This document shows positions 1 through 34,993 of a stretch of DNA of 34,993 bases, one piece after another; position 1 is the first letter of the stretch, and every line of letters starts with the position of its first letter. Under the pieces are notes generated by a model that was given only the letters and a program-made list of their open reading frames with translations, had not been told where the DNA came from and searched no databases. This DNA comes from a virus: positions 1-34,993 of IMG/VR virus record IMGVR_UViG_3300048041_000047. The stretch is one strand, 5' to 3'. The position numbers and the translations under genes are program-made.

Positions 1-452
1 ACTCGGCACAGTTCGGCAACTCGGCACGGTTCGGCGACTGGGCACGGTTCGGCAACTCGGCACAGTTCGGCAACTCGGCACGGTTCGGCGACTGGGCACA
101 GTTCGGCGAGGAGGCACGGTTCGGCAACTCGGCACGGTTCGGCAACTCGGCACGGTTCGGCGACTGGGCACAGTTCGGCGAGGAGGCACTTTTTGAGGCG
201 ATGGATTTCAAGGCCAAGCGTGGCAACCCGTTGATCCAGTTCGATCGTTTCGGTTCGGTCAAACGCAACACGCAATTCTTCAATACCGAGGGCGGGATTT
301 GGGTTCGTTGCGGCTGTCAATTGTTGCTAATTGACGACTTCCGTCAACGCGTCAGCGAAAAATATGGGAACACCGGCCACGGTTTGATTTACCTCGGAAT
401 CGCGAACGTGGCGCAGGAATATTTCCGTCAGGAAGATAATGGGCGCCCATGA
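1..452 (+). CDS. Hexapeptide-repeat protein, 5' end outside window
   Basis: The frame is open from the left edge to a TGA at 450-452, so the start lies upstream. The visible part begins with about ten hexads of the form F-G-(N/D/E)-(S/W/E)-A-(R/Q), ending near base 191. About 85 residues of ordinary sequence follow, starting around MDFKAKRGNP. The hexad fits the left-handed parallel beta-helix rule (aliphatic or aromatic, small, x, x, small, x), so a beta-helical stalk or surface is the likely fold. The non-repeat tail has a Gly/Ile/Leu-rich middle that I do not recognise. The ATG at 201 is internal to the frame and is probably not the start, because the repeats run into it without a break. 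The next gene overlaps its end by 14 bp. Function is unknown; a structural or binding role is only inference. Confidence 0.7.
   Translation, partial: SAQFGNSARFGDWARFGNSAQFGNSARFGDWAQFGEEARFGNSARFGNSARFGDWAQFGEEALFEAMDFKAKRGNPLIQFDRFGSVKRNTQFFNTEGGIWVRCGCQLLLIDDFRQRVSEKYGNTGHGLIYLGIANVAQEYFRQEDNGRP
3..191 (+). repeat. Tandem 18-bp coding repeat (hexapeptide)
   Basis: About ten and a half 18-bp units run in tandem, each beginning with a variant of TTCGGC and containing GGCAC. Changes between units cluster in codons 3, 4 and 6 of each hexad (AAC/GAC/GAG, TCG/TGG/GAG, CGG/CAG), which gives the alternation N-S, D-W, E-E. Near-identity at the DNA level implies recent expansion or gene conversion. 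Confidence 0.9.
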
Positions 453-735
453 ATCCGAAGCGATGCGCAAGGCGCGCGAACTGGTACTCGTCCAGGGCGT
501 AGCGCCGAGCAAGGCCGCAGTGCAGGCCGGATTGACGCTCGGGGCGATTATGAAAACGGAATGGTACCGCGCGCTTGAAAAGCCCCCGCGCGAGTCGGAC
601 CGCATGAAAGAGGCTCGGCGATTGATTACCGAGGAAGGTCGAACGGCCGCGCATGCGGCGAAAGTGCTCGGTTTGAGTCAAGCCGGGATATCACGTAAAG
701 CTTGGTACCGCGAATACAAGGAGGATGCAAAGTGA
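439..735 (+). CDS. Tandem helix-turn-helix DNA-binding protein
   Basis: This 98-residue protein is built from two homologous halves. Residues about 9-46 (MRKARELV...AAVQAGLT...EWYRAL) align with residues about 56-93 (MKEARRLI...AAKVLGLSQ...AWYREY). Each half has the A-x(n)-G-x(n)-AA-x-x-x-G-L/V-T/S pattern of a helix-turn-helix and ends in W-Y-R. The tandem arrangement suggests binding to a direct or inverted DNA repeat as one polypeptide; resemblance to the TrfB/KorA type of HTH is only by eye. The ATG at 439 overlaps the end of the upstream gene. The stop overlaps the GTG start of the next gene, so translation is probably coupled. A phage transcriptional regulator is the most likely role. 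Confidence 0.7.
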   Translation: MGAHESEAMRKARELVLVQGVAPSKAAVQAGLTLGAIMKTEWYRALEKPPRESDRMKEARRLITEEGRTAAHAAKVLGLSQAGISRKAWYREYKEDAK

Positions 736-980
736 TCATAAACTATTCGGAGCACGATGTCGCGCCGTCACAACCGTTAAACTTGCCGCGTTCGACCCGC
801 TGGATACCGCCGTCACGGTACTACGGCGACAAGTTCCCGCGCACGATAGAGGAAGCGTTCGGCCCCGGTGCAGAATTGACGGTGAACGAGCCGACCGCCT
901 GGACGCAAGCGCGCTGCTGGGTGTTGTCCGTACTGTCCGCGCTGCTGATTGTGGCGATATCGTGGGCGATATCGTGCTGA
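732..980 (+). CDS. Small membrane protein with C-terminal TM segment
   Basis: I chose the GTG at 732, which overlaps the preceding TGA as GTGA and lies 7 bases after the strong ribosome site AAGGAGG (718-724). An upstream in-frame ATG at 702 lies inside the previous gene and lacks such a site. The protein has 82 residues. A Pro-rich N-terminus contains PPSRYYGDKFPRTIEEAFGP, and residues about 62-80 form one hydrophobic helix (VLSVLSALLIVAISWAI) at the C-terminus. The motif R-T-(I/L)-x-x-A-F-G-P followed by a terminal TM helix is recurrent in short phage proteins of unknown function. It lies in a plus-strand run with the HTH gene and the next small gene. Confidence 0.7.
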   Translation: MIINYSEHDVAPSQPLNLPRSTRWIPPSRYYGDKFPRTIEEAFGPGAELTVNEPTAWTQARCWVLSVLSALLIVAISWAISC

Positions 981-1225
981 CCCCCTGCCCCGTCCGCCGC
1001 GAAGGTGATGAAATCGCCTGTACCTGCGGCAAGCGTTGGGCGGCGGACGACCCCGACCCGCCGATCTGCGCTACTGCGCCGCCTGCAGATACAGCGGCCC
1101 CGCGTGCCAAAACACCGGCTGAAATCGCTCTAGCCACGTGCCGGGCGGTGCTTGCACGGCCTCGTGCGGATAGCACGGCGTGCCCCACGGCGGCACCAGC
1201 GGCACCGGGTCGCCGAACCAGGTAA
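974..1225 (+). CDS. Small Cys-motif protein (uncertain)
   Basis: The frame starts at a GTG (974) that overlaps the end of the membrane-protein gene by 7 bp. The first 32 residues read like a small phage metal-binding protein, with C5, C16-T-C18 and C32 in the context CGKRWAADDPDPPIC. The remaining 50 residues are Ala/Pro/Arg-rich and lie antisense to the lipase gene, overlapping it by 155 bp, so the C-terminal part may be composition-driven. No clear Shine-Dalgarno sequence is seen; coupling to the upstream stop would be needed. Function is not assigned. Confidence 0.45.
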   Translation: MLTPCPVRREGDEIACTCGKRWAADDPDPPICATAPPADTAAPRAKTPAEIALATCRAVLARPRADSTACPTAAPAAPGRRTR

Positions 1226-1727
1226 GCCGCTTCCAGCAGTTTCGGTACGCGTGGCCGGGAATGTGCGCCTGCATCCAAGCGGCGAATTGCTGCTCACCCG
1301 GATTCGGCGGTGCGAACAGGACACATTGAATCATAGAGTAGCCCTGCAGGTACATCCTGGCCGCTCCGATCGGTGCTTCCGCCGCGCCTTTACTGTGGCC
1401 ACAGAATATGATCGATTCGGTCGGCTTCACATCCGCCATGACCAGGCCGACCAGCAGGGCCGTGTTCTCGTTGAACCCGGAATGCAGCGCCCCGAGAATC
1501 GGCTCATCGACCGGCAACGCATCGAAATCGGCTTCCCAGCCGGCAAGCGACGGCTTCCCGTTCTCGGTCAACTCGGTGCCTTGCGCGACGATATACGCCG
1601 TTCCATCGATGCGTGCCAGGCCCCAAACCGACTCGCCGACGCGGTATATCTTTTCAAACTTGCCCGGCGTGATCGGATCGTAGATGTCGGCACAGGCCAG
1701 TTGCGCGGCGGTCTGGAGGAGGGTCAC
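1071..1727 (-). CDS. Lipase/esterase-like alpha/beta hydrolase in the lysis cassette
   Basis: This 218-residue protein has the class 3 lipase layout. A nucleophile elbow G110-H-S112-K-G sits after a hydrophobic strand (ESIIFCGHSKGAA), an Asp follows a strand at WFGDPVPLVP (D173), and a His lies near the end (H208 in WHAGPLY). That gives a plausible Ser-Asp-His triad. There is no signal peptide or TM segment. The GTG start at 1727 overlaps the stop of the lipoprotein gene (GTGA), making it the last gene of the lysis run. A phage lipase here could act on host membrane lipids at lysis or be carried in the virion; neither is shown. Substrate and localisation are unknown. Confidence 0.8.
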   Translation of the reverse strand: MTLLQTAAQLACADIYDPITPGKFEKIYRVGESVWGLARIDGTAYIVAQGTELTENGKPSLAGWEADFDALPVDEPILGALHSGFNENTALLVGLVMADVKPTESIIFCGHSKGAAEAPIGAARMYLQGYSMIQCVLFAPPNPGEQQFAAWMQAHIPGHAYRNCWKRLTWFGDPVPLVPPWGTPCYPHEAVQAPPGTWLERFQPVFWHAGPLYLQAAQ

Positions 1728-2008
1728 GGCAAAGCCGTGATCGGCGTAGCAGTCGGCAGCAGGCTATCCGGCGCACTGTTGGCCCCTGCCGGCAAGCACG
1801 CCGCTTTCACCACCGGGATAAATTGCGTATTGCGAATTATCGCGCCATACGGAACGCCACAGACTGAGTCCGTCAGCGTCTTGATGTTGTTGTCATCAGC
1901 GGCTTCGATGCCTTTTTTTGCGGCTTGCTCGTAACCGGAATACAGTTGCGCGGTAGTGGTGGTGCAGCCGGTGAGTGCCAGTGCTGCGATAATGATCAAT
2001 TGTTTCAT
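1724..2008 (-). CDS. Lysis-cassette lipoprotein (possible Rz1-like or accessory)
   Basis: The 94-residue product starts MKQLIIIAALALTGC, a short charged N-terminus and hydrophobic stretch ending in a lipobox (L-T-G-C, Cys15), so it should be lipidated and anchored in the outer or inner membrane. The mature part is about 80 residues and has two further Cys residues, possibly a disulfide. It lacks the Pro-rich composition of classical Rz1, so a spanin role is a guess from position. The start overlaps the preceding stop as ATGA (2005-2008). The ribosome site GAGG lies just upstream (GAGGATTGAAATG). Confidence 0.75.
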   Translation of the reverse strand: MKQLIIIAALALTGCTTTTAQLYSGYEQAAKKGIEAADDNNIKTLTDSVCGVPYGAIIRNTQFIPVVKAACLPAGANSAPDSLLPTATPITALP

Positions 2009-2133
2009 TTCAATCCTCTAAAGGCCATACGGATAATTGTCCACGTTGCATACACCGCAAACAGGACGGCGAAAGTGATCCAGCACCCGAGATAGATCGG
2101 GAGCATGCCGAGAAATATGGCGGCGCGCTTCAT
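2005..2133 (-). CDS. 42-residue single-TM membrane protein
   Basis: The start ATG at 2133 overlaps the TGA of the upstream holin-like gene (ATGA, 2130-2133), so I prefer it to the longer frame extending to 2244. The product is MKRAAIFLGM... with one long hydrophobic helix (about residues 6-34) and a basic C-terminus (RMAFRGLK). Its size and place between a holin-like protein and a lipoprotein suggest a role in lysis, for example as holin partner or antiholin. It is much too short for an Rz-type i-spanin with a periplasmic coiled coil. Confidence 0.65.
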   Translation of the reverse strand: MKRAAIFLGMLPIYLGCWITFAVLFAVYATWTIIRMAFRGLK

Positions 2134-2306
2134 TTCCGGCTCGCGTAAAAAGTATAGGCCCCGTGCACCCCCGTGACTATCGCGGCGGCGATCAGGTACG
2201 GCACGGTCGGCGGGACAGGGTGCGGGAACCCATCGAGCGCCCACTGCACCAGCGGCACGAGCGTTGCAGCCGTGACGGTAACGCCGCCCGTAAATACGGG
2301 ATTCAT
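2130..2306 (-). CDS. Holin-like small membrane protein
   Basis: This 58-residue frame lies between the endolysin and the 42-residue membrane protein, with ATGA overlaps at both ends. It starts MNPVFTGGVTVTAATLVPLV and has two hydrophobic stretches (about residues 8-24 and 36-54) separated by a Pro-rich turn (DGFPHPVPPTVP). The C-terminus is short and basic (YASRK). Two TM segments, tiny size and position directly after the peptidoglycan hydrolase fit a class II-type holin. Homology to a named holin family cannot be checked here. Confidence 0.75.
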   Translation of the reverse strand: MNPVFTGGVTVTAATLVPLVQWALDGFPHPVPPTVPYLIAAAIVTGVHGAYTFYASRK

Positions 2307-2761
2307 GCGTCGTAATCCGTCAGACCATGCGCGCGGATGATCGCAATGATCTTTGCTGCGTAGTTCGGGTCGGTCGCGTACCCGGCGGCGGCAACGCCCT
2401 GTGCAAAAATTTCCGCATTATCAGCATGCTGCAACGCCGGGGCGTAACGCGGGTTATCGAGCAGGAACAACGCGTGGTCACGGATGCAGGACAGGTAGTC
2501 TGGGTACGCCCGCCACAATGCCTGCACCAGCACCGTTTTGCCGCGAATAACTTCATGTGTCGGCATCATGACTGTCGCTCCGTGCCAGGCGACATCGGCT
2601 TTGACGCCGAAAATATTGCGGGCCTTCTGATACAGCTCCGAGCCGCCCCACGCGGATTCGAGCGCGGCCTCAGCGATAACGAAACTCGCCGGGATTTTGG
2701 TCAGCGCCATTGACGCCTTTGCGGCCGGCGCAAGGCTCGCGATAAAATCGGTGGGATTCAT
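2303..2761 (-). CDS. Endolysin, FlgJ-like glucosaminidase domain
   Basis: The 152-residue protein is a single glucosaminidase (muramidase-type) domain that cleaves the peptidoglycan glycan strand. Visible family marks are A-A-L-E35-S-A-W-G with the likely catalytic Glu, the K-A-R-N-I-F-G-V-K stretch, and W-R-A-Y-x-x-Y (about 83-89). The C-terminal repeat region reads Y-A-T-D-P-N-Y-A. There is no signal peptide, so holin-dependent release is expected. I chose the ATG at 2761 because it overlaps the preceding stop (ATGA) and gives a normal N-terminus; the longer frame to 2848 would run inside the upstream gene. Confidence 0.88.
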   Translation of the reverse strand: MNPTDFIASLAPAAKASMALTKIPASFVIAEAALESAWGGSELYQKARNIFGVKADVAWHGATVMMPTHEVIRGKTVLVQALWRAYPDYLSCIRDHALFLLDNPRYAPALQHADNAEIFAQGVAAAGYATDPNYAAKIIAIIRAHGLTDYDA

Positions 2762-3120
2762 TTGAGCGCTTCCCATATGTCGCGCCAGGATATTTTCCCG
2801 TCGTGGTACAGCGCCAGGACGGCGGCAATAACGGCGACGATGGGCCACAGCACCTTGATCGTCTTACTCGTCCCTTCGATTCCGGCTTTGACGAGTCGCG
2901 CCCCCCAGCTCCCGAATTTAAGGATACGTATGAGGTCTGCCGTGTCCTCCCGCTGCTCCATAGTCAGACGCGTGTTTTCCCCGAGGGCCTTCGACAGGTC
3001 CTCGATTGCCGAATGCAATTTAAAAAACCGTTGATTTCCGTCGTCTAACCGCGTGACTACGTACTCCCGAAATTGGGGCTCCGACATTTGACTTTCCGGC
3101 GAGCGTCGTTCAAGAGTCAT
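2758..3120 (-). CDS. XhlA-like coiled-coil protein with C-terminal TM
   Basis: The 120-residue protein has a charged amphipathic N-terminal part (about 15-60, possible coiled coil) and one TM helix at about 89-106 (KVLWPIVAVIAAVLALY), then a short tail (SWRDIWEALK). This is the layout of XhlA/haemolysin-type accessory proteins in phage lysis cassettes. The ATG at 3120 has GGAG eight bases upstream; MSEPQF (residue 12) is an alternative start. It is the first gene of a run of six genes joined by ATGA/GTGA overlaps down to the lipase. It may act as a membrane anchor or holin partner. Confidence 0.6.
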   Translation of the reverse strand: MTLERRSPESQMSEPQFREYVVTRLDDGNQRFFKLHSAIEDLSKALGENTRLTMEQREDTADLIRILKFGSWGARLVKAGIEGTSKTIKVLWPIVAVIAAVLALYHDGKISWRDIWEALK

Positions 3121-3122
3121 AC

Positions 3123-3692
3123 TTATGTCTCCGTCGCATCAAAGTCGTGATGAATGACTTCGGTCGGGGAAAATTTATAGCCTTCCGCGAGAAACCCCTG
3201 CGCGAGCCACTGCGATTCCGTCAGATTGTGCGCCCCGGCATCGACGTGGACGTGGAACTGTTTGCCGAGCAAACGCCCGTTGACCAGCATGTTATCGACG
3301 AACAAGTACGGGTCGCGCACCTTGCAAAAGGGCTTGCCGGTATCCGGCGCCGTGATAGTCACGCCGCCCTTAAAGAAGTCCGTCCAGTCGAACCCTTGTG
3401 GGCCGGGACCGAATTTCCCGCTCTGCGCGGCTTTAGCAAAGCGCGGCCAATCCCACCGTTCGGCCCAGCACCGCTCTACCGGCCAGTGATGCGCTTCAAG
3501 AGGCCCGAGTTCCTTGGCGGTCAAACCGGATAACCAGCATTTTCCTTGCTCGCGCTGGATAAGCGCAAGTCGGGTGCGCTTGAATAGCGGGGTCGCCGCG
3601 CCGCGCGTTTCGTGCCCCGGCTCGATGACATCGGTTTTTAGCGTCTCGGTTTGCTCGTGATCTTCTGTCACGGGAGTGCGTTTAGTAGCCAT
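3123..3692 (-). CDS. Conserved phage protein with HNH-like Cys/His pattern
   Basis: The 189-residue protein has a polar N-terminus (about 1-35). A core follows with C52-W-L-S-G, E66-A-H68-H69-W and C75, and a second cluster M-L-V-N-G-R-L-L-G-K-x-F-H147-V-H149. The order C...HH...N/H recalls a degenerate HNH/His-Me finger fold, but the usual second zinc pair is not evident, so nuclease activity is doubtful. It sits between the fibre genes and the lysis cassette, two bases upstream of the XhlA-like gene. Its role is unknown. Confidence 0.55.
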   Translation of the reverse strand: MATKRTPVTEDHEQTETLKTDVIEPGHETRGAATPLFKRTRLALIQREQGKCWLSGLTAKELGPLEAHHWPVERCWAERWDWPRFAKAAQSGKFGPGPQGFDWTDFFKGGVTITAPDTGKPFCKVRDPYLFVDNMLVNGRLLGKQFHVHVDAGAHNLTESQWLAQGFLAEGYKFSPTEVIHHDFDATET

Positions 3693-3693
3693 G

Positions 3694-5598
3694 CTAATTT
3701 ACCTTTTGGGCGAACACAGAAGCGGAGCCGGTCGCGGCGAACACGAACGAGAATACCTGCCCCGCCGACAAGAAAATCGGGGTGAGACAGTTAATCCCGC
3801 CTGAAACGCCAGACGGGTTCGGGTTCAACTGCAGCGTGCTGTTCGGGAGCGTTATGCCGTTCACCGTGACCGTGTACCCGCCACCGGAGATCGCCGCGTA
3901 GACATAGATCGCGGTCGGCACCAGAGCGGTAAAGTTAATTGTCCCCGATGTGGTTACGGTGCCGAGAAACCCGGTCGGTGAAGTCGCGCTACCCGCAGCC
4001 GCAATGGACGGATTCGACAGGTCTGTACCGGCCTGATACATGACACCGCGATTGCCTGCCGGGGTCGCCGTCGAGTGATCGAATGTCGTACCGGCTGTTC
4101 CGAGCAAGGCATTCACCGGATAGCTGCCGGGGCCGGGATTGACCGTCAGCGCCGTACCGGGCGAATTAGTTGCAATCGCATTCTGCGCCACGCCCTGTAT
4201 AGACGACGCGGCAAATTTGACCATCCCCGCAAACGTCCCGGCGGTGGTTTGTTGATCGTATACGACGCCAGCCGTGAAGTCGCCAAACGCATGTACCGAA
4301 GGCCAATACGCGCCGGTCGTAGCGGCGGCTGACCCAATGGACGTTGCGCCGGTAATCACATAGGGGAATGACACGCCGAGGAAAGCGTCCGGCAAGCCGA
4401 CGGTAATGTAATGCTGGCCGCCGGTCGTGATGCTGGCGGCCAGCACGAACGCCTGACCGTTGCAGATCGCCGCTCCGAAAGTCGTTGTCGTCGTGAATGT
4501 CCCGGTCAGGATCGTGGCCGACGCCGCCGTACTGCCGCCCGCCGTTGTCAACTGGACGACGCTCAAGCCACCCGCCGTCAGCGTGAAAAACAGGTAAAAA
4601 TTGTTGCCGTCGTTCGCCAGTTGGCATTGCGCGTACGTCGTGCTGTTAAGCGTCGTCGCGCCGGTAAAATTGCCGCCTTGCTGCGCTCCCGCGTTGTTGT
4701 AGACGGCGGCTTGCAAGTTTGTGCCGTTGGCGTCCGCGACGGCAAAGAACCCCGGCAAAATGCTCAAATGGCCGAATCCGGCTGTCGCTACCGAGTCGAT
4801 CACGGTGTTGGTGACGACGGACGCGCCGCCAGTCGTCACGATGACGAATGACGTGCCAGTCGGCGTTGCGGTCGTCCGCATGCCGATGACCAGATTGCCG
4901 TTTGAGAGTTGGCCCAGCGCCAGGTAGACTAGCGCTGTACCCGTGATCGTCTGAACCGACGTAGCCGCGAGAACCGCCGCACCCGCGTTGGAGTAAGTTT
5001 GCAGGTCGATGGCCGAGTGCGCCGAATTCTGGTAGACGACGGCAAAGCCGCCCGCGCTTAGAGCCGTTGCGTCCGCGTACGCAACGGCCCCCGTCTCATA
5101 CCCTGTGGCCACGGCGGTCGGCCCGGCAACAATATTCAAATTCGTGTCGAAAATTACAAACTTCACGCCTCCAGTCGTCGAGTCTACATAGACCGCGACG
5201 AAATTCCCGCTAGCCAGCTTTCGCAAACGCATGGATATCATCGCGTGCGTGGTTGCGTCTAACGCAGTCGAAGCAATCAGAATGGCATTCCCGGGGGAAC
5301 GCTTCGACACATTGACGCCCTGGCTTGATGCGTTCGGCGTCAGGAAGTAGGAGTTCCCTAGCGCGTCAACGACTTGATCGTACCGGGCGTAGTTGTTGAT
5401 CGCCCCCGTCACGGCGGAAGTAGGCGCGGTCGTCGTAATGGCGGCTACGGCGGCGTTGTCAATCGTGACCACGCTGTACGCTTCGTTTCCCGGTCCGCCG
5501 GTTTGAACTAGGTCGTTCGCATTGATCGCTTGCGCGCCGGCCACCATCCCGAGCGTTTGCCCACCCTGGATGACGCCGCTCAAATTTGATGTGCTCAT
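3694..5598 (-). CDS. Tail fibre/receptor-binding protein, propeller-like repeats
   Basis: The 634-residue protein is rich in Ala, Thr, Gly, Val and Asn and nearly devoid of Cys, typical of phage beta-structured adhesins. The middle (about 95-420) shows blades of roughly 50 residues with a G-G-F-A-V-V-Y / G-N-F-V-A-V-Y / G-N-L-V-I-G core, which suggests a beta-propeller. The C-terminal 90 residues (ISGGGYTVTVNG... AGQVFSFVF) look like a small beta-sandwich head. Its start overlaps the stop of the larger fibre gene as ATGA (5595-5598), so the two are probably made together. It may be the distal receptor-binding part; this is inferred from order and composition. Confidence 0.7.
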   Translation of the reverse strand: MSTSNLSGVIQGGQTLGMVAGAQAINANDLVQTGGPGNEAYSVVTIDNAAVAAITTTAPTSAVTGAINNYARYDQVVDALGNSYFLTPNASSQGVNVSKRSPGNAILIASTALDATTHAMISMRLRKLASGNFVAVYVDSTTGGVKFVIFDTNLNIVAGPTAVATGYETGAVAYADATALSAGGFAVVYQNSAHSAIDLQTYSNAGAAVLAATSVQTITGTALVYLALGQLSNGNLVIGMRTTATPTGTSFVIVTTGGASVVTNTVIDSVATAGFGHLSILPGFFAVADANGTNLQAAVYNNAGAQQGGNFTGATTLNSTTYAQCQLANDGNNFYLFFTLTAGGLSVVQLTTAGGSTAASATILTGTFTTTTTFGAAICNGQAFVLAASITTGGQHYITVGLPDAFLGVSFPYVITGATSIGSAAATTGAYWPSVHAFGDFTAGVVYDQQTTAGTFAGMVKFAASSIQGVAQNAIATNSPGTALTVNPGPGSYPVNALLGTAGTTFDHSTATPAGNRGVMYQAGTDLSNPSIAAAGSATSPTGFLGTVTTSGTINFTALVPTAIYVYAAISGGGYTVTVNGITLPNSTLQLNPNPSGVSGGINCLTPIFLSAGQVFSFVFAATGSASVFAQKVN

Positions 5599-7082
5599 TG
5601 ATATGCCCAGTTAGAGGGGGAGAAAGTGATCTGCGCTTGCGCGCCGGACACGTCCAGATTCGACGATGCGCCGCCGGCAATCGTGTTTCCGTTGGCGTTG
5701 ATCGTCACCGGGTAGCGGGACCATGTGCGGGCAAAATCTCGAAAGGTATAGTTATCGCCCGGCGCCGCCGAGAGTTCGAGGTACAGTGCAAACGCCCCGC
5801 CCGAACTGTCGACCTCGTACGCGCCGGGCGGGATCACTTGGCCGGCGTTGGAGATATTGACATAGGCGAATTGTGAAGCGGTTAAGGTCGATACCGGTTG
5901 CTGCGTGACCCAGTACGCAGCCCCGTCAAAGCCGATACGGACCGACTGCCCGTGCGCGAGGGATACCGATCCGCCGGACACGCCATTTAGGTTCACGCCG
6001 GCCGGTGCCGAGATCGTATCATTTGCGGACGCATCCACGTTGACCACGCCTACCCACCAACCATTCGACACGCTGGCGGCCGCAGGCAGGGTGTCTACCA
6101 TAGCGGTACCGCCGTTGCTGCGCTTGCGGGTGTACCCACGGTCGGCAGGCAGGAAAACATAAGACCCTTGATTAATCGTCGCGCCCATCGGGGACGCAAT
6201 TTCAGCGTTGCCGGTTCCGGGATTGACGATCGTATTGCCCTGATTGAGCAGGGACATGGTGCCGAGGTCGGTCGAGGTGAGCTGAAATTGCGTTCCGTCA
6301 TACCGTGCAGATATAAGATTCCCTGCAACCACCTCGCCGCCGACCAGTGGAACCGGCCCGGTAGGGGAATCCCGGTAGACGTTGACCGCGCCTTTGCCGC
6401 TGACGTTAATCGTCATCGCTCCTGTGTTGGTGAACCCGGCGACCCAGGCCACCGCTAAACCGCCGGCATACCCGGTGATCGGTACGGCGGGGGTGAGTAA
6501 TTGCGCGTTCGGCGTACCGGTAGAGGTGCCGCAGAATATGACGCCCTGCTGGTAGTCCAGCGCGAGCCACACCGCCGTCGTTGTCGACCCGGTCGCGATA
6601 CACACCCATACGATATTATCAACCGTGTCCCATACCATCGAGGGCGGAACCGTGCCCGTTGCCGCGTTACCGGTTACCAGGCCATTCGGATCGCCCGCAT
6701 AGGGCTGAATCGCCGATACGCCGCCGAGCTGATCTGAAGCGGTCAGATACGCCGCCGAACCGACCAGTGACGTTTGGAGCATCGCTGCCGCCTGGCCCAT
6801 TGTCCACAGGTTCGCGCAGGGGTCGTACAGGGCGTAAGCGCGGGCTGCGGTACCCTCGCGCGCGCGGGTGACGGTCAGGGTATCGCCGCTTCGTGCGGTG
6901 CAGTACATGACCTCGCGCAGCAGGCCGGTAGCGGCGTCGACGAGGGTGAGAGCGAAATACTGGCCACTCGTAGGATTAGGAAATAACGCCCCGGTGCCGG
7001 ATGTGACAGTAAGTGTCACGGCCCCCGATGTGATCGGAGCGGCCAGCGCGGACACCGCGTTATTTGCGAACAGAAACAGCAT
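5595..7082 (-). CDS. Tail fibre protein
   Basis: The 495-residue protein begins with a recognisable tail-fibre N-terminal module: FANNAVSALAAPITSGAVTL, then GALFPNPTSGQYFALTLVDA, then REGTAARAYALYDP (about residues 4-90). Such modules attach fibres to the baseplate. The rest is Gly/Thr/Val-rich beta structure, including a second domain (about 300-400) with repeated V-N/V-D and G-G stretches. The start follows a hairpin-Shine-Dalgarno element (7088-7108) with GGAG five bases before ATG. The stop overlaps the propeller-like gene. Confidence 0.8.
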   Translation of the reverse strand: MLFLFANNAVSALAAPITSGAVTLTVTSGTGALFPNPTSGQYFALTLVDAATGLLREVMYCTARSGDTLTVTRAREGTAARAYALYDPCANLWTMGQAAAMLQTSLVGSAAYLTASDQLGGVSAIQPYAGDPNGLVTGNAATGTVPPSMVWDTVDNIVWVCIATGSTTTAVWLALDYQQGVIFCGTSTGTPNAQLLTPAVPITGYAGGLAVAWVAGFTNTGAMTINVSGKGAVNVYRDSPTGPVPLVGGEVVAGNLISARYDGTQFQLTSTDLGTMSLLNQGNTIVNPGTGNAEIASPMGATINQGSYVFLPADRGYTRKRSNGGTAMVDTLPAAASVSNGWWVGVVNVDASANDTISAPAGVNLNGVSGGSVSLAHGQSVRIGFDGAAYWVTQQPVSTLTASQFAYVNISNAGQVIPPGAYEVDSSGGAFALYLELSAAPGDNYTFRDFARTWSRYPVTINANGNTIAGGASSNLDVSGAQAQITFSPSNWAYQ

Positions 7083-7087
7083 TTACA

Positions 7088-7108
7088 CTCCAGCGCCTCG
7101 CGGCGTTA
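7088..7108 (-). promoter_or_regulatory. Hairpin-SD leader element, copy 1
   Basis: On the minus strand: TAA, stem CGCC/GGCG closing a GCGA (GNRA) tetraloop, then CTGGAG five bases before the fibre ATG. The TAA of the element is the actual stop codon of the upstream gene. Five related copies precede other minus-strand genes; this copy differs in its loop (GCGA instead of GTGA) but keeps the GNRA rule. Confidence 0.75.
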
Positions 7109-7717
7109 CGGATTTATGCCGACCACATATGTGTACTGAAACGGCAGGGACACCACGCCCGAATCAATTGCTTCCTTTAGCTTCGGCGCGAGGGTCGTAT
7201 CGACGTAATGATACGTGGTTACGTCGAATTCATCAAATTGCTTTTGGTTGAACGGGAATTCGTTAAATATCGCCCCCCCGGACACAACGGCGATGCCGCC
7301 CAGGATGTTGATATAGACGATGTTCGGCGGTCCGAAAGTGACGCTCACCTGATACGTCTGGTTGACGCCTGGATCTACCCCGTTCGGGCCGCCCAGCCAG
7401 CGTTCAACCCGGCGTTTCAGCCAGGCGATCGTGAATTGCGTGCCGTCACCCTTGAAGAATTCCCAGGTGAGACAGCGCTGGAATACGTCATCAGTGGCGA
7501 GTTCGCCCCCCAGTGTCGGCCGGTAATACCCGTAAATGCTGTTTGCGATCCAGTCGAGCAGCGGCCCGGTCAACCCCGTGTAGATCGGCAACCCAATCGT
7601 GGCGAACCAGGTCACGTATTGCTGCGTCAGCGTATTGTAGGACCGCGCGAACGCCTGCAGGTCCGAGTCGTCGCTGTACTCATAATACACATAGCTCGGG
7701 ATCGTGGTCGTCAGCAT
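7106..7717 (-). CDS. Baseplate periphery protein (gpI-like position)
   Basis: The 203-residue protein follows the baseplate J gene, where P2-type phages encode gpI and related phages encode DUF2612-like proteins. Visible marks are Y-x-x-S-D-D-S-D-L-Q-A-F near the N-terminus, L-L-D-W-I-A-N-S-I-Y-G (about 52-62) and W-L-K-R-R-V-E-R-W-L-G-G-P-N-G (about 98-112). A C-terminal beta region follows. It probably links the baseplate wedge to the fibres. Its start overlaps the J stop by one base. No catalytic motif is seen. Confidence 0.65.
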   Translation of the reverse strand: MLTTTIPSYVYYEYSDDSDLQAFARSYNTLTQQYVTWFATIGLPIYTGLTGPLLDWIANSIYGYYRPTLGGELATDDVFQRCLTWEFFKGDGTQFTIAWLKRRVERWLGGPNGVDPGVNQTYQVSVTFGPPNIVYINILGGIAVVSGGAIFNEFPFNQKQFDEFDVTTYHYVDTTLAPKLKEAIDSGVVSLPFQYTYVVGINP

Positions 7718-9135
7718 TACGTGTTCACCACCGTGATGCCGGGGTTCGTGCTAAAGAAATAACTTTCCGGGTCGCCGTAGATCAGATTCCCGGTCGGCGC
7801 GGTCAGCACGCCGTTGATATAGACGGCGAACGTCAGCACGTTGATGCTCGACTCGGGGATAGCGGACGGTAGCACCGACGTGAAGGCATCTTTTAGCTGC
7901 AAGAGGTTCAAGGGCTGGCCGACCACCACCGAATTAACATAGGCAACAATCGACGGTTGCACCAGCGCGGCGATAGTCGCCGGGTCCACATAATTCGGAG
8001 AGACCGACTGCCAGTCGATCGTCATTGTGACCGACTGCTGCGGCGGATCGACAAAGGTCAGCGTGTAAGTATCGGGGAAGCTATTGATCGATACCGTCAC
8101 GTTTCGCGGGTTTGGCGCCAGTGCGCCGCCGCTAACATACGCGCTGTAGCTGGTCGTGTTGATCCCGATGGAAAAGGTCGTCGGGGTCAGTACCGTCGCA
8201 GTGAACGAAACGCCGTTTAATGCCGTCATGCCGACGACGCCGGTCAACTCCAGCACCGCGCCAGTCGTGAGGCCGTGCGCCAAGTTCGTGGCCACGACAC
8301 CGGGATTAGCGTTGGTGATGCCCGATACGGCAAGCTGTGAACCGACCAACGTGCTGATGTCGAACAGCGCGGAGTAGATTGCGAACCCGACCTGGTACGG
8401 ATCGCCGCCGCCGCAGATAATCTCCCAGCCGCCGCCCTCCTGTTGCAAGATTGAAATTAGGCGGGGTTGCGCACCTGTCACTTCTGACAGGAGAGTGCGC
8501 AGGAATGTAGGCATGCCTTGCGCCGTAGCGAGACCGGCCTGGATCACGCGGGCCTGGTAGCTATCGAGCGTTTCCGATCCCGTGCTGGGCAACCCGGCTG
8601 ATGTATTCGTACAGGTCAACGGGTACGCTGTCGGCACAGAGGTAATAAGTTGCGTCACTGAACTGGCCGGGACCGCCCATGACCCGGTAGCGTTCGCTAC
8701 GGCGTACAGCGGCACCGTGAAGCCGTTCGCCCCGACCGTTCCGCCGTCCTGTACGACATACTGGTGCGAACCGTCGGATACGACGAAACCCGCAGGGACG
8801 ACAAAATCCGCATCCCCGGCGAAGGTGACGTAGACGCTGGTATTCGTCGGCAAGCCTTGCGTCACGCCGTACACCGCGCCGAGCTGGTTCAGGATAAATT
8901 GATTGGCACCGTAGGGCGTCATCGAATTGACGAGTTCGACCATCGCCTGATTGCAGAGGGATACAGCGGCCACATCGGTGCCGGCCACGTCATCGACCAG
9001 GGAACCCGGCAGGTTAGCCGTGTATCCGGGATTCGTTGCGCTGACAAGGGCGATCAGCTCGGCCAGGATCGCGCCGGGGCTGGTCGGCTGCAAGCCGGCG
9101 GACGTTAGAACGATCGGGAGAGGATTCAGGCTCAT
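7717..9135 (-). CDS. Baseplate J-like wedge protein with inserted FCCH-like domain
   Basis: The 472-residue protein has the baseplate_J pattern. The N-terminus carries P-G-S-L-V-D-D-V-A-G-T-D-V (about 43-55), and later come V-P-A-G-F-V-V-S (113-120) and G-S-E-T-L-D-S-Y-Q-A-R-V (186-197). It forms the wedge ring around the hub. Residues about 266-340 are an insertion with the pattern A-H-G-L-T-T-G-A-x-L-E-L-T-G-V and T-T-F-S-I. This pattern also occurs in the sheath, a neck protein and the cement-like protein of this phage, and resembles domains annotated as E1 FCCH-like. It overlaps the downstream gene by one base. Confidence 0.88.
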   Translation of the reverse strand: MSLNPLPIVLTSAGLQPTSPGAILAELIALVSATNPGYTANLPGSLVDDVAGTDVAAVSLCNQAMVELVNSMTPYGANQFILNQLGAVYGVTQGLPTNTSVYVTFAGDADFVVPAGFVVSDGSHQYVVQDGGTVGANGFTVPLYAVANATGSWAVPASSVTQLITSVPTAYPLTCTNTSAGLPSTGSETLDSYQARVIQAGLATAQGMPTFLRTLLSEVTGAQPRLISILQQEGGGWEIICGGGDPYQVGFAIYSALFDISTLVGSQLAVSGITNANPGVVATNLAHGLTTGAVLELTGVVGMTALNGVSFTATVLTPTTFSIGINTTSYSAYVSGGALAPNPRNVTVSINSFPDTYTLTFVDPPQQSVTMTIDWQSVSPNYVDPATIAALVQPSIVAYVNSVVVGQPLNLLQLKDAFTSVLPSAIPESSINVLTFAVYINGVLTAPTGNLIYGDPESYFFSTNPGITVVNT

Positions 9136-9137
9136 AG

Positions 9138-9485
9138 TCAGGTTGCGATCTGTAGAGAAATCGTTGCGCCTTGGTGAGTCACGACGTTGACATTATATGT
9201 CGGCGCGGGCGTCCCCGGCACTTTTGAAATCAGCAGACTCGCGAAATACTGGGCGAATTGCGTTTGCGTCTGATTGACATAATAGTCGGGGAATACCTGC
9301 GTGACCACGGATTGTCGCGCGGCGATACCGTAGTTGGCATTAAACGGCGATTCGCCGATGTTCAGTTTCAGGCATTGAATGAGCGTGGTCAGCCACACGG
9401 CATCGTTGTAGCCGTTCGCGTCGGTCGTGACTTCGACCCACGTCGGCACGCCGTACTCATCGTAAACTCTGCCCCAGGTTCGCAT
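9138..9485 (-). CDS. Baseplate wedge protein, gpW/gp25-like
   Basis: The 115-residue protein has the short gp25-like layout. A helical region (DAVWLTTLIQCLKLNIGESPFNANYGI, about 28-54) contains the G-E-S/x-P-x-x-x-x-Y-G motif, and a C-terminal strand-rich part ends in NVNVVTHQGATISLQI. Proteins of this family nucleate sheath assembly on the baseplate. Its position between J and the spike is the standard order. Confidence 0.85.
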   Translation of the reverse strand: MRTWGRVYDEYGVPTWVEVTTDANGYNDAVWLTTLIQCLKLNIGESPFNANYGIAARQSVVTQVFPDYYVNQTQTQFAQYFASLLISKVPGTPAPTYNVNVVTHQGATISLQIAT

Positions 9486-9493
9486 GCTGGCCT

Positions 9494-10114
9494 CTATGGA
9501 CTTGGCGGCGCAGTATCATCCCCGCCCGCTATGACGCCACCGTGGATATGCTCCGATAGCGGTATTCCGTTCGCCGTCACTTCGTCGTTCACGGTTACCG
9601 GGCCATTGATCGTTACCGGGCCATTGATCGTGAATTGCGGCGCAGTCATCACGATGCCAGACGGCGTAAGCGTGATGTTCGACGCGTTCCCGGTATCCCG
9701 TAGGACCACGCCATTCGGACCATAGATTACCACGGCTTGCGGATCGACCGAAACCCAATTGACGTTCCCGCACGGCAGGAACACCAGCGCGGTAAGATTC
9801 GCCGGCTGCGACAGGTCCGCGACGCCGCCCCCGATTCCGCTCACTCCAGACAGGCGCGCGTCGGCGGGGAACACCACGCCCTTATCGCCCGGCTGAATCG
9901 GGTAGCGGACGTACTGCGCGCCGACGAGCGGGATAGTCACGTTGGGCAGGGTGAATTTGCTATTGACCTGGAACGCCACTGTGACTATCGCGCCCGACAC
10001 GGATACGACCGCGCAGGGGAGCGCCTGCCCCGTGCGCTGGAAAGCGTCGTTTATCTGCTGCGAAGCCCAGCGGTTGAGCGTCCGCGCTAACGGGAGTTTT
10101 TGTGCGTTGCTCAT
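9494..10114 (-). CDS. Baseplate central spike protein (gpV/Gp138-like)
   Basis: The 206-residue protein has an N-terminal helix and an OB-fold-like region (about 30-130, with Y-P-I-Q-P-G-D-K-G-V-V-F). A beta-helical rod with N-G-P-V-T repeats follows (about 148-186), then the apex motif H189-I-H191-G-G. In P2 gpV and phi92 Gp138 the H-x-H pair from each of three chains binds an iron ion at the needle tip. Two of the N-G-P-V-T-I units are encoded by perfect 18-bp copies. The start overlaps the hub gene stop by four bases. Confidence 0.88.
   Translation of the reverse strand: MSNAQKLPLARTLNRWASQQINDAFQRTGQALPCAVVSVSGAIVTVAFQVNSKFTLPNVTIPLVGAQYVRYPIQPGDKGVVFPADARLSGVSGIGGGVADLSQPANLTALVFLPCGNVNWVSVDPQAVVIYGPNGVVLRDTGNASNITLTPSGIVMTAPQFTINGPVTINGPVTVNDEVTANGIPLSEHIHGGVIAGGDDTAPPSP
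9594..9629 (-). repeat. Perfect 18-bp tandem duplication in spike gene
   Basis: Bases 9594-9611 and 9612-9629 are identical (plus-strand unit begins GTTACCGGG and ends CATTGATC). Each encodes a hexapeptide I-N-G-P-V-T of the spike beta-helix. Flanking degenerate units (V-N-D-E-V-T) show older repeats. Confidence 0.9.
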
Positions 10115-11094
10115 ATCGCTACGTACGCCTCGAAAACCGTCACCCAGGACTCACCGGAAGCCTGCCGGAAGTTCCCGACGTGGCGCATACTCTTGATCTG
10201 GAATTGTCCCTTGAACGTCGGGCTTTGCCGGTATTGCGCGTAACTTTGCGCCGAGGTCGTCACTTGCGTTTGGGGGAGCACGATGTAGTCGAGCGGCTTC
10301 AGGTCGGCCCGCATGACCGTTTTGAAGCTAATCGTGGATATGTCGAGCCATGTCGGTTGCCCGATCAGGTCGGTAAACGCGATTGTCGTCGCGGCCGGCT
10401 TGGTTTGCGTGGCGTCACTGACGATAAATTGGTTGTTTTGCGCCACGATCCGGACGCCTAAGTAGCCGGGCGTCTTGACGATGTGCTGCGACACCTCGCG
10501 CACATACTTGGCGAACTGGTCGATGTTCTCATAAAACCCCGGCTCGGCTTGACCGAGAATAAGATTCGAACTGGTCTCCACGCTGCACTTAAAATTTGGA
10601 TACGCTACGGCGAGTGCGCCTTTTACCATGTCGCCGAGGTTCTGACCGGCGGGCCATTCGTGCGTGATGTTCACCGGTTGCGCTTGACTTCCCGGCGCGG
10701 TAATCACAACGAAGTCAAGCGTCTGCACCGTGTCTTGCCAGTTGCCGAAGCAAGAATTTATCTGGCCCTGCAGGATCAATCCGTATTGCTTCGGGTTCGC
10801 CAGCGGCAAGCCTTTCGCCATGCCGGCGAACAGTTGTAAGTTCTTGCCCGGCACCCAGTTGCCATTGGCGTCGAAATGCGGGCCGAGGTCTAGCGCTTGC
10901 GAAATATCCTGTATCGAAATACCCCACACCTTGATCGTAGCGTTACCCATCGGCAGGTCGGCGGTGAACACAGGGCAGTCAATCTCCACATTCAGCGCGC
11001 CAAGGTTCGTACTGCCGTCCGCGTTCAGCGAGGTGTACCGCCGGATGAGCGCGCCGGATACCGGGTCGGTGATTTTGAGATCGTAACTCCTCAT
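10111..11094 (-). CDS. Baseplate hub protein (gpD/gp44-like)
   Basis: The 327-residue protein lies between the plug and the spike, the usual place of the hub. The N-terminus RSYDLKITDPVSGALIRRYTS and the stretch I-D-C-P-V-F-T-A-D-L-P-M-G-N-A-T-I-K-V-W-G-I (about 38-59) match the first hub domain of myophages. A later part (about 140-200) has the P-A-G-Q-N-L-G-D-M-V module. The C-terminal R-H-V-G-N-F-R-Q...W-V-T-V-F-E-A matches the end of such hub proteins. No lysozyme domain is fused; cell-wall cleavage probably comes from the tape measure's transglycosylase. Confidence 0.78.
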   Translation of the reverse strand: MRSYDLKITDPVSGALIRRYTSLNADGSTNLGALNVEIDCPVFTADLPMGNATIKVWGISIQDISQALDLGPHFDANGNWVPGKNLQLFAGMAKGLPLANPKQYGLILQGQINSCFGNWQDTVQTLDFVVITAPGSQAQPVNITHEWPAGQNLGDMVKGALAVAYPNFKCSVETSSNLILGQAEPGFYENIDQFAKYVREVSQHIVKTPGYLGVRIVAQNNQFIVSDATQTKPAATTIAFTDLIGQPTWLDISTISFKTVMRADLKPLDYIVLPQTQVTTSAQSYAQYRQSPTFKGQFQIKSMRHVGNFRQASGESWVTVFEAYVAI

Positions 11095-11465
11095 CCGATA
11101 ATCTCGAAATTCCCCGAGGCGGCGCGGTACACCAACAGCGTGGTAAACAACGGCCCGGTTAAATTGATGTTATAGAAGTCGGGGGAGCCGACCAGTCCTG
11201 CGCTAAGAATTAGCGTTTGCGACGTATCGTAGATGTTGACGTAGTATCGCTCGCCGAACCAATTCCAGTTGACGATAACGATATAGTTCGTACCGTCGAG
11301 CGTAGCCTGAAAAGTGAAATTCGATGTTGCGGACGGCAGGAACGGCACGTAGATGGTGTTCGGGTTGGCCGGCAACGGCTCCCACGTAGGGCGTGACGTG
11401 TCCCAGTAGACGCTTGCTTCGTCCCACGAGGTTACGCCATCGTCCCATGTTGGAGCGCCGGACAT
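11091..11465 (-). CDS. Baseplate plug protein (DUF6983-like)
   Basis: The 124-residue protein contains F-Q-A-T-L-D-G-T-N-Y-I-V-I-V-N-W-N (about 51-67), then W-F-G-E-R-Y-Y-V-N-I-Y-D (68-79) and L-V-G-S-P-D (about 91-96). This is the beta-sandwich pattern of the plug proteins known from cyanophage Pam3 and related baseplates. The N-terminus is Trp/Asp-rich (WDDGVTSWDEASVYWDTS), which is less usual. The stop overlaps the hub start by four bases. Confidence 0.72.
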   Translation of the reverse strand: MSGAPTWDDGVTSWDEASVYWDTSRPTWEPLPANPNTIYVPFLPSATSNFTFQATLDGTNYIVIVNWNWFGERYYVNIYDTSQTLILSAGLVGSPDFYNINLTGPLFTTLLVYRAASGNFEIIG

Positions 11466-11477
11466 GCTGAACCGTTG

Positions 11478-11714
11478 TTACGCGGCGGCTACGAATGCGG
11501 CCCATACCGAGCCAACAGGATCAGCGATGGTCTGGATCGTGCTGCCGCTGGCATTTACCACGGTGACAGCCGACGTGCTAGGGCCGGTTGGCGGTGCGGT
11601 GTTCGGCACTTCGACATACGTGTAGCCAATGGTCGTATCGAAGACCTGATTGACGGTAGTTGTCGGGCTACCGTGCGGCGGGGTATAGGTAAAACTTGTA
11701 TTGATCAGTGACAT
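11478..11714 (-). CDS. Small protein of unknown function
   Basis: The 78-residue product starts MSLINTSFTYTPPHG and is Thr/Val/Pro-rich without Cys, like a small virion beta-protein. The start has AAGGAAG upstream. Between it and the preceding fibre gene lies a perfect 8-bp direct repeat (ATTGCGCG twice, 11731-11746) that can also fold into a GC stem, possibly an analogue of the hairpin-SD elements. I recognise no family. The gene lies between fibre and plug genes, so a baseplate accessory is plausible. Confidence 0.6.
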   Translation of the reverse strand: MSLINTSFTYTPPHGSPTTTVNQVFDTTIGYTYVEVPNTAPPTGPSTSAVTVVNASGSTIQTIADPVGSVWAAFVAAA

Positions 11715-11748
11715 GATGCTTCCTTCATAAATTGCGCGATTGCGCGGG

Positions 11749-14343
11749 TTAAAAATTCGGTGCGACGTGGGGGTTAATATATCCTACAGTGAGTATGTTT
11801 CCCGTCCCAGTCGCGCTGGTGACTTTATAGCTTACCTGACTTGACGTGTTTGTGGTAGTGGCGACATTCGCTACCGCGTTTGTAGACGCCGCTTCGACGT
11901 ACAGGGAAACGTCATACGGCCCCGCCGAGAACCCCGGATAGAGAAACGCCGTATCACCTTTTATGGTCGTGCCGTTCAAACTAAAAATCACGATTGGGTA
12001 GGTCACAAACCCAAGCGGAGTGGTAAGCGTCGTCGCAGTGATCGAAGAGGCCGCGCCGGTGGCGAGATCCGTGACACTCGTCCCCCAATAGAATTTTTGT
12101 CCGTACTGAAAGAACGTCATAATCGCACCCGTGCCCGTCGTACGAATGCTGCCGACGTACCTAAACGCAGTAGTGCCGGCGGGCTTGTTCGCCGCCGTAG
12201 CCGAGGTGTCAAGGTATACATCATACGAGCCGGACACCATTACCGCAAACACGTGGTACCACGTGTTGTTGGCTACCGCCGTCCCAAAAAGTCCACAATT
12301 GCCCGTTCCGGCTACAAAAGCGTTGCTGCTCGACGTGCAGCTCGCCCCGCTGACTTGCTTCGTAAAAGCCGTGCCGGTAATCATTACCGCGTTGGTTGAG
12401 TCGGCGGCGTAGCCCGCGGCCACGTCTATGACGGATGACGGAGCCGTCCCGTCGTTCGACAGGCCGAACCCTCCGATGTAGCCATTGACGACGCTTGCAC
12501 CGCCGGCACTGCCGTTCGCCGCCGCCGTAATCAACCCCTTGGCGTTGACCGTGATGTTCGCATTCGTGTAGCTGCCTACATTGCCGTTGACCGTCGCCAG
12601 TGTCGTTGCCACGGCTCCGGCTGAGGTAGTCACATCGCCGGTCAGGGCGGGCATCTGCGCCGCAGCCAACGTGCCGCTGTTGACCTCGGAAGCGGCAATC
12701 GACTTCCCGGTTAGCGTCTGCGTTGCGGCAATCGTGCAAATCGTGTCCGTCGCGGCGGGGAAGGTAAGCGTGTAATTTGTGGCGCTGCCATTGGCCGATG
12801 TAAAAGTCGTAGCACCCGTAGACGAACCGAGCAGCAACAAATCGCTGTTGGTGAAGGTTTTTGCCGCCGTGAAGGTCTGCGCCACACCAAGGCCATCGAG
12901 AGTTGTTGTAGCGCCCGGCAGGGTGTAGGTGTATGCGCCGGGGACAGTAAAGCCCCAATTAAAAGCGCCGGTCGTCGCCAGGTTGCCCGCCAGGGAAAGG
13001 GTGCCGGTCGTGAATGGCACCGAACTTGCCGCCTCATTGCCGAGCGTTCCCCCGTTATTGTAGAGGAGGTAGGCTGTCGTACCGCTCCCAACCGTGGTCG
13101 TCCCAACCGTGACCGACCCCGCCGAAGCTGCGGCAATTGAGGTATTGCAGCCGAATCCCGTATTGGTCGTCCACGTTACCGCGCTGCCTGCGGTAGAACA
13201 CGAAGTCATCGTTAAGGCGGTCGGAGAAGCCGTCGCATTCGTAGCGTTCCCCAAAACGGTGTTTGTTGTTTGCGTAGCGAGATCAGCCAATGTGACCAAC
13301 CCCGTAGCCGCAAAAGAACCCGTGATAGTCGGCCCTGAAATAGACGGCGAGGTAGCAAGAACGGGGCTTCCGCTCCCCGTTACGGCGTTACCCAACCCGG
13401 TGGCCACGCCTGTGCCGAGTCCACTCACGCCCGTACTGATCGGCAAACCTGTGCCGTTCGCCAGATTGATCGAGGATGGCGTGCCGCCCGCGCCGCCCGG
13501 CGCAACATAGTCCGTCCCCGAAGTAGCCGTCACGAAAGGCCCGGTACCTGCGCCTTTCACGATCCCGGATATGCTTCCCACGCCCGTACCGCCGAACGGC
13601 ACCGTGTTCAGCGCGACACCCGCCGTAGCCTGCCCCTTTGCGTTGACTGTCACCTGTGCGTACGTCCCCGCCGTCACGCCCGTGGGTGCGATTGTCGTCG
13701 CGTTTCCGACGCTCGTAACGTCCCCGGTCAAGTTCGCATTCGTGGTCACAGTGGCCGCGTTGCCGGTTGTATTCTGGTTCAGCGTCGGGATATCCGTGGC
13801 GGCGATTTGACGCATCAATGGTGTGCCTGTAGCGCCGGCCGGGGATGCCAGGAAGTAGGCTTGCGATTGCGCGGCGAACACGCAGGCAACCGTACCGCTG
13901 GACGTGACCGGGCTACCGGTGCAGGAAAATGCCGAGGGCATCGTCACGCCGACGCTCGATACCCCGTTAGTGATTCCGTACCCGGAAAGCGTGGTCGGTG
14001 TACCGGTAACCCCGGACCACGGCACCGACCCGGCCTGAAATGTATTCGTGCTGGCGTTCAGCGTCCCAAGGATGTCCCACACCGCGCCATCGAACACGTT
14101 CCACACGTAGGGAGTCGCGGTCGTGTTAAGCCACTGCTGGCCGAGTAGAGGCGTGGCGGGCGCGGTTGTGCCAGCGTTGATCTGGATCAGACTATTGATG
14201 TCGCTGGCTGTGGCGGCAAAGTTCCCCCGAATCGGTGCGGATTGTAGCGGCGAGTTCGCGACGGGGATTGTCGGGTTGACCGTCGAACCGGCGGCCAATG
14301 CCAGCCCAGACATCAGCGCGAGTAAGTATGCAAGCTTTTTCAT
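11749..14343 (-). CDS. Long tail fibre-like protein with signal peptide
   Basis: The 864-residue protein begins MKKLAYLLALMSGLALAAG, a canonical Sec signal peptide. Next comes a module with N-P-T-I-P-V-x-N-S-P-L-Q-S-A-P-I-R-G-N-F (about 22-41), seen at the front of phage fibre proteins. The body is Thr/Ala/Gly-rich with fibre repeats such as V-N-A-K-G-x-x-T-A-x (two clear copies, about 229-238 and 604-614) and G-T-G-P-F-V-T-A. The last 200 residues have three Cys (in CTSSSNAF...GNCG) and look globular. It is placed inside the baseplate cluster, away from the other two fibre genes. Export of a virion fibre would be unusual, so it may act outside the virion or the N-terminus may be used otherwise. 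Confidence 0.72.
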   Translation of the reverse strand: MKKLAYLLALMSGLALAAGSTVNPTIPVANSPLQSAPIRGNFAATASDINSLIQINAGTTAPATPLLGQQWLNTTATPYVWNVFDGAVWDILGTLNASTNTFQAGSVPWSGVTGTPTTLSGYGITNGVSSVGVTMPSAFSCTGSPVTSSGTVACVFAAQSQAYFLASPAGATGTPLMRQIAATDIPTLNQNTTGNAATVTTNANLTGDVTSVGNATTIAPTGVTAGTYAQVTVNAKGQATAGVALNTVPFGGTGVGSISGIVKGAGTGPFVTATSGTDYVAPGGAGGTPSSINLANGTGLPISTGVSGLGTGVATGLGNAVTGSGSPVLATSPSISGPTITGSFAATGLVTLADLATQTTNTVLGNATNATASPTALTMTSCSTAGSAVTWTTNTGFGCNTSIAAASAGSVTVGTTTVGSGTTAYLLYNNGGTLGNEAASSVPFTTGTLSLAGNLATTGAFNWGFTVPGAYTYTLPGATTTLDGLGVAQTFTAAKTFTNSDLLLLGSSTGATTFTSANGSATNYTLTFPAATDTICTIAATQTLTGKSIAASEVNSGTLAAAQMPALTGDVTTSAGAVATTLATVNGNVGSYTNANITVNAKGLITAAANGSAGGASVVNGYIGGFGLSNDGTAPSSVIDVAAGYAADSTNAVMITGTAFTKQVSGASCTSSSNAFVAGTGNCGLFGTAVANNTWYHVFAVMVSGSYDVYLDTSATAANKPAGTTAFRYVGSIRTTGTGAIMTFFQYGQKFYWGTSVTDLATGAASSITATTLTTPLGFVTYPIVIFSLNGTTIKGDTAFLYPGFSAGPYDVSLYVEAASTNAVANVATTTNTSSQVSYKVTSATGTGNILTVGYINPHVAPNF

Positions 14344-14344
14344 T

Positions 14345-15103
14345 TTATGGGCCTTCTGCGAAGTCTGCGGGGGTGTTGCTCGTACCGGTGACCGAGCCGA
14401 TCAAGTTGCTTGCGGACGGCACGACCGCGCCGAGCGCGTTGGATACCGAACTGCCTACCGCTGATTGTATCCCACTCCATGACGGCGTGATACCCGCCGG
14501 CGTGCCGGGCGGTAGGAAACTGTTCAATTTTGACATGAGCGAATTTGTAGCGGTTGCGGCAGCAGCTTGCGTAATAAGCGGGCGCTGGAAGTCCCATTGC
14601 CACACGGTCTGCTTCTGCTTGCTGTCGCCCGGCGTGATATCGCGAAGTCCGATCAGGATCAAATTCGTGTAAATAAACGCGGGCGTAGCATAGGTGAAAT
14701 AGCCGCCTTGCGCGATGTGATTATCTAGCGCCAGCTTGAGCGCGCTCAAGGTCGCCAGGCGAACGATCATGTCGCCGGCTTGACGCGCGGGACAGATCAT
14801 TTCCACGCTGATATTCAAGGGCTGGGAAATGATCGCGTTGGCCGCGACGGTCTGATTGGCGAACGGGTACTGCCCGATCTGGTTCGAAATCAACGTCCCC
14901 CCGGGCAACGGCTGAAACCGGGCGAAATAGGTATCCGGGTTCAGGCTGACGGTCCCCGACAGCAGCCCGTTGACGAAACTCGCCGCTTGCGTAATCGCGA
15001 GAATCGGCAACATGTTGCCCGGCATGTTCGCGGCAAGGCCTTGTACGAGCAAGATCGGCGACACTTCAAACCCGATCTGGAAAGCGGTGCGTCCGAAGCT
15101 CAT
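14345..15103 (-). CDS. Baseplate/tail-end protein of unknown family
   Basis: The 252-residue protein lies between the tape measure and the baseplate genes, where P2-type phages encode gpU and others encode a LysM-like tail-end protein. It has two halves. Residues 1-170 are ordered, with hydrophobic Gly-rich segments near the N-terminus and I-I-S-Q-P-L-N-I-S-V-E-M-I-C-P-A-R, then A-Y-T-N-L-I-L-I-G-L-R-D-I. The Ser/Ala-rich tail holds low-complexity S-x-x-S-N-A-L-G repeats. It overlaps the tape-measure stop as ATGA. It is probably the hub-proximal component contacting the tape measure; this is inferred from position. Confidence 0.6.
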   Translation of the reverse strand: MSFGRTAFQIGFEVSPILLVQGLAANMPGNMLPILAITQAASFVNGLLSGTVSLNPDTYFARFQPLPGGTLISNQIGQYPFANQTVAANAIISQPLNISVEMICPARQAGDMIVRLATLSALKLALDNHIAQGGYFTYATPAFIYTNLILIGLRDITPGDSKQKQTVWQWDFQRPLITQAAAATATNSLMSKLNSFLPPGTPAGITPSWSGIQSAVGSSVSNALGAVVPSASNLIGSVTGTSNTPADFAEGP

Positions 15104-17097
15104 CCCGGCACCATCCCGTTGACTGTTTGATGTACGTCCGCGCCGGCCGGAACCGTCACGTTGATGCTGACATTCTGCGGCGGCGCGGCACGCCCTACGC
15201 TTGGCGCGGCCTGTGTGGCGGACGCAACCTGTTGGGGCTGGTCCGCCCCATTCCGCCGTTGCATATCGGCCATTATCTTAGCGACATACTCGCGAGTTTC
15301 CCTTGGCGCTTTTTCCAGGCCATACTTATCGACGTTCCCCGCGCCCCAGTTGTAGGCCGCGAGAGACTTAGCCACATCGCCCTTGTACTTCTTTAGCAGG
15401 TCGACGTACAGTTTCGCCGCCGCTTCAGCCGCGCGGGATTCGTCATGTACATCCCCGCCCCGCCCGTATTGCGCCCAGGTCTTCGGCATGAACTGGAACG
15501 GGCCTTGCGCCCCCACGGAACTGTCGTTCTTATTTTTCCCGCTATTCGATTCCTGCTTTTCGACGCTCTCTAGCAGGTTCGGGGGCAGGCTGTTTTGCTT
15601 CTCCAGATCGGAGAATCGGTTCGCGGACTTGCCTACGTCGGCAAAACCCTTTTGAGGCGTCGTCGCGGACTTCTCCCGCAGTTCCTGAGCAAACGCCTCG
15701 CCGTGGTCGGTTCGTACGGCCTCGGTAGCGACCCCGCCCCTAAGCGCGCGTACAAGCGTGTTCACTTTTTCGGCGTCCCGGCCCACGCTGGCTTTTGCCA
15801 GTTCTTCAGCAATTTCCTTATTCAGCTTTTCGTTATGCGCGAACGACGGATTTTCGAGCTGGACCCGCAGTTTCTTTTCAAGGTCCGGCGCCAATTCCCC
15901 CAAGCTATCGAGTTGTTTTTGCTGCGTGTACTTCAACGTCTTTTCCCCTGCGCCAGGGAGCATGCGCAGGATTTTACCGATAGCGCTGCCGAATTCATAG
16001 AGCGCGCCGCCGATGTCGTCTAACGCGTCGAGAAACTTCCGCATGTCGGCGTCAGCCTCATCCCCGCCCAACCAGTCGGCGAACCGTTTAATGTCGTCGG
16101 CCAGCAGGTTGATCCACTTGTCTATTTTGCCGGTATCGAGCAGCTTGACCACGGCGTCGGTGAACGCGGCGGACAATTTACTGATCGGCTCGGCCAGGCG
16201 CACCAGCTTATCACCCAGCACATTCTCGATACGCTGCCCGGCGAGGGATAGCGACTCGGTGAACGCTTGCCACTTGCGCAGACTCGTTTCGTCCTGGTCG
16301 AGCAGTGCCTTGCGCGCGTGGTAACTCGCGACGAGTTGCTCGATCTCCTCACGCTTCATGGCCTTGATGCGCGTCAAGTCCTCTGCGCTGAAAAACTGGT
16401 CCGCCCCGCGCGCCTTGGCGACTTGCTGGTAGTTGACGCCGCCCCGGTCTACTAAGTCTTTGACCGATAGCAGTAACTTTTCCTGCAGGTCTGCGCTACT
16501 CTTTCCCTGGAAATCTTGTGGGCGTTGGCCGAGCGCCCCGAGCGTACCCCACTGCGTCGGGTCGTTTTTTGCTGCGGCCACTCTCGCCAACGTGCCATCC
16601 ACGTCGAAGGCTCGCCCGAAGCTGATTTTGGACGCGGATAGTTCACCCGTGGTCACGCCCAACCCCTGCGCCTCGCGCCGCTGGTCGCCCTGCGCCTTGC
16701 CGAGTTTATCCAGCCCGAACAGACCCGCGCCGCCCAACAGCCCGGTAAAGAAGCTGGATAAACTCGCCCACTTGAACAGGTTTAGCGTGATGTCTTTAAT
16801 CGACTTGGCCGTAGCCCCGGCACTTTTGGCGATGGCGCCGAACGCTTTGCCCGATCCGAGCGCGGCCACACGGAGTTTGTCCTGAAACGTGGCGGCTTTT
16901 TTGAACTCTTCACTCATCGTTTTACCGATGGCGCTAAGTTGGGTGATCGGGTTTTTTGTGGACTTGATGGCCTTGTCGAGCTTGTCCCATGCGCCGGGAA
17001 GCGCGGCTTGCTCGGTGCGGTACTTGGCGAACAAGGCGGCGAATTCTTTGAAGGCCTCGTCGCGTACCTCGATCTCAATGACGCTCTTGTTGGCCAT
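15100..17097 (-). CDS. Tail tape measure protein with lytic transglycosylase domain
   Basis: The 665-residue protein is mostly helical and Lys/Ala-rich. A hydrophobic segment at about 110-130 (WASLSSFFTGLLGGAGLFGL) is typical of tape measures. Residues about 503-612 form a soluble lytic transglycosylase domain: E516 in V-E-K-Q-E-S is the likely catalytic acid, followed by G-A-Q-G-P-F-Q-F-M-P (529-538) and A-Y-N-W-G-A-G (581-587). It sets tail length and probably opens peptidoglycan during DNA entry. At 665 residues it is short, implying a short tail. The gene follows the chaperone genes directly (TGATATG). Confidence 0.9.
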   Translation of the reverse strand: MANKSVIEIEVRDEAFKEFAALFAKYRTEQAALPGAWDKLDKAIKSTKNPITQLSAIGKTMSEEFKKAATFQDKLRVAALGSGKAFGAIAKSAGATAKSIKDITLNLFKWASLSSFFTGLLGGAGLFGLDKLGKAQGDQRREAQGLGVTTGELSASKISFGRAFDVDGTLARVAAAKNDPTQWGTLGALGQRPQDFQGKSSADLQEKLLLSVKDLVDRGGVNYQQVAKARGADQFFSAEDLTRIKAMKREEIEQLVASYHARKALLDQDETSLRKWQAFTESLSLAGQRIENVLGDKLVRLAEPISKLSAAFTDAVVKLLDTGKIDKWINLLADDIKRFADWLGGDEADADMRKFLDALDDIGGALYEFGSAIGKILRMLPGAGEKTLKYTQQKQLDSLGELAPDLEKKLRVQLENPSFAHNEKLNKEIAEELAKASVGRDAEKVNTLVRALRGGVATEAVRTDHGEAFAQELREKSATTPQKGFADVGKSANRFSDLEKQNSLPPNLLESVEKQESNSGKNKNDSSVGAQGPFQFMPKTWAQYGRGGDVHDESRAAEAAAKLYVDLLKKYKGDVAKSLAAYNWGAGNVDKYGLEKAPRETREYVAKIMADMQRRNGADQPQQVASATQAAPSVGRAAPPQNVSINVTVPAGADVHQTVNGMVPG

Positions 17098-17098
17098 A

Positions 17099-17799
17099 TC
17101 AGAAAACCCCTTTTCGCTCTAGCGCATGCAATAAATGCCGTTGACGGAACTCATGCGCCGAGCTATATGGGAAGTCATAGTCGTGCTCCCCGAAAAATTC
17201 CCTGAAACCTTCGTTCGCGATCCAGTCTAACCCGGCACTGACGACTGTGGTACGGTCGGCGCAAAAGTCTCGGTCTCGGTCAAGATCGGCAATGAATCGC
17301 GGTATTCCGTAGAACTTAACGAGGTACTCTCCGTATCCCACAGCGTACTCATCGGTGCCATGAACGAGTGCAGATCCTTGCGCTTGTGTAGATGATAGAT
17401 GCAGGTAAAAAAAACGATGAACCCCTCCGCCTCCTCGACTTCCAAAGCGGTAAGGTGCCCCTGCTTCGCGGCATCTACCAGCGGCAAGCTCTGCCATCCG
17501 GACGCAGTCGGCACGATGACGTTTGACAGACGGCGAATTTCGGCGAGCAGGCTATTCTCGACGCCCGTTTCCCCGCCCCAGACGCCGGTCTCTGCGGCGA
17601 TTTTTTGCAACATCAAACTCGCCACGCGGGGGCCAAGGCTGCGGCCGATCCCCTCTTCATACATCGCACTAAGCGTTTTCGAGAGGACCAGGAAGTGGCA
17701 TTTAAACGTCTCCACGCGGATGGGCGTGGAATGCACGTAGAGCGTGCCGGCTTCCGTTTCAACCGGCACGACCAGATTAAGCGACTTGTCGATACGCAT
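17099..17799 (-). CDS. Tail assembly chaperone fusion, made by -1 frameshift (gpGT-like)
   Basis: This product would read the upstream chaperone frame to Phe131, slip back one base on the T-run at 17407-17414, and continue with Tyr-Leu-His for 102 more residues to the stop at 17099-17101 (about 233 residues in all). The downstream frame has no credible start of its own at the overlap. Its C-terminal part (WIANEGFREFFGEHDYDFPYS...HALERKGVF) is well formed. Position just before the tape measure is that of lambda G/GT and P2 E/E' pairs, which bind the tape measure during tail assembly. The fusion is inferred from sequence, not observed. Confidence 0.8.
17227..17799 (-). CDS. Tail assembly chaperone (gpG-like)
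   Basis: The unshifted product has 190 residues. I chose the ATG at 17799, which shares one base with the tube stop (TGATG), over a GTG at 17811. The N-terminus is beta-rich (LNLVVPVETEAGTLYVHSTPI), followed by a helical part with S-L-G-P-R-V-A-S-L-M-L-Q-K. The last 59 residues after the slippery site are Ser/Thr/Pro-rich and look like an unstructured alternative tail. It should be the major product, with the fusion as the minor one. Confidence 0.82.
   Translation of the reverse strand: MRIDKSLNLVVPVETEAGTLYVHSTPIRVETFKCHFLVLSKTLSAMYEEGIGRSLGPRVASLMLQKIAAETGVWGGETGVENSLLAEIRRLSNVIVPTASGWQSLPLVDAAKQGHLTALEVEEAEGFIVFFTCIYHLHKRKDLHSFMAPMSTLWDTESTSLSSTEYRDSLPILTETETFAPTVPQSSVPG
17407..17413 (-). 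promoter_or_regulatory. Slippery heptamer T TTT TTT for -1 frameshift
   Basis: The minus strand reads GTT TTT TTT ACC in the upstream frame, within eight consecutive T's (17414-17407). Slippage of the tandem TTT codons by one base gives TTT TTT TAC and enters the frame ending at 17099. The two overlapping frames are related by exactly -1. Confidence 0.85.
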
Positions 17800-18242
17800 C
17801 AAATGTTCCACAGTGCGTTGTTCACGAGGTAGTAGCCCTTCAGCGTGATGACAAAACCCGCGTCTTCGCCGTTCAAACCCATTTCCTTGACCGACTCAAT
17901 AGCAGCGTTGTTGACGTAATACGTCGGCAACGTGGAGGCGTCCGGCGTCACGACGAAGTCGCCGATCAGCGTAGTGTTCTCCATTTGCGCCTTGAACACG
18001 GCGGCGAGGTTTTGCGTCTTCAGGAGGTTGATCGTCGCCGACACCATCATGTACGGCTCCGGCGATGTGACCACGCCGGACATAGTGGGGATCATCAATG
18101 TGGACTCGCCTTCGAGCGTCAATGTGATACCCGCCTTGCCGAGATACGGCGCGGTGACGTTGAGCTGCGAGTTGCTGACGAAATTGACGCTTCCCCGTAG
18201 CCGGTTGAGCGTGCCTTGCGGGATCATCGGATTGGAGGACAT
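17799..18242 (-). CDS. Tail tube protein
   Basis: The 147-residue protein lies between the sheath and the chaperone genes, the standard tube position. It has the alternating beta pattern of tube proteins, starting with G-T-L-N-R-L-R-G-S-V-N-F and then L-N-V-T-A-P-Y-L-G-K-A-G-I-T-L-T-L-E-G. The C-terminus K-G-Y-Y-L-V-N-N-A-L-W-N-I is typical of the last strand. It polymerises as rings around the tape measure inside the sheath. Length is normal for a short tube subunit. Confidence 0.85.
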   Translation of the reverse strand: MSSNPMIPQGTLNRLRGSVNFVSNSQLNVTAPYLGKAGITLTLEGESTLMIPTMSGVVTSPEPYMMVSATINLLKTQNLAAVFKAQMENTTLIGDFVVTPDASTLPTYYVNNAAIESVKEMGLNGEDAGFVITLKGYYLVNNALWNI

Positions 18243-18253
18243 GATTCAGCGCC

Positions 18254-19618
18254 TTATGGGATGAAGTTCGACACGTTGACGTTGAACACGATATTTTGGA
18301 ACCCGCGTGCCGGCGTATAGCTGATCGACAGGCCCGAGTACAGCCCGATCGGGTAATCGCTCGGATTGAGCGCTACGAACGACGCGAACGGCACCGCATT
18401 GACCAGCACGCCCAACGGCGCGTTGCCGCTTTGCAGGAGCGCGGTGAACGCCGCCGAGGTCAGGCCGTAGCCTGTCACAGGGCCGACCGCCAGGCCATTC
18501 GATACCGCCTGATTCGCAATGCTCTGTGAAACGATCTGCAAGACATTGACGCCTTGCTGATTGTAGTAGAGCGGGGCGAGCGAATTGTTGCTGCCGTTGA
18601 TGATTGCGGCGCTGATCGCCTGGTCCACATTGACCTGCATCCAGTCAACCGAATACCAGTAGTTGAGCGGATTGCCGTCGCATTGAGTGCCGTTGACCAG
18701 CATCAAATTGCTGATACCACCCTCGGCACCGGTCGTCACGTAATTTAGGTTTGCCGCCTTGAACGTGGCCGCCTGAGTGGTCGTCGCCGGGTATGGCGTG
18801 ACGCCGAATAAATAGCTGTAGCAGTACGGCGTTACCTGATTCGTAGAGCTTGGCTGGTAGCTCAAAGCGACCCAAAACGGGGCCGCGCTGGTGAACTCCG
18901 TGGACGGGATGCCCGCTGCTTCAATGAACAGAATAACGGCCTTGCCGTTCGCTGTCGTGAAGCTCGAATACGTCGAGAGCGTGGCCGTGACGTGGAAATA
19001 CGTTTTTGCAGTCGCCGACGAAAACGTGGCGACCAGCGTGACGAAGTTCGCATCGGCGTCGAAACCGCGCGGCACCAGATAGCGATAAAACTTGAGAGGA
19101 TTCGCCGTCAGGTATGTGGACAGCGCCGCCACATTCACATCAGCCGTGCCGTGACCGAGTTCGAGAACGTACACCGCAACGCTCGACCCTTGCGCAAAGA
19201 ACGTCGTCGCCATCGCGAGCAATTCGGATACGTCTTGATCGGTGACCACGCCGCTACCGACCGCAGGCGTGGTCAGGCCCGACGTGGTGGTGAAGGTGAA
19301 CGTAGTCGCGCCGGTAACGGTAATCGCCCAGGTGCCGTTATAGCCCGGCGTCGTGAACCCGGCAATCGTTACCATGTCCCCGGTCGTGTACCCGTGATTC
19401 CCCGAAGTGGTAACGGTAACGGTCGTGCTGACTTCCGAGGCTGACGAGATCGTAACCGCCCCCGCCAGTGAACTGGTCAGGTCGGAGAGTTGCGTCAGCA
19501 GCAAAGTGCCGTACTGCGCGAGGGTGGTGCCGCCGGTAGATACTAGCGCACCAGTACGCTGCAACGTATTCGGCGCACTGCCGACCTGCTGCGATACATT
19601 TACGGTTACGATGGACAT
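18254..19618 (-). CDS. Contractile tail sheath protein with inserted FCCH-like domain
   Basis: The 454-residue protein has the sheath N-terminus (VTVNVSQQVGSAPNTLQRTGALVSTGG). Its C-terminal half holds sheath segments, including V-P-R-G-F-D-A-D, L-N-P-S-D-Y-P-I-G-L-Y and the end I-V-F-N-V-N-V-S-N-F-I-P, which forms the handshake strands. Residues about 55-126 carry an inserted domain with H-G-Y-T-T-G-D-M-V-T-I-A-G-F, Y-N-G-T-W and T-T-F-T-F, the same pattern as in the J protein. The insert would project from the sheath surface. This gene defines the particle as contractile-tailed. Confidence 0.88.
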   Translation of the reverse strand: MSIVTVNVSQQVGSAPNTLQRTGALVSTGGTTLAQYGTLLLTQLSDLTSSLAGAVTISSASEVSTTVTVTTSGNHGYTTGDMVTIAGFTTPGYNGTWAITVTGATTFTFTTTSGLTTPAVGSGVVTDQDVSELLAMATTFFAQGSSVAVYVLELGHGTADVNVAALSTYLTANPLKFYRYLVPRGFDADANFVTLVATFSSATAKTYFHVTATLSTYSSFTTANGKAVILFIEAAGIPSTEFTSAAPFWVALSYQPSSTNQVTPYCYSYLFGVTPYPATTTQAATFKAANLNYVTTGAEGGISNLMLVNGTQCDGNPLNYWYSVDWMQVNVDQAISAAIINGSNNSLAPLYYNQQGVNVLQIVSQSIANQAVSNGLAVGPVTGYGLTSAAFTALLQSGNAPLGVLVNAVPFASFVALNPSDYPIGLYSGLSISYTPARGFQNIVFNVNVSNFIP

Positions 19619-19627
19619 GGCGCCGCC

Positions 19628-20002
19628 TTATTCGTAGCTGATTGCGACGGTTTGGCCGGTGCCGGGCGCGACCACGATGCCCGTCAAGCCGTTCATGTCA
19701 ACCTTGAACACGCTGATTTGAGACGTAGCTAAAGCCGGGATGACCGCGATCTGATTCGTCACGTTGACTTGCGCCGTGGTCAAGCAATCGTTGATGCTGC
19801 CGGCGCCCGTGCCTCCTACGATTACCGCGCACGTCCCCACGCGGCCCGGCGATGCCTTGACGACGGTAGCGGCAGTGATGTCCAGCAAGGTAAGCGCGGG
19901 CAGGCTGTTGACCAGCAATTCGCCAACGGAATTGAGCTTTGCGGAGGCTTGTTGACCGGAAGTATTAACCGCCGTGGTGGCGGCGAGCGGGTTTTGTGAC
20001 AT
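19628..20002 (-). CDS. Small virion protein of unknown function
   Basis: The 124-residue product is Ala/Thr/Val-rich, without Trp, and predicted as beta-structured by its alternating pattern (CAVIVGGTGAGSINDC, VTNQIAVIPALATSQISVFKVDMNG). Its general look resembles the 115-residue protein at 29917. The start is served by a hairpin-SD element with six bases between GGAG and ATG, suggesting strong expression. Its position before the sheath gene suggests a tail- or head-surface protein. I do not recognise a family. Confidence 0.62.
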   Translation of the reverse strand: MSQNPLAATTAVNTSGQQASAKLNSVGELLVNSLPALTLLDITAATVVKASPGRVGTCAVIVGGTGAGSINDCLTTAQVNVTNQIAVIPALATSQISVFKVDMNGLTGIVVAPGTGQTVAISYE

Positions 20003-20008
20003 GTTGCA

Positions 20009-20029
20009 CTCCAGCGCCTCACGGCGTTA
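20009..20029 (-). promoter_or_regulatory. Hairpin-SD leader element, copy 2
   Basis: Minus strand: TAA, CGCC-GTGA-GGCG hairpin, CTGGAG, then six bases to the ATG at 20002. The upstream gene ends a few bases earlier (20034), so the element occupies the whole intergenic gap. Confidence 0.78.
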
Positions 20030-20033
20030 AGGG

Positions 20034-20975
20034 TTACAAAGAATTCGGCAAATACGTTTGAATCGACTGCAGCAAGAATTGTCGGGAGACCGCTACGATG
20101 TTTTCCTGATAGTAGCTCACGTCAATTGTAAAACTCTTTTTCTGCGCCAGAATGCCCATTTCCCGTTGCGTGCGTTTCTCGTCACGGATGACGGGCATGT
20201 TCATGACCCCGATATTATCAGTGTCTAACGAATATTGGAATAGAAAGTCTTGAAAATTCAGCGCGTCCGCATTCCGTAGGCCGTATAACGTGATCTTCAC
20301 GCGGTCTTTACATAGCTGAAAATGTGAATCCTCATAATCGAACGAGGGGGCCGACCCGATTGCTTCCGTGTCTGAGTCGCCGATATGGATGCTCGCATAA
20401 GGCGGCGGCGCGTCCTGGGGGACAAGGAACGAAGGGTAGATAGGGAAGGTCGGAGCGGTCTTGCCGAACACCGTAGCGCTGCCCAACGATAGCCACAAGG
20501 GTAGGCTATTCGACACGATGACGTCGGACAAGTCGAGCGCCGCGGGATTGTCGATGACCTGCGTGGCCAGCGCGGGGTAGAGCGCTTCCCCGGAATAGTG
20601 GTAGAGGCCGGACTGCTGGTAAAAATTGGCCTGCTGCGAGAACGCGAAGCGCGCTTCGCCGAACGAGCCGATATACATTGTGCCGGGGGCGACGGCGTTA
20701 AAGTCTTGAAGCTCTTGAGCCGAGGTAAAGACAACGCGATTGACGCCTATTGTCTCATCCTCTCGCTGCTCCAACTTCGTGGCGATGTGGAACGATCCTT
20801 GCGCGGTAAAGGACGCGCCGGCATTGACCCAAAATATATAGCCGTCGAGCGGGAGTACAATGCGCCGGTACTCGATGAACGTAATCGTCTGTTGCTGCGA
20901 GACGTTCTCGACGCCGGCCACCAGCGCGGCATTGAGCGGCGAGGCGTTGGGCGCGGACTCGGCAAGCGTGGCCAT
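20034..20975 (-). CDS. Neck/tail structural protein of unknown family
   Basis: The 313-residue protein lies between connector genes and the tail genes. It contains F-I-E-Y-R-R-I-V-L-P-L-D-G-Y-I-F-W-V (about 33-50), then A-S-F-T-A-Q-G-S-F-H (about 54-63), and a C-terminal half with I-T-L-Y-G-L-R-N-A-D-A and R-D-E-K-R-T-Q-R-E-M-G. It could be a tail terminator or collar component by position. It starts directly after the stop of the upstream gene (stop codon 20976-20978). Confidence 0.6.
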   Translation of the reverse strand: MATLAESAPNASPLNAALVAGVENVSQQQTITFIEYRRIVLPLDGYIFWVNAGASFTAQGSFHIATKLEQREDETIGVNRVVFTSAQELQDFNAVAPGTMYIGSFGEARFAFSQQANFYQQSGLYHYSGEALYPALATQVIDNPAALDLSDVIVSNSLPLWLSLGSATVFGKTAPTFPIYPSFLVPQDAPPPYASIHIGDSDTEAIGSAPSFDYEDSHFQLCKDRVKITLYGLRNADALNFQDFLFQYSLDTDNIGVMNMPVIRDEKRTQREMGILAQKKSFTIDVSYYQENIVAVSRQFLLQSIQTYLPNSL

Positions 20976-21431
20976 TTACTCTACCCACGCCTTAAACGAA
21001 TCTCGGTACATGCCAGTATCGACGAAGGACGGGCGGCGCGTGCCACGCACCCGGCTACGGTACGTCTTGACGTTTTTAATTTCTTTCTTCTTTTTTAGAC
21101 TGGTGCGGACACCATCGAGCGCGGCTTGTGTCGGCACGCCAGCTTGTCCGGTCTCGGCGATCTCTTCATTGTCGAGGTACGTGCCGAACATCTGCTTGAT
21201 ATCCTCGGTGGCGCCTCCGAACGGATTGAGCGAAGCCGGTGCGCCGCCCATTAACGCTTCAATCGCTTCGGCGACTGACACTTCAACGGACTCGACAATT
21301 TCCGGCATGTGCAGCGCAACAAAGTTGCCCATTACGTCGTATTTCTGCTCCAAATACTCCGCCACGTCGCCGGTAGATGTACCTTTCTCGTCCGAGTAAC
21401 CTACATCGATCACGCCGAGATGGAGCAACAT
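20976..21431 (-). CDS. Head-tail joining protein (gp10-like)
   Basis: I use the ATG at 21431, which shares one base with the preceding stop (TAATG) and has a G-run upstream. A longer frame would need a TTG at 21446. The 151-residue product has a basic region (KKKKEIKNVKTYRSRVRGTRR) followed by S-F-V-D-T-G-M-Y-R-D-S-F-K-A-W-V-E. The ending F-x-D-T-G-x-Y-x-x-S-F-x-A is recurrent in HK97 gp10-like and neck proteins. A connector or completion role fits its place between adaptor and tail genes. Confidence 0.65.
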   Translation of the reverse strand: MLLHLGVIDVGYSDEKGTSTGDVAEYLEQKYDVMGNFVALHMPEIVESVEVSVAEAIEALMGGAPASLNPFGGATEDIKQMFGTYLDNEEIAETGQAGVPTQAALDGVRTSLKKKKEIKNVKTYRSRVRGTRRPSFVDTGMYRDSFKAWVE

Positions 21432-22105
21432 TACGTCAGCCCCCAAAGCTGGCCGTAGTCCTGCGCGAACGCCATGTACTGGCGTCCATACGGCGTTTTT
21501 AAATTTTGCAGGTTTCCCAGCGTCAGCCCCTTCATGAACTCAGGATTGAGCAGGGATTGCGAAGTGGACTCGTCGGCGCTCGACGCGATTACGCCGCCCG
21601 TGAACCCGGTAAGGTTGAACCGCTGCCGTAACGACAAGAAGTAAATTTCCGCTGCCGTCCCGCCCTGCGTGAACGTGCCGGGGTTCGACGCAATCGGATA
21701 GGTGAAGGTGTCGGCCCCCGTAACGACGATTTGCGTCCCTAGCACGCTCTGTGCCGGGCCGGGCTGACTGTTATACGCCAATGGCGCATTACCTGAGATC
21801 AGAAGCGTGTCGCCCGTCGCAAAGCCATGCGCCGTGAGGGTCGTCGCCGTAGCGGTGCCGCTCGCCCACGTGATGCCGGTAATCGTCGCAACCTGATCGG
21901 GCGCGTAATTGAGCAAGTTATCGGCGGCCAGATTATAGACCGCCGAGGCGTAAATGGACGAGTCGATGCACGCTAACGCGGGATTCACAATCGACAGGGC
22001 CACATTGAACGCCGTCGCGATGACCGGCTCCGTGGTCGGCAGGTAATTGGACGTAACGCCCATCACTTGCTGGATGAAGAGGATGAACCCCGCGAGCGTC
22101 GGCAT
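21431..22105 (-). CDS. Head-tail adaptor protein with inserted FCCH-like domain
   Basis: The 224-residue protein has two helical parts, residues about 1-70 (FILFIQQVMGV..., YNLAADNLLNYAPD) and about 155-224 (LRQRFNLTGFTGGVIASSADESTS...). The second part resembles the end of gp6-like connectors. Between them (about 73-152) lies a beta insert with A-H-G-F-A-T-G-D-T-L-L-I-S-G and G-A-D-T-F-T-Y, the same domain pattern as in J, sheath and cement-like proteins. Removing the insert leaves about 145 residues, a normal adaptor size. Confidence 0.68.
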   Translation of the reverse strand: MPTLAGFILFIQQVMGVTSNYLPTTEPVIATAFNVALSIVNPALACIDSSIYASAVYNLAADNLLNYAPDQVATITGITWASGTATATTLTAHGFATGDTLLISGNAPLAYNSQPGPAQSVLGTQIVVTGADTFTYPIASNPGTFTQGGTAAEIYFLSLRQRFNLTGFTGGVIASSADESTSQSLLNPEFMKGLTLGNLQNLKTPYGRQYMAFAQDYGQLWGLT

Positions 22106-22107
22106 GT

Positions 22108-22662
22108 TTAGCCCCGCGCGCCCGCGCGCCCGGCTTTACGCTTGCTGCCGGGTTTGCCGCCGGCATGCGCGTCTACGCGGATCGTTTCATCCATGCCGGT
22201 ATTCGAGTCGCCCTTGGTGTCGTCCACCAGGACCAAATCCATCTCGCGCACTTTACCGCCGTGGTCCTGCGCGCGCTGGTCAAGGCCTTGGCTGATGGCC
22301 ACAGCTGCCCCGTCACGTTGCTCGCGGCCACGGTCTACCAACACGTCGGTATTGTGCTGGAACCCGTACATGATCTGATTCGGGCTGAACGGCTTGTCGA
22401 ACTGGTACGCCAGATTGATGAACGGCTTGGTGCGGTCAATGTCGGCCGCCGCAGCGATACCGTAGCGCGCGTGCTGCGCGAGAATGGCGCGCAGTACCGG
22501 CTCGTCGACATCACGGTAGACCTGCAGTTGACCGCCTTTCGGGATCGTCTGCGTGATCAACTGCCCGTGACGGACAACCTTACCGGCCTTGTCCAGCTCC
22601 GGCACACGGAAGGCGAACACTTCGTCTTGCTTCTTACAATTCATGATGTAGAGCTTGGTCAT
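22108..22662 (-). CDS. Virion-cluster protein of unknown function
   Basis: The 184-residue protein follows the major capsid gene. The first half holds M-N-C-K-K-Q-D-E-V-F-A-F-R-V-P and V-Y-R-D-V-D-E-P-V-L-R-A-I-L-A-Q-H-A-R-Y-G. The C-terminus is basic and Gly-rich (GGKPGSKRKAGRAGARG), which could contact DNA or capsid. A good ribosome site (AGGGGA) lies before the ATG, inside a tandem 8-bp repeat (CTAGGGGA twice). It may be a connector or head-completion component; no family is recognised. Confidence 0.58.
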   Translation of the reverse strand: MTKLYIMNCKKQDEVFAFRVPELDKAGKVVRHGQLITQTIPKGGQLQVYRDVDEPVLRAILAQHARYGIAAAADIDRTKPFINLAYQFDKPFSPNQIMYGFQHNTDVLVDRGREQRDGAAVAISQGLDQRAQDHGGKVREMDLVLVDDTKGDSNTGMDETIRVDAHAGGKPGSKRKAGRAGARG

Positions 22663-22689
22663 AACAATCCCCTAGTTCCCCTAGATGCG

Positions 22690-22715
22690 AAAGGGGCCAG
22701 CTTGCGCCAGCCCCC
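22690..22715 (-). terminator. Hairpin downstream of capsid gene, weak terminator or attenuator
   Basis: On the minus strand a stem of nine to ten pairs (GGGGCTGGC with GCTGGCCCC, two G-U pairs) closes a GCAA tetraloop and is followed by only three U residues. It lies in the 88-bp gap after the major capsid gene. It could partially stop transcription or protect the capsid mRNA 3' end. Confidence 0.5.
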
Positions 22716-22750
22716 TATTGATACCCGCAATACCGCTAGGGGAGTCGATA

Positions 22751-23773
22751 TTACTGGTATTGGACGCTCAAAAGCGTGATGGCTTCCGGGCGGATGCCCC
22801 AACCCGGCGTTGCGCGCATTTCCGACACGATGTCGATTGCGCCACCAGGCAATGGGGTGCGAATTTCACGGGGGGCGGCCATGTCGGCAAACATCAAAGT
22901 ACAGGCCGACAAACCGGGCGCCAAGCCCGCGAATTCATTGGTATTGATCTGACCACCGATTGGCTTCTTAATCTCGGGGACCGCGAACACCAGCAAGTCG
23001 TTACCGCCGGCGCCCTTGCCGATCAGCGTGTCGTCATATGTCCACTCGAACGAGTCGCCGTTCTTCTCCACAACGTCCTTGATCATCGCCAGGGTAGTGC
23101 TTGAACCCGCACCTTCGCGTTGGAACTGAGTAAGCTGGACGACGTTCTGCAGTTCCATCGTGCCGAGGACGCGCTGCGGGGCGGTCAGCACGACGCGGGA
23201 GGCCATGCCGAACTGGTTGGTACGGGTCTTCAATGCCTGGATCACTCCCAGCACATAGATAGCGAGCTGGCCATTGTCGTACGTGACCAACGTCGAATTG
23301 CCGTTCGAATCAGGCGGCAACGAGACGGAAGTCGCGCCCGGCGTATTCGTCAAACCTTCGCCGTTTTGCGGGTTGACGCCGTACAGCTCGAAGTCGCGCA
23401 AGCCTTGGAAGATACCTTGGCGCATGCCGAGGCGGAAGGCGTTATCGATCGGCAGATCCCAATTGCCGGCGGCGGCCGTGTCGTGGTGGTCGTACTCCGC
23501 GCGCACACGCATGAGGTAGGTCGGCATACGAATCTGCGCGGCTTCCATCGAGACGGAAGGGAGCTGATTGTAAGCGACCTGCCCGACCGCGATCTCAGTC
23601 TTCAGGTACAGGGTCTTCCCGTACACGTACTGATCGCCTTCCGACAAGCGGATCAACGGATCGCCATTTGCCAACAGCTCAAAAGCGCCGGAGGCTTGCT
23701 GGTATTGCAAAATCCATTCCGGCATCACGTAGGACGGCGAAACGCGCGTAAAGCTGGGGGTAATTGCTGCCAT
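22751..23773 (-). CDS. Major capsid protein (DUF2184-like)
   Basis: The 340-residue protein has an HK97-fold pattern of the DUF2184/encapsulin-like group. Marks include an N-terminal arm with P-S-Y-V-M-P-E, and a long helix followed by R-L-G-M-R-Q-G-I-F-Q-G-L-R-D-F-E-L-Y-G (about 133-151). L-T-A-P-Q-R-V-L-G and the C-terminal R-E-I-R-T-P-L-P-G-G-A-I-D-I-V-S-E follow. It follows the cement-like gene and the protease-scaffold gene, the normal head order. Translation is served by a hairpin-SD element with eight bases from GGAG to ATG. No N-terminal delta domain is fused; scaffold function is probably supplied in trans. Confidence 0.88.
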   Translation of the reverse strand: MAAITPSFTRVSPSYVMPEWILQYQQASGAFELLANGDPLIRLSEGDQYVYGKTLYLKTEIAVGQVAYNQLPSVSMEAAQIRMPTYLMRVRAEYDHHDTAAAGNWDLPIDNAFRLGMRQGIFQGLRDFELYGVNPQNGEGLTNTPGATSVSLPPDSNGNSTLVTYDNGQLAIYVLGVIQALKTRTNQFGMASRVVLTAPQRVLGTMELQNVVQLTQFQREGAGSSTTLAMIKDVVEKNGDSFEWTYDDTLIGKGAGGNDLLVFAVPEIKKPIGGQINTNEFAGLAPGLSACTLMFADMAAPREIRTPLPGGAIDIVSEMRATPGWGIRPEAITLLSVQYQ

Positions 23774-23781
23774 TTTATAAT

Positions 23782-23802
23782 CTCCGGCGCCTCACGGCGT
23801 TA
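23782..23802 (-). promoter_or_regulatory. Hairpin-SD leader element, copy 3 (capsid gene)
   Basis: Minus strand: TAA, CGCC-GTGA-GGCG hairpin, CCGGAG, eight bases, then the capsid ATG at 23773. One base (C for T) differs just before GGAG. Confidence 0.78.
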
Positions 23803-23810
23803 GGTTAAAT

Positions 23811-24704
23811 TTAAATCTGCACCAGGATGCAAGACTGGTTATTGAGCCAGTTCGCCAGAGCAGTTTGCGCGTTGTAGCCCACGATCCGGCTATTGCCTTG
23901 ACCCAATTGCAGGATTTTGCAAGCCAGCGCGCCGGTGTTCTGGTTCAGGACAATCGTGCCCCCAATCGTGCCGATCTGGCCCGACGCCGTGCCCGGAATC
24001 TGAAACTGAAAATGCTCATTGTCCGTGAACTGGGTAACGGTCCAAGTGCCATTGATGAAGCCCGCGCCGCCGGTGCCGGTGTTGGTCACACCGCTGATGT
24101 TGATCGTGTCGCCGACCGCGCCGACGTTCGACGCCGCGCTACAGACAACCGTCATCGTGAACAGGCCGGTAGTGCTGGACCAGGAAGCTGTCAGGGACGA
24201 CACGGCAACCGTCGCAGTGGCCGAGTCATAGGCGACCAGGCGTTGTGCGTTGATGTCCCAGGTAACCTGCTGCGTGATCAACCCGGATGCCAGCGACGCA
24301 ACCAGCGACGGGTCTGCGGCAAGCGGGATACGAGCGAGCGAACCGAGCCGATAGAAGGGCACGGTCATGCCCGACGCCATTACCGGGACTTGATTTTCCG
24401 GGGAGTTGATACCGTTGTGCGCCTGGTTGAATACCGAGAAGCCGGTAATCGCCGAGGTAGACGCCGCGCGGGTGATCGCGGGGCCGTAATGCCCGTTGCT
24501 GGTGACCGCGCCCAACGATTCGCTGATCGCTACGCCGCCCCACATTGGCAGGGTTTCGGTAGCGGCCAAGTAGCCGCCGGCTAGTTGATATCGCACCGCC
24601 GGGTCATCGTGCGCGATGCCTTGCGTGAAGCCGTCCGACGAGACGCCGAAGAAGCCGGCCGCTACGGTCACGGCCATCGGATTAAAACCGAGGATTGTAC
24701 TCAT
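23811..24704 (-). CDS. Capsid cement/decoration-like protein with inserted FCCH-like domain
   Basis: The 297-residue protein has an N-terminus and middle (G-F-F-G-V-S-S-D-G-F, P-M-W-G-G-V-A-I-S-E-S) like structural cement proteins that lie upstream of capsid genes. Residues about 163-252 form an inserted beta domain with V-G-D-T-I-N-I-S-G-V, I-N-G-T-W-T-V-T and E-H-F-Q-F, matching the insert in J, sheath and adaptor. The remainder is Ala/Gly/Ser-rich beta sequence. The gene is preceded by a hairpin-SD element. It probably decorates the capsid, with the insert exposed; this is inference. Confidence 0.7.
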   Translation of the reverse strand: MSTILGFNPMAVTVAAGFFGVSSDGFTQGIAHDDPAVRYQLAGGYLAATETLPMWGGVAISESLGAVTSNGHYGPAITRAASTSAITGFSVFNQAHNGINSPENQVPVMASGMTVPFYRLGSLARIPLAADPSLVASLASGLITQQVTWDINAQRLVAYDSATATVAVSSLTASWSSTTGLFTMTVVCSAASNVGAVGDTINISGVTNTGTGGAGFINGTWTVTQFTDNEHFQFQIPGTASGQIGTIGGTIVLNQNTGALACKILQLGQGNSRIVGYNAQTALANWLNNQSCILVQI

Positions 24705-24712
24705 CTTGCTTT

Positions 24713-24734
24713 CTCCAGCGCCGTCACGGCGTTA
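24713..24734 (-). promoter_or_regulatory. Hairpin-SD leader element, copy 4
   Basis: Minus strand: TAA, then a one-base longer version with CGCCG-TGA-CGGCG (or CGCC with a five-base loop), CTGGAG, eight bases, ATG at 24704. The extra base keeps a stem. Confidence 0.75.
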
Positions 24735-24752
24735 AGTTAAATTCGTTACGGT

Positions 24753-26426
24753 TTAATGGCGGGTATCGCCCTTGTTAATCTGCGACACGAAGCGGCGCAC
24801 CGGCGGCTTGAACGCCGAGGTAAAGACGCTCACATCACCGATAAACTCGCTGATCTGGTGGCCGCCGGGGCTGGTACGGCGAATCTCGCGCAGTCCGCCG
24901 CCGGTGACGCTGGTCGGGCTACGCGCGGCGGTCGCGGCGTCAGCATACACTTGCCGTTCAACCACCTCCAGCGCAGCGTCAGTAATCGCTTCCAGCGGCA
25001 CGGCTTTCCAGGCGTCCGAGTATTCTTTGAACTTGCCGAGCAGACGACGACGGTACGCCGGGACGGACTCACCGATCACGGGGCCGGGGGCGCTGTCGCC
25101 GAACGCATGGGACACGGAGTCGGCGCGCATCTGGACTTCGGCGATCTTGGCGCGGTCAGCGTCCGAGAGGGTCATACTGGCGCGCAGGGAATCCACGTCG
25201 GCGCGCAATTTCTGGGCGTCCGCCTTGGCCTTTTCCAGCTCGTCGGCGTCGGCCTTTTCCTTGGCTTCCTTCTCCGCAGCTTCCGCGTCAGCTTTCGCCT
25301 TGTCCGCAGCGGTTTCCATCGCGGCGGCCGGCATCGCATCCATTTTGGCCTGCATATCGGCGATTTTCTTTTCCAGTTCGCTGCATTTTTCGGCGTCCGC
25401 CTTGGCTTTCGCTTCAAACTCGTCGGCTTTCGCCTTCATTTCTTCGGGTGTCATATCCACGGCTCCAAGGTTTTGATTGAGAACGCCGGCAGGCTCGCCG
25501 CCTTTATCCCATACGCCTAGCTCACACACTGCAAGGTGGTCCAGCAGGCTTGGCTTTCCTTCTATCAGAATCGCCGCGCCGTTGTCAAGTTCAATTGTAC
25601 TATTATCTTCGAGATTACGAAACACAACTGTAGGCGATGTGGACATTTTTTTTTCGCCCATGACCGCATTCGCGTGGTCATCATAAACTTTGGCGATGCC
25701 CCACACCTCGTCGTCCTTGATGTACGCAAGCATGATCGAACCGATAATACGGTCGGCGAACTCCTCGCTGTCGAGCGTGCGTTTCTCGGGATGCTCATAG
25801 ATAACGGACAGGCCGTTGCAGCGCGCAAGGAACTCGTCGTTCAGATAATTTTCGGGCGGCCGGTACACGAATTCATCGAGCGCCGAACGGTACGCGGTGC
25901 CCGTGCCGGTGATTCGCATCGCCCATAGCTGCATGTTGACCACGCTTTGGGGACTGTCCAGTTCGCCGGCCGCCATCAGCCGGGCGATTTCCAGCTCGTT
26001 AAGCTTGGCCGGATCGATCTGATCGAGCGCGCCCGATTGCAACGTCCAAAGCGTGTTGGGGTGCATCGGCTCGGGCAATTCCCCAAGCTTGGCCCATTTC
26101 GCCTCGGTATGCTCGTCGGATATCACCGGCTCGAAGGGCGGAACGTGGCGGGCGTATGTCGTAAAACTCACCTCGCCCGCGCTCGATGCGGCGATCTGGC
26201 GGATCGTGCCGAGGACGGCGAAACCGGTTTCCTCGAACGTTTCGCGGCGTGCTGCGGCTTCGGACAGCTCGGCGATGTGAACATGGCCGCCCGGGAAGCA
26301 CCAATGGCCGGGATAGTCGCCGCCGTCGCCACGCTTCAATAACAGGACGCGGCCGGCGGACATCAGCACGATACCGGCGCCGTTCGGGCTGTCTAGTTCG
26401 CTGTCGGCTTTGGTCGTGGTCGGCAT
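24753..26426 (-). CDS. Fused Nudix hydrolase, DUF2213-like prohead protease and scaffold
   Basis: Three parts follow each other in 557 residues. Residues about 14-130 are a Nudix hydrolase: G47-x5-E53-x7-R61-E-T-F-E65-E66-T-G-F is a complete Nudix box apart from Thr at one hydrophobic position. Residues about 165-325 resemble DUF2213 phage proteases, with Y-E-H212-P, M-S262-T-S-P-T-V and D-H297-L-A-V as candidate His-Ser-His residues. Residues about 325-435 are an Ala/Lys/Glu-rich coiled coil expected of a scaffold, then a helical tail. The protein would mature the capsid made by the genes just downstream. The substrate of the Nudix part is unknown. I used the ATG at 26426; a GTG at 26447 adds seven residues, and neither has a clear ribosome site. 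Confidence 0.82.
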   Translation of the reverse strand: MPTTTKADSELDSPNGAGIVLMSAGRVLLLKRGDGGDYPGHWCFPGGHVHIAELSEAAARRETFEETGFAVLGTIRQIAASSAGEVSFTTYARHVPPFEPVISDEHTEAKWAKLGELPEPMHPNTLWTLQSGALDQIDPAKLNELEIARLMAAGELDSPQSVVNMQLWAMRITGTGTAYRSALDEFVYRPPENYLNDEFLARCNGLSVIYEHPEKRTLDSEEFADRIIGSIMLAYIKDDEVWGIAKVYDDHANAVMGEKKMSTSPTVVFRNLEDNSTIELDNGAAILIEGKPSLLDHLAVCELGVWDKGGEPAGVLNQNLGAVDMTPEEMKAKADEFEAKAKADAEKCSELEKKIADMQAKMDAMPAAAMETAADKAKADAEAAEKEAKEKADADELEKAKADAQKLRADVDSLRASMTLSDADRAKIAEVQMRADSVSHAFGDSAPGPVIGESVPAYRRRLLGKFKEYSDAWKAVPLEAITDAALEVVERQVYADAATAARSPTSVTGGGLREIRRTSPGGHQISEFIGDVSVFTSAFKPPVRRFVSQINKGDTRH

Positions 26427-26457
26427 AGTGGCACGATAGTAACACACGGAAAAACGC

Positions 26458-26486
26458 TTGACAGGGTTGAATTATTCAACTAAAGT
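26458..26486 (+). promoter_or_regulatory. Sigma70-like promoter of the plus-strand island
   Basis: TTGACA (26458-26463), 17-base spacer, TAAAGT (26481-26486; four of six consensus bases). It points at the two-gene plus-strand island and lies about 70 bases before its first start codon. Confidence 0.75.
26466..26480. promoter_or_regulatory. Perfect 15-bp palindrome in promoter spacer, candidate operator
   Basis: GTTGAAT-T-ATTCAAC occupies the spacer between -35 and -10. A protein bound here would block RNA polymerase. It also lies just upstream of the leftward Nudix-protease gene, so it could control both directions. Confidence 0.7.
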
Positions 26487-26558
26487 ACCTCCATTGATCA
26501 ACGCAACGCGCTTAATCCTGCGCCGACCTCGACTAACTAAACTTCTAGGGGGAGTAGA

Positions 26559-26894
26559 ATGACCGCCTTCACCAATCCTGCCCTCGCCCGGCTGCAGCAA
26601 GCCGTCACGGCGCAGATTCTCGCAATGAAAGCCCGGCGCGAGCAAACCATGAACGTGCTGGAAATCGAAGAACTCGGGCATGAGATCGTAGCGCTGAAGG
26701 ACTTGCTACGGCGCGTTCGGTCGGAAATGGTAGCGGCGGTGACGCCTTCCGCCGCGCATTTCATCTGTCCAAATTGCCGCGCCGTCGAGCTTCGCAAGGC
26801 TCGTTGCGGGGTATGTGAGGGACGGGGGTTCGTCAGTACCGACTTTCCCGCTACGCCACGGGAAGCTTACGAAAATTGGAATATTCTGCCGTGA
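26559..26894 (+). CDS. Small zinc-ribbon protein (DnaJ-like Cys motif), moron-like
   Basis: The 111-residue protein has a helical N-terminal two thirds (residues 5-60, possible coiled coil). It ends in a zinc-binding motif C70-P-N-C73-x9-C83-G-V-C86-E-G-R-G-F, the CxxC...CxxCxGxG pattern of DnaJ-type zinc ribbons. A strong ribosome site (GGGGGAG, about 26548) precedes the ATG. The gene is transcribed against the flanking head genes from its own promoter. It may bind protein or nucleic acid; function is unknown. Confidence 0.75.
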   Translation: MTAFTNPALARLQQAVTAQILAMKARREQTMNVLEIEELGHEIVALKDLLRRVRSEMVAAVTPSAAHFICPNCRAVELRKARCGVCEGRGFVSTDFPATPREAYENWNILP

Positions 26895-27268
26895 AAAACT
26901 GTCCCCTCTGCCTGGAAGGCGCGTGCATGTGGCGCGTCGAACGCAACGGTGCGACGACTTGCGAACCGCCGGCGCGATTGCGCGCTCGCAAATCACTGAC
27001 GCCCCACGAAAACATGGAAAATCTTAAAGCGGCTTTAACTGCACTAAAGACGCACCACATGTGCGCGAGATTCATCGAAGAGCCCACGGCGTACATCGTC
27101 TATTACCCGCCCGGTATGTACCCGCATGGGTGCCGCGCAAGTTTCAATCGGTTTTCAGGACGCATCCACGCCGTGAACCGCATGCTGAGCGTGATGGACC
27201 GCCCCTGGAAAGAAAATGGCATTACGCCGCCTTCCGCTGCACCAGCGTCGCCCGACCCTTCGCCGTAA
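26891..27268 (+). CDS. Small Cys-motif protein, second gene of plus-strand island
   Basis: The GTG at 26891 overlaps the preceding TGA (GTGA) and gives a natural N-terminus MKNCPLCLEGACMW; a TTG at 26876 is a weaker alternative. The 125-residue protein starts with a C-x-x-C knuckle and further Cys (C4, C7, C12, C24). A region with A-Y-I-V-Y-Y-P-P-G-M-Y-P-H-G follows, and the tail is Pro-rich. Its last 47 bases overlap the end of the convergent gp7-like gene. Function is not recognised; coupling with the zinc-ribbon gene suggests a joint role. Confidence 0.65.
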   Translation: MKNCPLCLEGACMWRVERNGATTCEPPARLRARKSLTPHENMENLKAALTALKTHHMCARFIEEPTAYIVYYPPGMYPHGCRASFNRFSGRIHAVNRMLSVMDRPWKENGITPPSAAPASPDPSP

Positions 27269-28034
27269 GCATGTCGTCGGTCAAACCGCGCAGCGAGTAA
27301 ATGTAGCGGTAATTACACCGGCAAAATACTTCTTCGCCGGGCTGCGTGATCTCGTCCGTATAGCCGGCGGCGCCCGCCTTGCACAGCCCCTTCTCCTGCG
27401 CCCAGTTGCCACGAATTAGGTAGATGTGGCCGTCGCGCTCCTTGTGGTCAGGTCGGGCATCATAGCCGGGTTGCCGGTAATGACTGTGCCATTCCGCCGC
27501 AATCGCGCCGCCGTCCGTCGCCACAATGTCGTTAATCGTGGCTAGAAGCTTATGCCCTTGGTCGATCGATACGCGCCGCTCCTCATACGATAGGCTCTTC
27601 AGCGCCTTCTTGAGATCGTCCTTCACCTCCAGTGTGTCAACCACGTCGCTACCACCCGCCGGGATACTGGTCGCCCACCCGCTGAAGCGCTGCAGGGTCT
27701 TTGCCATCGCCTGTTCGCGGTTCAATTTGACCAATTGGACGCTCGCCATGATGCGCCGGTCCAGCTCATTGCGCAGGCGCGGCGCAATCCGGTCAAGGGT
27801 GAACCGCGACACACCGGGGTGCATCTTGAGAACGCCGCCGCGCTCGACGGCGCGCTTGAAGACGGTCGCCAGTGTGGTGGAGAGCATTTGTTGCAGCGTG
27901 CGTTCGGGGATGAAAAAAGACGCACGCGCGGCCGTATCGACGCGCTCGATCCAGCCGTCGATACGCGCTTGGCTGTCAAAGCCGTGCGCTTCGATGTCGG
28001 CTATTGCGGCTTGAATGACTTGGTAGAAGTTCAC
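27222..28034 (-). CDS. Head morphogenesis protein, gp7/Mu gpF-like
   Basis: The 270-residue protein has a helical N-terminus. Its C-terminal part is typical of SPP1 gp7/Mu gpF: E-W-H-S-H-Y-R (about 182-188), H-K-E-R-D-G-H-I-Y-L-I, and P-G-E-E-V-F-C-R-C-N-Y-R-Y, the conserved end of the fold. Such minor head proteins bind the portal and enter the procapsid. The start is a GTG (28034) because an in-frame stop lies 18 bases upstream. It follows the portal and nucleotidyltransferase-like genes. The 3' end overlaps the convergent island. Confidence 0.82.
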   Translation of the reverse strand: MNFYQVIQAAIADIEAHGFDSQARIDGWIERVDTAARASFFIPERTLQQMLSTTLATVFKRAVERGGVLKMHPGVSRFTLDRIAPRLRNELDRRIMASVQLVKLNREQAMAKTLQRFSGWATSIPAGGSDVVDTLEVKDDLKKALKSLSYEERRVSIDQGHKLLATINDIVATDGGAIAAEWHSHYRQPGYDARPDHKERDGHIYLIRGNWAQEKGLCKAGAAGYTDEITQPGEEVFCRCNYRYIYSLRGLTDDMLTAKGRATLVQRKAA

Positions 28035-28058
28035 GGTTTGTAGCGTGATTCATGTATA

Positions 28059-28388
28059 CTAGGCATCTTTGCTCCCCATCGGCATGACCGAAATATCAAT
28101 CCATCGCGGGTCCCCAAACGCGGGGGCATTCAGCGTCCAAGTTTTGCGCCCGTGCGGCTTTTCGGCAAACTCCGTCGCACATCCCTCGTGCTGGACCGGC
28201 CACCCGAGACGCTCAGACAAAAGCTTCACCAGTGGCCGCGCCTCTTTCGTAGCGGTCCCCGTCCACGGAATCAAAACGATATCCAGGTCGCGAGTGTACG
28301 AGCCATGCAACGTTGCCGCATATCCGTAAGACCAAGCCGTACAGCGAATGATCGAAAAAGCTCGCGCATAATCGGGGTCGAAGATCAT
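28059..28388 (-). CDS. Nucleotidyltransferase-like protein in the head operon
   Basis: The 109-residue protein shows the minimal nucleotidyltransferase pattern: H-G29-S30-Y-T-R-D34-L-D36-I-V-L-I-P-W, with a later strand ending in W-I-D98-I-S-V-M-P that supplies a third acidic residue. K-P-H-G-R-K-T-W (78-85) is also conserved in similar phage proteins that I know by pattern. No partner toxin or antitoxin gene is adjacent. The start overlaps the portal stop by four bases. Whether it is catalytic and what it modifies is unknown. Confidence 0.75.
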   Translation of the reverse strand: MIFDPDYARAFSIIRCTAWSYGYAATLHGSYTRDLDIVLIPWTGTATKEARPLVKLLSERLGWPVQHEGCATEFAEKPHGRKTWTLNAPAFGDPRWIDISVMPMGSKDA

Positions 28389-29800
28389 CTCGAACCCTTC
28401 TTTTCGGGGGGTTCGCCCCCTGCTTCCGGTTCCGGTGGCACATACGCTTCGAGCGCTTCCAGATCCAGCTCAAGCGGCGACGTGAAGAGAGACCGCAAGT
28501 CGTTAAAATTGTCCGCCGCCCAGCCTATCAGAATCGCCTTATTCTCCGGGTCCATCGACGGCATGAGCGCCGCGAGCAGTCCGGTGATCGAGTCCAGCTT
28601 GACCTTGTCCGATTTAGACTTCTCGCTCTCCGGCTCTTTTAGCGTGCTGGGCCACGTCGCCTTGAACGAATTGCGCCATGCCGTGAACGCCTCCTCATAC
28701 GACACATCGCCGTAAATGTCGGGGAATTGCGCTTGCATCGTGGCAAAAAATGCCGGCGACCAGGCCCGGTACATGACGATCGGCTCGAAAAACTCATAGA
28801 GGGGCCGTAGCCACATTCTAATCCGGTCAATGTACAGTGCTTCCTTCTTCGCGTCCTCCGACCCCTCGCCGAACCCTTCCGCCAGCGTCTCCTCGGTCAG
28901 CATGCGCGCCGGCATGTCGTCGGCCGCCGCGATGTTCTCCAGGATGTTCTTGCGTGGCGTGGTCAGCGCCATCTCGATATTTGTCATGTCCAGCGTCTCG
29001 ATTGACTCTTCGATGCTGATGGACAGTACATTATTCGTCTGCGCCTCCTGCAACAGCGCCCGTTTCAATCCGGCGGCTTTCTGCATCAAATTGTTGACGA
29101 TTGACCCGGCCGGCTTCATTTTCGCAACGATAACGCCCGCTTTCGTAACGACCATGTCATCCGTGATCATCGTGCGAATGAACGACTTGAGCGGGTAGAG
29201 CGCGCGTTGATAAACGCTTCGGCCAACGAAGCCGAAGCCCGACGAGGTATAGCTGAGGTAGATCGGCTTCTCGTTCATGACCGTGACCGAGCGGGAGCGA
29301 TGGTACGGCTTGCCGGCCACCGCGATGGCCGCGTGCTTTTGGAAGTCGGGAGAGTTCGGATCCTGGTTAAGAACCAGCGAACCCGACGTGTTCAACGGGT
29401 CCAGGTCATTGAAATAGATTTTCAGGCCCGGCAAGTCGGTCGGCTCAATCGGCTTGTTCGTGTCGACGCCGGGCGCACCGTAGACGCACGAGGCGATGCC
29501 GTAGACGCGCGCCAGCGTGCCGACGTTCATAATGTGGCCGTCCACGTCCAGCGCCTCCCATTCGGCGATAAACGCATCCCGCACCGCATCGCCCGGCGCC
29601 GCCGATACCGTGATCTCGCGCGAGTCGGACATGGCAATGCGCAAGGGCTTTTGCGCCATTTTCAGGCCGTAGGGGTGCCATTCGTAGATCGTCTTGCAAA
29701 GCTGATAGCTCGCCGGGTCGCCCGCCTGCAATCCCTCACACATGAGGAATTCTTGCAGCGGATTGCTCAGTACGGAGCCGTCGAAGGTCAGTGAGGCCAT
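28385..29800 (-). CDS. Portal protein (DUF1073-like)
   Basis: The 471-residue protein has the DUF1073 portal pattern, including N-V-G-T-L-A-R-V-Y-G-I-A-S-C-V-Y-G, then Y-F-N-D-L-D-P, and later G-R-S-V-Y-Q-R-A-L-Y-P-L-K-S-F. A C-terminal region holds A-D-D-M-P-A-R-M-L and I-R-M-W-L-R-P-L-Y-E-F. The last 25 residues are Glu/Pro-rich. It forms the dodecameric vertex through which TerL packages DNA. The start lies one base after the stop of the small secreted-peptide gene. Confidence 0.88.
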   Translation of the reverse strand: MASLTFDGSVLSNPLQEFLMCEGLQAGDPASYQLCKTIYEWHPYGLKMAQKPLRIAMSDSREITVSAAPGDAVRDAFIAEWEALDVDGHIMNVGTLARVYGIASCVYGAPGVDTNKPIEPTDLPGLKIYFNDLDPLNTSGSLVLNQDPNSPDFQKHAAIAVAGKPYHRSRSVTVMNEKPIYLSYTSSGFGFVGRSVYQRALYPLKSFIRTMITDDMVVTKAGVIVAKMKPAGSIVNNLMQKAAGLKRALLQEAQTNNVLSISIEESIETLDMTNIEMALTTPRKNILENIAAADDMPARMLTEETLAEGFGEGSEDAKKEALYIDRIRMWLRPLYEFFEPIVMYRAWSPAFFATMQAQFPDIYGDVSYEEAFTAWRNSFKATWPSTLKEPESEKSKSDKVKLDSITGLLAALMPSMDPENKAILIGWAADNFNDLRSLFTSPLELDLEALEAYVPPEPEAGGEPPEKKGSR

Positions 29801-29801
29801 G

Positions 29802-29915
29802 CTAGTACGTCACCGCCGCGATAAACGCCGTTGCGTACTGGACGCCGGGCGGCTGGTACTGCGCAAATGCGAACAACGGGAGGAGTGCGGCGAGCAATAG
29901 GAGACGCTTCAGCAT
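29802..29915 (-). CDS. 37-residue peptide with signal sequence
   Basis: The small frame begins MLKRLLLLAALLPLFAFA and reads on as QYQPPGVQYATAFIAAVTY. The first 18 residues are a textbook Sec signal peptide with A-F-A before a likely cleavage site, leaving a mature peptide of only 19 residues. GGGAG precedes the ATG by seven bases, and the gene is packed between two virion genes with one base on either side. That argues for a real gene. It might act in the periplasm or cell envelope, for example in superinfection exclusion; this is speculation. Confidence 0.65.
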   Translation of the reverse strand: MLKRLLLLAALLPLFAFAQYQPPGVQYATAFIAAVTY

Positions 29916-29916
29916 G

Positions 29917-30264
29917 CTAGGCTCCCGTCACTGCAAAAGTGGTGCCCGCCGCCGAGCCGATGCCGTAGAGCGCGTTCGCAATGCCGTATGGGTAGGTCAG
30001 CGCACCGCCCGCCGCGAGGGCAAAGTCCGTCGCCAGCGCCGGATTGTTGAACGAGATATAGAGCGTGTTACCGTTCGTGCTGGTGTTTTGCACCGTCATC
30101 GACGACCTGAACGTGGCCGCCGCTACGATGAGTGCGCTCGATGCGCCCACGGTGCCCGACTCGCTTATCCCGGTATGCCCGCTACCGACCGGCGCAGGCG
30201 CACTCCAAACCGGAATCGCCCCCGCCGCCTGATTCTGCGCATTCGGAAAATCGGAATTACTCAT
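29917..30264 (-). CDS. Small virion-like protein between TerL and portal
   Basis: The 115-residue product is Ala/Ser/Gly/Thr-rich with one Trp and no Cys. It starts MSNSDFPNAQNQAAGAIPVW and has beta-like alternating segments (ALIVAAATFRSSMTVQNTST, LYISFNNPALATDFALAAGG). It looks like a small decoration or connector protein. Its leader is a hairpin-SD element with compensatory stem changes. The signal-peptide gene follows immediately. Confidence 0.65.
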   Translation of the reverse strand: MSNSDFPNAQNQAAGAIPVWSAPAPVGSGHTGISESGTVGASSALIVAAATFRSSMTVQNTSTNGNTLYISFNNPALATDFALAAGGALTYPYGIANALYGIGSAAGTTFAVTGA

Positions 30265-30270
30265 AAAATG

Positions 30271-30291
30271 CTCCAGCGTCTCACGACGTTA
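30271..30291 (-). promoter_or_regulatory. Hairpin-SD leader element, copy 5 (covarying stem)
   Basis: Minus strand: TAA, CGTC-GTGA-GACG, CTGGAG, six bases, ATG at 30264. The third stem pair has changed from C-G to U-A on both sides, which keeps the stem and supports an RNA function. Confidence 0.8.
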
Positions 30292-30296
30292 AGAGG

Positions 30297-31583
30297 TTAA
30301 AATCCGTCCGCGCCGCCCAAGCCAATAATGACGCCATAGGCGAACGCGTCGAAAAGGTCATCCGCGCGCTTGGCCGCATCCTTGTCGCCTAAGCGGTAGC
30401 CGGTGACCTGACTCATGAGGTGGTTGCGCGTTTGCCCTTTATACTCCGCAACTTTATCATACGCAAGCCCGGAAATCTTTACCTCACCGCGATAAACCGG
30501 CCCGGACGCATTCACCGCGCGTCCGTCCTTGCCCACTGCGGTGATATCGCCGGCGATAGGCTGTGCCGGCCAACCCATGCGCGCCGAGTGCTGGTTAAGC
30601 GTGATGCCCGACGCCTTGTCCTCTATGAACGCGCCTATCGAGCCGTTGCGCGCCTTGCATTCCTTCGCCAATTGCTCCAGGCGGCCAAACACATTCGGTA
30701 ACCACGTGGTTAAGAGGTCAGAGTTGATCTGTGCGATCTCCCAATCGAGAATCGTCAGCGGGTGGCCGAAATGTTTGGACAGCCCGAAATAAACCACCGC
30801 TGTGCCGTCGTTGCCGCTGCCATCCTTCATGGCGCTGTCCACCACCGCGAACACGCAATCGCAATTCATCGGGTACGGCACGCCGGCGCCATTGACGGTC
30901 AACGAGTCGGCGCTAAAGAATGCGACACCCGACCAGTCCACAAACTCCGCGAGGAACTCTTGTTTAAATACTAACGGGTGATTGTTAAGACGTTCCTTCT
31001 CCAGCTCGTCGGCCGGGACGTAGGGGTTGGTCGATGTCGGGGCGTGGAATTCTTTGAAGCCTAGTTTCGGGTCGTTGCAGAGCGCCCAGAAAAAGTTTTC
31101 CGGGTCGTCGCCGTTCGGCGTGCTGTAGACCCAGACCGAGCCGCGCGTCGTCAACAGCGTGGGCTTGATCGACTTTTGCCAGATATTGAGCATCTGACCA
31201 TTTTTGGTGAAAGCCGCTTCGTCGATCAGCACCAGGTCGTATTCGCGTCCGCGCCCGGCCAGCTCGTTGTCGTTCAAGACCCAAAAATCCAACTTGCCGA
31301 CGGCGCGATTAAACCGGGTACGGATCCGGCCGCCTTGCTTGTCGATTGAATCCTTGATCGGGTAAAGCGCCTCCCGCAGGTCGTCAAACGGCTCCGAGAG
31401 CTGTTTAAACTCGGGGGCGAAGATGCCGACGCTCTTACCCTGCGTGACGGCATTGGCGGCCTTAATCACGAGGTCTTTGGTCTTGCCCCAGCGGCGGCCG
31501 CATCGCACGACGTTGAGCCGGGTACGCGCGCGCCAGGCGGCTATTTGACCCGCGTGCGGGGTCGGCAGGTAGATATCGGGCAT
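30297..31583 (-). CDS. terL: Terminase large subunit
   Basis: The 428-residue protein has the full packaging-motor layout. Walker A is C28-G-R-R-W-G-K-T35, Walker B is Y-D-L-V-L-I-D121-E122, and the coupling segment is Y-S-T-P-N-G (153-158). The C-terminal RNase H-like nuclease has candidate metal ligands D249 (V-V-D-S), E321/D322 (F-I-E-D-K) and D409/D412 (R-A-D-D-L-F-D-A-F-A-Y-G). It drives ATP-dependent DNA packaging through the portal. A hairpin-SD element lies upstream. Length is slightly short but complete. Confidence 0.93.
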   Translation of the reverse strand: MPDIYLPTPHAGQIAAWRARTRLNVVRCGRRWGKTKDLVIKAANAVTQGKSVGIFAPEFKQLSEPFDDLREALYPIKDSIDKQGGRIRTRFNRAVGKLDFWVLNDNELAGRGREYDLVLIDEAAFTKNGQMLNIWQKSIKPTLLTTRGSVWVYSTPNGDDPENFFWALCNDPKLGFKEFHAPTSTNPYVPADELEKERLNNHPLVFKQEFLAEFVDWSGVAFFSADSLTVNGAGVPYPMNCDCVFAVVDSAMKDGSGNDGTAVVYFGLSKHFGHPLTILDWEIAQINSDLLTTWLPNVFGRLEQLAKECKARNGSIGAFIEDKASGITLNQHSARMGWPAQPIAGDITAVGKDGRAVNASGPVYRGEVKISGLAYDKVAEYKGQTRNHLMSQVTGYRLGDKDAAKRADDLFDAFAYGVIIGLGGADGF

Positions 31584-31589
31584 TGCATC

Positions 31590-31610
31590 GTCCAGCGCCT
31601 CACGGCGTTA
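31590..31610 (-). promoter_or_regulatory. Hairpin-SD leader element, copy 6 (TerL)
   Basis: Minus strand: TAA, CGCC-GTGA-GGCG hairpin, CTGGAC, six bases, ATG of terL at 31583. Here the Shine-Dalgarno part reads GGAC, a weaker match, which may lower TerL synthesis compared with capsid protein. Confidence 0.75.
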
Positions 31611-31616
31611 AGAAGG

Positions 31617-32030
31617 TCAATCGACGGGGAATCCCCCATGTATTTTTAAGTCGCCGTCGCCGGGCTTTGTCTCTTCCAGCACGGGGCGGTCGCCGTAGTC
31701 ACGCGGGGCGATGGCTTTGGCGCGCCATCTATAGTGGTGCGCGATCTCGCGGGCCTTCTCCAATTCAAACTTGTTGGTCGCCTCGGCGATGCCCTTTTCG
31801 GCCAGCTCGTCCCATGCCGCCGCCGCCTTAATTCTTGCGACTCGGGCGCGCGCGGATCGCTCCGGGTCACTCTCGATCCACCGCAAAAGTGACGAGCGCG
31901 AAATGCTATATGCCTCGGCGATACGGATATAGGTGTTCCCGTCGAGCAGGAGATCACACACCAGATCGATGCCGCCGACATCTAACAATTCGTGGGGTTT
32001 GCGTTGCATAGTAGCCACATCATAGGGCAT
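31617..32030 (-). CDS. terS: Terminase small subunit
   Basis: The 137-residue protein has an N-terminal helix-turn-helix (L-V-C-D-L-L-L-D-G-N-T-Y-I-R-I-A-E-A-Y-S-I-S-R-S-S-L-L-R-W). A helical middle follows with E-L-A-E-K-G-I-A-E-A, then H-H-Y-R-W-R-A-K-A-I-A-P-R-D-Y-G-D-R, a pattern shared by many phage TerS proteins. It recognises the packaging start on DNA. Two starts are possible, ATG at 32030 or ATG at 32009 (MQRKPHELL); neither has a good ribosome site. The gene begins beside the inverted-repeat control region. Confidence 0.82.
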   Translation of the reverse strand: MPYDVATMQRKPHELLDVGGIDLVCDLLLDGNTYIRIAEAYSISRSSLLRWIESDPERSARARVARIKAAAAWDELAEKGIAEATNKFELEKAREIAHHYRWRAKAIAPRDYGDRPVLEETKPGDGDLKIHGGFPVD

Positions 32031-32056
32031 TCGTAGCGTTTGAGCAATACGCGGCA

Positions 32057-32231
32057 GACGGCAGACGGCAGACGGCAGAGGCCTTTCTATACCGGGCTAC
32101 CCTGTATTATTTACAGTTTTATTTTATATATTATATTTGTTTAAAAACTCTTGCGCATAAATAAAATGTATATATAATTAATCCTACTGACGCCGGTATG
32201 GAAAAGCCTCTGCCGTCTGCCGTCTGCCGTC
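32057..32231. repeat. 39-bp inverted repeat around AT-rich core, divergent control region
   Basis: Arms 32057-32095 and 32193-32231 match at 37 of 39 positions when one is reverse-complemented. Each arm contains three tandem 7-mers (GGCAGAC, last copy GGCAGAG) followed by a 15-base unique part ending in ACCGG. The 97-bp core between them is about 23% GC by hand count, against a GC-rich genome. It separates leftward terS from the rightward small genes, and no gene lies in it. It may be a promoter region, origin or packaging site. Confidence 0.85.
32151..32178 (+). promoter_or_regulatory. Possible promoter in AT-rich core
   Basis: TATAAT (32173-32178) preceded after 16 bases by TTGCGC (32151-32156). 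The -10 is perfect but the -35 is poor. Transcription from here would put the right repeat arm in the leader of the next gene. Confidence 0.4.
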
Positions 32232-32246
32232 AAAAATGGGGGAAAT

Positions 32247-32585
32247 ATGGGAAATCGGGACGAAGCGCTGCTAAAAGGCGAGAAGTTTTACAGCTCGGGG
32301 ATTCCGTGCCGACGTGGCCACCAGGCCGACCGGTATACGTCTAGCGGAAACTGCGTGGCGTGCGTGGCGCTCTCAGCCAGTGTGATGAAGGCGAAACGAG
32401 ATTTCGGGATTCAGACAAAGCGCGGGAATCCCCTGCTCTTCGCTACCACGCTCCCTGAGCCGGCCCACCTCGTATTCCGGGGGTTGCGCGACTTGATCGT
32501 AGCGGTTCACCCGGATCGACAGGGCGAGATCCTGGACTGCCTCACGGGGGTTTTGGAGGGATTTAAATCTAATCTATCGGCGTAA
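32247..32585 (+). CDS. Small zinc-binding phage protein (C-x3-H / C-x2-C)
   Basis: The 112-residue protein carries Y-S-S-G-I-P-C21-R-R-G-H25-x10-C36-V-A-C39. This is a zinc motif found at the front of some phage HNH endonucleases and in stand-alone small proteins. There is no HNH core behind it; the rest (about 45-112) is helical with L-V-F-R-G-L-R-D-L-I. GGGGGA lies upstream of the ATG. It is the first rightward gene after the inverted-repeat region, so an early DNA- or RNA-binding role is plausible. Confidence 0.72.
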   Translation: MGNRDEALLKGEKFYSSGIPCRRGHQADRYTSSGNCVACVALSASVMKAKRDFGIQTKRGNPLLFATTLPEPAHLVFRGLRDLIVAVHPDRQGEILDCLTGVLEGFKSNLSA

Positions 32586-32603
32586 GATATTTGATAAAAG
32601 CGC

Positions 32604-32631
32604 TTGACATTGCGCCCAATGGGCGTATACT
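32604..32631 (+). promoter_or_regulatory. Strong sigma70-like promoter with palindromic spacer
   Basis: TTGACA (32604-32609), 16-base spacer, TATACT (32626-32631). The 13-bp perfect palindrome CGCCCA-A-TGGGCG (32613-32625) fills the spacer and abuts the -10, so it is a candidate operator. The promoter lies about 55 bases before the ATG at 32689. Confidence 0.78.
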
Positions 32632-32688
32632 GAATTCATCGGCACTCACTGCCAACCGCGCCTCGGGAACAGGGGCTGGAGAAATATC

Positions 32689-33039
32689 ATGGCGCTAGAC
32701 CAAAATTTCTACCCTTCATGGGCTGGATCTAATCCGATCCACGAAGTCCGCGACTGGTCTAAAGTGCGCTCCCTGATCCGCTCCGCACGCCGTGGCGACA
32801 CGATCCCCGCAATTCTAATTGACGGTCAAGAGGGTAGCGGCAACATGCTAAATGGCACTCATCGCGCCGCAGCTAACTGCATCATGCGTAAGCTGCATGA
32901 TGAGCGTGCAGCATGGGACGCGGCAGAGCCAAATTACATCCCTCATGTATTTTTTAACTACGACGAAGCGCCCGCCGATCTCGCCGAAGCAGTACAAAAT
33001 GGGGACTATGAGCGCATCGATGAAATAGTGGACAGGTAA
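32689..33039 (+). CDS. ParB/sulfiredoxin-fold-like small protein
   Basis: The 116-residue protein contains I-P-A-I-L-I-D-G-Q (about 39-47) and then N-G-T-H58-R59-A-A-A-N. This pair of motifs is typical of ParB/Srx-like domains (strand, Asp-Gly, then G-x-H-R-A-A). No HTH follows, unlike true ParB. The acidic C-terminus (DLAEAVQNGDYERIDEIVD) is helical. GGAG lies upstream of the ATG, behind the strong promoter. Possible roles are nucleotide-binding or nuclease-like; not determined. Confidence 0.65.
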   Translation: MALDQNFYPSWAGSNPIHEVRDWSKVRSLIRSARRGDTIPAILIDGQEGSGNMLNGTHRAAANCIMRKLHDERAAWDAAEPNYIPHVFFNYDEAPADLAEAVQNGDYERIDEIVDR

Positions 33040-33041
33040 AA

Positions 33042-33260
33042 ATGAACCACCCCAACCGTGTCCCACAAGGGCCACAATCCAATCCGAGTGCAGCCGCAAT
33101 ACGCGCCGCGCGCGAGTCTGCGCAGCTATCCCAAACCGATGCCGCCGCGCTGATCCATGCGAGCCTGGGCGCATGGCAAAAATGGGAGCAGGGTGATAGG
33201 CGTATGCATCCCGCGTTTTGGGAGCTATTCCGCATCAAGACGGAATTCGTCACCGTTTAG
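33042..33260 (+). CDS. Short Xre-like helix-turn-helix protein
   Basis: The 72-residue protein has A-A-R-E-S-A-Q-L-S-Q-T-D-A-A-A-L-I-H (about 22-39), then A-W-Q-K-W-E-Q-G-D-R-R-M-H-P-A-F-W-E-L-F. This matches a frequent class of very short phage Xre-type proteins with the W-E-x-G-x-R-x-M signature. It sits two bases after the ParB-like gene. It could act on the palindromic operators nearby. Its end overlaps the convergent primase gene by 36 bp. Confidence 0.75.
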   Translation: MNHPNRVPQGPQSNPSAAAIRAARESAQLSQTDAAALIHASLGAWQKWEQGDRRMHPAFWELFRIKTEFVTV

Positions 33261-34993
33261 CGGTAAAGCATTTCGGAGCTGCGCCGATTCGTATTCTCGC
33301 GCAAGGTCTGGCGCCGTTTGACCCCGCTTGACGTAAAGAATGGACCGGGTAGCGTCCGGCATCACATCGCGCCCCGTTCGCCCCGCTTGGTCGTACCCGA
33401 GCCGTTCCAGCGCCTCTTTAATCTTGAGCCGGGATACTTTCTTGTCCAGCGTGCGGCGTAACATGGTCACACTGGCGAAGCCGCCCCGGAAGCCGGGCGT
33501 GTGCGTTTCGATCAGCTCGGAGATATCCTCTTCCAGCATCGTCATGCTCGACTCGATCGCCAGCGTTGTAGAGCTAGTCGCGGGGGCTTCGGTACACGTC
33601 TCGGCGGGGTTGTATCGCGGGTCGATGCTGCCGTGGTGCAGGTAGTAGGCGACCGCTTCGAACCCCCCGGACTGGAGCCACGGGTAATAGACTTTGGCGA
33701 ACCAGGCAGGCGTCAGGCCGTCGGCGTCGCGCTGGTCTTTATTCTGCTGGGCGCAGAAGAGCGGGCATATACGGCGGTCGTCCGGCGTCTTGCGGATGCC
33801 GTCCTGATGGTTGTCCATGAAGAAGAAATTTCCGCAAATATTTTTCTGTACCGAGTCGATGCCCTTGTAGGTAACGGCGTGCTCCCGCTCCGTGATCATC
33901 GACTTTAACGCTTCGAATACACCGGCCCGGTCCGTGTAGGTGTAAATGTCGTCGCCGACGTACAGCACGTTATTTTCCAGCCACCCGTTGAAATTCCCGT
34001 CGATCATGTACGGCTTGACATTAAAGATGTACTTCCGGCCCAATGCATAACGCAGGCATTGAATGATCGTGCTTTTCCCGTTGCCCGGCACGCCTTGCAA
34101 GAACACGGTCCAGTCGAATTTGACGCCGGGATACTGCACGATGGCTTTCAGAAAGGCGTCGAGAATTAACCAGTCGTCGCCATGCGGGAGCAGGGTGCGG
34201 ATCAATTTGATGAACGGCGCCACATCGCTATTACACATTTGCACCACGGGTTTCTTATACACGTTGACCCAGGTCCGCCCGCTCTCCTCAATCATGGATT
34301 GAAAAGGCAGGTCCGGCCGGAAACACGTGCCTTGCGCGCGGGGCAGAATTACGACGGCGTTTTGCAGGAAGGCGTCCCAGGCTATTTTAACCGTGCGCTC
34401 GTTCTGCGCATCCATGCAAAATAGTTTGCCGGGGTAGGCGGCGTTGAATCTCGGCTGGTCTACTAGGTCCCCATTCTTGAGCAGGATGGCGTTGTTGTCT
34501 TGCACATACACGCAGCCTTCGAAGAAGTCGGCCAGATCGACGGCGAAGATGACCGGGCCGAATTTCTTCCCTTCTTTTTCGGTTGCCAAGGATGGAAGGG
34601 TCTTCTCTTTGTCCACACACACCGCCCGTACCACGCTCGCGGCCGCCAGGATCGTGCGCTCCAGGTAGTCCACCTCACGCGCGTCCCATTTCTCACGCGC
34701 CAGCGCCGAGCGGAGCATGAGCTGCTTTGTGCGCTCGCAGTTCTTGCCGGTCCAGAAGAGCAATTGCGACGCCAGCGCGCTATCGGCTTCGGACGCGCCG
34801 TAGGCCTCTTGACTATTCGGGTCGGGCGGGTAGGTAGTGGCCAGCACGTCGGCATTGGCCTGCCAAAGGTCGGCGAACGCGGCCTTGCCGTTGAACGCGG
34901 ATCCGGCCGACTGTGAGCGTAATGCGCGGCGTATCAACTCGTCATCGTCGGTCGGCCCGCGCCATTCGGGCAGCGGCTCGGTCGTCCAGCCGG
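33225..34993 (-). CDS. D5-like primase/helicase (SF3), 5' end outside window
   Basis: The frame is open to the right edge. The visible 588 residues begin with P-E-W-R-G-P-T-D-D-D-E-L-I-R-R-A-L, a conserved hinge in phage primase-helicases, so the apparent TTG at 34937 is not the start and the primase part lies outside. The helicase half has Walker A G-V-P-G-N-G-K-S-T (34073-34099), Walker B-like V-L-Y-V-G-D-D, and K-S-M-I-T-E-R-E-H-A-V-T-Y-K-G followed by a Phe-rich strand and N-H-Q-D (motif C-like Asn). An SF3 helicase unwinds phage DNA at replication. The C-terminus (about 470-540) has an HTH-like stretch. Confidence 0.9.
   Translation of the reverse strand, partial: GWTTEPLPEWRGPTDDDELIRRALRSQSAGSAFNGKAAFADLWQANADVLATTYPPDPNSQEAYGASEADSALASQLLFWTGKNCERTKQLMLRSALAREKWDAREVDYLERTILAAASVVRAVCVDKEKTLPSLATEKEGKKFGPVIFAVDLADFFEGCVYVQDNNAILLKNGDLVDQPRFNAAYPGKLFCMDAQNERTVKIAWDAFLQNAVVILPRAQGTCFRPDLPFQSMIEESGRTWVNVYKKPVVQMCNSDVAPFIKLIRTLLPHGDDWLILDAFLKAIVQYPGVKFDWTVFLQGVPGNGKSTIIQCLRYALGRKYIFNVKPYMIDGNFNGWLENNVLYVGDDIYTYTDRAGVFEALKSMITEREHAVTYKGIDSVQKNICGNFFFMDNHQDGIRKTPDDRRICPLFCAQQNKDQRDADGLTPAWFAKVYYPWLQSGGFEAVAYYLHHGSIDPRYNPAETCTEAPATSSTTLAIESSMTMLEEDISELIETHTPGFRGGFASVTMLRRTLDKKVSRLKIKEALERLGYDQAGRTGRDVMPDATRSILYVKRGQTAPDLAREYESAQLRNALPLNGDEFRLDAE

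Follow-up and report, generated by a model that had tools for sequence, protein, structure and literature searches.

A mirrored repeat element at the divergence beside terS of a phage genome: a candidate divergent control region with counterparts of unrelated sequence in other phages

What does the long mirrored repeat do that separates the terS gene from the small rightward genes of this virus? The window, i.e., the whole stretch of 34,993 nucleotides analyzed here, is a viral contig in which the element is present as a single copy. An earlier note had described a 39-bp inverted repeat with 7-bp iterons and a core of about 23% GC, located at the divergence of the packaging/head operon and the small rightward genes. 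Both descriptions hold: 37 of the 39 positions in one arm are mirrored in the other, each arm has three heptamers, the 97-bp core has 22.7% GC, and terS flanks the element on one side (minus strand) and the 32247-32585 ORF on the other (plus strand) (Table 1). Read from the outside in, each arm is composed of GGCAGAC-GGCAGAC-GGCAGAG-GCYTTTCYATACCGG, i.e., two GGCAGAC heptamers and one GGCAGAG, and an extra fourth heptamer on the left side (GGCAGAC at 32053-32059) reaches beyond the 39-bp arm. The arm pair is by far the strongest inverted repeat of the window and far above chance, with a score of 33 versus 14 for the next unrelated repeat (ungapped scoring of the whole 35-kb window). The complementarity runs weakly on into the core (75-nt arms at 77%), which may be explained by its AT-richness.

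Table 1. Coordinates of the mirrored element and of the genes around it in the window.
Feature	Position	Strand	Basis or remark
terL	30297..31583	-	phrog_2, E 1e-27
terS, Sf6-like small terminase heading the leftward operon	31617..32030	-	PF20901 Sf6_terminase, E 6e-9; phrog_1482
Left heptamer array	32053..32080	+	GGCAGAC x3 + GGCAGAG, first copy beyond the 39-bp arm
Left mirrored arm, 39 bp	32057..32095	+	37/39 versus the reverse complement of the right arm
AT-rich core, 97 bp, 22.7% GC	32096..32192	.	two divergent promoters presumed here; no substitution in L005/L006
CTGTATTATTTACAG, interrupted palindrome	32101..32115	.	sequence; hairpin fold in the leftward leader
TATAAT, candidate -10 of the leftward (terS/late) promoter	32130..32135	-	sequence
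TATAAT, candidate -10 of the rightward promoter	32173..32178	+	weak -35 TTGCGC at 32151-32156, 16-bp spacer
Right mirrored arm, 39 bp	32193..32231	-	37/39 versus the left arm
Right heptamer array, GGCAGAG + GGCAGAC x2	32208..32228	-	sequence
112-aa protein (orf112), Zn-ribbon-like C..GH..RY...C..C motif	32247..32585	+	phrog_1081; similar genes beside the element in relatives
116-aa ORF (ORF116), ParB-like motif seen by eye	32689..33039	+	no family match
72-aa HTH_31 (Cro-like) protein (HTH72)	33042..33260	+	PF13560, E 2e-7
DUF5906/NrS-1-like primase-helicase, 5' end cut by the window	33225..34991	-	PF19263, PF22763

The element lies between two divergently oriented first genes, terS and orf112, and the approximately 216 bp that separate them offer space for both promoters. 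Each strand of the core carries a perfect TATAAT, a coincidence that 25% of such cores would show by chance alone, and strict -35/-10 pairs were found on the plus strand only. The palindrome CTGTATTATTTACAG is a possible operator or leader hairpin. The earlier note had also proposed that both mRNAs start with the same leader, through which one protein or RNA could control both. Since relatives keep mirrored arms at this junction (see below), both 5' leaders would indeed have sequence in common, provided that the core holds both promoters, but a role at the RNA level is not supported, the two leaders folding no better than shuffled sequences; RNA leader structure was rejected as the basis of the element. 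In nutL/nutR of lambda and putL/putR of HK022, one regulator recognizes similar sequences that a pair of divergently transcribed RNAs carry in their leaders; these sequences serve early operons and form RNA hairpins. The window would share with these systems the likeness of the leader sequences and differs from them in having no leader hairpin beyond shuffles. Further to the right, a strong sigma-70-like promoter match (TTGACA-16-TATACT, 11/12) is found at 32604-32631, ahead of the 116-aa ORF.

In 2.9 million viral contigs and a genome collection of 84,980 species, exact scans with the 22-base inner-arm pattern yielded no match outside the lineage of this phage. Neither dispersed copies nor a target-site duplication were found, the pattern being confined to the lineage with one copy in the record, and a MITE or dispersed repeat was rejected. 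The heptamer array alone is not specific, since period-7 tandem GGCAGAC arrays are also present in unrelated plasmids; taken alone, it could be a slippage microsatellite. The view that the whole element is a mobile or decaying repeat with no role, either a MITE-like insertion or a heptamer microsatellite made by slippage, can appeal to these plasmid arrays and to the arrangement of terminal inverted repeats around an AT core. We regard it as very improbable, given the restriction of the inner-arm pattern to one lineage, the different sequences found at the same junction in relatives, and the fact that no empty site was seen. A chance or convergent look-alike occurs at 1739-1950 of a cyanobacterial plasmid from Aulosira laxa (L028), where GGCAGAA/GGCAGAC heptamers are followed about 180 bp further by inverted TTCTGCC heptamers. 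Freshwater TerL relatives, most of them from one clade, carry period-7 and period-14 arrays of other units clustered upstream of terS; in the freshwater TerL relatives L008, L063, L065, L083, and L089, non-coding regions of about 900 bp upstream of terL contain, in both orientations, degenerate heptamer arrays (GCTAACA, GCTAATA) as well as ATGACAATTTGACC boxes.

Within the lineage, two contigs (L003 and L004) are essentially identical to the window at the element, and two others (L005 and L006) are 97-98% identical. In the latter two, the outer iterons alternate between GGCAGAC and GGCACAC. The L005 contig has these variants in both arms, which are more alike than those of the window, a T replacing the window's C in GCCTTTC. 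Thus, the mirroring of arm changes that the earlier note had asked for in relatives is found in kind, but not position by position. The unchanged core of L005 and L006 is only suggestive, because divergence is locally uneven (1.4% in terS, 9.6% in orf112): substitutions are few, and a nearby recombination boundary could mimic conservation. Position 1 of the L006 contig falls inside the right heptamer array, where the assembly broke at the repeats. Flipping would be favored by inverted arms that are long and identical and enclose a short core, and it would also keep the arms alike, so that the core might be an invertible promoter, with recombination between the arms choosing the active operon. 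However, the near-identical contigs compared (the window, L005, and L006, and likewise the more distant L196 and L197) show a single core orientation, and no recombinase was identified beside the element; the probability that we assign to a switch of this kind is very small.

A search via the neighboring DUF5906/NrS-1-like primase gave 43 further loci outside the lineage, which were thus not selected for repeats. A strong inverted repeat was present in 10 distinct loci, and 9 of these lie at or near the early/late divergence, where the late/terminase operon faces away from a leftward accessory gene that often encodes a Zn-ribbon-like motif. The arms match at 49/49 bp around a 91-bp core (25% GC) in L196/L197, at 25/25 bp around a 63-bp core (21% GC) in L198, at 20/20 bp around 23 bp in L199, and at 40/40 bp around 100 bp in L215, and they measure 21-28 bp, several being made of short direct repeats, in L208, L214, L206, L238, and L223/L236. 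When local composition was preserved, none of 60 shuffles reached the arms of L198, L199, or L206, and the short arms of L210 and L222 were also beyond all shuffles. Many other primase-related loci showed nothing significant at their largest divergent gap in the shuffle test, and thus the layout is recurrent, not universal. The arm sequences are unrelated from phage to phage: what is conserved is the arrangement and not the sequence, and a change in one arm goes along with a change in the other.

Repeated sites on both sides of the core, as in an operator region, therefore recur in relatives, and in the window, L196, and L198 the arms sit between the core and both start codons. The mirrored variants of L005 and the unrelated mirrored arms at the same junction support a control-type element at the divergence, as the earlier note had proposed. 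A counterpoint is that perfect 49-bp arms exceed the length needed for a protein site. A core motif GCGARAGAATCT shared across junctions was rejected, showing no enrichment versus background; a shared TACC[CG][CG] box is 2.2-fold enriched at junctions, but it was picked post hoc and is missing from several of them, being only a lead.

Cultured phages carry a comparable element. In Klebsiella phage KpV52 (KX237516; L240), the terS-side junction has TACCCCG boxes in both directions flanking an AT-rich core. A second copy (302 bp, 95% identical) is located at 13985-14389, where it is flanked by a tail-side gene and by another leftward gene encoding a Zn-ribbon-like motif, the other intergenic copy being at 47225..229; both copies have a leftward gene with such a motif on one side and a rightward late gene on the other. 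This jedunavirus element resembles that of the window in its AT-rich core with flanking boxes (TACCCCG/CGGGGTA), its Zn-ribbon-like leftward gene, its rightward late gene, and its location beside terS, and differs from it in lacking long mirrored arms, in its box sequence, and in having two copies per genome. It was matched in 71 phage records of the jedunavirus type, 70 of which contain at least 80% of it; the 160 places counted include some in which the record start cuts a single element in two. It is annotated as predicted promoters at most, and we found no description of it in the open-licence literature. The likeness of the copies within a genome gives a mixed picture (95% in KpV52, 82% in IME346, and only a short stretch in common in PEAT2), and concerted evolution between the two jedunavirus copies was not retained. 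By eye, an AT core flanked on either side by box-like repeats was also seen at the comparable divergence in Edwardsiella phage MSW-3, Stenotrophomonas phage B2, and Shewanella phage SppYZU01.

These genomes bear directly on the two alternatives that the earlier note had named, a packaging site and an origin. As a packaging start (pac or cos), the box arrays would be bound by TerS beside its own gene, and TerL would cut in or near the AT-rich core. The element does adjoin terS, and boxes of the GGCAGAC type go together with the Sf6-like TerS in the window and L248 and are missing where TerS is of a different type (L196, PF03592). However, the second jedunavirus copy adjoins a tail gene about 14 kb from terS, in L199 and SppYZU01 a further gene separates the element from terS, at a distance of 0.9-1.3 kb (0.9 kb in SppYZU01, where terS comes second among the late genes, this terS call being a reading of the gene next to terL), and TerL relatives whose terS is co-directional lack the element. 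Moreover, the contig ends of relatives scatter, with no common base-exact end at the element, and a physical end there was rejected.

As a replication origin, the iterons would flank an AT-rich unwinding region and be read by the DUF5906 primase-helicase, which the anatomy fits. DUF5906 is encoded in 8/8 records with the element or box arrays and in 2/9 of the TerL relatives without it (Fisher p 0.002, although the records are related and the test is not independent), and the box type follows primase similarity (75% versus 55%). The two jedunavirus copies recall, in favor of an origin, the ori/crr pair of P4. On the other hand, the presence of DUF5906 goes along with the layout of the genome as a whole, and the cumulative GC-skew minimum falls at the other (early) divergence in KpV52, IME346, and PEAT2, a skew confounded by gene direction; SppYZU01 alone has its minimum within the element. 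The presence of two copies in jedunaviruses argues against a unique packaging site as well as against a single origin. Both alternatives are weakened by this second copy far from terS and by the distance to terS in SppYZU01 and L199, and we consider each of them unlikely, to the same degree.

A divergent control region is favored over packaging and origin because the element follows the divergence and not terS, because jedunaviruses have a second copy at another divergence, and because the arms lie between the core and both starts. Judged from sequence comparison, it seems to us slightly more probable than all other explanations together that the window contains such a region, with mirrored boxes for one phage protein and back-to-back promoters in the core. 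The promoters would drive the leftward packaging/late operon, beginning with terS, and the rightward operon of the Zn-ribbon-like protein. The arms would be arrays of short boxes (GGCAGAC heptamers plus an inner YATACCGG) for one phage-encoded protein, whose binding to both arms would switch the two directions together, the direction of control being presumptive. Box and binder would evolve as a pair, so that the box sequence would differ among phages and the two arms of one phage would stay alike, with conversion between the arms probably helping to maintain their likeness. The control, packaging, and origin functions could overlap.

Which protein might read the boxes is suggested by the phage contig L248, where GACGGCAGACGG and GACGGCACACGGCAGAC are mirrored around a 164-bp core and the GGCAGAC/GGCACAC boxes are kept. 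Its primase is 75% identical to that of the window, versus about 55% for L196 and L198, whose arms differ from the window's boxes. Its TerS is Sf6-like as in the window (57%), whereas L196 has a PF03592 TerS and no TerS like that of the window is present in L198. The TerL of L248, in contrast, reaches only 52% identity to that of the window, compared with 66% for L198. HTH72 and ORF116 are both absent from L248, and the Zn-ribbon protein of L248 matches that of the window over the motif only. HTH72 was rejected as the box binder, since it is missing in L248 with the same boxes and yet present (58%) in L196 with other arms, and so was ORF116, given that L248 lacks it. Of the genes around the junction, terS and the primase alone follow the box type; the HTH and ParB-like genes do not. 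TerS or the primase thus fit best so far as the putative reader, since L248 shares the boxes and both proteins without HTH72 and ORF116. This is one comparison, covering the 34,993 nt of the window, between genomes that are also close elsewhere (tail genes near 90%).

Divergent operator regions are of a known kind; what is unusual here is the long, nearly perfect arm symmetry at one junction despite sequence turnover. In halovirus HF2, AT-rich intergenic repeats have been shown to carry promoters, some of them two-directional (PMC8707807), but these are archaeal, dispersed single repeats without mirrored arms. Cluster K mycobacteriophages have extended start-associated sequences, i.e., 17 bp inverted repeats that enclose a spacer of variable sequence or length and are conserved ahead of particular genes (PMC3203893); unlike the window element, they occur in many copies, in one direction, next to translation starts, and with imperfectly alike arms. 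The omega heptad arrays of pSM19035 are contiguous 7-bp repeats that overlap promoters and are bound by one protein (PMC9499535); they differ in their WATCACW unit, in their 7-10 copies, and in serving plasmid partition, and no ribbon-helix-helix protein was identified at the window. No description of the window element was found in the open-licence literature. A bolder proposal, which we hold to be unlikely, is that these elements form an undescribed recurrent class in which an active process keeps the two mirrored arms identical even though their sequence turns over between phages, providing a shared leader and boxes to the divergent late and accessory mRNAs, with TerS or the primase-helicase as the reader, so that the state of packaging or replication would set late transcription in both directions.

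An arm-symmetric element at the late-gene switch that is conserved in position and variable in sequence would offer a test bed for the coupling of late transcription, packaging, and replication, and the joint change of its arms would be a model for the co-evolution of a binding protein and its sites. The group includes cultured Klebsiella, Stenotrophomonas, Shewanella, and Edwardsiella phages, and the jedunaviruses, which have cultured hosts and carry two copies in each genome, already allow such tests. Elsewhere in the window, the late operon encodes a long head-region protein with a fused NUDIX domain (24753-26447), to which the L248 phage matches over 412/564 aa only. At positions 1-179, in-frame 18-bp/54-bp tandem repeats encode a hexapeptide-type repeat (ARFGNS/AQFGNS), and the contig end there is probably an assembly break at these repeats.
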